Assembly (NCBI GenBank): GCA_002255955.1
Contig: NKIM01000029.1
Coordinates: 1 to 64,000 of the forward strand
From: Burkholderiales bacterium PBB2
Lineage (GTDB): Bacteria; Pseudomonadota; Gammaproteobacteria; Burkholderiales; Burkholderiaceae_C
DNA length: 64,000 nucleotides
Direction of reading: 5' to 3'
Positions within the stretch are counted from its first letter, which is position 1, and each line of letters starts with the position of its first letter. Both the position numbers and the translations under genes were made by a program. Shown here one piece after another: positions 1 to 64,000 of this stretch. The notes beneath the pieces are model-generated. The model made no database searches. It saw nothing but the letters and a program-made list of their open reading frames with translations, and was not told the origin of the DNA.

Positions 1-1
1 G

Positions 2-391
2 GTCTGGATGGGCCCGGCCACCTTCCACATCGGCTCCAACCAGCAAGCCGACCTGACCGTCTACCCCGCACCTGCTCTGGTGTTTGACCTGCTGCCGGAG
101 CAGGCGCCGCAGCGCCCGGTGCGCCTGCGCATGGAATGCGGCCCGGGCTGTGGCGGCACGCTGGATCTGCAGCGCGTGATCAGCGCTTTGCCCACCGGGC
201 AGCGCCACAGCCTGAAGATCCCGCTCGCCTGCTTCGCCGCCCAAGGTGCGGACCTGAGCCGCATCGGCGCGCCCTTCAGCCTGACGGCCGACGCTCCGTT
301 TGCCGCCGCCTTCGCCCACATCCGCGTGCGTGCCGGCGCGGCCCAAGAGCCCGATGCTTTGAGCTGCACCCAATTTTCTCCCGCTCCCTGA
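2..391 (+). CDS. GH3 exo-beta-glucosidase, C-terminal end (partial)
   Basis: The reading frame is open from the window edge to the TGA at 389-391, giving 129 visible codons. The visible part, with PAPALVFDLLPEQAP and LDLQRVISALPTGQRHSLKIPLACF, resembles the beta-sandwich ExoP-type domain at the C-terminus of large proteobacterial GH3 beta-glucosidases (1,4-beta-D-glucan glucohydrolase type). The catalytic GH3 domains would lie outside the window, so the family assignment rests on this accessory domain and on context. Only two bases separate its stop from the ATG of the next gene, a GH1 beta-glucosidase, so the two are almost certainly cotranscribed. The likely role is removal of terminal glucose from beta-gluco-oligosaccharides. 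Confidence 0.7.
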   Translation, partial: VWMGPATFHIGSNQQADLTVYPAPALVFDLLPEQAPQRPVRLRMECGPGCGGTLDLQRVISALPTGQRHSLKIPLACFAAQGADLSRIGAPFSLTADAPFAAAFAHIRVRAGAAQEPDALSCTQFSPAP

Positions 392-393
392 CC

Positions 394-1776
394 ATGAATT
401 TCAAGACCGACCCCAGCCACAGCGGCGCCAGCGTTCTGCGCCGCGACTTTCCCAGCGATTTCCGCTGGGGCTGTTCCACCTCCTCTTATCAGATCGAAGG
501 CGCGGCTCAGGAAGACGGCCGTGGCGAATCCATCTGGGACCGTTTCTGCAGCGAGCCCGGCCGCATCCGCGACGGCAGCAGCGGCGCCGTGGCCTGTGAC
601 CACTACCACCGCTGGCCCGAAGACCTGGACATGGCAAAGCAGCTGGGCGTGAATGCCTACCGCTTCTCCATCGCCTGGCCGCGCCTGCTGCCGCAGGGCC
701 GCGGTGCCGTCAATGAAAAGGGTTTGGATTTCTATTCCCGCCTGGTCGACGGCATGCTGGAGCGCGGCCTGCAACCCTGGGCCACGCTCTATCACTGGGA
801 TCTGCCTCAGGCCTTGCAAGAGCAGGGCGGTTGGGCGAATCGGGCCACGGTCGACGCCTTCCTCGAGTACACGGAACTCGTGACGCGCCGCCTGGGTGAT
901 CGGGTCAAGCACTGGATCACCCACAACGAACCCTATTGCACCGCCTTCCTCGGCAACTTCGAAGGCAACCATGCGCCGGGCCTGAAGGACCACAAGACCG
1001 CCTTGCTGGTCTGCCACCACCTGCTGCTCTCGCATGGCCGCGCCGTGCCGCTGATCAAGCGCATGGTGCCTGGCGCGCAGGTCGGCATCACCCTGAGCCT
1101 GCACCCGATCTCGCCGGCCAGCGACAGCGCTGAGGATGCCGCCGCCGCGATCCGCCACGACGGCCTGCGCAATCGCTGGTTCCTGGACCCGCTGCACGGC
1201 CGCGGCTACCCCGCGGATGTGCTGGCCTTGCTGGGGTCGGATGCGCCGCAGCTGCTCAGCAATGACTTGCGCGAGATCGCCACGCCCACCGATTTCCTGG
1301 GCGTCAATTACTACTTCCCTGAGCGGATTGAAAACGCCCCGGGCGTGGCGCCCATTGCCACCCGCGTGGTCGAGACGCCCGGCGTGGAGCGCACCGCCTT
1401 CGGCTGGGAGGTGGACCCGGAAGGCATGGTCACCCTGTTGACCCGCATCCAGCGCGACTACGCGCCCAACTGCGTCTACCTGACCGAGAACGGCTCGACC
1501 TTTGAGGACGAGTTGCTGCCCGATGGCCGTGTCGAGGATGTGCAACGCCGCAGCTATCTGCAGCGCCACCTGGCCGCCGCCCAAAGGGCCATGGCGGCCG
1601 GCGTGCCGCTGAAGGGCTATTTCGCCTGGAGCTTGCTCGACAACTTCGAGTGGGCCGAGGGCTATCTGCGCCGCTTCGGCCTGGCCTACGTCGACTTTGA
1701 AACCCAGCAACGTACCCTGAAGGCCAGCGGCCAGTGGTATGCCCAGTTCCTGCAGCCTGGAGAGGCGGACCGATGA
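394..1776 (+). CDS. GH1 beta-glucosidase
   Basis: A 460-residue protein, the usual length for a bacterial GH1 enzyme. The N-terminal signature DFRWGCSTSSYQIEGA fits the family. The acid/base Glu is E179 in THNEP and the nucleophile is E365 in YLTENGS. The C-terminal aglycone-region motif WSLLDNFEWAEGY is also present. There is no signal peptide, so it should act in the cytoplasm on imported beta-gluco-oligosaccharides or cellobiose-type disaccharides. I chose ATG 394 rather than upstream starts because the family homology begins there and the GH3 gene stops at 391. Its stop overlaps the start of the ABC binding-protein gene (ATGA), indicating translational coupling of hydrolysis and import. 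Confidence 0.95.
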   Translation: MNFKTDPSHSGASVLRRDFPSDFRWGCSTSSYQIEGAAQEDGRGESIWDRFCSEPGRIRDGSSGAVACDHYHRWPEDLDMAKQLGVNAYRFSIAWPRLLPQGRGAVNEKGLDFYSRLVDGMLERGLQPWATLYHWDLPQALQEQGGWANRATVDAFLEYTELVTRRLGDRVKHWITHNEPYCTAFLGNFEGNHAPGLKDHKTALLVCHHLLLSHGRAVPLIKRMVPGAQVGITLSLHPISPASDSAEDAAAAIRHDGLRNRWFLDPLHGRGYPADVLALLGSDAPQLLSNDLREIATPTDFLGVNYYFPERIENAPGVAPIATRVVETPGVERTAFGWEVDPEGMVTLLTRIQRDYAPNCVYLTENGSTFEDELLPDGRVEDVQRRSYLQRHLAAAQRAMAAGVPLKGYFAWSLLDNFEWAEGYLRRFGLAYVDFETQQRTLKASGQWYAQFLQPGEADR

Positions 1777-3074
1777 AACACGCGAACCATGTCTGGGGCA
1801 AGCTGGCCCTCTTGCTCGCCGCGACTGGCGCTGCTGCTGTCACTGCCTCAGCGGCGCAGGCGCAGACCAAACCGGCTGCGACTTCCGTTGCCACGCCCGC
1901 TGTAGCACCGCTGAAGGCCGAAGTCATCCACTGGTGGACCTCGGGTGGCGAGTCGGCCGCCGTCAAGGCCCTGGCCGATGCCTACAACGCCGCCGGCGGC
2001 GCCTGGAAGGACACGGCCGTGGCCCTGGGCGAGCAGGCGCGCTCGGTGGCCATCAACCGCATCGTCGGTGGCAACCCGCCGACGGCGGCCCAGTTCAACA
2101 CCTCCAAGCAGTTCCTCGATGTGGTGGATCAGGGGCTCTTGAATCATGTGGATGAAGCGGCGACCGCCGGCAAGTGGGAGCAGGTGCTGCCCGAGACGGT
2201 GCTCAAGGTCATCAAGGTCAAGGGCCATTTCTACGCCGCGCCGGTCAACATCCACATGCCGGCCTGGATCTGGACCTCGAAAGCCGCCTTCAAGAAGGCC
2301 GGCATCGCAGCCGAGCCCAAGACCATGGACGAGCTCTTTGCCGCGCTCGACAAGCTCAAGGCCGCTGGCCTGATCGGCCTGGCCCATGGCGGCCAGCCCT
2401 GGCAGGACAACACGGTGTTTGCCGCCGTGCTCAGCAATGTTGGCGGCCGCGAGCTCTACCTCAAGGTCATGCGCGACCGCGACCCCAAGGCCATCATGTC
2501 GCCCGAGTTCAAGAACGTGCTGCTCAGCTTCAAGCGCCTGCAGAGCTATGTGGACAAGGGCTCGCCGGGCCGCAACTGGAACGACGCCACCGCCTTGCTG
2601 ATCAATGGCAAGGCCGGTGTGCAGTTCATGGGCGACTGGGCCAAGGGCGAGTTCGCCCTGGCCAAGCAGGAGGCCGGGCGCGACTACGGCTGCATCGCCG
2701 GCTTCGGCCCCAACTCGCCCTACATCATCCAGGGCGATGTCCTGGTCTTCCCCAAGACCAATCAGCCCGAGGCCATCAAGGCCCAGAAGCTGCTGGCCAC
2801 CGTGGCCACCACGCCGGCCACGCAGATTGCCTTCAGCATCAAGAAGGGCTCCATCCCGGCGCGCAGCGATGTCGATGCCAGCCAGCTCGACATCTGCGGC
2901 CAGCAGGGCGTGGCCATCATGAAGGACAAGTCGCGCCACCTGGGCAATGGCGAGGTTTATCTGACGCCGGATCAGAACGGCGCCATGCAGGACATCGTGA
3001 CCGCTTACTGGAACCGCAACATCCCGGTTGAGAAGGTGCAAAAAGACCTGATCGCTGCCCTCAACAACAACTGA
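1773..3074 (+). CDS. Sugar ABC transporter substrate-binding protein
   Basis: A 433-residue family 1 extracellular solute-binding protein. A signal peptide (MKHANHVWGK, then a hydrophobic stretch to SAAQAQ) precedes a typical carbohydrate-binding start, EVIHWWTSGGESAAVKALADAYN. Residues such as FMGDWAKGEFA and the C-terminal region match periplasmic sugar-binding proteins of the glucose/oligosaccharide (GtsA-like) type. The start at 1773 gives an ATGA overlap with the GH1 gene and places the signal peptide correctly. It is followed by two permeases and an ATPase, so the importer is complete. The substrate is inferred to be a beta-glucoside or glucose-containing oligosaccharide. Confidence 0.93.
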   Translation: MKHANHVWGKLALLLAATGAAAVTASAAQAQTKPAATSVATPAVAPLKAEVIHWWTSGGESAAVKALADAYNAAGGAWKDTAVALGEQARSVAINRIVGGNPPTAAQFNTSKQFLDVVDQGLLNHVDEAATAGKWEQVLPETVLKVIKVKGHFYAAPVNIHMPAWIWTSKAAFKKAGIAAEPKTMDELFAALDKLKAAGLIGLAHGGQPWQDNTVFAAVLSNVGGRELYLKVMRDRDPKAIMSPEFKNVLLSFKRLQSYVDKGSPGRNWNDATALLINGKAGVQFMGDWAKGEFALAKQEAGRDYGCIAGFGPNSPYIIQGDVLVFPKTNQPEAIKAQKLLATVATTPATQIAFSIKKGSIPARSDVDASQLDICGQQGVAIMKDKSRHLGNGEVYLTPDQNGAMQDIVTAYWNRNIPVEKVQKDLIAALNNN

Positions 3075-3088
3075 GGGTACAGGCGCTG

Positions 3089-4000
3089 ATGTCTCGCAAG
3101 AATCGCTCTTCGAATCGAACTTCTCGGCTCCGTGGGCTGACGCCCTGGGCGGCCTTGCTGCCCATGGCGTTTACGGTGCTGCTGGGCTACCTCGGTGCGG
3201 TGCTCTGGACGCTGCGCGTGTCCCTGAGCAGCTCGCGCACCTTTCCCAAGGACGACTTCGTCGGCCTGGCCCAGTTCGAGCGCCTGTTCGGCAACGAGCG
3301 CTGGCTGCTCTCGCTGGAGAACCTCGCGGTCTACGGCCTGCTCTTCATCGGCGCCTGCATGGTGATCGGCTTTCTGCTGGCCGTGTTCATCGACCAGAAG
3401 GTGCGCGGCGAGGGCCTCTTGCGCACCATCTTTCTCTACCCCTACGCCATGTCCTTTGTGGCCACCGGTCTGGTCTGGCAATGGGTGCTCAATCCCACCG
3501 ACGGCATCCAGCAGGCGGTGCGGCAGATGGGTTTCGAGAACTTCACCTTCGACTGGATCATCGACCAGGACAAGGTCATCTACACCGTGGTGATCGCCTC
3601 GGTCTGGCAGGCCTCGGGCTTGGTGATGGCGCTGCTGCTGGCTGGCTTGCGCGGCATTGATGAAGACATCTGGAAGGCCGCCCGCATCGATGGCATCAAG
3701 CCCTGGCGTGTCTACCTGTCCATCGTCCTGCCCATGCTCGGCGCTTCGTTTGCCACCGTCTTCGTGCTGCTCTTCACCGCGGCGGTCAAGGTCTTCGATG
3801 CCGTGGCGGCCATGACCCAGGGCGGCCCTGGCACGGCCAGCGATGTGCCGGCCAAATTCATCATGGACCACCTCTTTGGCCGCGCCAATGTGGCCCTGGC
3901 CTCGGCCGGCGCCATCGTGCTGCTGCTGACCGTGCTGGCCCTGGTGGCGCCGTTTTTCTACGCCCGCAGCCGCAAGGCTCGGAAGGGGAAGGGCGCATGA
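3089..4000 (+). CDS. Sugar ABC transporter permease, MalF/UgpA type
   Basis: A 303-residue inner-membrane protein with six predicted membrane segments, starting with PWAALLPMAFTVLLGYLGAVLW. The EAA loop that contacts the ATPase is visible as DIWKAARIDGIKPWRVYLSI. It lies 14 bases after the binding-protein gene and overlaps the next permease by four bases. It forms half of the heterodimeric transmembrane channel of this importer. Confidence 0.94.
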   Translation: MSRKNRSSNRTSRLRGLTPWAALLPMAFTVLLGYLGAVLWTLRVSLSSSRTFPKDDFVGLAQFERLFGNERWLLSLENLAVYGLLFIGACMVIGFLLAVFIDQKVRGEGLLRTIFLYPYAMSFVATGLVWQWVLNPTDGIQQAVRQMGFENFTFDWIIDQDKVIYTVVIASVWQASGLVMALLLAGLRGIDEDIWKAARIDGIKPWRVYLSIVLPMLGASFATVFVLLFTAAVKVFDAVAAMTQGGPGTASDVPAKFIMDHLFGRANVALASAGAIVLLLTVLALVAPFFYARSRKARKGKGA

Positions 4001-4905
4001 GCCACTCTGCTGTCATGATGAAAACACAAGCCGAACGCCGCGCCCAAGCGCGCGGACGCTTCAATCCGGCCCGCTGGGGCATCTACGCCTTCCTGCTGAC
4101 GGCGGCCCTGTTCTTCCTCGCCCCGCTCTACATCATGCTGGTCACCTCCTTCAAGACCATGGAGGAGATCCGCCTGGGCCAGCTCTTTGCGCTGCCCATG
4201 AATGCCACGCTCGAGCCCTGGCGCGCGGCCTGGAGCGAGGTCTGCACGGGGGTGTCCTGCGAGGGCATCAGCGCCGGGTTCTGGAACTCGGTCGCCATCG
4301 TGGTGCCCAGCACCATCCTGCCTGTGCTGATCGGCGCGCTCAACGGCTATGCGCTGAGTTTCTGGCGGCCGCGCGGCGCCAATGTGTTGTTCGGCATCCT
4401 GATGCTGGGCGCCTTCATTCCCGTGCAGGTGATGATTTATCCGCTGGTCAAGGTGATGGCGGCCGTGGGCCTCTACAGCTCGCTTCCCGGCATCGTGGCC
4501 GTGCACTTGATCTTCAGCATGCCGGTGATGACCTTGCTGTTCCGGAACTACTACAGCGCCATCCCGCCGGAGCTGTTCAAGGCCGCGCGCATCGACGGTG
4601 GCGGCTTCTGGCGCATCTTTGTGCAGCTGATGCTGCCCATGTCCACGCCCATCATCGTGGTGGCGGCCATCATGCAAGTGACCGGGGTCTGGAACGACTA
4701 CATCCTCGGCCTGGTCTTCGCCGGCCGCGAGCATCTGCCGATGACGGTGCAGCTCAACAACGTGATCAACACCACCACGGGTGAGAGGCTCTACAACGTC
4801 AACATGGCGGCCACCATCCTCACCTCCATGGTGCCGCTGCTGGTCTATTTCGTCTCCGGACGCTGGTTTGTGCGCGGCATTGCGGCCGGTGCGGTCAAAG
4901 GTTGA
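3997..4905 (+). CDS. Sugar ABC transporter permease, MalG/UgpE type
   Basis: A 302-residue partner permease. The first membrane segment is WGIYAFLLTAALFFLAPLYI and the EAA loop is LFKAARIDGGGFWRIFVQLMLP. The ATG at 3997 overlaps the previous stop (ATGA). A second in-frame ATG at 4018 is possible, but it would lose the coupling. The spacing and order (binding protein, MalF type, MalG type, ATPase) are those of CUT1-family carbohydrate importers. Confidence 0.94.
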   Translation: MSHSAVMMKTQAERRAQARGRFNPARWGIYAFLLTAALFFLAPLYIMLVTSFKTMEEIRLGQLFALPMNATLEPWRAAWSEVCTGVSCEGISAGFWNSVAIVVPSTILPVLIGALNGYALSFWRPRGANVLFGILMLGAFIPVQVMIYPLVKVMAAVGLYSSLPGIVAVHLIFSMPVMTLLFRNYYSAIPPELFKAARIDGGGFWRIFVQLMLPMSTPIIVVAAIMQVTGVWNDYILGLVFAGREHLPMTVQLNNVINTTTGERLYNVNMAATILTSMVPLLVYFVSGRWFVRGIAAGAVKG

Positions 4906-4916
4906 TTGAGAGAACA

Positions 4917-6026
<1,110 letters not shown>

Positions 6027-6051
6027 GCAACCGCGCTGCTTGGGACGCACC

Positions 6052-7593
6052 ATGAGCTTGCCCCCTGTGACCAGTTTGCCGCTGTTGCGCCGCATCGTCA
6101 TCGCCGGCGGCGGCACCGCCGGTTGGATGAGCGCCGCGGCGCTGTCCACCTTGCTGCCGCCGGGCTACGAGATCCACCTGGTCGAATCGGAGGAAATCGG
6201 CACCATCGGGGTGGGCGAGGCCACCATCCCGAACATCAAGAACTTCAATGCCGCCCTGGGCCTTGATGAAGACGACTTCATCCGCGCCACCCAGGGCAGC
6301 TTCAAGATGGGCATCGAGTTCGTCAACTGGGGCCGGCTGGGTGAGCGCTACATCCACGGCTTTGGCAGCTTCGGCCAGGATTTCGGCAGCGTTGGTTTTC
6401 ACCACCAATGGCTGCGCCTGCGCCGCGAAGGCCTGGCCTCGGCCCTGGACGATTACTCCATCAACACCAGCGCGCCGCGCCAGGCCAAGTTCATGCGCGC
6501 CCGGCCCGAGATGGCCGGCTCGCCGCTGGCCGACATCGCCTACGCCTACCAGTTCGACGCCGGCCTCTACGCCGCTTATCTGCGCCGGCATGCCGAGCAG
6601 CGCGGCGCGCGCCGCAGTGAGGGCCGCATCGTCGAGGTGCTGCGCGCGGCCGAAGACGGCCGCATCCGCGCCCTGCGCCTGGACAGCGGCGAGCAGATCG
6701 AGGGCGACTTTTTCCTCGACTGCACCGGCATGCGCGCCTTGCTGATGGGACAGGCCTTGGGGGTGGGCTTCGAGGACTGGTCACATTGGCTGCCCTGCGA
6801 CCGAGCCTGGGCGGTGCCTTGTGAATCGGCCGGCCCCTTGCTGCCCATGACCCGGGCCACCGCACACAGCGCCGGCTGGCAGTGGCGCATCCCGCTGCAG
6901 CACCGCACCGGCAACGGCCATGTGTTTGCCAGCCGCTTCATGGACGAGGGCGAGGCGCGCGATCTGCTGATGCGCCATCTCGACGGCAAGCCCCTGGCTG
7001 AGGCGCGCTCGATTCGCTTCCAGCCCGGGCGGCGGCACCAGGCCTGGCATCAGAACTGCCTGGCCGTGGGCCTGTCAGGTGGTTTCCTGGAGCCGCTGGA
7101 ATCGACCAGCATCCACCTGATCCAGACCGCGCTGGCCCGGCTGATGAGCTTTTTCCCGCATGGCGGGCTGGATGCGGCCGACATCGCCGAATACAACCGC
7201 CAGACCCAGTTCGAATACGAGCGCATCCGCGACTTCATCATCCTGCACTACAAGGCCACGGCGCGGGACGACTCGCCGTTCTGGAATCACTGCCGCCAGA
7301 TGGCCGTGCCCGAGACCTTGCAGCGCAAGATCGATCTGTTCTGCAGCAATGGCCGCATCGTGCGCGAGGCCGACGAGCTGTTCGCCGAGCTGAGCTGGCT
7401 GCAAGTGATGAATGGGCAGGGCCTGCAGCCGCGGGGCTACCACCCGCTGGCCGAGCAGACGCCCCAGGCCGAGGCGGTGGAGCTGCTCGATCACATCCGG
7501 CAGGTGATTGCGCGCTGCGTGCAGGTCATGCCCACGCAGGCCGCCTATATCGCTGAACATTGTCAGGCCGTCAGGCCAGGGAGCGGCACATGA
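6052..7593 (+). CDS. Tryptophan-halogenase-family flavoprotein
   Basis: A 513-residue FAD-dependent protein. The nucleotide-binding motif GGGTAGW is at residues 19-25. The Lys that forms the halogenating chloramine in characterised enzymes aligns with K85 in GSFKMGIEF. The family motif WxWxIP is present (W276, W278), as is the LEPLESTSIHL segment. The fold and key residues fit flavin-dependent halogenases, but the substrate cannot be read from sequence. Proteins of this family are often found inside carbohydrate-use loci of Xanthomonas and Caulobacter relatives without a proven halogenation role. It sits between the ABC ATPase and secreted hydrolases and overlaps the next gene by four bases. 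No flavin reductase partner was seen in the window. Confidence 0.9.
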   Translation: MSLPPVTSLPLLRRIVIAGGGTAGWMSAAALSTLLPPGYEIHLVESEEIGTIGVGEATIPNIKNFNAALGLDEDDFIRATQGSFKMGIEFVNWGRLGERYIHGFGSFGQDFGSVGFHHQWLRLRREGLASALDDYSINTSAPRQAKFMRARPEMAGSPLADIAYAYQFDAGLYAAYLRRHAEQRGARRSEGRIVEVLRAAEDGRIRALRLDSGEQIEGDFFLDCTGMRALLMGQALGVGFEDWSHWLPCDRAWAVPCESAGPLLPMTRATAHSAGWQWRIPLQHRTGNGHVFASRFMDEGEARDLLMRHLDGKPLAEARSIRFQPGRRHQAWHQNCLAVGLSGGFLEPLESTSIHLIQTALARLMSFFPHGGLDAADIAEYNRQTQFEYERIRDFIILHYKATARDDSPFWNHCRQMAVPETLQRKIDLFCSNGRIVREADELFAELSWLQVMNGQGLQPRGYHPLAEQTPQAEAVELLDHIRQVIARCVQVMPTQAAYIAEHCQAVRPGSGT

Positions 7594-8450
7594 GATGGAT
7601 GTTGGCAGTCCTTGCCATGGCGGGCCTGCTGGTCTGCGATGTGAGTGCAGCGGCCGGCCCCAGCCCCAGCCCCAGCCCCAGCTTTCAGATCGCCACCTAC
7701 AACCTGCGGCTGAATCTGGCCTCGGATGGGCCGAACGCCTGGCCCCTGCGGGCCGAGGCCGTCAAGGCCTTGATCCGGTATCACGAGTTCGATGTCTTCG
7801 GCACCCAGGAGGGCCTGCCCGAGCAGATCGACGAGTTGTCTCGCATGGACGAGTTTGCCCATGTCGGCGTGGGCCGCGACGACGGCAAGCGTGCCGGTGA
7901 GCACTCGGCCATCTTCTTTCGCAAGGCGCGCTTCGAGGCGCTCAGCAGCGGCGACTTCTGGCTCAGCCAGACGCCGGATGTGCCCTCCAAAGGCTGGGAC
8001 GCGCGCTGCTGCAACCGCCTGGCCAGCTGGGTGCAGCTGCGCGACCGGGAGAGCCAGCGCCGCTTCTTCGTCTTCTCGGTGCACTTCGATCACGAGGGTG
8101 AAGTGGCCCGCAAGGAATCGGCCAAGCTCTTGCTGCACAAGGTCAAGGAGATTGCCGGCACAGCGCCGGTGATCTGCCTGGGCGACTTCAACTCGACCCC
8201 CGAGACCGAGCAGATCCAGCGCATGCAGGCGGCGCTGCGCGATGCCTACCGGGTCAGCCAGAGCCCGCCCTACGGCCCGGTCGGCACCTTCAACGCGTTC
8301 AAGATCGACGCGCCGATGACGGCCCGCATCGACTACCTCTTCCTCAGCCCCGGCATCACGGTGCTCAAGTACGGCGCGCTCAGCGATTCGCAGGCCGGCC
8401 GTTTCCCGTCTGACCACCATCCGGTGCTGCTGCGCGTGCGCCTGGACTGA
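7590..8450 (+). CDS. Secreted endonuclease/exonuclease/phosphatase-fold protein
   Basis: A 286-residue protein with a signal peptide (MRWMLAVLAMAGLLVCDVSAAA) followed by a short (Pro-Ser)n linker encoded by a tandem CCCAGC repeat. The EEP fold motifs are in order: IATYNLRLN, GTQEGLPEQ, SVHFDHEG, LGDFNSTPET and the C-terminal SDHHPVLL. These residues bind metal and carry out phosphoryl hydrolysis in DNase I-like, sphingomyelinase-like and inositol-phosphatase-like enzymes. It should act in the periplasm or outside the cell. Its start overlaps the halogenase stop (ATGA). EEP proteins recur in glycan-degradation operons with unknown substrates. A sphingomyelinase-like role is possible next to GH30 and GH20 but is unproven. 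Confidence 0.88.
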   Translation: MRWMLAVLAMAGLLVCDVSAAAGPSPSPSPSFQIATYNLRLNLASDGPNAWPLRAEAVKALIRYHEFDVFGTQEGLPEQIDELSRMDEFAHVGVGRDDGKRAGEHSAIFFRKARFEALSSGDFWLSQTPDVPSKGWDARCCNRLASWVQLRDRESQRRFFVFSVHFDHEGEVARKESAKLLLHKVKEIAGTAPVICLGDFNSTPETEQIQRMQAALRDAYRVSQSPPYGPVGTFNAFKIDAPMTARIDYLFLSPGITVLKYGALSDSQAGRFPSDHHPVLLRVRLD

Positions 8451-8510
8451 ATTGACGCCGGCACCCGATGCCGTGCTTATCCCTTTTCGTTGTCTGACCC
8501 GACTCCCTCC

Positions 8511-9992
8511 ATGAGCCTCCTGTTTCCTGCTTCATCCTCCTCAAGCCGCCCTGGCTTTGCGTCTGCTGTGCTGATGCTGGCTGTCTGCATCAGTGTCGGC
8601 GCCGGTGCCGGTGTGGCCCAGGCCGCACCGGATGCCGGCAGCGTGTCGTCCTGGCAGACGCGCGCCGACCAAAGCCGATTGCTGGCCCGCGAGCCTGACC
8701 GCCGCTTCAAGCCCGGGCAAAAGGCGCTGCCCCTGCACATCGAGGTGGACCCCAGCCAGCGCTTTCAGACCATGGAAGGTTTCGGGGCCTCCCTCACCGA
8801 TGCCTCGGTCTGGCTGATGCAGCAGCGCATGAGCGAGACGCAGCGCAAGGCCTTGCTGGAGGAATTGTTCGGCCGCGGGCCGGGGGGTATCGGCTTTGAT
8901 CTGACCCGCCTGACCATCGGCGCCTCGGACTTTTCGCGCAGCCACTACAGCTATCTGGACCTGCCTCCCGGCCAGACCGATATGGCATTGAAGGCCTTCT
9001 CGATCGAAGCTGCGCGCGCCGAGCTGCTGCCCGTGGTCAAGTCGGCCCTGGCCATCAATCCCCGCCTGCAGGTGATGGCTTCGCCCTGGAGCGCGCCGGG
9101 CTGGATGAAGCAGACCGACAGCTTGATCAAAGGTCGCCTCAAGCCTGAGATGTACGGTGTGTTTTCTGAGTATCTGGTGCGTTATGTCGACGCTTTTGCG
9201 GCCGAAGGCGTGCCTATCTTTGCGCTGACGATTCAGAACGAGCCGCACTTCGAGCCGCCTGACTACCCCGGCATGCGCGTCGATCCGGCCGAACGTGCCG
9301 CCCTGGTCGGCCAACACCTGGGGCCTTTGCTCGCGCAACGCGGCCTGAAGACGCAGCTGATCGACTGGGACCACAACTGGGACGAACTGAAGTCGCCGCT
9401 GGCGGTGCTGGCCGATCCGGTGGCACGCCGCTATGTGGCCGGCGTGGGCTGGCATTGCTATGCCGGCGATGTGCAGGCCCAGACCGTGGTCCATGAGGCC
9501 CACCCCGACAAGGACACCTGGTTCACCGAATGTTCAGGCGGCGAATGGGCGCCCGAGTGGCACAAAACCTTGCCCTGGATGATGAGCAATCTGGTGATCG
9601 GCAGCACCCGCGGCTGGGCCAAGGGCGTGCTGATGTGGAACATGGCGCTGGACGAGAACCACGGGCCCCATCTGGGGGGCTGCAAGGACTGCCGCGGCGT
9701 GGTCACCATCGACTCCAAGACCGGTGAGGTGACCCGAAACATCGAGTACTACGCCCTGGGTCATGCCAGCAAATTCGTGCGTCGCGGTGCGCAGCGCATT
9801 GCCTCGCCGACCAAGCTGGGCGGCCTGGAAACGGTGGCCTTTCGCAATGCCGACGATGGCTCCATCGCCCTGATCGTCAGCAATGGCGAGGCGCAAAGCC
9901 GCCGCTTCACCGTCGGGCAGGGCGCGCGCCGCTTGGCCTACACCCTGCCCAAGCACAGCGTGGTCACCTTCACCTGGGCGGGCCAGCCATGA
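8511..9992 (+). CDS. GH30 glucosylceramidase/beta-1,6-glucanase-type hydrolase
   Basis: A 493-residue secreted protein with a signal peptide ending near GVAQAAPDA. The catalytic domain begins with FQTMEGFGASLTDAS, the GH30 landmark. The acid/base Glu is E244 in IQNEPHFEP and the nucleophile is E340 in WFTECSGGEW. The MSNLVIGSTRGWAKGVLMWN region and the C-terminal beta-sandwich are typical. GH30 members of this type cleave beta-1,6-glucan or glucosylceramide. Operon context (GH1, GH3) favours glucan, while GH20 and sialate esterase leave room for glycolipid. I used ATG 8511 rather than a TTG at 8490. It overlaps the next gene by four bases. Confidence 0.92.
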   Translation: MSLLFPASSSSSRPGFASAVLMLAVCISVGAGAGVAQAAPDAGSVSSWQTRADQSRLLAREPDRRFKPGQKALPLHIEVDPSQRFQTMEGFGASLTDASVWLMQQRMSETQRKALLEELFGRGPGGIGFDLTRLTIGASDFSRSHYSYLDLPPGQTDMALKAFSIEAARAELLPVVKSALAINPRLQVMASPWSAPGWMKQTDSLIKGRLKPEMYGVFSEYLVRYVDAFAAEGVPIFALTIQNEPHFEPPDYPGMRVDPAERAALVGQHLGPLLAQRGLKTQLIDWDHNWDELKSPLAVLADPVARRYVAGVGWHCYAGDVQAQTVVHEAHPDKDTWFTECSGGEWAPEWHKTLPWMMSNLVIGSTRGWAKGVLMWNMALDENHGPHLGGCKDCRGVVTIDSKTGEVTRNIEYYALGHASKFVRRGAQRIASPTKLGGLETVAFRNADDGSIALIVSNGEAQSRRFTVGQGARRLAYTLPKHSVVTFTWAGQP

Positions 9993-11977
9993 GAGGGCGC
10001 TGGCGCGGACTGCTCTTGGCCTTCCTGGCCAGCTTGCCTCTCGCTGCACACGCCGAAGTCCGCCTGCATGGCGTGTTCGGCGAGCACATGGTCTTGCAGC
10101 GCGAGGCGCCGATTCCCGTGTGGGGTTGGGCTGAGCCGGGCGAAACCGTGCGGCTGCAGTTTCGCGGCCAAAGCCAGACCGTGCAGGCCGATGCTGGGGG
10201 CCGGTGGCGCGTGCGCCTCAAGCCCGAGGCGGCCGGCGGGCCGCACACCCTGAGGGTCAGCGGCAGCCGTAGCGCCAAGGCCTTGGTGCTGGGCGATGTG
10301 CTGGTGGGCGAGGTCTGGCTGTGCTCGGGCCAGTCGAATATGGAATGGGCCTTGCGTGATTCGCTGGACGGCCCGGCCGAGGCCGCCGCCGCGCGCGACG
10401 ATGGCATACGCCACATCAAAGTCGCTCACCGCGCCGCCCTGCAGCCGCAGGACGACATCGCACCCGCGGCCTGGCAGCCCGCCACTGCGGCCCATGCAGC
10501 CGAGTTCAGCGCTGTGGCTTACCACTTTGCCAAGCGCCTGCGCCGTGAGCTGGGCGTGCCGGTGGGGCTGCTCAATGTGTCCTGGGGCGGCACTCAGATC
10601 GAAGCCTGGATGAGCCCCGCGGCCTTGAAGACCTTGGCCGATGTCGCGCCGCTGCTGGCAGCGCCTCTGCCCAGCTCCGAGCGTGAATTTGTGGCCCAGC
10701 AGGAGGCCCACATGCTGAACCGGGTGAAGGCCTGGCAGGGCACAGGCCCGGCCGGTGCCGCAGCGGCTGAAAGCTGGGCCAATCCGGACCTGGATGACAG
10801 GGCCTGGTCGAGTTTGCAAGCCCCCGGCATCTGGGAAACCCAGGGTCTGGAGAACCTGGACGGCAAGCTTTGGTATCGCAAGACCTTGCACCTGACCCCG
10901 GCCCAGGCTGCGGCGCCCGAAGCTGTGCTGCACCTGGCCCAGGTGGACGATTGCGACGAGACCTTTGTCAACGGCCAGCCTGTGGGCGGCCAGTGTGGCT
11001 GGGACCGGCCACGCGGCTACCGGTTGCCGGCCGGCCTCCTGCGCGCAGGCGCCAATGTGATCGCCGTGCGTGTCACGGACGAGGGCATGGGCGGCGGCAT
11101 CCACGGCACGCCCGAGCAGCTGCGCCTGCATTTGGGAATGAAAGAGGGCGAGCAAGACCTGACCCTGGCCGGCTCCTGGCAAGCCCGTGTCGAATCCTTG
11201 CTCGACAAAACCGAGCCCGGTCCGAACGAACTGCCTTCGCTTTTGTTCAACGGCATGCTGCACCCGGTTCAGGGCTTTGGCATGCGCGGCATGCTCTGGT
11301 ACCAGGGCGAAAGCAATGTGGCCCGCGCAGCCCAGTACGAGCGGCTCTTGCCCGCCTTCATCCGCGACCTACGAGCCCGCTGGGGTCAGGGCGACTTCCC
11401 CTTCCATCTGGTCCAGATCGCGGCGGAGAGCCCGGCGGCGCTCAACACCCTGAGCGGCAGCGCCTGGGCCGAATTGCGCGAGGCCCAGACCCAGGCCCTG
11501 CGTCTGCCCCATACCGGCCTGGTGGTGACCAGCGATGTGGCCGATGACGGCAATCTCCACCCGCGCAACAAGCAGGTGGTCGGTGAGCGTCTGGCAGGTT
11601 TGGCCTTGCAGCAGGGCGGCAAGAAGAAGGCAGCCTGGCAAGCGCAAGGCCCGGTCTACCGCAGCATGAAGCGGCGCGGCCGCGAGATCGAGTTGCGCTT
11701 TGATCATGCGGGGGCGGGCTTGTCGAGCACGGGCGCCACGCTGCAGGGCTTCACCATCGCCGATGCCTCGGGCCGGTTTCACCCCGCCCAGGCCAGAATC
11801 GTCGGGCAAACGGTGCGTGTGCACAGCGAGGTCCTTGAACACCCGGCGGCCGTTCGTTTTGGCTGGGTGGACAACCCGCAGCACAACAACTTGTTCAACC
11901 GTGCGGGGCTGCCGGCGGTGCCCTTCCGCACCGACCGCTGGCCGCGTCTGACGGAGCAGGCTCGCTATGCCTTCTGA
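9989..11977 (+). CDS. Sialate O-acetylesterase (SGNH-fold, secreted)
   Basis: A 662-residue protein with a signal peptide (ending SLPLAAHAEV). It matches the sialate 9-O-acetylesterase family: N-terminal VFGEHMVLQREAPIPVWGWAEPGE, then the SGNH block with nucleophile S116 in CSGQSNMEWAL. A beta-sandwich insertion at about residues 260-375 is followed by the second half of the catalytic domain, with GMLWYQGESN and the C-terminal LHPRNK containing the catalytic His. It removes O-acetyl groups from sialic acid or, in many environmental bacteria, from other acetylated sugars. Overlaps of 4 bases upstream and 11 bases downstream place it firmly in the operon. Confidence 0.92.
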   Translation: MRGRWRGLLLAFLASLPLAAHAEVRLHGVFGEHMVLQREAPIPVWGWAEPGETVRLQFRGQSQTVQADAGGRWRVRLKPEAAGGPHTLRVSGSRSAKALVLGDVLVGEVWLCSGQSNMEWALRDSLDGPAEAAAARDDGIRHIKVAHRAALQPQDDIAPAAWQPATAAHAAEFSAVAYHFAKRLRRELGVPVGLLNVSWGGTQIEAWMSPAALKTLADVAPLLAAPLPSSEREFVAQQEAHMLNRVKAWQGTGPAGAAAAESWANPDLDDRAWSSLQAPGIWETQGLENLDGKLWYRKTLHLTPAQAAAPEAVLHLAQVDDCDETFVNGQPVGGQCGWDRPRGYRLPAGLLRAGANVIAVRVTDEGMGGGIHGTPEQLRLHLGMKEGEQDLTLAGSWQARVESLLDKTEPGPNELPSLLFNGMLHPVQGFGMRGMLWYQGESNVARAAQYERLLPAFIRDLRARWGQGDFPFHLVQIAAESPAALNTLSGSAWAELREAQTQALRLPHTGLVVTSDVADDGNLHPRNKQVVGERLAGLALQQGGKKKAAWQAQGPVYRSMKRRGREIELRFDHAGAGLSSTGATLQGFTIADASGRFHPAQARIVGQTVRVHSEVLEHPAAVRFGWVDNPQHNNLFNRAGLPAVPFRTDRWPRLTEQARYAF

Positions 11978-13667
11978 TTCGATGTGCTCGCCACCCCGCA
12001 CCGTGTGCCGCGCCATGTTTCGCGCCTTGGCGTTCAGCTCCTGGTTCTTTGCTTTGCCGCTTGGGCTCGGCGTGCTGGCGCCAGCCGAGGCGGCCCAGGC
12101 CGTCGCGACCCCAGCCAAGGCGGCGATGCAGCCGGTGCCGATTCCACTGAGCGCTCTGGTGCCCCATCCCCAAGCGCTGATGCTTCAGGTGGAGCAAGCG
12201 CCTTTTGTTCTGAATGCCCAGGTCTTGGTGCAAAGCTCAGAAGTCTTCAGTGGTCCAGCCCGCAGCTTGGCTCAAAGCCTGGGTTTGCGGCGGCTGCCAG
12301 CGGGGGAAGCGCTGGCGACGGGTGCAAGACGCATCCGCTTCGAACAGCAGAGCCTGGACAGCAAAGTCAGCGGTGCTTACCGCCTGAAAATTGGCGGCGA
12401 TGAAATCCTCATCCAGGCCGCAGAAGCGAGCGGCGCGTTTTACGCCACGCAGACCCTGCTGCAGCTCCTGCCTCAAGAGGCCAAGCGGACGCTCAGCGCA
12501 GGCCGTTTCGAGCTGCCAGCCGCAGACATCAGCGACGCCCCGCGCTTTGAGTGGCGCGGCATCATGCTGGACGTGGCGCGCCATTTCCATGATGTGAAGC
12601 GCGTCAAGGGCGTCATCGATCAAATGGCCCTCTACAAGCTCAACCGCCTGCATCTGCACCTCAGCGATGACCAGGGTTGGCGTTTGTCCATCACGGCCTA
12701 CCCGAAGTTGAGCAAGGTTGGTGGGCGCGGCGATCATTCGCGCCCCGATGCGCCGGCGCAGTTCTACAGCGCGGAAGACATTCGCAGCATCGTGCGCTAC
12801 GCCGCCGAGCGCTATATCGAGGTGGTTCCCGAGATCGATATGCCCGGCCACAGCGGCGCGGCGGCGCGTGCCTACCCGGCGTATTTCGACGGCCTCGTGA
12901 CCTTCAACCCCGCCAAGCCCGAGACCTACCGTTTCATCGACACGGTGCTGGGCGAGCTGGCCGCGTTGTTCCCAGGGCGCTACATCCACTTCGGCGGCGA
13001 TGAAGTCTGGGCGGAGAAGACCCGTTGGGCGCAGATGCCCGAGGTCCTGGCCATGGCGCAAGACCTGACCCCCGCGGGCCAAGCGCCGCAGATGAAGTTT
13101 GTCGAGGCTGAGTTCGCGCGCCGCATGGTGCAACTGATCCGAAAGCACCAGCGGGTGCCGATCGCTTGGGATGAGGTGATCGCCGCCGGCTTGCGCGAAG
13201 GCATGGTCGTGCAGTGGTGGCGCATGGACCACCCGGAAGCGGTGCTGACCGCGCTGAACCAAGGCCAGTCGGTGATTCTGTCGCCTTCGGACCGCATGTA
13301 TCTCGACTACGCCGCCGGCCTGGGTGAACCGGGCGCACCCTGGGAAGGCAATACCGGCGGCCCGGTCTCAGTCGAGAAGATCGTGGCATGGGAGCCCATG
13401 CCAGAAGGCTTGAGCGAGGCGCAGCGCCAGCGCGTCCTGGGCATCGAGGCGCCGCTGTGGACCGAGAACGTGCGCAGTGAAAGCTATCTGCAGTTCATGT
13501 TGTACCCGCGCATGGCGGCGGTGGCCGAAGTGGCGTGGCGTCAGCGTGCCAATTCCAGCCCGGCCGCTTTTGTGAAGCGCCTGGCGCCGCACATCCAGCG
13601 CTGGAAGGCCCAGGGCCTGAATGTGCGGGGCAGCCTGGAAGATGCGCATCGCTACCGGCTGCATTGA
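11967..13667 (+). CDS. GH20 beta-N-acetylhexosaminidase
   Basis: A 566-residue exo-hexosaminidase. The long N-terminus contains a signal peptide whose hydrophobic core follows Met17 (FRALAFSSWFFALPLGLGVLA, cleaved near AEAAQA). Translation from 12015 is possible, but the GGAG site before 11967 favours the earlier ATG. A GH20b domain is followed by the catalytic barrel with WRGIMLDVARHF and LHLHLSDDQGWR. The substrate-assisted catalytic pair D345-E346 lies in HFGGDEVW, and W-rich motifs such as VVQWWR follow. It should release terminal GlcNAc or GalNAc from glycans or chitin fragments in the periplasm. It is the last gene of the operon; no clear terminator was seen after it. Confidence 0.94.
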   Translation: MPSDSMCSPPRTVCRAMFRALAFSSWFFALPLGLGVLAPAEAAQAVATPAKAAMQPVPIPLSALVPHPQALMLQVEQAPFVLNAQVLVQSSEVFSGPARSLAQSLGLRRLPAGEALATGARRIRFEQQSLDSKVSGAYRLKIGGDEILIQAAEASGAFYATQTLLQLLPQEAKRTLSAGRFELPAADISDAPRFEWRGIMLDVARHFHDVKRVKGVIDQMALYKLNRLHLHLSDDQGWRLSITAYPKLSKVGGRGDHSRPDAPAQFYSAEDIRSIVRYAAERYIEVVPEIDMPGHSGAAARAYPAYFDGLVTFNPAKPETYRFIDTVLGELAALFPGRYIHFGGDEVWAEKTRWAQMPEVLAMAQDLTPAGQAPQMKFVEAEFARRMVQLIRKHQRVPIAWDEVIAAGLREGMVVQWWRMDHPEAVLTALNQGQSVILSPSDRMYLDYAAGLGEPGAPWEGNTGGPVSVEKIVAWEPMPEGLSEAQRQRVLGIEAPLWTENVRSESYLQFMLYPRMAAVAEVAWRQRANSSPAAFVKRLAPHIQRWKAQGLNVRGSLEDAHRYRLH

Positions 13668-13806
13668 CGCCCACCGTGGCCGGGCCTTCGCTGGTCCCTA
13701 GCCCTGATGGCCGCGCTGCTTCAACGATGCGGACTCGAGCAGCGGCAAGCCCGAGCGCCTGCGCACCCGAAGCGACGCCGCCGCTTGGCGCCCTCAATTG
13801 CAGCCA

Positions 13807-14301
13807 TCAATTGCCGCGGTAGCTTGACAAACCGTAGGGGCTGAGCAGCAGCGGCACGTGGTAATGCTGCTGGGCGCTGTCGACCCGGATCACCACAGGG
13901 ATCTCGGGGAAAAAGCTCGCCTGCTGCTGCCGGGCGTAAAACTCACCGGTGCGAAAGACCACGCGGTACTCGCCGGCGCTCCACTTCGGCAGCTCGCTCG
14001 CGGGTACCAAGGCACGCACCCGCCCTTGTTCGTCGGTGGTGCCGCTGCCCAGCGGCTGCCAGTGGGTGGCGTCGATGCGACGCTCCAGGTCCACCCGGAT
14101 GCCAGGGCTGGGCTGACCGGTTTGCAGGTTCAGCACATGGACGCTGAGCGGGTTGATCTCGGCCGCCTGCGCCGGCAGGCTCCATATCGCCAGGCTGGCG
14201 AGCCCGAGGCAGGTGGCGACGATGCGATCACCGCGATGTGCGCGATGTGTGCGATGAACAGGGGAACGGTTTGCTGGTGCGTGTGCTTGTGCTTGGTGCA
14301 T
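13807..14301 (-). CDS. hiuH: 5-hydroxyisourate hydrolase, exported (transthyretin-like)
   Basis: A 164-residue protein of which about 117 residues form the HIUase domain: NPLSVHVLNLQTGQPSPGIRVDLERR, TDEQGRV, FFPEIPVVIRV, and the C-terminal HYHVPLLLSPYGLSSYRGN. The family signature ends YRGS; here the last residue is Asn instead of Ser. The N-terminal 46 residues include a hydrophobic export signal (LGLASLAIWSLPAQAAE), so it acts in the periplasm, as in E. coli HiuH. It hydrolyses 5-hydroxyisourate from urate oxidation. It lies 30 bases after the GlcG-like gene on the same strand and divergent from a two-component pair, as in the E. coli hiuH-hprRS region. Confidence 0.9.
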   Translation of the reverse strand: MHQAQAHAPANRSPVHRTHRAHRGDRIVATCLGLASLAIWSLPAQAAEINPLSVHVLNLQTGQPSPGIRVDLERRIDATHWQPLGSGTTDEQGRVRALVPASELPKWSAGEYRVVFRTGEFYARQQQASFFPEIPVVIRVDSAQQHYHVPLLLSPYGLSSYRGN

Positions 14302-14331
14302 GGAGTACTCCGGCTTGAGAAATGAATGAAC

Positions 14332-14820
14332 TCAGGGCTGTTGCGTGAAACGGGCCGCCGCGGCCTGGGCGCAGGCGTCGTCGTTCTCAGGCCCGCCGCC
14401 GCCGGCCACGCCGATGGCGCCCATCACGGCCTCGCCCCGCTTGAGCGGCGCGCCGCCGCCGAGCAGCATCAATTCAGGCAGGTATTGCAGGGCTGCGGTG
14501 TCGGGCTGGCTGCGTGCTTGGCGGCCCAGTGCGAGCGTGGGCTGACGGGTTGAGAGGGCGGTGTAGGCCTTGCGGCGCGCGGCTTCCAGGTTGTGCGGGC
14601 CAACCGCCGGGCTGCGAGCGAGCAGCAGGGTTTGGCCGCTGGCGTCCACGATGGCCACGGCGATCTCGCGTTCAAAGGCCTTGCAGGCTGTGCGCGCCGA
14701 GGCGGCCAGGCGTTCGCTGTGATCGAGCGTCAGTGCCGCGCTATCGGCCCAAGCGCTGCGGGTCAGACAGGCGTTCAAAATCAGCCAGGGGAGGGGGTGT
14801 CGGGTGTTTGAGAAGGGCAT
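14332..14820 (-). CDS. GlcG/HbpS-like haem-degrading-fold protein, exported
   Basis: A 162-residue protein matching the GlcG/HbpS domain (former DUF336): AIVDASGQTLLLARSPAVGPHN, ARRKAYTA and the glycine-rich GGGAPLKRGEAVMGAIGVAGGGGPENDDACAQAAAARF near the end. A signal peptide is probable (LILNACLTRSAWADS). Family members bind haem or act as redox-stress accessory proteins; HbpS in Streptomyces feeds a two-component sensor. It is first in a two-gene operon with hiuH and faces the response-regulator gene across a 116-base gap with an inverted repeat, so control by that regulator is plausible. Confidence 0.8.
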   Translation of the reverse strand: MPFSNTRHPLPWLILNACLTRSAWADSAALTLDHSERLAASARTACKAFEREIAVAIVDASGQTLLLARSPAVGPHNLEAARRKAYTALSTRQPTLALGRQARSQPDTAALQYLPELMLLGGGAPLKRGEAVMGAIGVAGGGGPENDDACAQAAAARFTQQP

Positions 14821-14861
14821 GCCCGCACTGTAGAAAGCCGTCGCTGCCAGGACGGTGACCG

Positions 14862-14885
14862 TTCGATGACATTCTTGCCATCGAA
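14862..14885. promoter_or_regulatory. Inverted repeat, candidate response-regulator site
   Basis: Perfect 7-base arms TTCGATG and CATCGAA separated by 10 bases, in the only intergenic gap between the divergent GlcG/hiuH operon and the response-regulator gene. OmpR-family regulators bind direct or inverted half-sites of this size. That the neighbouring regulator binds here is inferred. Confidence 0.4.
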
Positions 14886-14936
14886 GGCTAGCGGGCTTTC
14901 AGGCATGCTGGCGGTCTGTTGGATACGGAGGTCGGC

Positions 14937-15617
14937 GTGCGCATCCTGGTGGTGGAAGATGAAACACGGGCGGGGGACTACTTGAAGCAAGGCCTGGGCG
15001 AGGCCGGCTTTGTGGTGGATGTGGCCCGAGACGGTCACACCGGCCTGCATCTGGCGCTGGAGAATGCCTACGACCTGGTCGTGCTGGATGTCATGCTGCC
15101 TGGCCTGGATGGCTGGACGGTGCTGCAGCGCCTGCGCCAGACCGCCGTGGGGCGGCATGTGCCGGTGCTGTTCCTGAGCGCGCGCGATGCCTTGGCTGAC
15201 CGTGTGCAGGGCCTGGAGCTGGGTGCCGATGATTACCTGGTCAAGCCCTTTGCCTTTGCAGAGTTGCTGGCCCGCATACGCACACTCTTGCGCCGCGGGC
15301 CGCAGCGCGAGGAGGATGTCTTGACCGTGGCCGATCTGCGCCTGAACGCCCCGGCGCGCACCGTCACCCGGGCTGGGCAACGCCTGACCCTCAGTGCCCG
15401 CGAGTTCAATTTGCTGCAGCTGCTGATGCGCCGCCAGGGCGAGGTGTTGTCCCGCAGCGAAATTGCCTCTCATGTCTGGGACATGAACTTTGACAGCGAC
15501 ACCAATGTGGTCGATGTCGCCATCCGCCGTTTGCGATTGCGCATCAACGACCCGGTGCCCGGCCGTTTGATCCATGCCGTGCGCGGCATGGGTTATGTCT
15601 GCGAGCTGCGCGAATGA
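14937..15617 (+). CDS. OmpR-family response regulator (HprR/CusR-like)
   Basis: A 226-residue regulator. The receiver domain (1-115) starts VRILVVEDE, with acidic pocket E7/D8, phospho-acceptor D51 in [12 protein letters not shown] and Lys in DYLVKPF. A winged-helix domain follows (about 125-222), with [15 protein letters not shown] and the recognition region [15 protein letters not shown] chose GTG 14937 because GGAGG lies five bases upstream (14927-14931) and the receiver fold starts at once. It overlaps the kinase gene by four bases. Homologues are annotated heavy-metal regulators; adjacency to hiuH resembles E. coli hprR, which responds to hydrogen peroxide. Confidence 0.9.
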
Positions 15618-17089
15618 GGCCGCCGCGATCCTTGGGCTGGCGCCTGGGCCTGTCAGGTGCGCTGGTGGCCGCGGTGGCCAGTGCGCTGCTGGGTGCGTAT
15701 CTTTACCGCTCCTTCGAGCAACAGCTGCTGCACCGCGACGATGTGCAGTTGCTGGGCAAGCTGCGCCAACTGCGGCAGCTGCTGGCTCACAGCGGCACGC
15801 CCGAGCTGCTGCGCGAGCAGGCCGACTACTTGCGCGACACGATGAGCGGGGAGAGCAATGCGCTGATCGAAATTCATGCCGCGCCGGAGCAGGGTGCGGC
15901 GCTGCTGCTGCGCATCAACCCGCCGGGCCTGCCTTTGTCGCAGGATCGGCCGGTGCCGTTGAACCAGCAGGCTGAGTTGCAGGACATCCGCCATGCGCTT
16001 CGCGAAGACGGGGTTCCGGTGGCCTTGCTCAACGCCTGGGCGCAGCTGGGCCCGGATCCGGTGGAGATCCGCTTGGCGCGCCTGTACCCGGAGCGCAGCG
16101 AGCTGCTGGCCGACTACCGGCTGCGCATCGCCGCCACCAGCCTGGCGGCCGGAGGCTTGTCCGCGGCCTTGGTGCTGTGGCTGATCTGGCAGGGCCTGGC
16201 GCCGCTGCGCCGCCTGCGTGCCCAGACCGCTGCGATCGGCCCGCACAGCCTTGACCTGCGCTTGCATGCGGCGGACATGCCGGAGGAGTTGCGCCCCCTG
16301 GTGGAAGGCATCAACACCATGTTGAGCCGCCTGGAACAAGGCTATGCCCAACTCAACCAGTTCGCGGCCGACCTGGCCCATGAGCTGCGTTCGCCCTTGG
16401 CCGTGCTGACGGGCCAGAGCCAGGTCATGCTCAGCCGGCCGCGCCCGCCCGCCGAGTACGCCGCATTGCTGGAGGGCCAGCTGCAGGAGCTGGAGCGCCT
16501 GAATCGCATGGTCGACAGCCTGCTGTTTCTGGCGCGCAGCGAGCATGAGGCGACGGCCGCTGCGATCGAGCGCAAGCAACTGTCTGCCGCCGACGAGCTG
16601 GCTCGGCAGGCCGACTATTTCGCCGACCTGGCCGAGGAGCGCGGCTTGCAGCTGCGCTGCCAAGGCGATGCGCCGTTGTGGGCCGAACCGGCCATGCTGC
16701 GCCGGGCTTTGGCCAATTTGATCGCCAATGCCGTTCAGCATGCCAGCGCCGGCACGGTGATCGAGCTGTCGGCGCGCACGGAGACAGCCCAGGCTTGTGA
16801 AGCTGAAACCGGAAGCGAACTCAAAAACCTGCGTGTCAGTGCCGCAGCTTTCGCGGTGCTCGAAGTCAGCAACCAAGGCCTGCCGGTGCCCGCCGAGCTG
16901 CTGCCGCGCTTGTTCGATCGCTTCTTTCGTGCAGACCCCTCCCGCACTGCCGATTCGGGCGGCAGTGGGCTGGGCCTTGCCATCGTGCGCCGCATCCTGA
17001 CCCTGCACGGCGGCAGTGCGCAGGTGCATACCGGCCCGGCCGGTCGCATCCGCTTTGTGCTGCGCTTTCCTTTACCGGGCAGGGTCTAG
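15614..17089 (+). CDS. Sensor histidine kinase (HprS/CusS-like)
   Basis: A 491-residue membrane kinase. TM1 is [21 protein letters not shown], a periplasmic sensor of about 130 residues follows, and TM2 is near [21 protein letters not shown] is next, then the phospho-acceptor H256 in [12 protein letters not shown]. The N box is [14 protein letters not shown] and the G box [15 protein letters not shown]. Two pieces differ from the CusS norm: the kinase N-G1 linker holds an insert around [13 protein letters not shown], and no His-rich metal site is visible in the sensor, which argues for a redox rather than metal signal. It is translationally coupled to the regulator. Confidence 0.9.
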
Positions 17090-17438
17090 CGCAAAGCCCC
17101 TCGGCCGCGCGCCCGACTGGGTGAACCCGCCCTCGCAAGCCTGCGCGCAGCGCTACATCGCCGGTGTTCGCCCATGTCTGCTGCACAGACGGGCCGGCGG
17201 GTGCTGTCCTGTGGTCGCTCATGCACTTGCGCGAGAGCCTTTTGTTCTGGCGCTATGTTTGAAAGAGGACGGGTGCTGTGACGGGTGCTGTGGCAGGAGC
17301 CTTGAGGTGAAATTGAGCTTCGGTGAGCGCCTTGCTGGCCGGCATGATCCGAGCACTGCAGGGCCTTTGACCTGGCGCCGGGTCGGGCATGTGGGCCAGG
17401 GCACGGACAAAGGAGGCCCTTGATGGGAACATGCGCCC
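17090..17438. other. Intergenic region without recognised gene
   Basis: 349 bases between the kinase and the SOUL gene. It holds a perfect 12-base tandem duplication (ACGGGTGCTGTG at 17269-17280 and 17281-17292). A strong AGGAGG at 17411-17416 is placed for an ATG at 17423 that is out of frame with the SOUL gene. No promoter or terminator was convincing. Confidence 0.5.
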
Positions 17439-18101
17439 ATGCCAGCCCGTCACCTTCAAACCCTGTTTCGCTCGCGCAAGGCCTTCTTCGCAGCCCTGCT
17501 GTCATCGCTTGTTTTGACTGCCTTACCCATGCCCAGCCACGCCATCGAAGAGCCCGAGTACCAGCTTGTGCAAGACCTCGGTGGGATCGAGCTGCGGCAG
17601 TACGCGGCCTATGCGGTGGCCGAGGTGGTGGTGCCCGGCCCGGCAGGCGAAGCGGGCAATCAGGCCTTTCCCGTACTAGCCGGCTATATCTTTGGCAAGA
17701 ACAAGGGCGAGCGGAATTTCGCGATGACCGCCCCCGTGGCGCAGGTCGCTGTGCCGGTGAAGCTGGACATGACCGCGCCGGTGACCCAGGCCGCCGCGGC
17801 CGGTGGCTTTCTGGTGCAGTTCGTATTGCCCAAAGGGGTCACGGCGGACCAAGCGCCGGAGCCGCTGGACGCCCGTGTTCAACTCCGGCAGGTGCCGCCG
17901 GCACGGTTCGCGGTGATCCGCTACACGGGTTTCTGGTCGGAGTCGAACTACCAGGCGCATCTGGCCCAGTTGCAAGCCGCCATGCGCTCGGCCAAGCTCG
18001 ATTGGGAAGGCGAGCCGGTGTACTCCCGCTACGACGCGCCCTTCGTGCCGTGGTTCTTGCGGCGCAACGAGATCTGGCTGCGCTTGGTGCAAGCGCCCTG
18101 A
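17439..18101 (+). CDS. SOUL family haem-binding protein, exported
   Basis: A 220-residue protein with a signal peptide (KAFFAALLSSLVLTALPMPSHAIEE) and a SOUL/HBP domain: EYQLVQDLGGIELRQYAAYAVAEV, GYIFGKNKGERNFAMTAPV, VKLDMTAPVTQ and YTGFWSESNYQAHLAQLQ. The paired MTAPV motifs are characteristic. Members bind porphyrins or haem with low specificity; the bacterial periplasmic role is not established. The first in-frame start is ATG 17439, although the best ribosome site (17411-17416) is 22 bases away and better placed for another frame. Its closeness to the GlcG-like and HprRS-like genes suggests a haem or redox-stress neighbourhood. Confidence 0.88.
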   Translation: MPARHLQTLFRSRKAFFAALLSSLVLTALPMPSHAIEEPEYQLVQDLGGIELRQYAAYAVAEVVVPGPAGEAGNQAFPVLAGYIFGKNKGERNFAMTAPVAQVAVPVKLDMTAPVTQAAAAGGFLVQFVLPKGVTADQAPEPLDARVQLRQVPPARFAVIRYTGFWSESNYQAHLAQLQAAMRSAKLDWEGEPVYSRYDAPFVPWFLRRNEIWLRLVQAP

Positions 18102-18141
18102 TTCATCGCTTCACTGGCACCCGCGTGGCAGACACGGTGCG

Positions 18142-18160
18142 CCACCTGCCTGCCAGGTGG
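18142..18160. repeat. Hairpin between SOUL gene and small ORF
   Basis: Perfect 7-base stem CCACCTG/CAGGTGG with a 5-base loop, 41 bases after the SOUL stop. There is no U-run, so it is at best a weak terminator or RNA-stability element. Confidence 0.35.
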
Positions 18161-18208
18161 GAAATATTGCCCGCCGCGCGCGGCGAGGCAGGCCTGCACA
18201 ATTCCGGG

Positions 18209-18406
18209 GTGCCGCGTCTCATCCTCATCGTCTTGGGTCTCTCACTCCTCAGTTGGGCCGTGGCCCCCCGCATGGGCATGGCTTTGCTCTTGCTGTGCGG
18301 TGTTCTTGTTTCGGTGCACGTGCTGCGGCTCGCGCACCGAGACCCCAGCGACTCCACAGCGGCCGGTGACGAGCGAGCGGGTGAGGAAAAGCCTCCGAAG
18401 CCTTGA
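18209..18406 (+). CDS. Possible small membrane protein
   Basis: A 65-codon frame from GTG 18209. It encodes two closely spaced hydrophobic segments (LILIVLGLSLLSWAV and GMALLLLCGVLVSVHVL) followed by a charged tail ending EEKPPKP. The clean hydrophobic-then-charged pattern looks like a real small inner-membrane protein rather than a shadow. There is no good ribosome site, and the same frame stays open far upstream across the SOUL gene. Function unknown; existence is uncertain. Confidence 0.35.
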   Translation: MPRLILIVLGLSLLSWAVAPRMGMALLLLCGVLVSVHVLRLAHRDPSDSTAAGDERAGEEKPPKP

Positions 18407-18509
18407 GTTCGCCCGAGGTGGTCGGCGGTCCTTCGCACTTGTTCGGCGCTCAACGTCTCACGATGTGGTCCGCCAGGCCGGCCAGCACTGAGCCTTTTTA
18501 AAAACCAAA

Positions 18510-18537
18510 AATAATAAAAACTAGAGTTTTTGTTATT
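18510..18537. repeat. AT-rich inverted repeat
   Basis: Arms of 12 bases (AATAATAAAAAC and GTTTTTGTTATT) pair at 11 of 12 positions around a TAGA loop. It lies about 100 bases after the small ORF. It could be a bidirectional terminator or an operator; the A/T content is striking against the surroundings. Confidence 0.45.
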
Positions 18538-18566
18538 GGGTGGTATAAAGCGCTGCGGGAAATTCG

Positions 18567-18622
18567 CCCGAAAGCCTGTTTCGGGCCCAGGCGAACTCGT
18601 TTTGGGTCGCGTGAAGCGACCC
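18567..18622. repeat. Two tandem hairpins
   Basis: CCCGAAA/TTTCGGG (18567-18573 with 18579-18585) and GGGTCGC/GCGACCC (18604-18610 with 18616-18622), both perfect 7-base stems with 5-base loops. An alternative pairing of TTCGCC (18563-18568) with GGCGAA (18590-18595) would exclude the first, so a switch between structures is possible. Confidence 0.4.
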
Positions 18623-18909
18623 GGACACGCTCGATTGAATTGCCCCGGCACGGCATTTCAGCGAGCGACACGATGCTCATGCAGCCTTCTCAAGGCTTGC
18701 AGTTTTTTGATTGCACAAGATTACAAATCACGTCATACCCATGGGCCAGTTCGTCGTTTCGCCCACGACACACCCCACCGATTGCGGCCGTTTCCGAGCC
18801 TCTTTTTCGGTTCAACGCTCTCAGTGCAACGGCAGCCCCGGCCGTGTGTTCCGATTGAGCAAGACCTTTGCCTCGCGCGAAGGCGCCCGCCTCCTGGCGG
18901 TCACCCAGG

Positions 18910-18969
18910 GCTGGCTGCAAGCCAGCATGACACACCCACCTGAGTGCTGAGATCCGTCCCTCACGGATC
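18910..18969. repeat. Two hairpins in the RRM gene leader
   Basis: GCTGGC/GCCAGC with loop TGCAA (18910-18926) and GATCCGT/ACGGATC with loop CCCTC (18951-18969). Both stems are perfect and lie 90-150 bases before the ATG of the RRM gene. They are candidates for temperature- or protein-responsive leader structure. Confidence 0.4.
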
Positions 18970-19060
18970 CGGTCCAGCTGCCGCAGTTGCAGCGGACAGC
19001 CCACACATCCAGACCGTACATCCTGACCTCGCGTCACGACCCCACCAGAAAGGCTCCAAC

Positions 19061-19411
19061 ATGAGCAGCAAAATCTACGTCGGCAACTTGCCTTACTCCG
19101 TCACCGACTCCAGCCTGAAGAGCAACTTCTCCGAGTTCGGCAGCGTGACTTCAGCCCGGGTCATGATGGACCGCGACACCGGTACATCCAAAGGCTTCGG
19201 CTTTGTGGAGATGGCATCCCCTGAGTTCGCCCAGGCAGCCATCTCGGCCTTGCACGGCATGACCGTCGACGGCCGCTCGATCGTGGTGACCCTCGCGCGC
19301 CCTCGCGAGGACAGCGCCAAAGCCGGCGGCTACAGTGCGGCCGGCTACAACGCGCCCAAACGCGCGGATGTGGGCTATGGCAACGGTGGCTTTGGCGGCG
19401 GCCGCTACTGA
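19061..19411 (+). CDS. Small RRM-type RNA-binding protein
   Basis: A 116-residue protein with one RNA recognition motif: RNP2 is IYVGNL (residues 5-10) and RNP1 is KGFGFVEM, followed by a Gly/Tyr-rich tail ending GYGNGGFGGGRY. This is the architecture of proteobacterial/cyanobacterial Rbp proteins, many of them cold-induced. ATG 19061 follows AGAAAGG. The long hairpin-rich leader and a strong terminator directly after the gene suggest a single-gene unit under post-transcriptional, possibly autogenous, control. Confidence 0.92.
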   Translation: MSSKIYVGNLPYSVTDSSLKSNFSEFGSVTSARVMMDRDTGTSKGFGFVEMASPEFAQAAISALHGMTVDGRSIVVTLARPREDSAKAGGYSAAGYNAPKRADVGYGNGGFGGGRY

Positions 19412-19435
19412 TTCCAGCTGCGTTTCAAGAACAAG

Positions 19436-19463
19436 GCCGGCTCTTTCGAGTCGGCTTTTTTTT
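19436..19463 (+). terminator. Rho-independent terminator of the RRM gene
   Basis: Stem GCCGGCTC/GAGTCGGC (one G-T pair), TTTC loop, followed by eight T residues. It lies 24 bases after the RRM stop. Confidence 0.88.
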
Positions 19464-19504
19464 GCCTGATTGACGGCCCTGTCAGATCAGCGGATCAATC
19501 GCCA

Positions 19505-20119
19505 TCAGTGGGGGCAGCCCGCGTGCTCGATGTCGGTATCGGCTGGATGGCTGAACGGCGGACGTTTCATGTGAATCTGGCGCAGCAGTGTGATGCCGAG
19601 CATGGCCGTTCCACCCGCGACAAGAATCAGCGTTGCATAGACCCCCAGGATGAAGCCAAACGGGGCGGTGTGGTTCCACGAGCGCGCAATGCCGAGAAAG
19701 GACGCGTAGAGCCAGGACACCGATGACAGGGTCGCGAACAGGGTCAGGCCGAGCATGTGGAAGACAGGCAGTTCGAGGAAGGCATGTCCTCGCTGGAGCA
19801 CCGGAAAAGCGAAGCGGTGCATCAGCCAACCATTGAGGGTCAGCACCAACACGGTGAACACTTTCATCCACAGCTTTTCGTTCATCAGGTATGCCGGGTT
19901 CTGGGTGTGGCCGACATAGACCAGGGCCGCACCACTCAACCAGAGCGCGATCAGCGCGAGCGTCATCGTGGACTTGGTTCTTTCCAGGTCCAGCAGCCGC
20001 TGGGGCGTTGACCGTGTGTGCACGGTCCAGAGGAAGCGAACGTCGTAGTCCAGCATCTTTCCGACCGCCAAGGCCATGGCCAGCAAATGGCAAAAAGTGA
20101 GCGCGTTCTTGAGCAACAT
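19505..20119 (-). CDS. Hypothetical five-TM membrane protein
   Basis: A 204-residue protein with about five hydrophobic segments (NALTFCHLLAMALAVGKML, LALIALWLSGAALVYVG, VLVLTLNGWLMHRFAF, MLGLTLFATLSSVSWLYASF, FILGVYATLILVAGGTAMLG) and a His-rich C-terminal end. Conserved-looking His and Trp in the membrane recall CopD/DUF2214-type proteins, but I cannot assign it firmly. It follows the subtilase gene by 98 bases on the same strand and could be the last gene of that operon. It converges on the RRM terminator. Confidence 0.75.
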   Translation of the reverse strand: MLLKNALTFCHLLAMALAVGKMLDYDVRFLWTVHTRSTPQRLLDLERTKSTMTLALIALWLSGAALVYVGHTQNPAYLMNEKLWMKVFTVLVLTLNGWLMHRFAFPVLQRGHAFLELPVFHMLGLTLFATLSSVSWLYASFLGIARSWNHTAPFGFILGVYATLILVAGGTAMLGITLLRQIHMKRPPFSHPADTDIEHAGCPH

Positions 20120-20217
20120 AGAGTCCTGGGCCGAGGGCCGTTGAGGTGCTTGTTGCTCAGTGAGTGCCGGGATCGATCAGGCGGGTTGCGGTTTCAAGTT
20201 GTAAAACCAGGCCTGCT

Positions 20218-21519
20218 TCAGCGTTCTGCCACACGGCGGGTTCCAGGCAGCGTTGCTTCCAGTGCGAGCGCGGCGTCGGGCATGGCCGCCCCATGGCCCA
20301 GGACCTTTTCGATGGCCTGGCGATCCATGCCCGGCGCGATGGCCTGGAGCAGGGCGATCAATCCGCTGATGTGCGCGGCAGCCATGGATGAGCCACTGGC
20401 AAAGTCGTAGCGGCTCCCGGGCGCCAGGGTCAGCACATCGCGCCCAGGGGCTTGCAGTGTGGCCTCGGCTTTGACTGTCGGCGAGTCGGCGACACCCACC
20501 GTGATGACGCCCGGCACACTCGCCGGGAAGCCATTGCGCATGCCGGCAGCCGGTTGTGCAGCGACAACGATGCGTTCCTGTTTCAGCAGCTTGGCCAGCA
20601 GTTCTGCCAAAAGTGGATCGTTGGGGCCGCCCAAGCTCAGATTGAGGATGCGGGCATCGCTGGCCATGACGGCTGCCAGCGCCTTGGCCAAGGTGAAGGT
20701 GTTGCAGCGTGCGAGCGCCGCAGCAGGCGCGGGCAGGTACCAGCAGGCCTTGTACAGGCTGATGCGCGCATCCGGTGCGATGCCGACAATGCCCTGCCGG
20801 TTGTTGCCAGCAGCGGCGATGATGCCCAGCACTTCGGTGCCGTGGCGGTCCTGTTCAAAACGGAGGCGATCGGCGTCGACCAGGTTCTCGGTGCTGTGGA
20901 TGCGCCCGCGCAGCTCGGGGTGCTCCGTCTGTGCACCGGTGTCGATGACCGCAATGTGGGCACCCTTGCCCGTACTCCATCGGTGGGCTTGGGCTGTTTT
21001 CATGGCCGCAAAGCCGGACTGCATGGTCAGGTAGGGGTCGTTGTACGAGACCTCCGCGCCAGCTGCTGGCGTGGCGTGCATCGAAAAATCTTGCAGCGCT
21101 TGCGCCAGTTGCACGCGTGCATCACGGCTGAGTTGGGCCACGAGCTGATCGCGCTCGGCCTCGAGGGGGATCTCGAAGACCACACAGTGCACACCCAGGG
21201 CCGGGATGGGCCAGGCCGCAGCTTCCTTCAGGCGGTAGTCCTGCGCAAGGGCTTGGAGCGTCTGGGCTGCTTGCTCGCCTTGGGTGTAGCGGGCCCGTCT
21301 GCCATAGCCGGGCAGGCTTGTTCCGGCGCGGTTGGGCACAGGCTTCAGCGGATTGGCGACGGTCACCACGACAAAGCGCTCGCTGTTGGCTTGCATCCGG
21401 GCCTCGTCGCTGCGGGCCAGCGCCGATGGGTTCACGCCCGCTGTGGAGTCGACCTGCGGCATGCTGCCGCAGCCGCTCAGGAGGCCGCTCAAGGCCAGCG
21501 TGAGAAGCCAGGCTTTCAA
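20218..21519 (-). CDS. S8 subtilisin-like peptidase, lipoprotein
   Basis: A 433-residue peptidase. I propose a TTG start at 21519, overlapping the anti-sigma stop (TTGA), because it yields a textbook lipoprotein signal (MKAWLLTLALSGLLSGC, lipobox LLSGC); no ATG gives this. The catalytic triad is D193 (AVIDTGAQ), H226 (DRHGTEV) and S378 (ASGSSMAAAH). Residues 50-150 form an N-terminal domain of unknown function before the catalytic domain. It should be membrane-anchored and face the periplasm. Its coupling to an ECF sigma/anti-sigma pair suggests that it senses or processes a component of that pathway; cleavage of the anti-sigma is an inference. Confidence 0.9.
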   Translation of the reverse strand: MKAWLLTLALSGLLSGCGSMPQVDSTAGVNPSALARSDEARMQANSERFVVVTVANPLKPVPNRAGTSLPGYGRRARYTQGEQAAQTLQALAQDYRLKEAAAWPIPALGVHCVVFEIPLEAERDQLVAQLSRDARVQLAQALQDFSMHATPAAGAEVSYNDPYLTMQSGFAAMKTAQAHRWSTGKGAHIAVIDTGAQTEHPELRGRIHSTENLVDADRLRFEQDRHGTEVLGIIAAAGNNRQGIVGIAPDARISLYKACWYLPAPAAALARCNTFTLAKALAAVMASDARILNLSLGGPNDPLLAELLAKLLKQERIVVAAQPAAGMRNGFPASVPGVITVGVADSPTVKAEATLQAPGRDVLTLAPGSRYDFASGSSMAAAHISGLIALLQAIAPGMDRQAIEKVLGHGAAMPDAALALEATLPGTRRVAER

Positions 21520-22193
21520 GGCGCTTCGCCCAGGGCTTCGACCAGACGCAGCTTTCCAGTGCGACGAAGCTGCTCGACGGTGTCGGTGCTGCTGCGCCGC
21601 CCATCCGTCAGCTCGAGGACGTAAGCGCCGGCGGTGTTGGGGCCGCTGCCGACTTGCAATCCGAACTCGTGCAGCAGCCGGTTCCACTCGGCGATGGCGA
21701 GTCGCTCATCGGGCACGACGCGGATCTGCGCGCGCGGCGCGGAACTGCCGTCTTTGGCTTGGCTCAGGGTCTGGAAGTCCGGCTTGTCTTGCCCGAACCG
21801 TTGCGGCAGCAAGACCCCGAGGGCGATGGCTTGCAAGGCGACGCAAGCGGCCAGTGCATAGCTGATGCGCGTGCTGCGCCGGCTCGCCGGTGAGTGCGTG
21901 TCGGTCGGCGTTGGTGCAGAGGGCGCAATCTCTTCGGCCTGATCCAGTCGCTTGAGCATGCGCTCCAAGCCGGACTCAAGGTCGGGCAGCGGTGCAAGGG
22001 GCTGCGCCAGCAGCTCCTTCAACTGGGTCTGGTGTTCAAACTCGGCGCGGCAGGCCGCGCAGTTCAGCAAATGCGCGGCAACGCTGGCCTGCTGGGCCTC
22101 GCTGGCCGTGCCGTTGACGATCCATGGCAGCATCTGCTGAGTCAGCAGATGCGACAGGTCCTGGTCTTGAGGGGCACTTGGAATCGGCTTCAT
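21516..22193 (-). CDS. Zinc-finger anti-sigma factor
   Basis: A 225-residue protein. The N-terminal zf-HC2/ZAS domain has the His and paired Cys in AAHLLNCAACRAEFE (about residues 40-55), which bind ECF sigma factors. A membrane segment follows (ISYALAACVALQAIALGVLL, about 110-130), and then a periplasmic part of about 95 residues with VRVVPDERLAIAEWNRLL. It overlaps the sigma gene by four bases upstream and the subtilase gene by four bases downstream. It should hold the sigma factor at the membrane until a periplasmic signal arrives. Confidence 0.9.
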   Translation of the reverse strand: MKPIPSAPQDQDLSHLLTQQMLPWIVNGTASEAQQASVAAHLLNCAACRAEFEHQTQLKELLAQPLAPLPDLESGLERMLKRLDQAEEIAPSAPTPTDTHSPASRRSTRISYALAACVALQAIALGVLLPQRFGQDKPDFQTLSQAKDGSSAPRAQIRVVPDERLAIAEWNRLLHEFGLQVGSGPNTAGAYVLELTDGRRSSTDTVEQLRRTGKLRLVEALGEAP

Positions 22194-22786
22194 TTCTGCA
22201 GTCTTTCGGCAGGGGTTTGCCGCTCAGCCAGCACGGGCAAGAGGTTGCGCAGCTTGACCCGGGCATGGAACATGCGGGCCTTGACGGTGCTGACAGGGGT
22301 TTCCATGATCACTGCGATCTCTTCCAGCGAGTGTCCGCCGACGTAGGCAAGTTCGAGCACCAGTCGCTGTTCGAGCGTGAGCCGATCCATGCCCTTGGCG
22401 ATCCAGTCCCGCAGTTCCCGGCTGTCGCTGGGGTTGTCGCTCATGGCCTGCTGGTGCTCATGGAGCTCGCTGTCCAGCTCGGTCAAGCTGAGGTCAATGC
22501 CGCCGTCCTGTCGCACGGACTTCAGGCCGCAACGGTAGGCAATGCCCATCAGCCAGGTGGAAACACGAGATTCGCCGCGAAAGTTCTCAGCCTTCTGCCA
22601 GACGATCCAGAAGCTGTCGTTGATGATCTCTTCGATCAGCTCGCTGCGACGGGTCAAGCGCGAGAGGAAACGGCCGAGCCTGGGGTGGTAGGCACGGTAG
22701 AGCACCGCCAAAGCGGCGCGATCGCGTGCGGCCACTTGACGCAGCAGTGCGAGGTCTGTCGCGTCGTCACGGGACGGGATGGTCAT
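22190..22786 (-). CDS. ECF RNA polymerase sigma factor
   Basis: A 198-residue sigma-70 family protein with only regions 2 and 4. Region 2 is RAALAVLYRAYHPRLGRFLSRLT through SFWIVWQKAENFRGESRVSTWL. Region 4 is LTLEQRLVLELAYVGGHSLEEIA with the helix-turn-helix ETPVSTVKARMFHARVKLR. ATG 22786 is chosen over an upstream frame extension because region 2 begins soon after it and a promoter-like element sits 36 bases upstream. It is coupled to its anti-sigma. The element at 22823-22853 recurs before two other operons, so it most likely reads its own promoter. Confidence 0.93.
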   Translation of the reverse strand: MTIPSRDDATDLALLRQVAARDRAALAVLYRAYHPRLGRFLSRLTRRSELIEEIINDSFWIVWQKAENFRGESRVSTWLMGIAYRCGLKSVRQDGGIDLSLTELDSELHEHQQAMSDNPSDSRELRDWIAKGMDRLTLEQRLVLELAYVGGHSLEEIAVIMETPVSTVKARMFHARVKLRNLLPVLAERQTPAERLQK

Positions 22787-22822
22787 GAGCTGAGGCGTAG
22801 AGAGAAAAAAGGGTTTGCCAGG

Positions 22823-22853
22823 TGAGTGCCTGCACAAGCCCAAAAAGTTTCAC
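22823..22853 (-). promoter_or_regulatory. Candidate ECF promoter of the sigma operon
   Basis: On the minus strand, GTGAAACTTTT, 11 bases, then AGGCACTCA, ending 36 bases before the sigma ATG. AAC in the -35 element is typical of ECF promoters. The same blocks with the same spacing stand before the cytochrome lipoprotein gene, and a close variant stands before the PEP-CTERM gene. Confidence 0.7.
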
Positions 22854-22858
22854 GCGCC

Positions 22859-23635
22859 TTAAAAAGAATGTGTCAGTGTGGTTGACCAATGCCCGCGTGC
22901 CGGCGAGTTCAGCACGGTCAGCGCGTTTCGATCGGTGTCCAGGTAATTGAGTTCGGCGCGCCACGCCTTGTGTTGCCAGGTCAGACCGGCACTGCCGTAC
23001 AGGTAATCGCCACGCGGCTGCACCCGGGCCTGGCCGAGCGCTGCGGTCACAGAGAACTGCTCGTTCAGGGGCCAGCGCGTCCCCACATCGATCGTCCAGC
23101 GCATGGGCGCGCTGTCTGTACGGGCGTGGGGGTAGCGGTACATGGAGACACCAAAGACCCAGAGATCCCGAAAACTGAGGCTCAGGCCTGCCTCGGCGCG
23201 ATCGAAGACTCTCGACGCGCGGTCGCTCGGGTAGGCGTAGTACAGCAAGCTCGCTCTGGACTGCCAGTCCTTCCCAAGCACCCAATCCTGGGCAGCGTGA
23301 ACGATGAGCCGTGAGTTCGCTTGGCTGCGGTGCTGCACGGTGAGGGTCCCGCCCACCGACCAGCCGGATGCGTCATACATGCTGGCGCTTCCCTGGAGAA
23401 CCGGCCTGCGCTGCCCGAGGACGGCGCCGCGCTCCGTGAGCTCGCTGCTCACCGCCAACTCGGCCGCCCATTCACGCGATTGCGCCTGGACCTCGCGCGT
23501 GCCGGCGGCCGCACCGATCGCTGCGCAGAGCCCCGTCCAAAGCGCAGAGCTCAAGCGGCTCGGCCCTTGGGCCTTCGTGGCGATAGGAGGGGAGTGGGGT
23601 CTCAAGTACGCAGCCTGGTGTGTTTGGCTCGGCAT
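22859..23635 (-). CDS. Hypothetical outer-membrane beta-barrel protein
   Basis: About 258 residues from ATG 23635; an earlier start at 23725 would run into the promoter region of the divergent gene. A hydrophobic export signal (ALWTGLCAAIGAAAGTREVQAQ) is followed by alternating amphipathic strands such as WSVGGTLTVQHRSQ, ASLLYYAYPSD and RAELNYLDTD. The C-terminal end HWSTTLTHSF finishes with Phe, as outer-membrane barrels do. I do not recognise the family. It is upstream of the ECF sigma gene on the same strand, but the sigma gene has its own promoter in the 72-base gap. The divergent cytochrome lipoprotein and CXXCH barrel suggest a shared envelope function. Confidence 0.65.
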   Translation of the reverse strand: MPSQTHQAAYLRPHSPPIATKAQGPSRLSSALWTGLCAAIGAAAGTREVQAQSREWAAELAVSSELTERGAVLGQRRPVLQGSASMYDASGWSVGGTLTVQHRSQANSRLIVHAAQDWVLGKDWQSRASLLYYAYPSDRASRVFDRAEAGLSLSFRDLWVFGVSMYRYPHARTDSAPMRWTIDVGTRWPLNEQFSVTAALGQARVQPRGDYLYGSAGLTWQHKAWRAELNYLDTDRNALTVLNSPARGHWSTTLTHSF

Positions 23636-23683
23636 TCTTGCATCAATGCGCGCGCTGCTCTGGCCTTGCATATGTCTCGTGCT

Positions 23684-23714
23684 GTGCAACTTTTCTGCCG
23701 GCGTGAGGCACTCA
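23684..23714 (+). promoter_or_regulatory. Candidate ECF promoter of the cytochrome/porin operon
   Basis: GTGCAACTTTT, 11 bases, AGGCACTCA, ending 34 bases before the lipoprotein ATG at 23749. It matches the promoter of the ECF sigma gene at 10 of 11 bases in the -35 block and 9 of 9 in the -10 block, with identical spacing. Confidence 0.7.
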
Positions 23715-23748
23715 GCTTTCGTCAATGGCTGAATGCGAAAGGAAGCAC

Positions 23749-24210
23749 ATGCGATTCTTGAAATTGGGCGGCATCGCCGGCTGCGTTGTGGCGGCGTTGG
23801 TGGCGGCCTTGGTGGCCGGTTGTGGCGGAGGCAGTGGCGACGGGTTGGATGCGAACGGGCGGCCCCAGGGGGAGGGTGAAGACCCCGGCGGCCCGATGAC
23901 GGCCAGCTTCAAGTCGATACAGTCCAAGGTGTTCACACCGGTCTGCACCGGCTGCCATGCTGGCGGATCGGCTCCCGCAGGTTTGCGCCTGGATGCGAGC
24001 AACAGCTACATGCTGCTGGTTGACGTCGACAGCGCTGAAGTGCCCAGCCTCAAGCGGGTGAAACCGGGCAATGCCACCAACAGCTACCTCATCCACAAGC
24101 TCGAAGGCCATGCCGCCGTCGGTGCTCGCATGCCCCTGGGCGGCCCCTACCTCGATGCCGCCACGATCACCCTGATTCGTCAGTGGATCGACAAAGGAGC
24201 GCCGCAATGA
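23749..24210 (+). CDS. c-type cytochrome lipoprotein
   Basis: A 153-residue protein. The lipoprotein signal ends at LVAGC with lipidated C25, followed by a Gly-rich linker (GGGSGDGLDANG). A single haem site is C66-C69-H70 in VCTGCHAGG, and M128 in ARMPLGGP is a likely axial ligand. The rest (SIQSKVFTPVC, LVDVDSAEVPSLKRVKPGNATNSYLIHKLEG, LIRQWIDKGA) matches the single-haem c-type domain often found on surface or periplasmic proteins. ATG 23749 has AAAGGAAG just upstream. It overlaps the CXXCH beta-barrel gene by four bases, so the two products are probably made as partners. Confidence 0.88.
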   Translation: MRFLKLGGIAGCVVAALVAALVAGCGGGSGDGLDANGRPQGEGEDPGGPMTASFKSIQSKVFTPVCTGCHAGGSAPAGLRLDASNSYMLLVDVDSAEVPSLKRVKPGNATNSYLIHKLEGHAAVGARMPLGGPYLDAATITLIRQWIDKGAPQ

Positions 24211-25295
24211 ACGCCTATCGATGGCTGCGCTGCCTCACCCTGTTTCTCTTCGCCATGCCTGCGCTGGTTTCGGCTGAGCCCTATCTGGCGGTACGGTATG
24301 GCATGCAGTGTTCTGCCTGCCACGTCAATCCAAGCGGAGGTGGTCTGCGCAATGCGGTGGGCCATGCCTTTGCAAAAGGAAGTGTGGCGGCCCAAGCGCT
24401 GCCGCCCGGCTGGTCGGATTGGTCGGGCAGCGTGCTGGATCAGCGCCTGAGGCTGGGCGGGGACTTGCGCTCCGCCGCTACGCGCACCGAGGTGTCAGGC
24501 CAGCCTTCGCAAAGCACCCGCGGCACCGAGCAGGCTCGGCTTTATGCGGATGTGCAGTTGATCAAGGACAGGCTCGGCGTCTACCTGGATCAACAGCTCT
24601 CTCCCGGCAAGTCCGTTCGCCAGGAAGCCTATGTGAGGCTGTCCACCTCCGACATGGCTTGGTATGCCAAGGCGGGCCAGTTCTACCTTCCTTTTGGATG
24701 GCGCTTGCAGGACAGTCTGACCTTCGTCCGCCAGCTCAGCGGCGTCAGCATGACCGTTCCAGACAAAGGTCTTGAGGTGGGTATGGAGCGGGGCGCCTGG
24801 ACGGCGCAGATGGCCTACACCAATGGCCCCGGCAAGCGACGCAGCGACGCCGGTCATCAACTGACCGGTCAGCTGAGCTGGCTGCAGCCCTGGGGGCGGG
24901 CCGGCCTGTCGATGGCCCAGGTTCGGGCGCCGGGCGGCAATCGCGATGCCTGGGGCCTGTTCGCGGGCACGACCACCGGGCCCGTGGCCTGGCTCACGGA
25001 GATCGATCTGGTCGCGGACAGCGGCTTTCCCGAGGGCAAGCGGCGCCAGTTTGCCGGTCTGCTGGAAGCCAACTGGTTGATGGCACAAGGCCACAACCTC
25101 AAGCTGGGCAGTGAGTTCCTGGATCCGGATCGTCGCATCGGCAATGACCACCGGGTGCGCTACAGCCTGGTTTACGAGTACACGCCGATCGCGTTTGCTC
25201 AGCTGCGCCTGGGTTACCGCAAGTTCGGCGGCATCCCGCAAAACGCCGTGGACAACCGTCGCCAAGCTTTCGCCGAGTTGCACGCCTTCTTTTAG
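24207..25295 (+). CDS. Outer-membrane beta-barrel with N-terminal CXXCH haem motif
   Basis: A 362-residue protein with a signal peptide (MNAYRWLRCLTLFLFAMPALVSAEP). C35-S-A-C38-H39 in GMQCSACHVNPSGGG is a c-type haem attachment site right after the mature N-terminus. The remaining roughly 300 residues show porin-like alternating strands (ARLYADVQLIKDRLGVYLDQQL, AWYAKAGQFYLPFGW, FAQLRLGYRKFGG) and end in FF. The ATGA overlap couples it to the cytochrome lipoprotein. One haem per polypeptide in a barrel differs from multihaem MtrCAB conduits. A short electron path through the barrel mouth is possible but inferred; a haem-anchored porin of other purpose cannot be excluded. Confidence 0.82.
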   Translation: MNAYRWLRCLTLFLFAMPALVSAEPYLAVRYGMQCSACHVNPSGGGLRNAVGHAFAKGSVAAQALPPGWSDWSGSVLDQRLRLGGDLRSAATRTEVSGQPSQSTRGTEQARLYADVQLIKDRLGVYLDQQLSPGKSVRQEAYVRLSTSDMAWYAKAGQFYLPFGWRLQDSLTFVRQLSGVSMTVPDKGLEVGMERGAWTAQMAYTNGPGKRRSDAGHQLTGQLSWLQPWGRAGLSMAQVRAPGGNRDAWGLFAGTTTGPVAWLTEIDLVADSGFPEGKRRQFAGLLEANWLMAQGHNLKLGSEFLDPDRRIGNDHRVRYSLVYEYTPIAFAQLRLGYRKFGGIPQNAVDNRRQAFAELHAFF

Positions 25296-25330
25296 CCCGT
25301 GAATCCTCCGCGCTGTGTTCTGGCGGCAGG

Positions 25331-25367
25331 CTCGCCAAATGAGCGGACGTCCACTGATGTTGGCGAG
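25331..25367. repeat. Inverted repeat after the CXXCH barrel gene
   Basis: CTCGCCAA (25331-25338) and TTGGCGAG (25360-25367), perfect 8-base arms with a 21-base spacer, 36 bases after the stop. It may be a terminator-like stem without a U-run or an operator for the chemoreceptor downstream. Confidence 0.35.
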
Positions 25368-25574
25368 GAATGGTGATGTGTGTGCGGGGCTGGACCTGAC
25401 CTAGACCGTATGCACGCTAGTCCGCGCGCGGCGTGCACACGCGCTTGACCCTGGCTGCCGGGCGTGAAAGACTGGCCCGGCCTGATGCATCTCGCATCGT
25501 GACTGGCACCGAGCTGAGGACAGCAGTCGCGCCGGCCCGCAACGATCACGAACGTCCTGTCCAGGGAGGCTGAA

Positions 25575-27116
25575 ATGAACGGCAGCAATATCAAGATCGG
25601 GACCCGTCTGGGCTTGGCGTTCGGGGCGGTGCTCTTGATCACGGCGGTGATTGCTGGCGTGGGGGTCTGGCGGCTTGGCTCTTTGAAGCAGGCTGCCGAT
25701 GTGCTGGCGACCGTCGAGATGGAGCGCAACAGCCTGGCTCAGCGCTGGAACGCCAACATCAACCTGAATTGGGTGCGCACCTCCGCGGCGCTGCAGGCCG
25801 CTGACCTTGCGCATGTGAAAGCGCTGCAGCAGGAGATGGACGCCACGTCCAAGGTCATTGGCGAGTTGCAAGGCCGTCTCGAGCCCTTGGTGGACGACGA
25901 CAAGGGCAAGGAGATCCTGGCCGCCATCGGCAAGGCGCGCGAAGCCTACCGAGGCCCGCGGTCCACGCTGCTCAAGCGCAAGCTCGCCGGCGAGGATGTC
26001 GCGGCCGAAGTCAGAACCGACTTGCTGCCCCTGGCCACCCGATACCTGGCCGAGCTGGACCGACTGGACCAGCACATGGATGCCATGCTGGCGAAGCGGC
26101 AAGCGGAGACCCAGCAAGTGGCGCGAACCGGGCAGTGGGCCCTGGCCATGGGCGCAAGCCTGTCGCTCTTGATGGGGCTGGCCTTTGCCTGGATTTCAAC
26201 GCGAGCGATCACTCGGCCCATTGGTCAGGCCGTCGGTTCGGCACAGGCAATCAGCGAGGGCAATCTGTCAGACGACATCAGGGTCGACGGCTCGGATGAG
26301 TCGGCTCAAATGCTTCAAGCACTGATGGCCATGCGCAAGAACCTGGCTCGCATCGTCGGTGAGGTGCGAGACAACGCGGACGGCGTCTCGCACGCCAGCG
26401 CAGAGATCGCCCAGGCCAACTTTGATTTGAGTGCCCGTACCGAGGTGCAGGCGAGTGCAATTCAGCAAACCGCCGCATCCATGGAGGAACTGAGCTCCAC
26501 GGTCCGACAAAACGCGGACAACGCGGTGCTGGCCAATCAGCTCTCCAAGAATGCCTCCGAAGTGGCCATCCGTGCGGGCGGTGTCGTCAATCGGGTGGTT
26601 GAAACGATGAAAGGCATCAATGACAGCTCTCGCAGGATTTCAGACATCATCGGCGTCATTGATGGCATTGCCTTTCAGACCAACATCCTGGCGCTGAACG
26701 CTGCCGTGGAGGCCGCTCGCGCGGGAGAGCAGGGGCGTGGCTTTGCGGTGGTGGCGTCTGAAGTGCGAAGTCTCGCGGGTCGTTCTGCCGAGGCGGCCCG
26801 GGAGATCAAGAGCCTGATCAACGTCAGCGTTGAACGTGTGGAACAGGGCAGCAGCCTGGTGGATCAAGCGGGTGTCACCATGTCTGAAGTGGTGGCTGCC
26901 ATCCAGCGTGTGACGGACATCATGGGCGAGATTAGTTCCGCGAGCGGTGAGCAAAGTTCCGGGGTGGCGCAGATTGGCGACGCGGTCCAGCAGATGGACC
27001 ACAGCACGCAACAGAACTCGGCCTTGGTGGAAGAGATGGCCGCGGCTGCGAGCAGCCTGCGCACTCAGGCGGCCGCCTTGGTCCAAGTCATGGCCATCTT
27101 CAAGCTTTCGCGTTGA
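25575..27116 (+). CDS. Methyl-accepting chemotaxis protein (4HB sensor)
   Basis: A 513-residue chemoreceptor. TM1 is near residues 12-31 (LGLAFGAVLLITAVIAGVGVW). A periplasmic four-helix-bundle-type sensor spans about 35-185, with RNSLAQRWNANINLNWVRT. TM2 is near 190-212, followed by HAMP. The signalling domain has the hairpin tip [18 protein letters not shown]. There is no C-terminal CheR/CheB-tethering pentapeptide; it ends MAIFKLSR. GGGAGG lies five bases before the ATG. No che genes are nearby, so it is an orphan receptor with unknown ligand. Confidence 0.93.
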   Translation: MNGSNIKIGTRLGLAFGAVLLITAVIAGVGVWRLGSLKQAADVLATVEMERNSLAQRWNANINLNWVRTSAALQAADLAHVKALQQEMDATSKVIGELQGRLEPLVDDDKGKEILAAIGKAREAYRGPRSTLLKRKLAGEDVAAEVRTDLLPLATRYLAELDRLDQHMDAMLAKRQAETQQVARTGQWALAMGASLSLLMGLAFAWISTRAITRPIGQAVGSAQAISEGNLSDDIRVDGSDESAQMLQALMAMRKNLARIVGEVRDNADGVSHASAEIAQANFDLSARTEVQASAIQQTAASMEELSSTVRQNADNAVLANQLSKNASEVAIRAGGVVNRVVETMKGINDSSRRISDIIGVIDGIAFQTNILALNAAVEAARAGEQGRGFAVVASEVRSLAGRSAEAAREIKSLINVSVERVEQGSSLVDQAGVTMSEVVAAIQRVTDIMGEISSASGEQSSGVAQIGDAVQQMDHSTQQNSALVEEMAAAASSLRTQAAALVQVMAIFKLSR

Positions 27117-27227
27117 GCCAGGAGTCCTGCGTCGCCAGCCCCATGCTTGCTTGCGGATCTGATGGGCTCTCGCCACGAGAGCTCTCACCAAGCTGCTGAG
27201 TCTGCTCACGCTCAGTCAGAGCGGGAC

Positions 27228-27251
27228 AAAAAAGAGCTGCCAGGGCTCTTT
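27228..27251 (-). terminator. Terminator of the decayed Bug gene
   Basis: On the minus strand, stem AAAGAGC/GCTCTTT with a 7-base loop, followed by six T residues. It sits 36 bases beyond the Bug pseudogene stop. The stem also faces the plus-strand chemoreceptor end but has only a short T tract on that side. Confidence 0.65.
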
Positions 27252-27286
27252 GCTTCTGCACAAATGAGGGGGTGATCTGCTTCCAC

Positions 27287-27529
27287 TCACTCGATCACCA
27301 CCTTGGCGTCCTTGACCAGCTCGGCGAGCTTTTCGGTCTCGCCCTTGATCAGCTGGGCCATCTGATCCGGGCTGTTGCCGATGGCTTCGGCGCCGATCTC
27401 AGCCATGCGTTTGCGAAACTCGGGCGAGTGGATGATCTTGGCCATCTCGGTGTTGAGTCTCGCCTTGATGTCCTTGGGCGTGGCCGGCGGGGCCAGCACG
27501 CCGAACCAGGTACCTGCAGTGTGCATCAC
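27287..27529 (-). pseudogene. Bug-family (TctC-type) solute-binding protein, C-terminal remnant
   Basis: About 80 codons ending in a normal stop encode a recognisable C-terminus of a Bug/TctC periplasmic binding protein: TWFGVLAPPATPKDIKARLN, EFRKRMAEIGAEAIGNSPDQ and AELVKDAKVVIE. The N-terminal three quarters are missing, and sequence upstream of 27530 shows no homology in any minus frame. The terminator after it is retained. It abuts a LysR remnant on the other strand. Loss is recent enough that the C-terminal reading frame is still clean. Confidence 0.8.
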
Positions 27530-27540
27530 CGGCCTACCTG

Positions 27541-27789
27541 GCTCAGCACGGCGTGCCCAAGGTGCCGCGCGACTTGAGCAAGCCCCAGTGCATCGGCATT
27601 CGCCAAGGGGAAGAGAGGCCTGCGGTGTCTGGCGCTTGTCGACCGGGCGCGGCAAGAACGTTCACACCGAGGCGATCAAGACACGCGGCCTATCCTCAGC
27701 GCCACCAACTCGCCGCGCGCGTGGGTGCATGCGTGGACTGCATGGAGCAGGCCTTTCGCCAGCAGCCGGTGCTGGGGCAGGGGGCTTGA
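27541..27789 (+). pseudogene. LysR-family regulator, degraded C-terminal remnant
   Basis: Pieces of a LysR effector-binding domain lie in two frames: HGVPKVPRDLSKPQCIGIRQGEE (27544 on, frame of 27553), then VWRLSTGRGKNVHTEAIKTRG in the next frame, then RHQLAARVGACVDCMEQAFR back in the first, with a stop at 27789. The order (CIGIR, WRL, terminal LAARV..D..E.F) is that of a LysR C-terminus with at least two frameshifts and an internal deletion. The DNA-binding half is absent. With the Bug remnant it marks a lost carboxylate-uptake locus. Confidence 0.6.
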
Positions 27790-27814
27790 GTGGACAGGGG
27801 CCCGTGAGTGCGGC

Positions 27815-28390
27815 TCAGTCTGCCGGGTGCGGAATCGAGGTCGATTGAAGCGCACGAGCAGGGTTGCCCACCACGGTGGCTGATGGCGGAACGTCCCGGG
27901 TCACCACGCTGCCGGCGCCGATGATGGCACCGTCGCCGATGCTCACCCCCGGCAAGACCATGGCGCCACCGCCGATCCAGACATCACGGCCGATTGAAAT
28001 CGGGCGGCCACGTTCGAGGCCTTGGCGGCGCAGCTCCACTTCCCTGGGGTGATCGGCGGTCAGCAGCTGAACGCCAGGGCCGATCTGGCTGCGCTCGCCG
28101 ATGGTGACCAGCGCCACATCGAGGACCACGCAGCTGAAGTTGAGTGAAGCCCCTGCGCCCACTCGCAGGTTGTAGCCGTAGTCGCAATGGAAGGGCGCAC
28201 GAATGAAGGCGCCTTCTCCGAAATGCCCGAGGTGGCTGTGCAAGAGCTCGATGCGGTCTTCATACGAGAGACCCACTGACAAATTGAACCGGTCCAACCA
28301 CGCCTGGTTGCGAATCAGATCGGCGAACAGCTCGGGATCCTGGGCCGTGTAGAGCTCGCCGTCGAGCATGCGTTGCTTTTGAGATTTCAT
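27815..28390 (-). CDS. Sugar O-acetyltransferase (Maa/LacA/NodL type)
   Basis: A 191-residue left-handed beta-helix acetyltransferase. The N-terminal Mac domain is [20 protein letters not shown]. Hexapeptide repeats follow ([53 protein letters not shown]), with the catalytic His in LLTADHP and the ending ATVVGNPAR. It transfers acetyl from acetyl-CoA to a sugar hydroxyl in the cytoplasm. ATG 28390 has AGGA five to six bases upstream. It lies 84 bases after the SDR gene on the same strand and may be cotranscribed. Confidence 0.93.
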
Positions 28391-28474
28391 CGTGGTCCTG
28401 CACATCGCGAATGTGTTGTGGCTGGAGTGTGCGCGCGGCCGGTGCGCGTCAGCTTGCCCGCTGGGCGGGCATCC

Positions 28475-29281
28475 TCAGGACAGTCCGAAACTCTTGCGAA
28501 GGCTGGCGTCAACCAGCGGAGCAGGCAGGAAGCGGCGCAGCTTGCTGAGCAAGGTGGCCTCACCCTTGGGCGTCCGGCGCATCTGCCAGCGGCCCAGAGC
28601 CGCTTCCACGATGGTGGCGGCCACCGTGCTTGGCGCCGGTGCATTCTGAACCTGCTTGACGATGGTTTGCGAGGCTGTGCCGCGCGCCGTGTCATAGGCC
28701 AGGATGCGGCCCGAGACCTGCGGCGCATTCTGGTCGAGATGGGTTTTGGTGTACGACGGCTCCACCAGAACCACACGGATGCCCAGGTGGCGCACCTCGT
28801 GATCCAGGGTTTCCGACATGCCCTCGACCGCATGCTTGGAGGCTGAGTACAGGCCCATATACGGCGCTGGCAGAAAACCGAGCACCGAGCTGACATTGAC
28901 GATGCGGCCCGCTCGCTGCGCTCGCATCTGAGGTAACACCGCTCGGATGGTGCGCAGTGCACCGAACACATTGGTGTCGAACAAGGCTTGCGCCTCTGCG
29001 ACCGAAGTTTCTTCGATGGCGCCGAGCAGGCTGCCCCCGGCGTTGTTGACCAGCACATCGATGCGAGAGCTGGCCTCAAGGATGCGCTGCACCGCCTGCT
29101 GGACCGAAGCTTCGTCGCGCACATCCATCTCCAGCAGGATCACGCCGGGGATGGGCGCTGCTTTTTGCAGATCGCGAACGGAGCCGTAGACCGTGCATCC
29201 GCGCTGGGTGAACAACTCGGCCGCGGCCCGGCCGATGCCGGACGAGACGCCTGTGACGAGGACAACTTGAGACGTGGGCAT
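28475..29281 (-). CDS. Short-chain dehydrogenase/reductase
   Basis: A 268-residue classical SDR. The cofactor motif TGVSSGIG is at residues 10-17, DVRDEASV follows, then VNNAGGS, catalytic Ser in [13 protein letters not shown] and the YSASK active-site pair. The N-terminus suggests NADP(H) or NAD(H) use without clear preference. The substrate is unknown. It lies 89 bases after a thioesterase gene on the same strand, under the likely control of the TetR repressor encoded upstream. Confidence 0.92.
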
Positions 29282-29370
29282 GGTGGGCTCGATTCAGAAA
29301 CAAAAGTGGGAAAACAGTGGATGGGCGCTGCAGTTCTGCAGAGGGCGGTCAGCGGCGGGCGAGGGCGCTG

Positions 29371-29934
29371 TCATGCCGCGCGCGCGGCCTCGGTGGGGCC
29401 GGGTTGGGGGTGATCGAAGATCAGGCAGGTGGTGGTGGCATGGGCGTACAGCTTGCCGTCCGGCCCGACGATGCGGCCCTCCGCAGTTCCGACCTGGCGC
29501 CCGACATGGAGAACCCGGCCTTCTGCGCGAACCAGCAGCACCGCATCGGTGAGTGCGCGGACCAAGTTCACCTTGAGCTCCAGGGTGGTATAGCCGCGCC
29601 CGGCGGGCAGGGTGCTGTGAATTGCACAAGCCACGGCCGAATCCAGCAAGGCTGCAAACCACCCGCCGTGAACGGTGCCGTGCGGGTTGTAGTGGCGCCG
29701 CTGCGGACGACCTTGGAACACAGCCAATCCGGGTGAAACCTGAATCGGCACAAAGTCGAGGGTCTCGCCCATGGGTGGCGTGGCCAACCGTCCTGCAAAG
29801 ATGGCATCAAAGATCTCCATCCCTGAAAGTTCGCTGGTGCGCTGCTGTGAGTTGGGCAGGCTGTCGGTCCGCAGCCGGCTGCGGATGGAGCGTTCCTCCT
29901 CAGCCCACTGTTCCAGGGTGTCGATGTGGCTCAT
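29371..29934 (-). CDS. PaaI-family hotdog thioesterase
   Basis: A 187-residue hotdog-fold protein. The PaaI motif is NPHGTVHGGWFAALLDSAVACA, and LELKVNLVRALTD and GRIVGPDGKLYAHATTTCLIF follow. It should hydrolyse acyl-CoA thioesters in the cytoplasm. It is first of a probable thioesterase-SDR(-acetyltransferase) unit and is preceded by an operator-like palindrome at 30049-30064 that also occurs before the tetR gene. Confidence 0.9.
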   Translation of the reverse strand: MSHIDTLEQWAEEERSIRSRLRTDSLPNSQQRTSELSGMEIFDAIFAGRLATPPMGETLDFVPIQVSPGLAVFQGRPQRRHYNPHGTVHGGWFAALLDSAVACAIHSTLPAGRGYTTLELKVNLVRALTDAVLLVRAEGRVLHVGRQVGTAEGRIVGPDGKLYAHATTTCLIFDHPQPGPTEAARAA

Positions 29935-30048
29935 GTGCGTGTGTGATGGTGCTTAGGGCGAAGGCCGGGTCCGGCAGGCTTGGCGCTGGACAGGGCTGTG
30001 TCGGGGCGGGACAAGCTCGGCGCCGAGCCATCTGTCAGTCCTGATGCG

Positions 30049-30064
30049 TATGATGATCGTCATA
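30049..30064. promoter_or_regulatory. Candidate TetR operator, thioesterase side
   Basis: TATGATGATCGTCATA, a near-perfect palindrome in the gap between the thioesterase start and the tetR stop. A matching site lies before tetR at 30705-30720; on the same reading they share TATGATGnnCGTnATA. Confidence 0.65.
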
Positions 30065-30106
30065 TTCTTGGGTAAAAAAATGAACTCGCGGGCTGTGCAC
30101 TCTGCC

Positions 30107-30694
30107 TCAGGCTCCGGGCACGGCGCCATGCATTCGAATCAGTGATTGGCGCGTCGCGGCCAGCAAGTCGCGACCCGCTTTGCCGCCGAGCGTGCGTGCC
30201 AGTTGCAGGGCGCCGACCATGGTTGCCGCCACCACCGCGGCCTGAGCGGTGTCGCTTCCTGGTGGCCATGCGTTTTCCACCAGCGAAAGCAGTTCCTTGA
30301 CTCGGCTTCGGGCTTCATCCCGCACGGCGTCCTCTTGCCGCGTCATCTCCGATGCCAGGGCCGCGACGACGCACCCTTGCTCCGAGGCTTCGATGTTGGC
30401 GTCATGCAGGTAGGCCCAGACCAGCGCTTCGAACCGAGAACCCCCTTTGGCCATACGCCGCTCGACCGCCTGCTCCAGCGCCATGCGGCTGTCACGACTG
30501 GCTCTTTGCATGGCTTCGACGAGCAGGGCGTCACGAGACGCGAAGTGCGCGTAGAAACCACCGTGGGTCAGGCCCGCTTCTTTCATGATGTCCGCGACAC
30601 CAACGCCGCGGTATCCGGCACGTCGGATCGCCCGCGCAGCAACCTCCACGATGCGGTCGTGGCTCAGTTGTTTGCGCTTGGGTTGGCTCGTCAT
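30107..30694 (-). CDS. TetR-family transcriptional repressor
   Basis: A 195-residue regulator. The N-terminal helix-turn-helix is RIVEVAARAIRRAGYRGVGVADIMKEAGLTHGGFYAHFASRDALL. The ligand domain follows (about 60-190), with the conserved Cys in EQGCVVAALASEM as in AcuR/NemR-like members that sense electrophiles or acyl compounds. ATG 30694 is used, not the TTG nine bases upstream. A palindrome 10 bases before the ATG suggests autorepression, and a second copy precedes the thioesterase gene. Confidence 0.92.
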   Translation of the reverse strand: MTSQPKRKQLSHDRIVEVAARAIRRAGYRGVGVADIMKEAGLTHGGFYAHFASRDALLVEAMQRASRDSRMALEQAVERRMAKGGSRFEALVWAYLHDANIEASEQGCVVAALASEMTRQEDAVRDEARSRVKELLSLVENAWPPGSDTAQAAVVAATMVGALQLARTLGGKAGRDLLAATRQSLIRMHGAVPGA

Positions 30695-30704
30695 TGTTTG
30701 CAAA

Positions 30705-30720
30705 TATTACGGCCATCATA
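30705..30720. promoter_or_regulatory. Candidate TetR operator, autoregulatory
   Basis: Reverse strand TATGATGGCCGTAATA, matching 13 of 16 positions of the site at 30049-30064. It is so close to the tetR ATG that binding would block transcription start or early elongation. Confidence 0.6.
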
Positions 30721-30846
30721 TTTTTCGGTCAAGCCGTTTCTTGCGGCCGGCTTTGACAGCGCGGTTCTGGTGGGTGGATCGGAACCAGGCCCTGCTTCGC
30801 GCTGGCCGGGGTTCAGCGCACGTTCACCGTGCTCGTAGCCGATTTG

Positions 30847-31875
30847 CTAGCGCCTGGACTCCAAGGCCTTGCCCGTGGAGCTGCGGACCACCAGGCGGGG
30901 CGCTTTCGCGACCTGCATGGGCGCGGCATCTCCCGGTTGAGCCGTGATTTCTGAGAGCAGCAACTGCACAGCGAGCGCTGCGGCCTCTTCGGTGGGAACG
31001 GCGACGGTGGTCAGTGCCGGCCGCATTTGATGCGCCATTTGAATGTCGGTGACGCCCACGACCGACAGGTCTCGGGGAACCTCCAGCCCCAAGTCTGCCG
31101 CGGCCTGCAGAACGCCAAAAGCCGGCAGATCGTTGGTTGCAAAAACGGCGGTGATGGAGGGCGTGGTGGCCAGCAAGCTGTGAGCGGCATTCCGGCCGTC
31201 GTCGATGGTGTCATGGCCAAAGCGAATATGGTCTGCTGGCAACTCAACACCCGCGCGTTCCACGGTGTCCATGAACCCTTGCAGGCGCCAACGATGGTTG
31301 CCGCTGGGCTCGCTGCCGACCACCGCACCCAGGCTTCGGTGTCCCAGCCGCAAAAGATGTTCGGCGGCCAGAACACCGGCCTGGTACAGATCGACCGCAA
31401 CGCAGGGCAGCGGCGGCGGCTCCTGAGGGCGCTCCCACATGCACAGCACGACGGGAACGCCCCGTTGACGCAGCTCTTGCAGCGCCTTGAGCTGCACGAA
31501 GTCTGCGTTCATGACGATCACGCCCTGCGACAGAGCGCCGCCCACCGCATCCAGGTAGGCGCGCTCCTGGGCTGGATCGTCGTTGGTGTTGCAGACCAGG
31601 AGGAAGTAACCCAGCTTTCGCGCGGCTCGCTCCACTTGCAAGGCAAATTCTGGATAGAACGGGTTGGCGATGCTGCTGACCACCAGGGCGATGGTGGAGG
31701 GCTTGCCCTCCACCAGCGCGCGGGCCATCAAGTTGGGGCGGTAGCCGAGGCTCTCGACGGCGGCGAGTACACGTCGGCGCGTCTCTTCGCCGACCTTGCC
31801 GCGGCCACGCAGCACATTGGAAACGGTGGCGGCGGTCACTCCGGCGACTTGTGCAACCTGAACAAGTGTGGTCAT
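30847..31875 (-). CDS. LacI-family repressor of the galactan regulon (GanR/GalR-like)
   Basis: A 342-residue regulator. The N-terminal helix-turn-helix is LVQVAQVAGVTAATVSNVLRGRGKV, with the hinge RPNLMARALVEGK. The periplasmic-binding-protein-like sensor follows (ALVVSSIANPFYPEF, FATNDLPAFGVLQAA, DLSVVGVTDIQMA). ATG 31875 overlaps the galK stop (ATGA), making it the last gene of the GH42-galE-galT-galK operon. Three LacI-type palindromes (37220, 37438, 49893) sit before the three galactan transcription units, so it most likely represses all of them and is released by galactose or a galacto-oligosaccharide. Confidence 0.92.
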   Translation of the reverse strand: MTTLVQVAQVAGVTAATVSNVLRGRGKVGEETRRRVLAAVESLGYRPNLMARALVEGKPSTIALVVSSIANPFYPEFALQVERAARKLGYFLLVCNTNDDPAQERAYLDAVGGALSQGVIVMNADFVQLKALQELRQRGVPVVLCMWERPQEPPPLPCVAVDLYQAGVLAAEHLLRLGHRSLGAVVGSEPSGNHRWRLQGFMDTVERAGVELPADHIRFGHDTIDDGRNAAHSLLATTPSITAVFATNDLPAFGVLQAAADLGLEVPRDLSVVGVTDIQMAHQMRPALTTVAVPTEEAAALAVQLLLSEITAQPGDAAPMQVAKAPRLVVRSSTGKALESRR

Positions 31876-33062
31876 CCCGCCATGGTACCTGTAGCGTCGA
31901 GATGAACAGACGCCGCGCCCGGGCCAGCCTCGCACAGATAGACCAGTGCCGGCAGGCCCTCGGGCGAGCGGTAGCCCGCCTCCAAAGCAGCCATGGCCGC
32001 CGGCACCAGCGCTTGGGGCAGGAGCGCAATGACACAGCCGCCAAAACCCCCGCCCGTCATGCGCGCGCCACCGGCGCTGCCCACCACACCCTGCAGCAGG
32101 CTGGCCAGTTGATCGATAGCCGGGGTGGTGATCTCGAAGTCGTCGCGCATGGACGCATGCGATGCCGCCATCAGTTCGCCCAAGCTCTGCATATCGCCGC
32201 TGCGCAGGGCCTGCGTGGCGGCCAGCACGCGCTGGTTCTCGGTGATGATGTGACGAGCTCGGCGCATGACCGTGTCGGGCAGTTCAGTGGCTGCAAGCAT
32301 CGCCAGTGTGGCGTCACGCAAGGCAGGGACGCTCATGGCGCGGGCTGCCGCCTCGCATTGCTGGCGCCGCTCGTTGTAGGCGCTGTCCACCAGACCGCGC
32401 CGCACCCGGGAGTGCGCAATCAGCAGTGCGGTGCCGCTGGGCAGTGAAACGGGTTCGGTGTCCAGGCTGCGGCAATCAATCAGCAGCGCGTGGCCGGGCT
32501 GGCCTTCTGCGCTGGCCAGTTGGTCCATGATGCCGCACTGGCATCCGACAAATTGGTTCTCGGCCTGCTGCGCGAGGCGTGCCAGTTGCTTGCCGCTGCG
32601 CGTCTCATGGCCCGAAAGGGTTTGAGCCGCACGCAGCAGGGCGAGGGCCAGCGAGGCGGATGAACTCAACCCAGCGCCCATGGGCACGTCGCCGGCGATC
32701 ACCAGGTTCATGCCCGGGAGGTTCGGCGCCAGTGCTACAAGCTGAGCCAAGGTGCCGCGCACATGGTCGCGCCAGCCGCTTTCCGGGTGGTGGGGCGGGT
32801 TCGCTTCGAGCTTGAACAGATCTTCGGCCTGGTCCTCATCCAGCGCCGTGGCCAGCACCTGGCCGTCGCTTCGCGTGCCGGCGGCAACCCAGGTGTTGCG
32901 GTCAATGGCTGCAGGCAGCACGAAGCCGTCGTTGTAGTCGGTGTGCTCGCCAATCAGATTGACACGCCCGGGCGCCCGAGCCAGCACGGTGGGCATCGTG
33001 CCGTGCCGTTCCTGATAGGCCTGGATGGCGGCCAAGGCCGTGGGGGGGAATTGCTGGGTCAT
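31872..33062 (-). CDS. galK: Galactokinase
   Basis: A 396-residue GHMP kinase. The galactokinase signature is GRVNLIGEHTDYNDGFVLP, the phosphate-binding loop is PMGAGLSSSASLALALL and the third motif is ARMTGGGFGGCVIALL. It phosphorylates alpha-galactose at C1, step one of the Leloir pathway, in the cytoplasm. ATG 33062 is chosen; a TTG at 33074 overlapping the galT stop is possible. Confidence 0.96.
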   Translation of the reverse strand: MTQQFPPTALAAIQAYQERHGTMPTVLARAPGRVNLIGEHTDYNDGFVLPAAIDRNTWVAAGTRSDGQVLATALDEDQAEDLFKLEANPPHHPESGWRDHVRGTLAQLVALAPNLPGMNLVIAGDVPMGAGLSSSASLALALLRAAQTLSGHETRSGKQLARLAQQAENQFVGCQCGIMDQLASAEGQPGHALLIDCRSLDTEPVSLPSGTALLIAHSRVRRGLVDSAYNERRQQCEAAARAMSVPALRDATLAMLAATELPDTVMRRARHIITENQRVLAATQALRSGDMQSLGELMAASHASMRDDFEITTPAIDQLASLLQGVVGSAGGARMTGGGFGGCVIALLPQALVPAAMAALEAGYRSPEGLPALVYLCEAGPGAASVHLDATGTMAG

Positions 33063-33070
33063 GGCTGGGC

Positions 33071-34120
33071 TCAACGCTGGCGGTAATGGATCGGGGCAAG
33101 CTCGCGCAGGCGCGCCGCCGCTTGCTCAGGGGTCAGGTCACGCTGGGATTCGGCCAGCAGTTCGAAGCCCACCATGAATTTGCGAACGGTGGCGCTGCGC
33201 AGGAGAGGTGGGTGGAAGTGGGCATGCAGTTGCCAGTGCGGCGAAGGCACAGCAGTGGGGCCACTGGGTGCGCCATGCCATCCCATCGAATAGGGGAAGC
33301 TGCACTGGAACAGGTTGTCGTAGCGGACGGTCAGCTGGCGCACGATGTCAGCCAGGCTGGCCTGCTGCTCATGGCTGAGCTGATGCATCTGCTGCACCGC
33401 AAAGCGCGGCAGCACCAAGGTTTCGAACGGCCACTCGGCCCAATAGGGAACGATGACCAGCCAGTCCTGGTTCTGCACGACCACCCGTTCGCCATCGGCG
33501 GCCTCGGCGCGCGCCAGCGACAGCAGCATGGGCTCGCCGTGGGTGTTCATCCAGTCACGCTGGTGTTGGTCTTCGCGTTGCGGAAGGTCGGGCACGAAAT
33601 CACTGGCCCAGACCTGGCCGTGCGGGTGCGGGTTGGAGCATCCCATCATGGCGCCCTTGTTCTCGAACACCTGGACCCAACGCCAGCGCTGCGCCAGCTC
33701 TTCGGTCTGTGCGCACCAGGTTTCAACCACGCCGAGCAAGGCCGCATCGTCGAGCTCTGGCAGGCTGCGGCTGTGGTCCGGTGAGAAGCAGATCACGCGG
33801 CTGGTGCCACGCGCCGGTTGTGCCTGAAACAGGGCTCCGGCTGCGTCGGTCTCGCTGGGTCCGGGAACATCGGCCATCAAGGCGGCGAAATCGTTCTCGA
33901 ACACAAAGGTGCCGGTGTAGGGCGGGTTCTGTTCGCCATTGATGCGCGTGTTGCCGGCGCAGAGGTAGCAGCTCGGATCGTGGGCCGGGCGAATTTCGTT
34001 GTCAGGGCTCTCGGTCTGTCCCTGCCACGGGCGCTGACTGCGCTGTGGTGAGACCAGCACCCAGCGCCCGGCGAGCGGGTTGTAGCGGCGATGGGAATGG
34101 CGGTTGCGGTCGAAGGTCAT
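33071..34120 (-). CDS. galT: Galactose-1-phosphate uridylyltransferase
   Basis: A 349-residue HIT-superfamily enzyme. The active site is NPHPHGQVW with nucleophilic H167. Zinc-site residues occur in CYLCAGN, and substrate motifs include [16 protein letters not shown]-like text at the N-terminus ([17 protein letters not shown]) and HFHPPLLRS near the C-terminus. It swaps UMP between UDP-glucose and galactose-1-phosphate. It lies 30 bases after galE and is followed almost without gap by galK. Confidence 0.96.
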
Positions 34121-34150
34121 GAGGTCGTCCGGAGGGGTATCGATCGGGTT

Positions 34151-35197
34151 TCAGCGGGCGCGGTATCCCTGGGGATGGCGCGACTGCCAGCGCCAGGTGT
34201 CATCGCACATCTGTTGCAGGCTCAATTGAGCCTGCCAGCCCAGCTTGTCGCGTGCGCGGCTGGCGTCTGCCCACATTTGGGCCACGTCGCCGGGCCGGCG
34301 CTCCACGATTCGTGTGGGCAACTCACGCCCGCAGGCCCGCTCGAATGCCGCCTTCAGCTCCAACACGCTGTGGCCGCGCCCGGTGCCCAGGTTCAGCACA
34401 TGCAAGCCCGCCTCTCGCCGCAAGAGCTCCAGGGCCGCCACATGGCCATCGGCCAGATCGAGCACATGCAGATAGTCGCGTACGCCCGTGCCGTCGACGG
34501 TGGGGTAGTCGCTGCCAAAGATGCGCAACTCAGGCTGGCGGCCTACGGCGACCTGTGCAATGAAGGGCATCAAGTTGTTGGGTGTGCCTTGCGGATCTTC
34601 GCCGAGTTCCCCGCTGGGGTGGGCGCCCACCGGATTGAAGTAACGCAGCGCAGCGACGGACCAGCTTGGGTCCGATGCGGCCAGGTCGGCCAAGATCTGC
34701 TCGACTTGCCATTTGCTACGACCGTAGGGGCTGGTGGGTACTCCGGTCATGTCCTCGGTCAGCGGCATGACGCGCGCTTCTCCGTAGACCGTGGCCGAGG
34801 AGCTGAACACGATGTGTCGCACGCCGTGCTGCCTCATGGCTTGCAGCAGTTGCACGCTGCCCGCCACATTGACTTCGGCGTAGTCCAGCGGCAGGCGTAC
34901 CGACTCGCCGACCGCTTTGAGGCCTGCAAAATGGATCACCGCGTCGATGCGCTGCTCGGCAAACACGCGGTCCAGCGCGGCACGGTCTCGCACATCGGCA
35001 CGGTACAGCTGCGGTGCGTAACCCGTCAGCCGTTCGATGCGTTGGAGCACCTCGGGGTGGCTGTTGCTGAAGTTGTCCAGAATCAGCGGCGTCCAGCCGG
35101 CTTCGATCAGGCGTATCACCGTGATGCTGCCGATGTAGCCGGCGCCGCCGGTGACGAGAACGCGCCGCGCGGCGCTGGGGAAGAGTTGGCTAGACAT
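34151..35197 (-). CDS. galE: UDP-glucose 4-epimerase
   Basis: A 348-residue extended SDR. The NAD-binding motif is VTGGAGYIGS (about residues 14-23). The catalytic Ser is in FSSSATVYGE and the Tyr-Lys pair in SPYGRSKWQVE. GalE-specific stretches are LRYFNPVGAHPSGELGEDPQG and GTGVRDYLHVLDLADGH. It interconverts UDP-galactose and UDP-glucose. It starts 7 bases after the GH42 stop. Confidence 0.97.
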   Translation of the reverse strand: MSSQLFPSAARRVLVTGGAGYIGSITVIRLIEAGWTPLILDNFSNSHPEVLQRIERLTGYAPQLYRADVRDRAALDRVFAEQRIDAVIHFAGLKAVGESVRLPLDYAEVNVAGSVQLLQAMRQHGVRHIVFSSSATVYGEARVMPLTEDMTGVPTSPYGRSKWQVEQILADLAASDPSWSVAALRYFNPVGAHPSGELGEDPQGTPNNLMPFIAQVAVGRQPELRIFGSDYPTVDGTGVRDYLHVLDLADGHVAALELLRREAGLHVLNLGTGRGHSVLELKAAFERACGRELPTRIVERRPGDVAQMWADASRARDKLGWQAQLSLQQMCDDTWRWQSRHPQGYRAR

Positions 35198-35204
35198 TGC
35201 GGGC

Positions 35205-37208
35205 TCAGTCCTTGGGGTTGAGAAGCCAGGCGGCCACGCCGCCGGCCGGCAGCAGTCGCTCGCCCAGCAGCAGCTTGTGGCCCTCTGGCACTGGTACCTC
35301 GGCCGAGGCAGGGCCGTGGTTGATGGCGAACTGCCAGCGGCCGCGCCGCCGCAGGCGCAGACCTTCAGGGAGGGGCTGCGGGGCCACGGTCAGGCCGGCC
35401 TGTCGAGCGGCCTCGGCCAGCCAGTCGATCAGCAGGGCCTCGTTGACCAAGCCGGCATGGCTGTGCCAATGGCCGTGGCTCAGCCATGCCGGCCAGCCGT
35501 CTTCATAGCGTGCATGGACAGCCACGCCGGCCTTCGGCTCGATCAGGTCGCGCCATTGCTCGCCCTGGCCGCCGTCGACGGCATAGTGGCGCCCGGGCCG
35601 CATGGACTCGACCGCCCGCACCAGCATGGGCAGCCACGGCCTCAAGGGGCCTGGCGGGAGCGGCTGGGTGATGCTGAGCTCGGCCGTCTTGCTGCCGCAT
35701 CGCGGCCCCGCGACGACCACCGCGGTCAGGCTTGCCAACTGCTGCTGCAGCACTTCGGGCACGTGCAGCAGGCTCGGAAGCAGTACCAGGGCGTAGGCAC
35801 TGAGATCTTGTTGCGGCCCGACGATGTCGACGTCCAATCCGAGGCGGCGCGTGGCGCTGTAGTAGCGCAGCAGCACCCCGAAGCCGGCCATATCGGCCCC
35901 CTGCGGCTGGATCTGTGCCATCCACAGCGAAGGGTAGTCCAGCACCAGCGCCACGCGGGCTGCTTGGGTGTGCAGCGCCTCTTCGCCTTCTTCTCTGAGC
36001 AGAAGATCGATCTCTGACTTGACTTGAGCGGCTTCCTCGGCGCCGACATCCGGCATGCCATCGGGCCGGTTCAGTCCGGAGTGCATCTGCTCCTGGCCGA
36101 AGGGCAGCTGGCGCCAGCGGAAATAGGACACCAGCTCGGCGCCATGGGCGAATGCCTCCCAAGTCCAGGCACGCACCATGCCCGGAAGCGGCAGGGCGTT
36201 CCAGTCGGCCCAGTTGACCGGGCCGGCCTGTTGCTCCATCACCCACAGCCGGCCGTGGCCGACGCCGCGGTAGAGGTCGTGCTGGAAGGCGCTGATGTCC
36301 GGATGCCCGCTTCGAGCCCACTGCAGCCGCGCTGACTCGGGCAGGAAGCGGGCGGCCGTGTCCAAAAAGCCCAAGGGATAGTTGTCCCACGCCGCGATGC
36401 TCAAGTCCTGAGCCATGGCGTGGTGATCGAAGTCGGCGAACAAGCCCATGAAGTTGTGCAGCACCGGCCGGCCCGGCGCATGCTCGCGCAAGATCTCGAC
36501 CTGCAGGCGGTTGAAGCGCAGCACTTCGTCCGAGGCGAAGCGACGGAAGTCGAGTGCGTGCGCCGGCAGCGGGCTGGTGGGTTGCCCCACCGGGAATCCG
36601 ATCTGTTCGAAATCGCTGTACTGCAAGCCCCAGAAGGCCGTGCCCCAGGCCTCGTTCAGTGTGTTGATGTCGCCTTGGTAGCGGGCAGTCAGCCATTTCC
36701 TGAAGCTGCTCAGCGCCGCCGGGCTGTAGGAGAGGGTGGTGTCATGGCAGCCGTATTCGTTGTCGGTTTGCCAGGCGATGACGGCGGGGTGGTGGCCATA
36801 ACGCTGCGCCATGGCGGTGACGATGCGGCGCGACGCCTCATGCATCGCCGGGCTGGAGAAGCAGTAATGCCGGCGCGCGCCGAAGGGCTTGACACGACCC
36901 TCAGCATCCATCGGCAGGATGTCAGGATGGGCTTCGATCAGCCACTGGGGCGGCGCGGCGGTCGGCGTGCCCAGCACGACTTGCAGGCCTTCCGCGGCCA
37001 GCACATCGATGGCCTCGTCCAGCCATGACCAATCAAAGTGACCGGGCGCGGTCTCCATGCGGGACCAGGCAAATTCGGCGATGCGCACTGTGCTGAGCCC
37101 CAGTGCTCGCATGGCTTTGGCGTCGGCGGGCCAGCGCTCGCGCGGCCATTGCTCCGGGTAGTAGCAAACACCGAGTTGGAGTGCATGCCTGGATTTGGAA
37201 GGGTTCAC
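35205..37208 (-). CDS. GH42 beta-galactosidase
   Basis: A 667-residue cytoplasmic enzyme without a signal peptide. The N-terminal barrel shows [22 protein letters not shown]. The acid/base is E151 in TDNEYG and the nucleophile E325 in [12 protein letters not shown] trimerisation/beta-galactosidase middle domain (about 390-590) and a small C-terminal beta-domain follow. GH42 enzymes typically split beta-1,4-galacto-oligosaccharides from galactan. It starts at GTG 37208, only 12 bases from a LacI-type operator, and leads the operon GH42-galE-galT-galK-lacI. Confidence 0.95.
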
Positions 37209-37219
37209 GTGCTGGTTTG

Positions 37220-37235
37220 GGTTAAGCGATTAATC
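37220..37235. promoter_or_regulatory. LacI-type operator of the GH42-gal operon
   Basis: GGTTAAGCGATTAATC: half-sites GGTTAA and TTAATC around a central CG. Its reverse complement shares CGCTTAACC with the sites at 37438 and 49893. Confidence 0.75.
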
Positions 37236-37437
37236 TTATTGGATCAACTGGGCGCCTTGCTGTCAATCGGTGCTGTTGCTTGCTGGGGTGGGTGAGGTTT
37301 TCGCTGCACATACAATGCGGAGGCGCGCCATATCTGGGCGAATGTGACTCAATCCAGCCCAGTCAGTTCACCGTTTTGGTGCCAATTCCGGGCTTACCCG
37401 TATTGCTGCTTTGGTGCATCTTGGGTCTACTTTGTTG

Positions 37438-37453
37438 AATTAAACGCTTAACC
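37438..37453. promoter_or_regulatory. LacI-type operator of the GH35-transport operon
   Basis: AATTAAACGCTTAACC, with TTAA-A-CG-C-TTAA symmetry, 20 bases before the proposed GH35 start. Fourteen of 16 bases match the site at 49893. Confidence 0.75.
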
Positions 37454-37472
37454 CGCTTTGCGGCGTATCCCT

Positions 37473-39913
37473 GTGAGTGAGACAACATCCCTGGTGCATG
37501 TGAATGTGCCGCCTGCGGCCCCCGTGCCAGAAACTGGCTTCCTGAATCTGGGGCATTTCCCGCATCCGCAGCGCGAGCTCACGGTGAACAGCCGCTACCT
37601 GCAGCTGGACGGCAAGCCTTGGATGCCGGTGATGGGCGAGTTCCACTACAGCCGGACGCCCGCTTCCGAGTGGGCGGCGGAGTTGGCCAAGCTGCGCGCC
37701 GGCGGCGTGAATGTGGTGGCCAGCTACGTCATCTGGAATCACCATGAGCCGCGCCGCGGTGTGTGGCGCTGGGACGGTCAGCGTGATCTGGCGCGATTTG
37801 TTGCGCTGGCGGCCGAGGCGGGCCTCTTGGTCTATCTGCGACCCGGTCCCTGGGTGCATGCCGAGGTGCGTCTCGGCGGCTTCCCGGATTGGCTACCGGA
37901 CACCGGCCCCTTGCGTTGCAACGACGCGGTCTACCTGGGGCATGTGCAACGTCTTTTCGATCAGATCGCGGCGCAGATCAAGGGCCAGCTGTGGTGCGAC
38001 GGTGGGCCGGTGATCGGCCTGCAACTTGAGAACGAGTACGGCGCGACCGGCCCCGGTTGCGGCGCTGAACACATCAGCGAGTTGAAGCGCCTGGCGCTGC
38101 AGGCGGGCATGACGGTGCCGATCTACACGGTCACCGGCTGGCCCACGCTGGACATCCCGCCGCGCGAAGTGCTGCCGGTGTCGGGTGCCTACGCCGACGG
38201 CTTCTGGCAAGGTTCGCGCGATGCGCTGCCCCCCTCGGGCGTTTTCCTTTTCAACACGCGCCGTGTGATCGGCGAGATGGGCAATGTCGATGGAACGCCC
38301 GCGGCCGGTTTGATCGACACCACCCACTATCCCTTCTGCCTGGCCGAGGCCGGGGGTGGCATGCATCAGAGCTACCACCGCCGACCGGTGGTCACGGCAG
38401 AGGATGTCTATGCGACAGCCCTGGTGCAAATTGGGTCGGGCGCGAATCTCTATGGCTACTACATGTATCACGGCGGCACCAATCCGGTCTGCGAGACCGG
38501 GCCACTGAACGAGACCCAGGCCACAGGCTATCCGAACGATGTGCCGCAGTGGGGCTATGACTTCCATGCGCCTCTGGGGCAGTACGGCCAGGTGCGCCCG
38601 TCCTGGGGGCGGCTGCGCTGTCTGCATCAATTCATGCAGGCCTTTGGCAGCGAGCTGGCTCCGCTGGAAGCAGTGCTGCCGGCGCAGGGGCCCCTGGACC
38701 CTGCGGACCGCGAACTGCCGCGCGTCGCCGTGCGCGCAGCCGGCCGAAGTGCCGATGAACTGCAAGGCTTCGTCTTCTTCAACCACCATGTGCGCCACCA
38801 CCCGCTGCCGCTGTTGACGGGCCAGCGGGTCCGGCTGCAAGGCGAGGACGGCGATGCCCTGCAGCTGCCGCTCCGCCACGGCCTGAATCTAAAACCTGGC
38901 ATGGCTTTCATCTGGCCTGTGGGCCAGCGCTTTGGCGCGGCTCGGCTGCGCCAGGCGACCGTGCAGCCGCTGACGCGCTGGACCGAGGCGGACGGCAGCG
39001 TGGTGTGGGTGGGCTTTCGGATCGATGGCGTGGCGCCCGAGCTGATGTTCGACGCCGCGGGTCTGACCGCCGTTGAACTCGTCGGCGGGAAGGTCGAACG
39101 GCTGGCCGACGGCGCTTGGTTCGTGAAACCCAAGGACGAAGCCGAGGGCCCTGAGCTGATCACGCTGCGCGACGCGGAGGGCCGGCAACACCGGCTGTTG
39201 CTGCTGTCTCAAGCCGCTGCGGCCCAGGCTGTGCGTGTGAATCTGGGCGGCCGCCAACGCCTGCTGTGGGCCAGTCATGCAGCAAGCTGGGCGGAGCCCG
39301 AGGGCCGCGTCACGCTGCACCGTCTTGCCCATGAAGCCGCCTGGCTGCGGGTGTTCCCTGGCGAGGGGCTGGGCGGTGAGCGCATCACCTTGGCCGTCGA
39401 GTGGGCCAGCTGGCAGTGGCCTGCCGCTGCCGCTGCGCAGTGGGAGCTTCAGCCCGATCTGTTGACAACGGCAGGTGCGCCGCCCGCGCTGCGCTGGGGC
39501 CCGCACATCAGCTGGCGCGAAGGGCCAACGCCCCTGGTGCCTTGCGAAGCTGCGCAGGCCGCGGCGGCGCGTTGGGCTTTGCGTATGCCCGAGCTGAGCG
39601 CTCAGGATGTTTCGCGCGTCTGGTTGACCCTGGATCTGGTGGGCGACGTCGCCCGCCTCTGGGCCGACGGCGAAGTGGTCGATGATCGCTTCTGCGATGG
39701 CAGCCTGTGGCAGATCGGTGTGGACCGCTGGCACAGCGAAGCGGGCTGGGCGAGCTTGGAACTGAGCGTGTTGCCTCTGCCCGAAGGTCCTGACGAGCTG
39801 CCGGTGTTCATGGAGGCGAGCGCGCGAGCCGCGGGACATGGCGCCCAGCTGCGTCGGGCCACGGTGAGCCTGGAGCGGCGCGAGACTGTGGCCGTGCTGG
39901 CCACGCGGAGTTG

Positions 39914-39914
<1 letters not shown>
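37473..39914 (+). CDS. GH35 beta-galactosidase
   Basis: An 813-residue enzyme. The GH35 barrel starts with LTVNSRYLQLDGKPWMPVMGEFHYSR. The acid/base is E188 in LENEYGA and the nucleophile is probably E292 in FCLAEAGGG. MYHGGTNP and GYDFHAPLGQYGQ follow, then about 400 residues of beta-sandwich domains. There is no signal peptide, so it acts in the cytoplasm. The start is uncertain: GTG 37473 is preferred over TTG 37458, which lies too near the operator; no strong ribosome site is visible for either. It leads the operon GH35-MalK-MalE-MalF-MalG-galM. Confidence 0.93.
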
Positions 39915-41070
<1,156 letters not shown>

Positions 41071-41077
<7 letters not shown>

Positions 41078-42306
41078 ACCCTGTTTCTAGGCGGCAGTTG
41101 CTTGCCGGTGCAGGCGCTGCTGCATTGACGAGGCCGTCCCACGCCAGCCTGCTGGCCAGCCATGAACCGCTGCGTGTGTGGATCAATGGTGACAAGGGCT
41201 ATGAGGGCATTGCACAGATTGGCGAGCAGTTCACCCGCGACACCGGCGTCGCCCTGCGCGTCGAGCATCCGGAGAACGGGGTGTCGAAATTTGAGCAGGC
41301 CGCGGCCGCAGGCAAGGGGCCGGATGTCTGGATTTGGCCGCACGACCGGGCCGGGGGCTGGGCCGCGTCCGGCCTGATCCGCCCGCTTGCGCCTTCGCGC
41401 CGGCTGCGTGAAGGCATCGCGCCCTTGGCGTGGTCGCCCTGGCAGATGGGCGGGCGCACCTGGGGCTATCCGATTGCGTTGGAGTCCGTCGCCTTGATCT
41501 GCAATCTCGACCTGGTGCCGCGGCCACCGCGAAGCTGGGACGAAGTCTTTGACTTGGACCGCAAGCTGCGCCCTCAGGGCCGCCGCGCCATCATGTGGCC
41601 TTACAACGAGTTCTATTACACCTATGCCCTGATGTCGGCCGGTGGCGGCTATGCCTTCGCCCGCCGACCGGATGGTAGCTGGGATGCCCAAACCAATGGC
41701 ATCGATTCGCCCGGCACCCGCCAAGGCATGGCCTTGCTGAAGCGGCTGGTGGACGAAGGCCTGGTGCCGCGTACCGCAACCTATGCCGAGAGCGAAGCGG
41801 CCGTCAACGAAGGCCGTGTGGCCATGACCATCAACGGCCCTTGGGGCTGGAACAACCTGAAGAAAAGCGGCTTGCGCGTGGCGGCGGCGCCGCTGCCTTC
41901 TTTGCAGGGCCGGCCCGGTCGGCCGATGGTGGGCGTGCTGGGTGCCATGGTCTGCGCGGCCAGCCGTCAGCCCTTGCTGGCGACCGAGTTCATTGAACGT
42001 TATTTGCTCAGCCTTCCCGGCCTGCGCGCGATGCAGGCGCATGTGCCGCTGGGCGTGCCAGCCAATCTGGAGCTCTTGGCAGAGCTGCGCCAAGCCGACC
42101 CCTTGGTGGCCGGTACCGATGCGGCCGCCCAACTGGGCGAGCCCATGCCCAACATCCCCGAGATGGCCCGGTTCTGGACGGCCATGAACGCCGCCGTCCA
42201 AGGCATCACCCAGGGGCGGGAAGGTGTGAACGAGGGCCTCGCCCGTGCAGCCCGCCGGGTGGCCGGTCAGGCCGGTGCGGCAGCTTCTGTGAAGGGAGTG
42301 GCCTGA
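41071..42306 (+). CDS. Maltose/galacto-oligosaccharide-binding protein, MalE type
   Basis: A 411-residue solute-binding protein. The N-terminus SRRQLLAGAGAAAL has a twin-arginine-like pair, so Tat export is possible. The MalE-like core includes LRVWINGDKGYEGIAQIGEQF, GPDVWIWPHDRAGGWAASGL, WPYNEFYYTYALMSAGGGYAF, MTINGPWGWNNLKKSG and NIPEMARFWTAMNAAVQ. Although the fold is that of maltose-binding proteins, the operon points to galactan fragments, as with GanS of Bacillus. It overlaps its neighbours on both sides. Confidence 0.93.
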
Positions 42307-43829
42307 TGCGTGGCTTGAGCTGGGCCCTGAATGGGCTGAATCTGGCGGCGGTGCTGGGCCTGCTGGCCTTGTGCCAGCAGTTGCTGCGCGGCCGCGAAGT
42401 GTTGGGGGCGATGGCTGTGCTTGGCGTGGCCGGTCTTTTGCTGCTGCTGCAGTTTTCGCGGCGCCTGCAGGCGTGGCGTTATGTCATGCCGGGGCTGCTG
42501 GCGGTGCTGATCTTCATTGTCCTGCCCATGGCCTTCACCCTGGGCATCGGCTTCACCAACTACAGCTCGGCCCATTTGCTGTCTTTCGATCGAGCCACCG
42601 CGGTGCTGCTGCAACGAAGCGACAGCGAAGGCCTGGGCATGGACTTGGCGGTCTACCGGCTGGGCGCCGATGGCGCCGAAGCGCGCTATCAGGTGCAGCT
42701 GCTCGCGGATGACGGGCAGGCCTGGCACAGCGAGGCCTTCGCGCTGCCTCTTGCCGGCGAGGGGGTGGGTTTGCAGGCGGGCGAAACCCCGCCTGCCGGT
42801 GAGTTGCTGAGCTCGCGCAGCTTGGTGGGCTTGCTCCCGCAGCTGCAGGCCTTGGTGCTTCGAAGCCCGGAGGGTCGGACCTGGCGTGTGTCCAGCCTGC
42901 ACCGGGTCAGCGATCAGAAGCCGCGCTACCAGGCCTTGGATGCCGATAGGCTGCAGGATTTGCGCGATGGCAGCCTGGTGCTGGCGGACCACGAGGCCGG
43001 CGTTTGGCGCGACGCACGCGGCCAAGCGCTGGAGCCGGGCTTCAGAACCGGCGTGGGCTGGGCCAACTACCAGCGCATCTTCGGCGACCGCAGTTTTCTG
43101 GAGCCCTTCGGCCGCGTCTTTGCCTGGACGGTCAGCTTTGCCACGCTGAACACGCTGCTGACTTTTGGCCTGGGCCTGTTCTTCGCCGTGGCCCTGAGTT
43201 GGCCGGCGCTCAAGGGCCGCTCGGCGTACCGGATCGCCTTGTTCTTGCCCTATGCCGTGCCGGCCTTCATCTCGATCCCGATCTTCCGTGGCCTGTTCAA
43301 CGAGAACCTGGGTGAGATCAACCTGGTGCTGGATTTCTTCTTCGGCGTGCGGCCCGGCTGGTTCAGCGATGCAACCCTGGCCCGGGCCATGGTCCTGACG
43401 GTCAACACCTGGCTGGGCTACCCCTACATGATGATCCTGGCCATGGGCCTCTTGAAGGCGATCCCGGAAGACCTCTACGAGGCCTCGGCCTTGGCAGGCG
43501 CCGGGCCTCTGACGAACTTGTTTCGCATCACTTTGCCCTTGCTGGCCAAGCCGATGGCGCCGCTGCTGGTGGCGTCCTTCGCGGCCAACTTCAACAACCT
43601 GACCTTGATCGCATTGCTGACCGAGGGCGCGCCGGACTACCTCGACACCGAGGTGCCTGTGGGTGCCACCGATCTGCTGGCGTCCTACACCTACCGCATC
43701 GCCTTCAATGACGGTGGGCAGAACTACGCGCTCGCCTGCGCGATTTCCTCGATCGTGTTCTTGATCGTGGCCTTGCTGGCGTACATCAACTTGCGCTTCT
43801 TCGGCGGCGCGAAAGCGGCTCGGCACTGA
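42306..43829 (+). CDS. MalF-type ABC permease with large periplasmic loop
   Basis: A 507-residue permease, close to the length of E. coli MalF. Three N-terminal membrane segments come before a periplasmic domain of about 160 residues (from SFDRATAVLLQRSD to EPGFRTGVGWANY), the P2-like loop that caps the binding protein. Five more segments follow, with the EAA loop DLYEASALAGAGPLTNLFRITLP. This long form goes with MalE-type rather than short CUT1 systems. It overlaps the binding-protein stop by one base. Confidence 0.94.
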   Translation: MRGLSWALNGLNLAAVLGLLALCQQLLRGREVLGAMAVLGVAGLLLLLQFSRRLQAWRYVMPGLLAVLIFIVLPMAFTLGIGFTNYSSAHLLSFDRATAVLLQRSDSEGLGMDLAVYRLGADGAEARYQVQLLADDGQAWHSEAFALPLAGEGVGLQAGETPPAGELLSSRSLVGLLPQLQALVLRSPEGRTWRVSSLHRVSDQKPRYQALDADRLQDLRDGSLVLADHEAGVWRDARGQALEPGFRTGVGWANYQRIFGDRSFLEPFGRVFAWTVSFATLNTLLTFGLGLFFAVALSWPALKGRSAYRIALFLPYAVPAFISIPIFRGLFNENLGEINLVLDFFFGVRPGWFSDATLARAMVLTVNTWLGYPYMMILAMGLLKAIPEDLYEASALAGAGPLTNLFRITLPLLAKPMAPLLVASFAANFNNLTLIALLTEGAPDYLDTEVPVGATDLLASYTYRIAFNDGGQNYALACAISSIVFLIVALLAYINLRFFGGAKAARH

Positions 43830-43850
43830 GTCGGGCCCAGGGAGCAATTC

Positions 43851-44741
43851 ATGGCCATGGTGATGAACTCTTCGCAGCGCTGGCGTGTGCTGGCTCTGCA
43901 TGCCTTTCTGATTGCCTTTGTGGCGCTGAGCCTGCTGCCGCTCCTGATGATCGTGTCGATTTCGCTGCGACCCGGCAACTTCGCCGGCGGCAGCCTGATC
44001 CCCAAAGAAATCAGCTTCGAGCATTGGCGCCTGGCGCTGGGTCTCGCCGTGACCGATGCGCAGGGCAATCTGGTGCCGCCACCGTTCCCGGTGCTGCAAT
44101 GGATCCTCAACTCCACCAAGGTGGCGTTGATCAGCGCGACGGTGTGTCTGCTGCTCTCCATCACCAGCGCCTATGCCTTCGCGCGGCTGCGTTTTGCGGG
44201 CCGGCAGAGCACGCTGACCGCGATGCTGCTGCTGCAGATGTTTCCCTCGGTGCTTGCCTTGGTGGCGATCTACGCCATCTTTGATCGGCTCGGCGACTGG
44301 ATTCCGTGGCTCGGCTTGAACAGCCACTGGAGCCTGGCCTTGGCCTACACCGGTGCTGTGGCCCAGCACATCTGGTTGGTGAAGGGCTATTTTGAAAGCA
44401 TTCCACCGGATCTGGAGGAAGCGGCCGCCGTCGATGGTGCGAGCCGCTGGCAGGCTTTTGTGATGGTGCTCTTGCCGCTGGCCAAGCCGGTGCTGGCGGT
44501 GGTCTTTGTGCTGGCCTTTCTCGGCGCCATGATCGAGTATCCGGTGGCCTCGGTGCTGCTTCACGATGAGCAACAACTGACCCTCGCCGTGGGCTCGCGC
44601 CTGTTCTTGTTCAATCAACGCTATCTCTGGGGTGACTTTGCGGCCACCGCCTTGCTCGCAGGCCTGCCCCTGACCCTGATGTTCCTGCTGATGCAGCGTT
44701 GGTTGGTGGCCGGACTGACCGCGGGTGGAGTGAAATCATGA
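43851..44741 (+). CDS. MalG-type ABC permease
   Basis: A 296-residue permease with six membrane segments, starting with [23 protein letters not shown]. The EAA loop is [24 protein letters not shown] and the C-terminal end GLTAGGVKS is typical. GGGAG precedes the ATG. It completes the second importer and overlaps galM by four bases. Confidence 0.94.
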
Positions 44742-45742
44742 CGGACCGCTGGACCTTGAGGGACGCAGACGGCTTGCAGATTCAAGTCTTGCGCTACGGC
44801 GCGAGCTGGGTGAGCTGCCGCGTGCCGCTGGCGAATGAAGCGCCGCGCGAGGTGCTGCTCGGCTTTGATGACCTGGCGTCCCAGCGCCGCAACCGCGGCT
44901 ATGTCGGCGCGACCGTCGGTCGCTGGGCCAATCGCATTGCGGGCTTGGAGCTGCGGCGTGGCGAGCAGGCCTGGCCCTTGGCCAGTGAGCCAGGCTTGAA
45001 CCATCAGTTGCACGGTGGCCCGGGCGGATTCCATCAGCGCGACTGGACCTTGCTGGAGCACAGCGAGCACCAGCTGCGACTGGGGCTGCATTCGCCCGAT
45101 GGCGACCAAGGCTTCCCCGGTGCGCTGGATGTGGAGGTGAGCTACTCACTGCCGGGCCATGGCGTGGTGCAGATTGATTTTCATGCGCGCCTGCATGGCG
45201 CACAGGCCTGCCCGGTGGGCTTGACCAACCATGCCTACTTTCAGCTGGATGGGCGGGGACGAGGCGAGCAAACCGCAGGCGAGGGGGGCTTGCGCTGGCA
45301 GGATGTGCGCATTCAAACCTTGCAGCTGGGCGCGTCCCAGGCGCTGCCCTTGGATGGCTCTGGTTTGCCTGCTGGTGCTCCAGCGCCTGTGAGTGGCGGC
45401 GCCTTGGACTATCGCACTGCGCGGCTGATCGGGCAGCCACTCGATCAAGCCTTTGTGCTGGACGGTGGCGACTTGCCTGCGGCCAGGCTTCAGTCGGTCG
45501 ATGGCCGCGTCGCCTTGGATCTCTACACCAGCCTGCCCGCCCTGCAGGTCTACACCGGGCACTATCTGGCACCGTGCACCCAGGGCTGCCATCCCCAATG
45601 GCCCGACTTCAGTGCCGTGGCGCTGGAGCCCCAGTACCTGCCTGACAGTCCCCATCACCCCGAATGGCCGCAGTCCGATTGCTGGCTGGAGCCGGGGCAG
45701 GTGTGGGCACATCGCAATCGCTATCAGTTCCACGGCCGCTGA
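44738..45742 (+). CDS. galM: Aldose 1-epimerase (mutarotase)
   Basis: A 334-residue galactose mutarotase-fold protein. Substrate-binding Arg and His occur in [22 protein letters not shown] and [11 protein letters not shown], and the catalytic Glu is in [13 protein letters not shown]. It converts beta-galactose released by GH35/GH42 to the alpha form used by GalK. ATG 44738 overlaps the MalG stop. It is the last gene before a strong terminator. Confidence 0.95.
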
Positions 45743-45788
45743 ACGGTTTGCCGGGGCCGGTCCTTCGGCAAGCGGGCGGTGCGGCAAC

Positions 45789-45819
45789 AAAAAGGGCGTC
45801 CCTAGGGACGCCCTTTTTT
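45789..45819. terminator. Bidirectional terminator between galM and the TonB receptor
   Basis: The 20-base perfect palindrome at 45794-45813 (arms GGGCGTCCC/GGGACGCCC with TA centre) has five A before and six T after it. It serves both converging operons. Confidence 0.92.
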
Positions 45820-45867
45820 CATGCGCGGGGGATCGCTGCCCCCCCCGCCAGACACTGACTCAGGCGC

Positions 45868-48501
45868 TCACAGCTCGGCACGCAAGCTGATCGCGAAGCG
45901 ACGATCGTCCGAGTAGCTGCCGCGCGGCAGGCCGTAGTCGCTGAACTCGCTGCGGCGCACGGTGCGGGTCAGGTTGTTGGCCTCCAGCGCGAGCTTCAGT
46001 TTGGGCGTCAAGGCATAGCTGACATAAGCATCCAGCATGCCGTAACCCTTCATCTGCACGGGGGTCATGACCGTCACGCCGTTGTTGCTCGGGAAGCTCA
46101 GGCGAGGGCCCACGCCGTAGTCGCTGCGCCAGTTGTAGGCCAGGCGTGCGGAAAAGTCGCCCAGGTCATACATGCCCACCAGGTTGGCGCTGCGCTTGGA
46201 CAGTCCTTCCAGCGGCGCGCTGCGGCCGTTGATGGGGCTGGGCGCCGCGCTGTTCACCAGGGTGAGGTTGGCCTGCAGGCCGAGGCCGCGCAGCAGGCCC
46301 GGCAGCTTGTTGAAGAAGCCCTGGTAGCCAAGCTCCAGGCCGCGGATGCGGCCGTCTTGACCGTTGCTGGGCGTGGTCAGCGTGTAGCCGGTACCGCCGA
46401 TGGTGACTTGGCTGCTGGTCGTCTGGATGAAGCCCGAAACCTCCTTGTAGAAGGCCGCGCCGTACACATGGTCGCTCTTGGAGATGTAGTACTCCAGGGT
46501 GGCGTCCAGCTGGTTGGCGCGCAGCTTTTCCAGGGCGGGGTTGCCTTGGAAGCCCGTGCGGTCGTTGACGTTGAGGCTGAGGCTGGGGGTGAGCTGGTCG
46601 AAGTTGGGGCGGGTGACCACGCGCGACATGGCCAAGCGCGCTTGCAAGTCGGGGCGCAGCTCCAGTCGCAGATTCAGCGACGGCAGCCAGTCGGTGTCGC
46701 TCTGGTCCAGCGTGTTGCGAGCGCCGCCCGTGCCGACGAAGCTGCGGTCCGTTTCGGTGTGCACGGCGCGCAAGCCCACATTGCCGGTGAGCGGAAGGCC
46801 GGCCAGCGTGGTGTCCAGATCGCTGCTCACATAGACCGCGCTGCTGCGTTCACGGAAGGTGAAAGTCTGGGCGGGGTCGAAGCCGGGAATGGCCAGTTTG
46901 AAAGTGCCACGAACGGCTTGCGCATCGCGCAGCCAGCGGGTGTCGGTCACAGTCATCCATTGGCGCGCGATATTGCCGCTGCCAGCGTCCTTGAGCAGGT
47001 TGTCGTAGGGCAACAGGCCGATGCTGGGGATGTCGGACGTCTTGAACATCCAGATGTCGTCGATGGTGTTGATCTCCGCGCTCTCGGCGCGGCGGCTGTT
47101 CACCCGGAAGCCCGCATGCAGCTTGGTGAAAATGCCGCTGTCCACTGGCTTGTCGGCATCCACGCGCCATGCCGTTTCGCGGCCTGTGTTCTGGATGCGG
47201 AAGTAGAGCGCCTTGTCGGCCCAGTAGTGGCCGGCGTCATCCAGCTTGGCGCTGGGCGACCATGCAGAGGGCAGCTTGCTGCTCAGGTCGAAGTTATAGC
47301 TGATGGGATCGTCGCCAAACGTGCCGAGCCGCACCTCTTGGTAGAAGCGCTCGAACTGGCTGCGGGTGTGGCTCAGGTCGCTGCGCAGGCTGAGGTCCCC
47401 CAGCTTCCATTTGCCGGCCAGGGCCAGTTGGTTGATGCGCGTGTCCTCGTCGGCCACCGAGCCCGAAGTGCTCATGCTGGCGCCCCAGAAGCTGCCCGAG
47501 ACGAAGCGGCCTTGCTCATCGGTGCTGAGCTTGCCATTGGGCCAGAGCTGACCCTGATTGGCCGTGCCACTGAAATTGGCCCAGAACGGCGAGGCGTAGT
47601 GGCCAAAGACATCGGTCTTGCTCTTCAGGCGGCTGTGGTTGAAGTCCAGCGTGTATTCGCTCAAGGCATCTGGCCGCCATTGCAGCGATGCACTGGCTGC
47701 TTTGCGGTCGCGCTCGCCGAATTCATAGGCCAACCATTGGCCCAAGGGCGCCACCACACCGGAGCCGTCCGCCACAGCGGCCGGGTTGTCCAGTTCCTGC
47801 GTGTCCGAGCGGTAGTTCCGCTTCTGGGTGGACAGGCTGAGCAGGGCGCCGAACTCGCCAGCGGTGGTGCGCCAGCGGTTGGACATCAGCAGCGAGCCCT
47901 CGCCATTGCTCTTGTCCGCCAGTTGGGCCTGCGTGGCCTTGACGGAGCCGGCCAGCTTGAAACCCGCAAAGTCAAAGGGGCGGCGGGTGCGCAGGTCGAT
48001 CACACCGCCGATGCCGCCTTCGATCAGCTCAGAGGTCGGCGTCTTGTAGATGTCAGCGCCCGCCAGCAGCTCCGAAGGCACATCCTGGAAGGAAAGGCCG
48101 CGTTCCTTGCCTGCACTGAAGATGACGCGGCCGTTCAGCAGTGTTTGGGTTTGCTGCAGGCCGCGCACCTGCACGCGGTCGCCTTCGCCACGGTTGCGGG
48201 AGATTTGCACGCCGGTGATGCGTTGAAGCGCTTCGGCCACATTGGCGTCGGGCAATTTGCCGATGTCGTCTGCCACGATGGAGTCCACCACCTGTTCGGC
48301 GTTGCGCTTGATGTCTTGGGCCTTCATCAGGCTGGATCGCTGGCCTTGCACGACCACGGTGTCGAGCTTGTCCGTCTCGGCCGTTGCCGGCTGTTGGGCC
48401 GCGGCAAGCACCGGGCTCAGCAATGCAAGGCAGGCCAGGGCAACGGGTGCCAAAGGAGTGGGGGCGCCTTGTGTGCGGGCGCGTGAAGTGGCAAGGGTCA
48501 T
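45868..48501 (-). CDS. TonB-dependent receptor, carbohydrate type
   Basis: An 877-residue outer-membrane receptor. The signal peptide ends LSPVLAAAQQ. The TonB box-like segment DTVVVQGQRSSLMKAQDIKR is followed by the plug domain (VVDSIVADDIGKLPDANVAEAL, GVQISRNRGEGDRVQVRGL). The barrel ends with RRFAISLRAEL. The plug is of the Xanthomonas/Caulobacter carbohydrate-receptor class. ATG 48501 gives the signal peptide. It is 47 bases after the GH53 gene on the same strand, so it should import galactan fragments across the outer membrane. Confidence 0.94.
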   Translation of the reverse strand: MTLATSRARTQGAPTPLAPVALACLALLSPVLAAAQQPATAETDKLDTVVVQGQRSSLMKAQDIKRNAEQVVDSIVADDIGKLPDANVAEALQRITGVQISRNRGEGDRVQVRGLQQTQTLLNGRVIFSAGKERGLSFQDVPSELLAGADIYKTPTSELIEGGIGGVIDLRTRRPFDFAGFKLAGSVKATQAQLADKSNGEGSLLMSNRWRTTAGEFGALLSLSTQKRNYRSDTQELDNPAAVADGSGVVAPLGQWLAYEFGERDRKAASASLQWRPDALSEYTLDFNHSRLKSKTDVFGHYASPFWANFSGTANQGQLWPNGKLSTDEQGRFVSGSFWGASMSTSGSVADEDTRINQLALAGKWKLGDLSLRSDLSHTRSQFERFYQEVRLGTFGDDPISYNFDLSSKLPSAWSPSAKLDDAGHYWADKALYFRIQNTGRETAWRVDADKPVDSGIFTKLHAGFRVNSRRAESAEINTIDDIWMFKTSDIPSIGLLPYDNLLKDAGSGNIARQWMTVTDTRWLRDAQAVRGTFKLAIPGFDPAQTFTFRERSSAVYVSSDLDTTLAGLPLTGNVGLRAVHTETDRSFVGTGGARNTLDQSDTDWLPSLNLRLELRPDLQARLAMSRVVTRPNFDQLTPSLSLNVNDRTGFQGNPALEKLRANQLDATLEYYISKSDHVYGAAFYKEVSGFIQTTSSQVTIGGTGYTLTTPSNGQDGRIRGLELGYQGFFNKLPGLLRGLGLQANLTLVNSAAPSPINGRSAPLEGLSKRSANLVGMYDLGDFSARLAYNWRSDYGVGPRLSFPSNNGVTVMTPVQMKGYGMLDAYVSYALTPKLKLALEANNLTRTVRRSEFSDYGLPRGSYSDDRRFAISLRAEL

Positions 48502-48548
48502 GAGAGGTCTGTCTCCAGCAATGATTGTTTTTGGAAAATGAACGTCAG

Positions 48549-49853
48549 TCAGCGACACGGGGCTGCAGCCGTGAAAGCCTTCAGTGCCTGCAGTGCCCGG
48601 CCCTTTGCGTCGAAGAGGGTCTGGTTGGCCCAGGCATTGCCCTCACCGGTGCGCCAGCCGGCGCCCGGGGCGGCTTGCCAGGCGGGCTCCCAGTAGAAAA
48701 CGCCCAGGCCTTGAGGCACCGCTGCGACTGCCTGGACCACGTCGCGCAGCAGCGCGGCCTGGCCTTCGGGTGTTGCGGGGTAGCCCGAACGTTTGGCGCC
48801 TTCGGCGTTGAAGACCGCCGGGCCACCATCTGGGTTGTCCAGTTGGTAGCCGTAGGCGGTTTCGACCACCACCAGGGGTTTGCGGTAGCGTTCGGACAGC
48901 ATGCGCAGATTGGCGCGCAGGCCGTCGATGGAATCGTGGTGGTAGGGGTACCAGCTCAGCCCGATCAGGTCGTAATCGAGCTTGGCCGCTTCGAACTGGT
49001 CGTAGACGCGCCGGAAGGTGGCCTCGCTCTTGCCATCGCCTTGGTGCGCCAGATGCAGCATCAGGGGCAAGCGACCGCCGCGCAGCGCATCGGTTTCGCG
49101 CACACCGCGGATGCCGGCGCGCAGCAGCTCGATGAAGGCCTGGTCGCCGCCGATGGTTTCGTCCGGCGTCTCGCGCCAGGTCTTGCCGTCCGGCCACAAC
49201 ATGCCGCCGTTGATCTCATTGCCGACCTGGATCATGTCCGGGCTCGTGCCCTGGCGGTGCAGGGCGGTCAGCACCTCGGCGGTGTAGCCTTGCACCGCGT
49301 CCTGCAACGCTTTTCCGTGGAGCTTGGCCCAGGCGGCGGGCTTTTCCTGCTTGCCCGGATCGGTCCAGAAATCGCTGTAGTGGATGTCCAGCAGCCATTT
49401 CATGCCTTGCGCCCGAAGGCGTTTGGCCAGGGCCAGCGTCAACTCCAGGCTGTTGTTCCCACCCCCAACGGGCTCACCGTGGCGGGAGACGATGCGCTCG
49501 CCTTCGATCACGTCCCGCGCGTTGATGGGCGTGTGCCAGAGTCTCAGCCGGGCCCAGTTGACCCCCGCTGCGCGAAGAATTTGCAGGGCGGTGCCAGATC
49601 GACCCTCCGCTGTGGCGAAGCGCGCACCGCCACGTTCCACGGCGTCCAAGGTCGAGACATCGGCGCCGAGGATGAATCGATCGGCGTGAAGCGTTGCGGC
49701 GGGTGCGGGGCAGGCCCGCGGGCTGGCCAGGAGTTCGCCCGCACTGGTCGCTGCGCAGGCGAGCAGCAAATGGCGGCGGGTCAGTCCGAGGCGTGAGGGC
49801 GGATGCGTGGCGTTCAATCTTGTCTCTCGTTCGCAAGCCTTGGGCTTGTCCAT
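48549..49853 (-). CDS. GH53 arabinogalactan endo-beta-1,4-galactanase
   Basis: A 434-residue enzyme. The N-terminus has a twin-arginine-like export signal (LTRRHLLLACAATSAGELLAS). The GH53 barrel begins FILGADVSTLDAVERGG. The acid/base is E213 in QVGNEINGGMLWPDG and the nucleophile E331 in VVVETAYGY. LSWYPYHHDS and YWEPAW are further family marks. It cuts internal beta-1,4-galactosyl bonds of pectic galactan outside the cytoplasm. ATG 49853 lies 39 bases downstream of a LacI-type operator. It is first of a two-gene unit with the TonB receptor. Confidence 0.95.
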   Translation of the reverse strand: MDKPKACERETRLNATHPPSRLGLTRRHLLLACAATSAGELLASPRACPAPAATLHADRFILGADVSTLDAVERGGARFATAEGRSGTALQILRAAGVNWARLRLWHTPINARDVIEGERIVSRHGEPVGGGNNSLELTLALAKRLRAQGMKWLLDIHYSDFWTDPGKQEKPAAWAKLHGKALQDAVQGYTAEVLTALHRQGTSPDMIQVGNEINGGMLWPDGKTWRETPDETIGGDQAFIELLRAGIRGVRETDALRGGRLPLMLHLAHQGDGKSEATFRRVYDQFEAAKLDYDLIGLSWYPYHHDSIDGLRANLRMLSERYRKPLVVVETAYGYQLDNPDGGPAVFNAEGAKRSGYPATPEGQAALLRDVVQAVAAVPQGLGVFYWEPAWQAAPGAGWRTGEGNAWANQTLFDAKGRALQALKAFTAAAPCR

Positions 49854-49892
49854 TGATCGTCGTCGACCCTCCCGTTCAGCTTCTGAAAGAAG

Positions 49893-49908
49893 GGTTAAAC
49901 GCTTAACC
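49893..49908. promoter_or_regulatory. LacI-type operator of the GH53-TonB receptor operon
   Basis: GGTTAAACGCTTAACC, palindromic except for one base pair around a central CG. It is the best of the three related sites in this window. Confidence 0.8.
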
Positions 49909-50129
49909 TTTGTTGTGCGCCCAATATCGCTGATCTGCTGGATGTCCGGCATTGGTGTTTCTACGGATGCCAGCACCCAAGCCAGGCAGGGAGCCTGGAC
50001 TTGGTTGGCCGTGGCGTCGCCGACGAAGTCGGGTACCGCCACGGCCCGCTCAGCAAGGCCGGCGCCTGGATGCCTCGCTGGGGCGCTGAGCTCGCACGGG
50101 TGCTCGTGAACCCGTGGCTGGCAGTCACC

Positions 50130-50152
50130 TGAAAGCCAGCTGTTGCTGGCTT
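50130..50152 (-). terminator. Probable terminator of the DUF3526 ABC operon
   Basis: Stem AAGCCAGC/GCTGGCTT with TGTT/AACA loop, 38 bases after the permease stop on the minus strand; the T tract is short (TTTC), so the call is moderate. Confidence 0.45.
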
Positions 50153-50189
50153 GTTCCCGGCCGCGGTTTGCTTCCGAGGCGGCCTGTGT

Positions 50190-51557
50190 TCAAGCCGCCT
50201 GGCGATGTGCCACACGGCCGGCGGCGCGTGCCGCACAAGCCAGCATCAGGGTGGCCAGCAGCACCAAGGCGGCCAAGGCCCCCACGGGGATGTCGAGCTT
50301 CGATGCCGGCGGCACAAAACGTGGCAGGCGGGCGAAATCCTCCACCTCGAATCGGCGCTCTTCGAACAGATAGGGGTAGAGCTGCTGCCGCAGCCGGGTG
50401 TGGAAGTCGGTGATCGCGTCCTGGTAGGCCAGTTGGGCCAGCAGGTCGGTTCCAGCCAGGCGATGCAAGGCTGCCTGCAGGCCCACCCCGGGCAGGGCCA
50501 GCCCCAGCGCCTCGGTCGCCTGCTGGCGGGCGAGCAGGGCCTGGCGGTAGGCGGCCACCTGCGGTGCCACGCGCTCATCGCCCAGTTGCTGTGAGGCGTA
50601 GTACCACTTCCAGTGAAAGCCGGCTGGCAGCGCCGCCGTTTGCTGCCACTGCGGGTGGCTGCGGAAGAAGCGCGCCATGGTGTCTTCGCGGGACAGGTCC
50701 CAGGCCCCATGAACGGCCTGCCGCTGCGCCAGCATCACGGCCACGCCCTGTTGCACGGGCACGGCACGGTTCAGCACCGCATTGCCGAGTGTGGGCAGCA
50801 CCAGCGTCAGCAGCGCCCAGCAGCCCATCAAGGCCGTGGCATTCGCTACCGACCTCGCCCCACGCAGACTCACGAGCAAGGCCAGCCCTGCCCAGCACGC
50901 GACATAAGCCAACAGGGCCAGCACGACAGCCGCCAGCGCAGCAGCGGGCATGCCACTGACCCACCCCCCGGCCAGCACGGGCAGCACCACGCAAACTGCA
51001 GCCAGGCCCGCGCGCAGGCCGGCCCGGCGCAGCCACAGCGGCCGGCCGGCCCCTGGCAGCGCCAGCAACAGGGTCAGACGGCCGGATTGACGCTCGCTGC
51101 TCACCAGGTCGTAGAGCAGGGCGATGAGGAAGAGCGGCAGCAAGTAGACGGCCACGAAGGCCAGGTCGAAGCGGCCCGCCAGTGCCAGCTCGGGGTTGTA
51201 GGTCTCGCCCTCGTGCAGCTGGGACTGCAAGGCCAGCGCTCTCACGCGCAGCACATACGGCGTGGCGTCACGCAGGCCCAAGGCGAGGAAGGCGGCGGGC
51301 GAGGGCGCATCCCAGGTGCCCAGGAATGCGTAATAGCCCACCGTGCCGGCATCGCCATGGCGGGTCAGCTTGGGGGCCTGCGTGGCCAGTTCCTGGTTTT
51401 GCAGATCGCTGACGCGGGCGATGGTGTCGCGCTGCCGCTGCACCTCGCGCAGGCCGCTGACCACTGCCACCGCAGACAAGGCCAGCAAGAGCAGCAATGC
51501 CGCCACGGCCCAGCGGGAGCGGCTCAGCAGCCGCCATTCATGAAGCCAGGCGTTCAT
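50190..51557 (-). CDS. ABC-2-type permease, DUF3526 family (second subunit)
   Basis: A 455-residue membrane protein. One N-terminal membrane helix (WAVAALLLLLALSAVAVVSGL) precedes a periplasmic region of about 130 residues. About five helices follow, then a long soluble stretch and a final helix. Family marks include SSERQSGRLTLLLALPGAGRPLWLRR. It overlaps the first permease by four bases. Such ABC-2-type pairs are NosY-like and unrelated to siderophore importers of the FecCD type. Confidence 0.85.
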   Translation of the reverse strand: MNAWLHEWRLLSRSRWAVAALLLLLALSAVAVVSGLREVQRQRDTIARVSDLQNQELATQAPKLTRHGDAGTVGYYAFLGTWDAPSPAAFLALGLRDATPYVLRVRALALQSQLHEGETYNPELALAGRFDLAFVAVYLLPLFLIALLYDLVSSERQSGRLTLLLALPGAGRPLWLRRAGLRAGLAAVCVVLPVLAGGWVSGMPAAALAAVVLALLAYVACWAGLALLVSLRGARSVANATALMGCWALLTLVLPTLGNAVLNRAVPVQQGVAVMLAQRQAVHGAWDLSREDTMARFFRSHPQWQQTAALPAGFHWKWYYASQQLGDERVAPQVAAYRQALLARQQATEALGLALPGVGLQAALHRLAGTDLLAQLAYQDAITDFHTRLRQQLYPYLFEERRFEVEDFARLPRFVPPASKLDIPVGALAALVLLATLMLACAARAAGRVAHRQAA

Positions 51558-52981
51558 CGCATCGCTCCTTGCAGGCGCGCGGTGGCCCAGGCCAGTGCCG
51601 CGGCCAGGGCCAGCAGCCAGGAAGCCAGCACGGCCGCCATCGGCGCGATGCGGCGCAGCGTGGCGGCCGGTGGCTCGGCGTCAAAGTGAAAGGCGGCCAT
51701 GCCGTGCCAGTGGTCCTTGCTGATGCGGCTGTCGCGGCTGTTGCGATCGCCGCTCCAACTCAGTTTCTCCGCCTGCATGCGGTTGAGCGCTTGCACCATG
51801 GCGTAACGGTGCCGCTCGGCCTGATCCAGAAAGCGCTGGTACTGGGTCAGGTCCGTGCCCGCTGCACCCATGGACAGGCGGCGCAGCGCGATGACCGGGC
51901 TCAGCGCCGAGAACATCGTCACCTGTTCCAGCTGCGCCTGCTGCCGGGCGAAGCTCTGCCGGCCGTAGCGCTCAAACAGCTCGCTGGTCAGGCGCTCGCC
52001 CTCCATGCCCACCAGGCCTTTGTAGTTGACGGGCAGGTCCTCCACACGCGAGACGCCGTATTGCGCCAGTACCTTGCGGCGGAATTCGCTGAAGTAGGGG
52101 TCATCGGGGTTGTGGCTGTCACCCAGCGCGGCCAGGTCGCGTGCGACGGCGATGTCGGTCTCCAGCCGCGTGGGCAGCGGCTGCGCAGCTGCTGCCAGCT
52201 CGGGCGCCAGCCGCGGCAGCAGCACCACGCTCACGGTCCAGACGGCCAGCAGTGCCATCAGCGCATCGCGGCCTCGCCGCGCCAGCGTGGAGACCAGGGC
52301 CACACCCAGCGCCCACAGTGCCAGCCAGGCCGCATGAGCCAGCGCGATCGCCGACGTCAGCGGGGCGGTGGCCGGCTGGTCCAGCGCGATGGCGGCCAGC
52401 GCGACGGCGGGTGGCAGCAGCATCAGCGCGCCCACGCCCGCCAGCGCCAACAGTTTGCCGGCCACCAGCTGACCAGGGCGCAGGCCTTGCGCCATCAACA
52501 CGCGCAGCAGGCCGCTCTCGCGCTCGCGGGCGACCGCAGCGTGGCCGATGAACACGAGCAGCAAGGGCGCCAGCACCTGCAGCACGAACGCCGGTGTCAG
52601 CTGGCCAAAGCGCAGCAGCAGGGAGGACTGGCGCACATCGCCGAAGTTGGCGCTGTTCTGCCGGTGCCCTTCAAGAAACAGGGTGTGGCCGGTGAAGGGG
52701 TCGATGCCCGCGTCAAAGGCCGCCAGCGCGTTCAGCGGCCGGAACACGAAGTGGCCGTAATGCACCATGCGATGTGGGTGGCGGTCGGGCTGGGCGTCGA
52801 ACTCGTGGTCCACCTGGGCCTGGTGCTCTTGGCGCTCCGCATCTGCGGCCCGGCGTTGGTCCCAGGCGGTGAAGGCGGCGACGCTGCCCAGAAGTAGCAA
52901 CAGCGTCAGGCCCAGCATAGCGACGCGGTCACGCCGCATCAGACGCCATTCTTCCCGCGCGATGCGGCGAACGGCACTCAT
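51554..52981 (-). CDS. ABC-2-type permease, DUF3526 family (first subunit)
   Basis: A 475-residue protein with the same plan as its neighbour. The motif HPHRMVHYGHFVFRPLNALAAFD followed by GIDPFTGHTLFLEGH is characteristic of DUF3526 permeases, and ARERESGLLRVLMAQGLRPGQL is the ABC-2 coupling region. It overlaps both the ATPase gene and the second permease gene by four bases. Confidence 0.88.
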   Translation of the reverse strand: MSAVRRIAREEWRLMRRDRVAMLGLTLLLLLGSVAAFTAWDQRRAADAERQEHQAQVDHEFDAQPDRHPHRMVHYGHFVFRPLNALAAFDAGIDPFTGHTLFLEGHRQNSANFGDVRQSSLLLRFGQLTPAFVLQVLAPLLLVFIGHAAVARERESGLLRVLMAQGLRPGQLVAGKLLALAGVGALMLLPPAVALAAIALDQPATAPLTSAIALAHAAWLALWALGVALVSTLARRGRDALMALLAVWTVSVVLLPRLAPELAAAAQPLPTRLETDIAVARDLAALGDSHNPDDPYFSEFRRKVLAQYGVSRVEDLPVNYKGLVGMEGERLTSELFERYGRQSFARQQAQLEQVTMFSALSPVIALRRLSMGAAGTDLTQYQRFLDQAERHRYAMVQALNRMQAEKLSWSGDRNSRDSRISKDHWHGMAAFHFDAEPPAATLRRIAPMAAVLASWLLALAAALAWATARLQGAMR

Positions 52982-53706
52982 GCAACGGCTCCAGCGTAGT
53001 GGCGGTGCAAGGCGCGCACGTCGAAGCGGTCCGGGCCGCTGGCCGCCACTTCCTCGACCATGCGTCCGGCCAGCAAAAAGCCGATGCGGTCGGCCACGTC
53101 CGCCGCGCCCAGCAGGTCGTGCGTGACCATGAGCACGGCCACGCCGCGCGTGCGCAGCTGGCCCAGCAGGCGGCTGAATTCAGCGCTGGCCTGCGGGTCC
53201 AGCCCGGAGGTGGGCTCGTCCAGCAGCAGCGCCGGCACCTGGCGCGCCAAGGCCAGTGCGATGGCCACCTTTTGACGCATGCCTTTGGAGAAGCCGGCCA
53301 CACGGCGATCGTGCGCGGTGGTGTCCAGTCCGGCGCTCGACAGTGCCTCACGGATGGCCGAGTCCTTGGCAGCTTGGCCGGCCAGGTCGAGCAGGTAGGC
53401 CAGGTTCTCGCGGGCGCTCAGATGCTCGTACAGCGCCACGTTTTCGGGGATGTAGGCGATCTGTCGGCGCACGCCGGTGACGTCGGCAGCCGGGTCGATG
53501 CCACCCACGCGCACGCGGCCTGCGCGAGCTCGCACAAAGCCCAGCAGCAGGCTGATGGTGGTGGTCTTGCCAGCGCCGTTGGCGCCCAGCAGCGCATAGA
53601 TCTCGCCCGGCGAGACTTGCAGCGTCAGGCCTTGCAAGACGTCGCGATCGCCGTAGCCAGCCACGGCGTCTTCGATGTCCAGCAGCGGAGCGGGAGTGGA
53701 GGCCAT
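52978..53706 (-). CDS. ABC transporter ATP-binding protein (NosF/CcmA-like)
   Basis: A 242-residue ATPase with Walker A GANGAGKTTTISLL, signature GFSKGMRQKVAIALAL, Walker B ALLLDEPTSGLDPQ and VTHDLLGAADVADR. It belongs to the class that works with ABC-2 permeases. It starts 2 bases after the TonB receptor stop, so receptor, ATPase and both permeases form one operon. No periplasmic binding protein is encoded. Confidence 0.92.
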   Translation of the reverse strand: MASTPAPLLDIEDAVAGYGDRDVLQGLTLQVSPGEIYALLGANGAGKTTTISLLLGFVRARAGRVRVGGIDPAADVTGVRRQIAYIPENVALYEHLSARENLAYLLDLAGQAAKDSAIREALSSAGLDTTAHDRRVAGFSKGMRQKVAIALALARQVPALLLDEPTSGLDPQASAEFSRLLGQLRTRGVAVLMVTHDLLGAADVADRIGFLLAGRMVEEVAASGPDRFDVRALHRHYAGAVA

Positions 53707-53708
53707 GT

Positions 53709-55841
53709 TCAGAACTTGGCCTGCAGGCCCAGGGTCAGGGAGCGCGGGGCACCGGGCGTGACCCAGACGCGGCTGTAGGAGCTGGTGTAGTGGGTGGTGT
53801 CGAAGAGGTTGTCGACGTCCAGCGTGGCGCGCAGTGTCGGGTTGATGCGCCAGTGCGCCACCAGCTTGGCCGTGGTGTAGGCCGGCAGCTCGAAGCTGGT
53901 GCCCGTCTGGCCGAGGCGCACACCGACATGCGTGACGCCGCCGCCCAGGCCGTAGCGCTGGCCGTTGCCGAAGACACCTTCGTACACGGCCAGCAGGCTG
54001 CCGTTGACCTTGGGCACGTTCAGCAGCCGCGTGCCAGTGGGCAAGCTGCTGTCACGGCGGATCTGCACGTCGTTGTAGACCAGGCTGGCGTTGACGCGCC
54101 AGGACATGCTGACCTGGCCGGCGAAGTCCAGCTCCAGCCCGCGGCTGCCGACTTCGCCTGCGGCGACCGAGAAGCCGGTGCGGGCTGGATCCGTCTGGGC
54201 TGCCGGGTCGGCGGTCAGCACGTTGCGCTTGCGGATGTCGAACAGGGCGACCGTCAGGCCCATGCGCTGGCCGGCGCTTTCCCACTTCGCGCCCAGCTCC
54301 AGTGCACGGCCGCTTTCCGGGGCAAAAGCCTGACCGGCAAAGTCAGTCCCGACGTTGGGCCGGAAGGATTTGCCGGCGCTGGCGTACATCGTCCATTGCG
54401 CCGATGGCAACCAGCTGATGCCGAGGCGCGGCGAGGTGGACGAAGGCTCCTGCTGCGTCGTGAGGCCGCTGCGCCGGTTGAGCAGCGACTGGCGGTGGCG
54501 GTCCACGCGCACGCCCGCCAGCAGCCGCCACTGGGCCGCCAGGGTGATGGCGTCCTGCGCATAGAAGGCCGTGCCTCGCTGCTGCTCCAGCGTGTCGGTG
54601 TTGGGCGCTGGCGTGGGCTGCGCCTGGCCGTAGACCGGCTGAAAGATGTTGATCGCGTAGGGGCTGGCTGTGCTGGGGTTGACGCGCTGCATCACCGTGT
54701 CCATGTCGAAGCGGAAGGTCTCAGCCCCCAGCAGCAACTCGTGCACGACGGTGCCGGCGCGCACGCGGCCCTGCAGTTCGGCCTGCAGGGCGGTGTCGTC
54801 GGAGTCGTAGTCGCGCAGGCGCCGCTGGCGCGTCAGCGTGCCGTCGGCGCGCAGCGCCGTCGGTTCGGTGGAGAAGCCGTGGATGCCCGTCTCGCGATAG
54901 GACAGGCCCAGTCGGCCGCGCCAGTGTTCGCCCCAGTCGTGGGTCAGGATCAGCTGGTGGGTGCGGTTGTCCACGGTCACGTCGCCATCGGTCGGTTCGC
55001 CGAGGAAACGTTCGCGCGGGATCACACCCAGCTGCCCATCGGCCGTGGCGACGACACCGCGGTCCAGCGGCGTTCGGTGGCGCAGCAGTTCGCCGCTGTA
55101 GTCCAGCGTGGTGTCCGCGCCCAGTTTCCAGCTGAAGGCCGGGGCCAGGACCTCGCGGCGGGCCTGCACATGGTCGCGAAAGCTGTCGCGGTCTTCGATG
55201 GCGAGGTTGAGCCGGTAAGCCAGTGCATCGCTCACCGGGCCGGTGCTGTCCAGTGCGGCGCGCTTGAGTTTGAAGCTGCCGGCATAGACCTCCAACGCAT
55301 GACCGGCCTGCCACAGCGGGCGTTTGGAGACGATGTTGAGCGTGCCGCCGGGTTCGCTGCTGCCGTACAGCGATGCAGCCGGCCCTTTGAGGAACTCGAT
55401 GCGCTCGACGCCGGCCAGGTCACGCGGCGCGTTGAAGCCGCGGTTGGATGAGAAGCCGTTGAGCAGGGTGGCCATGCCGGTGTTCTCGTTGCCGGCCAGT
55501 CCCCGAACCGCGATGTTGTCCCACAGGCCACCGAAGTTGTTTTGGCGCGAGACACCGCCGACGTAGTCGAGCACGTCGTCCAACTTGGTGGCGCCGAGGT
55601 CGTCAATCGCTTGGCGGGTCAGCACGCGCACGGATTGCGGCAGTTCACGCAGGCGCAGCTCGCTTTTGGCGCCCGATGCTTCGCCGGCGTGATACGCGCC
55701 CGAGGCCGTCCGGCCCACAACTTCGACAGCGGGCAGCGTGGCCGCTGCTTGGCCGATCTCTTGCGCGAAAGCAGGTTGGGCGCCGAGTGTGGCTAGTGTG
55801 GCAAGGGCAGTCAGGTGGTGCGGGGCAGGGCGGTGGATCAT
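53709..55841 (-). CDS. TonB-dependent siderophore-type receptor
   Basis: A 710-residue receptor. The signal peptide ends PAFAQE. The plug domain has LRELPQSVRVLTRQAIDDLGATKLDDVL, and NIAVRGLAGNENTGMATLLNG and FLKGPAASLYGSSEPGGTLNIVSKRP follow. The barrel ends SLTLGLQAKF. It is of the FhuA/FpvA siderophore class. It faces a Fur-family gene across a 93-base gap holding an AATGC/GCATT inverted repeat, so metal-dependent control is likely. Confidence 0.93.
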   Translation of the reverse strand: MIHRPAPHHLTALATLATLGAQPAFAQEIGQAAATLPAVEVVGRTASGAYHAGEASGAKSELRLRELPQSVRVLTRQAIDDLGATKLDDVLDYVGGVSRQNNFGGLWDNIAVRGLAGNENTGMATLLNGFSSNRGFNAPRDLAGVERIEFLKGPAASLYGSSEPGGTLNIVSKRPLWQAGHALEVYAGSFKLKRAALDSTGPVSDALAYRLNLAIEDRDSFRDHVQARREVLAPAFSWKLGADTTLDYSGELLRHRTPLDRGVVATADGQLGVIPRERFLGEPTDGDVTVDNRTHQLILTHDWGEHWRGRLGLSYRETGIHGFSTEPTALRADGTLTRQRRLRDYDSDDTALQAELQGRVRAGTVVHELLLGAETFRFDMDTVMQRVNPSTASPYAINIFQPVYGQAQPTPAPNTDTLEQQRGTAFYAQDAITLAAQWRLLAGVRVDRHRQSLLNRRSGLTTQQEPSSTSPRLGISWLPSAQWTMYASAGKSFRPNVGTDFAGQAFAPESGRALELGAKWESAGQRMGLTVALFDIRKRNVLTADPAAQTDPARTGFSVAAGEVGSRGLELDFAGQVSMSWRVNASLVYNDVQIRRDSSLPTGTRLLNVPKVNGSLLAVYEGVFGNGQRYGLGGGVTHVGVRLGQTGTSFELPAYTTAKLVAHWRINPTLRATLDVDNLFDTTHYTSSYSRVWVTPGAPRSLTLGLQAKF

Positions 55842-55890
55842 GGTGTGCTCTTCGAGACCTGGGTTCAGAGATGGGTCAATCTCTAATGGT

Positions 55891-55904
55891 AATGCAAATG
55901 CATT
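55891..55904. promoter_or_regulatory. Candidate Fur-family binding site
   Basis: AATGCAAATGCATT: inverted AATGC/GCATT within the AT-rich stretch 55881-55917, between the divergent receptor and Fur-family genes. It resembles but does not match the classical Fur box. Confidence 0.5.
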
Positions 55905-55934
55905 CGCAATAAAGATTGGGGTTTAATCGGAGCC

Positions 55935-56354
55935 ATGGAAAGAAACACCCGACAGCGCACGGCCATCCGCCAAGCCATTGCCGATGCCGCACGGCCTTTG
56001 CTGCCCCAAGAGATTCTTCAAGCGGCTGAAGTGGAGGTTCCGGGGCTGAGCCTTGCAACCGTGTATCGCAATCTGCGCACCTTGGTGGACGACGGCGAGT
56101 TGCTGGCGGTCACGCTACCCGGTGAAGTGGCGCGCTATGAGATTGCTGGCGCCGAGCATCACCATCACTTCCAGTGTCTGAGTTGCCAGCGTGTGTTCGA
56201 GGTCCACGCCTGCCCCGGCAACCTCGCAAGCCTGGCCCCCCAAGGCTTTGTGGTTGAACGCCACGAGCTGACGCTCTACGGTCGCTGCACGGACTGCAGC
56301 GAGCCCGCGCGAGCCCCTGGCGCTCCAAAGACCCTGCGTTCCAAAAGTCGCTGA
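55935..56354 (+). CDS. Fur-family metalloregulator
   Basis: A 139-residue regulator. The N-terminal winged helix (RQRTAIRQAIADAARPLLPQEIL, LATVYRNLRTLVDDGEL) and the metal-site core AEHHHHFQCLSCQRVFEVHAC are present. A second Cys pair, CTDC, lies near the end, giving the structural zinc site. Fur and Zur cannot be told apart here. It is divergent from the TonB receptor/DUF3526 operon and probably controls it and itself. Confidence 0.92.
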   Translation: MERNTRQRTAIRQAIADAARPLLPQEILQAAEVEVPGLSLATVYRNLRTLVDDGELLAVTLPGEVARYEIAGAEHHHHFQCLSCQRVFEVHACPGNLASLAPQGFVVERHELTLYGRCTDCSEPARAPGAPKTLRSKSR

Positions 56355-56876
56355 GCGGCAAGGACCTCAGCAAGCACGGGCGCGTCGCACGCGTACCGCC
56401 GCACAGCGGCCGGATACCGCTCGGGCGTCGGCAGTCCGAAGCTCCAGGCCCGTGGGCCGAGCTTGCGCGAGATTCCGATGGCGCTGGGTGTTAGCCCTGA
56501 CCCGCATTGGGCTCAGCGCCCATGCCCGGGTCACTCAACGGCTCGGAGCGTAAGCGGCCAGGAAGACGCGAACACATTCCCGCAGCTGCTCGCTGTTCTC
56601 TTTCTCGCTGGGCATTTCAAGCATCAGAAGCCCGCGGATGTGGCCATCCCCGAGAAACATCGATAGAAACAAGTCGGCCGCTTGTCGCGGGTGCTTCACC
56701 GCCAGTGCGCCCGCGGCATCAGCGCGCTGCAGGTAGGCGGCCACCTCAGCGATCAGGCGCTGCGCACCCTGGCGGTAAAACGCGGTGCAGGTTTCGGCTT
56801 GCGCGCCCGGCTGCGCTGGGGGTTTTCGCTGATTCCAATGCGCTGAAGGGGCTCGTTCGGGCCCAGAAGGACAGGC
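56355..56876. other. Intergenic region with a gene remnant
   Basis: 522 bases between the Fur-family gene and the chemoreceptor stop. Apart from the TetR remnant at 56535-56812 I see no gene, promoter or terminator of note. Confidence 0.5.
56535..56812 (-). pseudogene. TetR/AcrR-type regulator, C-terminal remnant
   Basis: A minus-strand frame without a start encodes CTAFYRQGAQRLIAEVAAYL, then DAAGALAVKHPRQAADLFLSMF and LRECVRVFLAAYA, ending in a stop at 56535. This is the ligand-domain end of an AcrR-type TetR regulator. The helix-turn-helix half is missing and nothing upstream restores it. Confidence 0.7.
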
Positions 56877-58451
56877 TTAACGAGCTTGCGCGGTCCGAAA
56901 TACCGCGACGGCTCGAACCAACTGATTGGCCTGAGCTTTCAAGCTCTCGGCCGCGGCTGCGCTTTCTTCAACCAAGGCGGCGTTCCTCTGCGTGACATGG
57001 TCCATCTGGGAGATGGCCAAACCGATCTGACCGACGCCTGCGCTTTGCTCGCTGCTGGCCGAGGTGATCTCACCCACGATGTCACTCACGCGCTTGATGG
57101 CGTCCACCACTTCATCCATGGTTTTTCCGGCGCGATCGACCAGGGTGGAGCCTTGCTCCACCTGCTCAACGCTGGCTGAAATCAACGCTTTGATTTCTTT
57201 GGCGGCCTGCGCGCTCCGTTGTGCGAGGTTTCGAACCTCACTCGCCACAACGGCGAAGCCCCGGCCTTGTTCGCCTGCGCGAGCGGCCTCGACGGCGGCA
57301 TTGAGTGCGAGGATGTTGGTCTGGAACGCGATGCCATCGATGACGCCGATGATGTCGGAGATGCGCTTCGAACTTTCGTTGATTCCCTTCATCGTCGTGA
57401 CGACTTCGCTGACAACGCTGCCTCCATTGATGGCGACACTGGACGCGCCGAGCGCGAGCTGATTGGCTTGCATCGCGTTCTGCGCATTGTTGCGAACCGT
57501 CGTGCTCAACTCTTCCATCGTCGCGGCTGTTTGCTGCAGGGCACTGGCCTGTTCTTCCGTGCGTTGGCTCAAATCCGCATTGCCGGTCGCGATCTGTGCC
57601 GATCCAGTCGCGATGGAATCCGAGGAATTGCGGACCTGTTCCACAATGGCCGACAGGCTCGCTTGCATCTTGCCCAGAGAGGCGAGCACGCTGCCAGCTC
57701 GGGCGGCTTCCATGCCTTCGATCGGGCACAAATCTCCTGCCGCGACTTTTTGAGCCGCCGCCCCGAGTTCAGCCGGTTCAGCCCCCAATGCTCGGGTCAA
57801 GCCACGGGTGATCAAGAAGCCGGAGACGGCTGCTGCCGCAAAGGCGAGGGCGCAGCCAGCGAGCAGGTAGTTTCTCTCGACCGCGTATTGCTCGTCAGCC
57901 TTGTCGATGAGTTCAAGCGCATGGGCTGCGGTGTAACGGCTGTATTCATCGGTAATCTTGGCCAGGGCAGCCAGCAAGGGCCGGCATTCCGCAATCATTT
58001 TTTCCACGGCCATGTCGGTCTGTTTTTTGAGGGCCATCTCAACAATGGCCAAGGCGATCGGCGAGTAGAGCCGCTCCAAGCGCCCGATCTCAACAATCAT
58101 CTCTTTGGCTTTGGGCGGAACGTCTGCGGCCTCGGCCAGCTTTTCCAATTGGTGGAGCCGATCTTTGACGTCCGCATGAGCTTGGGTGACCGCCAATCTC
58201 TCGGACTCCAGGTCGGCCGGGGTGCTCACCAACACCAGGTTGCGCGCTGCAATGGCCCGTCGGTCTACCGCAGCGCGAACGCTCTCGGCCATATTGGCCC
58301 GCGCGTTGACACCTTGGACGTAGCTGTCAAAGTTCTGATTCGAATCGTCGAGTGCCTTCAGGGCCAGCCCTGCAACCATTGCAATCAGGACTGTCAATCC
58401 GCCGAAAGCGATGGTCAGCTTGGCGCGAACAGTCATGGTGTGTGTCGACAT
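56877..58451 (-). CDS. Methyl-accepting chemotaxis protein
   Basis: A 524-residue chemoreceptor. TM1 is [20 protein letters not shown], a four-helix-bundle sensor spans about 40-190, TM2 is [21 protein letters not shown], then HAMP. The signalling tip is [18 protein letters not shown]. There is no tethering pentapeptide. ATG 58451 is preceded by AAGGA. It is divergent from the PEP-CTERM gene across 660 bases. Sensor and HAMP differ from the other two receptors here, so these are not recent copies. Confidence 0.93.
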
Positions 58452-58691
58452 GGCGGTTTCCTTTCGGGCCCGAGGGGCTGATGCCGAGCTTGGCGTTGAG
58501 TATTCGCTCGCGGAAGGTGAGCCAGGTCGGGACAAAAAGCACTCAGCGCAGGCGGGTGGGTGGCACCCGGGCCAACTCTGACTTTCGGGCCCAGCTCAGA
58601 ATCTGTGAGGCGGCTTGATGCGAGGTTCGGATGTGCGAACTCTAGCGTCAGGCACTCGAATAAATGATGCAATCGATACTTTTGGTTTTGC

Positions 58692-58710
58692 GCAATTTGT
58701 TAGAAATTGC
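58692..58710. repeat. Perfect inverted repeat, possible operator
   Basis: GCAATTT/AAATTGC arms around GTTAG, in the promoter region of the chemoreceptor gene. CGATAC follows and also occurs 40 bases earlier. Confidence 0.4.
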
Positions 58711-59015
58711 CGATACATTCATGTTCTCCACCAAAAGGCCAGCGGGCAGTCAGAGCCCTTGCTTTGTGGCCCGCTGATGTGAGCATGGCCTGGTGCAGGG
58801 AACACCGAGTTCGATTGCTTGCCGGCTCAGCGCTGTCAGCACCCTTCAGCAGCCTTCAGCGCGGAAGTGCCTGTCGCTGCGCCTTTCGACAGTGCCTGCA
58901 CCTGGCAGGCTCGTCCGCCGCACTGGAGGTGCCAGGCACAGGGCTACCGTCAGGGCGGGTTCGATAGCCGTGCACGCCACCAACAGCTACTCCCCCCTAA
59001 CTTGCCGGGCTGGCG

Positions 59016-59046
59016 CTGCAACTTTTTGTAGGTCCGAGGCTACTCA
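59016..59046 (+). promoter_or_regulatory. Candidate ECF promoter of the PEP-CTERM gene
   Basis: CTGCAACTTTT, then AGGC-T-ACTCA. The distance from AACTTTT to ACTCA is 15 bases, identical to the two ECF promoters at 22823 and 23684. It ends 65 bases before the ATG. Confidence 0.6.
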
Positions 59047-59111
59047 CGCACAGCCAACGCTCTTTGGGCGGCGGCTTCTTCGGATTTTCGATAGTCAACT
59101 GGGACCTACAC

Positions 59112-59780
59112 ATGAAGCACAGCGTATTGAACAAATCCTATGCAGCCGGATCGGCTCTTGTGGTGAGCGTGGCTGCATTGGCAGCCTCACCGGCACAGGC
59201 CGTCACTGTCGCAGACCCCATGGGGGACTTTCTGAGCACCTACAAGGGCGCTCAGACCGGCGAGTTTGATGTCATCGCCAGCTGGGTCAATTACGACGTC
59301 GACCGTGATGTGTTTGAACTGTCAGCCACCATGGCGGGCAACATCTCGCCGACCTCCTTGGCGGCCTACGTCTGGGGCTTCAATCGTGGACAAGGCACGG
59401 CAGTGTTCGGCAACAGCCTTGGCTTGACCGAGGTGTTGTTCGATCGAACGGTGGTGGTCAATGCCAATGGCTCTATCACCAGCGCTGGCGCCAATGTCGG
59501 TACGGCCACGATCTTCGGCTCCACCATCACGGCCACCATTGCAGGCTCTGTCTTGCCTGAGAACGGCTTCAGCAAGGCCAACTACACCTGGAATCTGTGG
59601 CCGCGTTTCACGGGCACCAGCTTCAACGGTGTCTCGGTCTCGGGTGTGGCGGCGATTCCAGATTTCGCGCCCAACACCGTCAATGCCGCGGTGACGGCCG
59701 TTCCCGAACCTTCCACCACGGCCTTGATGTTCTTGGGGATTGGCGCCTTCGCTTTGCTGCGTCGTCGTCAGGCAAGTTAA
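59112..59780 (+). CDS. PEP-CTERM sorting-domain protein
   Basis: A 222-residue exported protein. The signal peptide (SALVVSVAALAASPAQAVT) is followed by about 165 residues of low-complexity, beta-rich sequence (ASWVNYDVDRDVFELSATMAG). The C-terminal PEP-CTERM tail is VPEPSTTALMFLGIGAFALLRRR: VPEPS motif, membrane helix, then Arg cluster. Exosortase should cleave near PEP and pass the protein to the cell surface, usually with exopolysaccharide. The exosortase itself is not in the window. ATG 59112 gives the signal peptide. The body matches no family I recognise. Confidence 0.9.
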   Translation: MKHSVLNKSYAAGSALVVSVAALAASPAQAVTVADPMGDFLSTYKGAQTGEFDVIASWVNYDVDRDVFELSATMAGNISPTSLAAYVWGFNRGQGTAVFGNSLGLTEVLFDRTVVVNANGSITSAGANVGTATIFGSTITATIAGSVLPENGFSKANYTWNLWPRFTGTSFNGVSVSGVAAIPDFAPNTVNAAVTAVPEPSTTALMFLGIGAFALLRRRQAS

Positions 59781-60042
59781 GGCTCCGCCTGCAATGGCTC
59801 GCCGCTTGGCTCGGAGTTTCGCTCCGGGCCAAGTGCACCGGCCTCCTCTCAGGCCGTGGGCAGCAAGCATCTTGTTCAGCCTGGGCCGCGGCACCGCATC
59901 ACGGCCTTTGCGATGGGGTGCAAAATCAATATAAATGATTAATGTGATTTGCTTGTGATAAATCTGCTGGATTTTTCGATGATGCCCATGCATCATGGCG
60001 CAGCTCTCCAGATCGGCAGGGCCAACATCGAAGGACTGCAGC

Positions 60043-61611
60043 ATGGTCAAGTCACTACGTTGGGTCATGGCATTGCTGGGTGCCATTGGCGTCCTGGCCG
60101 CACTGGCAGTCGCTGCTCAAGGCTACTTTTTCATTCGAAAACTTGACTCCTCGGCGGCCAAGGTCTACGTCGCCAAGGACGTGGTCGCCGACATCCTGCC
60201 GCCGCCCATGTACCTCATCGAAACTCGCCTGGTTCTGTCGATGATGCTGGATGGCAGCATGGGCGCCGCTGAAGGCAAGAAGCGCTTCGAGGAACTGGCT
60301 GCCGAGTACCAGCAGCGTGTCGACTACTGGTCCAAGAATCCACCGCACGGCTTGGAATCCAAGTTGCTGGGTGCCCAACATGTGGCGGGCCAGGCATTCA
60401 TCGCAGCTGCGCGCAGCAAGCTTGTGGATCCGCTGGTTTCGGGACACACCGAGGCCGCCAAAAATACCTTGCCGGCCGTGCATGCCCTGTATCTGGAACA
60501 CAGGTTGGGTGTCGATGCGACCGTCACGGCAGGGAACGAATTCGCTGCGGCTTCGATGAAGGACTTTGAGGAGGCCGACCGGGCCGCCGTCATGGCCATG
60601 TTGATCACATCGCTCGTAGCTGGCATGGTCGTTCTCGTGGTCTACCGGCTGGTCTTGGCAAGTCTCCAGAAGCCCGTGCGAGCCAGCACTGCGGCGGCCA
60701 AACGTATTGCGGCGGGCGATTTGGCGACGCAGGTTCAGTTCGACGAAGGGCGCTCGGACAGCCTGGGTGACCTGCAGACGGCCCTGCAATCTATGCGCCT
60801 GGACCTCAACCGCACCGTGACCTCCGTACGGGCGGTGGCCGGAAGGGTTTCGATCGCCAGTTCGGAGATTGCTCAGGGCAACCTCGACCTGTCAGCACGG
60901 ACGGAAAGCCAAGCCAGCTCATTGCAGCAAACAGCCGCGACCATGGATCAGTTGACGGCCGCCGTGAATCAGAGCGCGGAGTCCGCTTCGCGGGCTGACA
61001 TGCTGGCCAAACAGGCCGGCGACGTCGCTCAGCGTGGCGGCAAGGCGGTAGAGGAAGTGATTCAGACCATGCACGAGCTGAACACGTCCTCGGAGCAGAT
61101 TTCGAGCATCGTGAGCGTCATCGAGGGCATCGCGTTTCAGACCAACATCCTGGCCTTGAATGCAGCCGTTGAGGCGGCAAGGGCCGGCGAACAGGGCAGG
61201 GGGTTTGCCGTTGTGGCTTCGGAGGTGCGGTCTCTGGCAGGGCGCAGCGCGCAAGCAGCCAAGGAAGTGAAAGCGCTGATTGGCACCAGCGTCGAACGTG
61301 TTGCTCAAGGCTCAAGGCTTGCGGACAACGCGGGGGCGACCATGACTGAAATGCTTGACGCGACACGCCGTGTGCAGAGCATCATGAGCGAGATCAGCGC
61401 AGCCAGCCGAGAGCAGTCCAGCGGTATTTCTCAGGTTGGAGAAGCGGTCACGCAAATCGACCGAGTCACACAGCAAAACGCTGCCTTGGTCGAAGAGATT
61501 GCAGCCGCTGCCAGCAGCCTCGAGACGCAGGCGGCCGAGCTTGTCGGACAGATGGCGTTGTTCACGGTCGACGAACAAGTGCAACGAGATCTGTCGCTGA
61601 ACACCGTTTAA
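60043..61611 (+). CDS. Methyl-accepting chemotaxis protein
   Basis: A 522-residue chemoreceptor. TM1 is [23 protein letters not shown]. The sensor of about 150 residues carries [20 protein letters not shown] and [17 protein letters not shown], a pattern unlike the other two receptors. TM2 is [20 protein letters not shown], followed by HAMP and the tip [23 protein letters not shown] precedes ATG 60043. The ligand is unknown. It lies downstream of the PEP-CTERM gene with a 262-base gap. Confidence 0.93.
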
Positions 61612-61816
61612 GACAGTGCTTGCCTTGCGGTCGATTGTTTTGGATGCAGTGCGCCTTGTCCAATTCGGCCGGCAAACGCCGGCTATGGTCGAAAGCGGAG
61701 GTCACAAGCAAGGCGGGGCAGTGACAGCATCCGCGGGTAGCGGTTCCTGGTTCGCTGGCTTGCAACGTTGCTCGGGCCGCGAGCATCAGGGCCGGATGGC
61801 TGTTGGTTGCGAAGTC

Positions 61817-61833
61817 TATTATTTTACATAATA
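61817..61833. repeat. AT-rich palindrome
   Basis: TATTAT/ATAATA around TTTAC in the gap between the convergent chemoreceptor and rhodanese genes. It has no associated start codon. Confidence 0.35.
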
Positions 61834-61858
61834 CACATTGTCGCTTAAATGGAAGATT

Positions 61859-61879
61859 GGGCTGAGCCTTACTCAGCCC
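61859..61879. terminator. Hairpin between converging genes
   Basis: Perfect 8-base stem GGGCTGAG/CTCAGCCC with a 5-base loop, 27 bases beyond the rhodanese stop. There is no T tract on either side, so it is terminator-like only. Confidence 0.4.
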
Positions 61880-61905
61880 GCTCACAGTGACCCTGAATTG
61901 AGTAT

Positions 61906-62271
61906 TCAGCCTTGTTGAACCGGCAAGCCATGCGCCATCCAGGCGCCCAAGCCGCCTGCCAGATTGCGGACCGGCGTGTGGCCGCGGTGCACCAGGAACT
62001 GCATGGCTTGCAGGCTGCGGCCACCGGCGGCGCAGGCAACGATCAGGTCGGCGTCTCGCGGCAGTTCTGTGTGGCGTTGCTCGAGTTGACTCAGCGGCAG
62101 GTGCAACACATGAGGCACGGCATAGGCCGTGCGGGCCACTTCATGGGCCTCTCGGACATCGAGCAGCCAACAGGCCGTCTTGTCAGGTTCGGCGCCGCTG
62201 GGGTCGGCTGCACGGTTCAGTTCCGCGTGTGCAGTGATCGGGTCCAGATTCAGGTGTGCATACGGGTTCAT
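61906..62271 (-). CDS. Single-domain rhodanese-like sulfurtransferase
   Basis: A 121-residue protein. The rhodanese domain has CWLLDVREAHEVARTAY and the active loop with C80 in CAAGGRS, followed by LAGGLGAW. There is no signal peptide, so it is cytoplasmic. It would carry persulfide sulfur between thiols. ATG 62271 is preceded by AAAGGA. It is divergent from an RND efflux operon over a 188-base gap with a TATTTGC/GCAAATA inverted repeat, which suggests shared control. Confidence 0.92.
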   Translation of the reverse strand: MNPYAHLNLDPITAHAELNRAADPSGAEPDKTACWLLDVREAHEVARTAYAVPHVLHLPLSQLEQRHTELPRDADLIVACAAGGRSLQAMQFLVHRGHTPVRNLAGGLGAWMAHGLPVQQG

Positions 62272-62390
62272 GGTCGTCCTTTCGGTGTGAACTTCTAGCG
62301 TCGGTTCGGCGGTTCGTGCTCGCATGTGGTGCCTGGGATGGCGTGAGGTCTTCGACGACTCAAGCGGTCCCGACTCACATCTCGTTTGAC

Positions 62391-62412
62391 TATTTGCATG
62401 AATGCGCAAATA
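62391..62412. promoter_or_regulatory. Inverted repeat, candidate shared operator
   Basis: TATTTGC and GCAAATA separated by 8 bases, followed by TAATAAATAG, a -10-like stretch. It sits in the divergent rhodanese/RND promoter region. An ArsR-type regulator would fit the size, but none is in the window. Confidence 0.5.
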
Positions 62413-62459
62413 ATAAATAGAAGAAGCGCTGAAGTCCAGCGCATTGAGGCCCCTCCATC

Positions 62460-63596
62460 ATGCCTTCCATCCATTCCTCTCGCATCCAAGCTCATTGGCG
62501 GATGGCTGTGCTCAGCCTTGCGACGCTGGGCTTGATGCCTTTGGCGCCAGCCTGGGCGCAGACCGGTGCAGACGCACGTCCTGCTGCAGCCCGCCCTGAT
62601 TCAAGCCCCAGCCTGCGAAGCCAGCTCGTGGGATTGGCGGCGCCCCGCATGGGCGCCTCCGTCGATGGCGTGGTGGAAGCGGTGCGTCAAACCGTGGTGG
62701 CCGCCCAGGTCGCGGGCAGCATCGTGCAGCTGGATGTCAAGGCCGGTGACCGGGTCAAGGCGGGCCAGGTTTTGCTGCGCATCGACGCTCGTTCCGCCCA
62801 GCAAGCCAACCAGGCCAGCGAGGCCCAAGCGCAGGCCGCACGTGCGGCGCTGCAGTTGGCCGGCCGAGAACTGGAACGCCAGCAGCAGCTGTTCCAGCAG
62901 CGCTACATCAGCCAGGCTGCGCTGGACCAGGCCGAGGCGCAGTTTCAGGCGACACAGGCCCAAGTCAAGGCGCAGCTGGCGCAACTGGCCTTGTCGCGCA
63001 CCCAAGGCGACTTCAATGTCGTGCGCAGCCCGTACGACGGCGTGATCTCAGAGCTCTCGGTGGCCCTGGGCGATATGGCCATGCCGGGGCGAGCGCTCTT
63101 GAGCGTGTACGACCCGAGCGCCCTGCGCGTGACCGCCCATCTGCCGCAAAGTCAGGCTCTCGGTTTGACAGACTCAAGCCAGTTTCAGATCGAACTGACG
63201 GGCCAGGCGCAACCGGTTCGGCCCTTGAAAGTGCAGTTGTTGCCGACCGTGGATGCCAGTTCCCACACCATGCCGCTGCGCCTGGATCTGCCGCGTCTGG
63301 TGGGCGTGGCACCGGGCATGTTTGCCCGTGTGCAACTGCCGGCCGCCATCGGAGGCCAAGCCAGCCAAAGCGGCCAAAGCGATCCAAGCGCGACCACCGC
63401 CATCAGCGTGCCGGTCACGGCGCTGGTGCGCCGCGCCGAAATGAGCGGCATCTACGTACTCAATGCCCAAGGCCAGGCCCGCTTGCGCCAGCTTCGATTG
63501 GGCGCGCAGCAAGCGGGCATGGTCGAGGTGCTCAGCGGCTTGAGCCGGGGTGAGCGCATTGCGCTGGATCCCCAGATCGCCGCGCGGCAACGCTGA
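62460..63596 (+). CDS. RND efflux periplasmic adaptor (membrane fusion protein)
   Basis: A 378-residue adaptor. The signal peptide is MAVLSLATLGLMPLAPAWAQ. The first half of the lipoyl domain is QVAGSIVQLDVKAGDRVKAGQVLLRID. A coiled-coil hairpin follows (about residues 110-175), rich in Gln/Ala (ELERQQQLFQQRYISQAALDQAEAQFQATQAQ). The second lipoyl half is NVVRSPYDGVISELSVALGD, and beta-barrel and membrane-proximal domains complete it. It links the inner-membrane pump encoded next to an outer-membrane channel. Confidence 0.93.
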   Translation: MPSIHSSRIQAHWRMAVLSLATLGLMPLAPAWAQTGADARPAAARPDSSPSLRSQLVGLAAPRMGASVDGVVEAVRQTVVAAQVAGSIVQLDVKAGDRVKAGQVLLRIDARSAQQANQASEAQAQAARAALQLAGRELERQQQLFQQRYISQAALDQAEAQFQATQAQVKAQLAQLALSRTQGDFNVVRSPYDGVISELSVALGDMAMPGRALLSVYDPSALRVTAHLPQSQALGLTDSSQFQIELTGQAQPVRPLKVQLLPTVDASSHTMPLRLDLPRLVGVAPGMFARVQLPAAIGGQASQSGQSDPSATTAISVPVTALVRRAEMSGIYVLNAQGQARLRQLRLGAQQAGMVEVLSGLSRGERIALDPQIAARQR

Positions 63597-63634
63597 ATGC
63601 GACGCGCCCATCGCAGCCCCACGGAGCTTCCCGC

Positions 63635-64000
63635 ATGACATCACCTCTTGCATCGTCAGCCACCGCGCCTTCGTCAAAGCCTGCAGCACTGGGCCTGTCC
63701 GGGCGCGTGGCAGCCTTCTTTCAATCCGCCCAGATCACGCCGTTGCTGGCTTTGATGGCCTTGCTGCTGGGCATCTTTGCGGTGTGGGTCACCCCGCGCG
63801 AGGAAGAGCCGCAGATCAATGTCACCATGGCCAATGTGCTGATCCCCTTCCCTGGCGCCAGCGTCAAGGATGTGGAGCAGATGGTGGCGATCCCGGCGGA
63901 ACAGGTGCTGTCGCAGATGGCCGGGCTGGAGCATGTGATGTCGGTCTCTCGGCCGGGCCTGGCGGTGTTGACGGTGCAGTTCAAGGTCGGTGTGCCGCGT
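63635..64000 (+). CDS. RND efflux inner-membrane transporter (N-terminus, partial)
   Basis: The first 122 codons of an AcrB/MexB-superfamily pump. The first membrane segment is ITPLLALMALLLGIFAVW, then TPREEEPQINVTMANVLIPFPGASVKDVEQMVAIPAEQVLSQMAG, the start of the porter domain. The EEEP-I-pattern in place of the DFFIxRP start of AcrB suggests a CzcA/heavy-efflux-like or uncharacterised RND branch. GGAG lies eight bases before the ATG. The gene runs off the window end. Confidence 0.9.
   Translation, partial: MTSPLASSATAPSSKPAALGLSGRVAAFFQSAQITPLLALMALLLGIFAVWVTPREEEPQINVTMANVLIPFPGASVKDVEQMVAIPAEQVLSQMAGLEHVMSVSRPGLAVLTVQFKVGVPR

Follow-up and report, generated by a model that had tools for sequence, protein, structure and literature searches.

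A putative self-regulating ECF sigma factor module with an adjoining subtilase, linked to a cytochrome and haem-barrel operon in a Burkholderiales bacterium

Promoters read by ECF sigma factors carry AAC in the -35 element, the factors commonly read their own promoter, and ECF autoregulation together with a neighbouring target operon is ordinary. In ChrR the corresponding domain is a cupin, and the RseA type has an RseB-binding domain. Subtilase propeptides inhibit their own enzymes. RsiV, a lysozyme-sensing anti-sigma factor, is described in the available portions of PMC4183432 and PMC5014341 as recognising a specific protein and being destroyed by proteolysis. The locus analysed here lies in a stretch of 64,000 nucleotides of contig NKIM01000029.1 of Burkholderiales bacterium PBB2 (the window), and its features are collected in the table. 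It resembles the RpoE/RseA and ChrR types in its two-domain ECF sigma factor, in the AAC of the -35 element, in the site before the sigma factor's own gene and in a zf-HC2 anti-sigma factor, the N-terminus of which aligns to ChrR (2q1z, E 2.4e-6). Unlike in ChrR and RseA, the periplasmic domain of the anti-sigma factor is plausibly subtilase-propeptide-like and a subtilase gene adjoins. The proposed recognition of a specific protein by the anti-sigma factor and its proteolytic destruction would be like those of RsiV as these portions present it; unlike there, the proposed partner would be the cell's own neighbouring protease.

Table. Features of the sigma module and its candidate targets, in window coordinates.
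Feature	Position	Strand	Basis or remark
Membrane protein, 204 aa, candidate regulon member	19505..20119	-	about 70% identical orthologues in L014 and L015, same place
Third ECF-type promoter	20161..20188	-	41 bases before membrane-protein gene; third exact VAACY-N15-GGNACTCA place
Subtilase (S8)	20218..21525	-	lipobox SGC (by eye); Pfam E 2.7e-27
Anti-sigma factor	21516..22193	-	N-terminal zf-HC2, one hydrophobic helix, putative C-terminal subtilase-propeptide-like domain
ECF sigma factor, 198 aa	22190..22786	-	Pfam region 2 and region 4; alignment to sigma-E chain 1or7_A
ECF-type promoter, sigma operon (putative autoregulation)	22823..22853	-	sequence read; conserved before sigma gene in relatives
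TorF/gcw_chp-like outer-membrane protein	22859..23635	-	between the two promoters; TIGR02001
ECF-type promoter, cytochrome/haem-barrel operon	23684..23714	+	sequence read; conserved before cytochrome gene in relatives
Monohaem c-type cytochrome lipoprotein	23749..24210	+	lipobox AGC, one CXXCH (by eye); orthologues aligned
Outer-membrane barrel, N-terminal CXXCH, 362 aa	24207..25295	+	fused cytochrome-porin architecture
Fourth ECF-type promoter	59016..59046	+	65 bases before PEP-CTERM gene; GCTACTCA instead of GGNACTCA, one letter off
PEP-CTERM exported protein, candidate regulon member	59112..59780	+	TIGR02595

On the minus strand the genes follow one another in the order outer-membrane protein, sigma factor, anti-sigma factor, subtilase and membrane protein, and on the plus strand the cytochrome lipoprotein gene is followed by that of the CXXCH barrel with an overlap of 4 bases. 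The sigma-side block (minus strand, 22853-22823) reads GTGAAACTTTT-N11-AGGCACTCA and ends 36 bases before the sigma ATG (22786); the cytochrome-side block (plus strand, 23684-23714) reads GTGCAACTTTT-N11-AGGCACTCA and ends 34 bases before the ATG taken as the cytochrome start (23749); by eye, another ATG in the same frame, upstream at 23725, lacks a preceding ribosome-site-like stretch. Nineteen of the 20 specified letters are alike and the gap is of 11 bases in both, and the sequence itself thus bears out the original prediction as regards the match, the equal spacing and the two distances. The same prediction had the sigma gene share one promoter with the cytochrome operon. The gene of the outer-membrane protein separates the blocks, and there are therefore two promoters with a common sequence; a single shared intergenic promoter is ruled out. 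With zero or one mismatch, CAACTTTT-N11-AGGCACTCA occurs in the 5.48 Mb genome only at the two window sites, and with up to three mismatches at five places versus six for a reversed control. Exact matches to the degenerate pattern VAACY-N15-GGNACTCA number three in this genome versus two for its control, and those three all fall in the sigma/barrel cluster, no more than 3.6 kb apart.

A search of 99 genomes of relatives found the barrel protein in 7, counting the window's own and one weak match with internal stops; of 399 genomes sampled from the family 15 have it, again counting the own one. Named genomes gave 15 loci, which belong to Roseateles, Paucibacter, Pelomonas, Rubrivivax, Methylibium and other Burkholderiales and also include one Steroidobacteraceae and a short Rokubacteriota match. 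Only 3 of the 18 genomes of the window's genus carry it (G000, G002 and G009), and it is therefore accessory. Twenty-four distinct barrel loci with enough flank were compared, namely the window, L014-L026 and ten of L039-L049; omitted were L043 and L079 (the same loci as L026 and L014), L013 (its contig ends before the sigma gene), L027 (a short haem-motif match only), L012 (a weak match with internal stops) and short duplicates. Sigma factor, anti-sigma factor and subtilase are linked in all 24, in varying order, and are accompanied by the TorF-like protein in 23 (found with a profile iterated over the very loci compared) and by the cytochrome in 22; L024, on a short contig, is without both of the latter and L049 without the cytochrome. 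The sigma gene is divergent from the barrel gene in 5 loci (window, L014, L015, L039 and L048), convergent in L024 and colinear in 18. The linkage has outlasted this rearrangement and therefore argues for a working unit. With a profile of the anti-sigma factor, 20 of 321 genomes sampled across the class, the own one among them, proved to have members, and of the 20 places outside the own genome 15 were examined: the sigma gene adjoins in all 15 and a subtilase gene follows in 10. As to the other five, L112 ends at a contig edge, L114 has a protein of the caspase family (Peptidase_C14) with a Sel1 repeat in the subtilase's place after the sigma/anti-sigma pair (8081-9475, plus), and L102, L103 and L105 gave no subtilase match nearby. 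The pairs of L103 and L105 sit, by eye, among dnaK, dnaJ, dapB and carA/carB-like genes. In L107, from another family, the whole set is present, cytochrome and barrel included.

Blocks of the type AAC-N16-GGCACTCA precede the sigma and cytochrome genes of the relatives. In the upstream regions of the 24 loci most relatives read TTGAACC followed 15 bases on by GGCACTCA or a close variant, and in the window's clade the -35 block is GCAACTTTT or GCAACC. The original prediction depended on both blocks being kept in orthologous loci, and they were found to be so with a relaxed pattern and also with a probe taken from the window only. The relaxed pattern, [ACG]AAC[CT]-N15/16-GGNA[CAT][ACT][CT]A, drawn after inspection of the upstream regions, matches 44 of the 47 regions before sigma and cytochrome genes (25 sigma, 22 cytochrome), versus a single match among the 47 opposite strands and 53 among 3096 tiled stretches, which contain the promoters themselves; as the loci are related, these counts lack independence. 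In the three regions without a match (L014 cytochrome, L024 sigma and L045 sigma) one is obtained if A is allowed for the first G of GG, or CG for the second pair. The window-only probe is made up of the 20 letters that both window sites have in common and was run on 44 regions of other loci. At 14 or more letters it matches 18 of these regions versus 14 of 5444 control stretches and none of the 44 on the opposite strand, and at 13 or more letters 25 regions versus 114 of 5444 and 2 of 44; the remaining 19 score 12 or less, probably because their -35 element is GAACC and not CAACTTTT. A weight matrix built from 27 sites of relatives ranks within the window the sigma site 1st (12.2), the PEP-CTERM site 2nd (9.2) and the membrane-protein site 3rd (8.1), the cytochrome site coming only 6th (6.1), below positions 2534 and 45034. 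Over 17 genomes VAACY-N15-GGNACTCA has 48 places versus 39 for a control, therefore the pattern alone says little and it is the placement before linked genes that carries weight. Conservation of the blocks extends to loci in which the sigma factors are about 40% identical, the spacers have diverged and the genes stand in another order.

The sigma factor matches PF04542, PF08281 and PF04545, all above cut-off, and with its 198 residues, of which 7-186 align to sigma-E, fits the ECF class (group IV); an AAC-type -35 site, as expected of an ECF factor putatively reading its own promoter, is present and conserved before its gene. The base before AAC varies at the two promoters together: of 22 loci, 17 have G at both and 5 have C or A at both, with no mixed case (Fisher p 3.8e-5, which for related loci is not a clean probability). 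Residue 170 of the sigma factor, which aligns with the recognition helix of sigma-E, is Ala throughout the C/A clade, the other loci having Thr or Ser there. Under the filter used eight sigma columns separate the two clades, and therefore the pattern at residue 170 is consistent with a direct reading of the promoters by this factor and is no proof of it.

The proposed members of the regulon are supported, and its extent would be wider than predicted, since the genes of the membrane protein and of a PEP-CTERM protein also carry a site. Before the membrane-protein gene, GCAACC and GGCACTCAC are kept in the aligned sites of the window, L078, L014 and L015, and the spacer varies. The protein itself gives a weak match to DUF2214 and none in NCBIfam at E up to 0.1. 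About 1.4 kb past this gene lies a gene for a SOUL haem-binding protein (17439-18101, plus). The PEP-CTERM gene and its site are 36 kb from the sigma cluster in the window, and the sorting domain scores above cut-off in two families (TIGR02595, 32.5 bits versus 16; PF07589, 30.4 versus 20.7). The orthologues in G002, G009 and G004 have a similar site upstream, in the last two with AACG after the C. We considered that the PEP-CTERM site might be a false match, as G004 has the promoter without a barrel cluster, and dropped this: in G004 the genes of outer-membrane protein, sigma factor, anti-sigma factor and subtilase come immediately before the PEP-CTERM gene, with sites before both the sigma and the PEP-CTERM genes. 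The order is the same in G012 and G001, which like G004 are of the window's genus and without the barrel, the PEP-CTERM protein of G001 being a 48% homologue. Sites precede the PEP-CTERM gene in both; before the sigma gene G012 has a variant site ending GGAACATA, and in G001 no site was seen in that region. The linkage in three genomes and the promoter in the window argue that the PEP-CTERM gene would belong with the sigma module. In G211 another ECF-like sigma gene (L166:8223-8789, minus) stands beside a PEP-CTERM gene and has TTGAACC-N15-GGTACTCA just upstream.

The anti-sigma factor carries the HxxxCxxC of zinc-finger anti-sigma (ZAS) factors, with H41, C45 and C48 invariant in 14 rows and zf-HC2 matched in 14 of 14 members, and a hydrophobic helix (112-133) presumed to span the membrane; alignment A2 is without L023 and alignment A3 without L022 and L026. 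At an E limit of 1, 10 of 14 members match the Fervidolysin propeptide family PF22148 (best E 3.4e-4), and the window protein has no propeptide match in Pfam. When five orthologues were run singly, that of L026 passed the gathering score (21.4 versus 21) and four fell below; among ten distant members three match below cut-off and seven give none, and L165 and L173 have no propeptide match at E up to 0.1. In the structure model (mean pLDDT 75.8, pTM 0.34; about 90 in most blocks of the C-terminal domain) residues 156-221 adopt the order beta-alpha-beta-beta-alpha-beta, as in PF22148 and also common to other ferredoxin-like folds. Against the subtilase propeptides 1scj_B, 3cnq_P, 2z58_B and 9fid_D the domain superposes with TM-scores of 0.61-0.68 (target length) and rmsd of 2.7-3.0, and no Foldseek match reaches E 0.001, S6, EF-1beta and ACT domains ranking high and with better E-values than the propeptides. 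Profile comparison of the domain with the N-terminal part of the subtilase itself was weak both in one run (probability 0.5, E 0.12) and in a second, a single comparison (probability 16.7, E 0.0015). The domain is thus like subtilase propeptides (PF22148; 1scj) in the order of its elements, in fold similarity and in a weak sequence match, and unlike them in that it forms the C-terminal end of an anti-sigma factor and is not part of the protease; on sequence and model, a propeptide-like nature is plausible and would suggest control by the neighbouring subtilase. The latter is intact, with the triad of S8 enzymes (D195, H228 and S380) invariant in 12 aligned rows, and is predicted to be exported to the envelope.

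Turning to the products of the plus-strand operon, the cytochrome matches PSCyt1 at E 0.0023, below cut-off. A second copy of this domain occurs within the cluster of L039 (5866-6198, minus), and in L107 a 1061-aa protein with CHRD repeats and Ig domains (2614-5796, minus) carries at its end a cytochrome domain that belongs to this family as well, its gene having a GAACC-N15-CGTACTCA site near the start. In L049 the frame before the barrel gene (about 6820-7090) ends, by eye, His-rich where other loci carry the cytochrome. The barrel protein begins with a stretch like a signal peptide, followed by a single CXXCH that all 14 aligned rows share; it gave no meaningful match to the sequences of solved structures (best E 0.086). 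In its low-confidence model (mean pLDDT 61.9) DSSP lists 17 strands, or 16 without one of 4 residues; 16 is the number expected of a Cyc2 and also that of general porins, to which the Foldseek matches of the model belong. We rejected the barrel as a Cyc2 after checking two defining motifs, neither of which was found. As given in the available excerpt of PMC8406198, these are AXPXFAR[QK][TY] 5 residues before CXXCH and PXL four residues after it. The barrel is like the Cyc2 of that excerpt in having an N-terminal single CXXCH followed by a barrel, and the A, P, A and Y of the first motif can be aligned to its AEPYLAVRY; unlike in Cyc2, the F and R of AXPXFAR are replaced, AEPYLAVRY ends 3 residues before CXXCH and not 5, PXL is missing after the haem site, which reads CHVNPSGGG, and the protein has 362 residues. 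In outline the barrel would work like a fused cytochrome-porin, and we infer electron transfer across the outer membrane. The outer-membrane protein between the two promoters falls below cut-off for TIGR02001 (E 8.7e-8, 32 bits versus 47.15). It accompanies the sigma module even in genomes without the barrel and is therefore a candidate for the sensor, which is a guess. Overlapping the likely start codon of its gene is GCATTCTTGCATCAATGC (23632-23649), with short inverted arms, which recurs upstream of the gene in L015 and in L014 is cut by the region edge.

The regulon of the original prediction, in which an ECF sigma factor, an anti-sigma factor and a lipoprotein subtilase control the cytochrome and the CXXCH-bearing barrel, appears supported by the blocks in 44 of 47 regions and the linkage in 24 of 24 loci, and as far as sequence comparison goes the conservation of the promoters and the gene linkage are supported. 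As a whole explanation we propose, and consider probable, a self-regulating ECF sigma regulon in which the adjoining subtilase most likely makes the first cut in the anti-sigma factor. The sigma factor would read its own promoter and those of the cytochrome/haem-porin operon, of the membrane-protein gene and of the distant PEP-CTERM gene, and the membrane-spanning zinc-finger anti-sigma factor would hold it. An envelope signal may then free or activate the subtilase, which would dock on the propeptide-like domain and make the first cut, and the released sigma factor would amplify its own operon and raise the outputs. We infer in this scheme the reading of all four promoters by one sigma factor, the proteolysis, the order of events and the signal.

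That the blocks are due to chance, or to shared ancestry without function, is very improbable. The closest pairs, the window with L013 and L078, are indeed alike across the whole region, and the cytochrome site is only 6th by the relatives' matrix; against this, the blocks persist at such a low sigma identity and through divergent spacers and changed gene orders, and the relaxed-pattern count and the window-only probe speak against it as well. It is unlikely, too, that the promoters are genuine ECF promoters of which some are read by other ECF sigma factors of the cell. Such a division of labour would account for G009, where the sigma factor (L016) is of the Thr type and of the other clade and the PEP-CTERM promoter is nevertheless GCAAC-type, and the ECF-like sigma gene of G211 with its similar upstream site points the same way; however, the window genome holds one further relative of the sigma factor, 31% identical (E up to 1e-8), and the base before AAC varies together at both promoters.

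The role of the subtilase leaves more room for alternatives. The regulon may be real with the subtilase as an output or a quality-control protease, the propeptide-like domain having another role and a DegS-type site-1 protease cutting the anti-sigma factor. Ferredoxin-like folds are common, S6 and ACT domains match with better E-values, and the anti-sigma factors of L102, L103 and L105 do without a subtilase match nearby, all of which favours this reading; we nevertheless think it rather unlikely, since the subtilase is linked in every barrel locus and follows the anti-sigma gene in 10 of 15 distant loci, and one of the other five is cut by a contig end and one has a caspase-family protease instead. 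The relation between the two proteins might also be the reverse, with the anti-sigma factor binding the subtilase as a stand-in propeptide and so sensing free exported protease, in a feedback without cleavage. The inhibition of subtilases by their propeptides fits this, as does the position of the domain at the very C-terminus, where a propeptide would end; on the other hand, conservation of the final residues of the anti-sigma factor is not strong, and no feature examined separates this feedback from the cleavage model. We regard it as improbable, to about the degree of the reading by other sigma factors, and keep to the self-regulating circuit with a first cut by the subtilase.

A further reading builds on that circuit. 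The anti-sigma factor may have taken over a subtilase propeptide domain that the co-encoded protease recognises, which would give a portable module coupled in different relatives to different envelope outputs, either the haem-porin with its cytochrome or a PEP-CTERM surface protein; we put this forward tentatively, as somewhat short of an even chance. New would be the coupling to a haem-barrel, outputs that change from one close relative to another, and a propeptide-like anti-sigma factor beside a dedicated protease. Among the literature matches listed, titles and abstract beginnings gave no description of the cluster or of a propeptide-bearing anti-sigma factor, and an ECF group with a subtilase neighbour may exist; a word look-up in the available text of PMC8103513 and PMC7406223 found peptidase, subtilisin and cytochrome only in one reference-list entry.

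For environmental Burkholderiales the locus provides an ECF circuit that can be tested and in which a protease is predicted to be linked directly to an anti-sigma factor. It also connects a regulator with a fused cytochrome-porin that is uncharacterised. Should the propeptide reading hold, this would be a compact wiring of a protease to transcription, and the function of the haem-barrel could be approached through the inducing signal.
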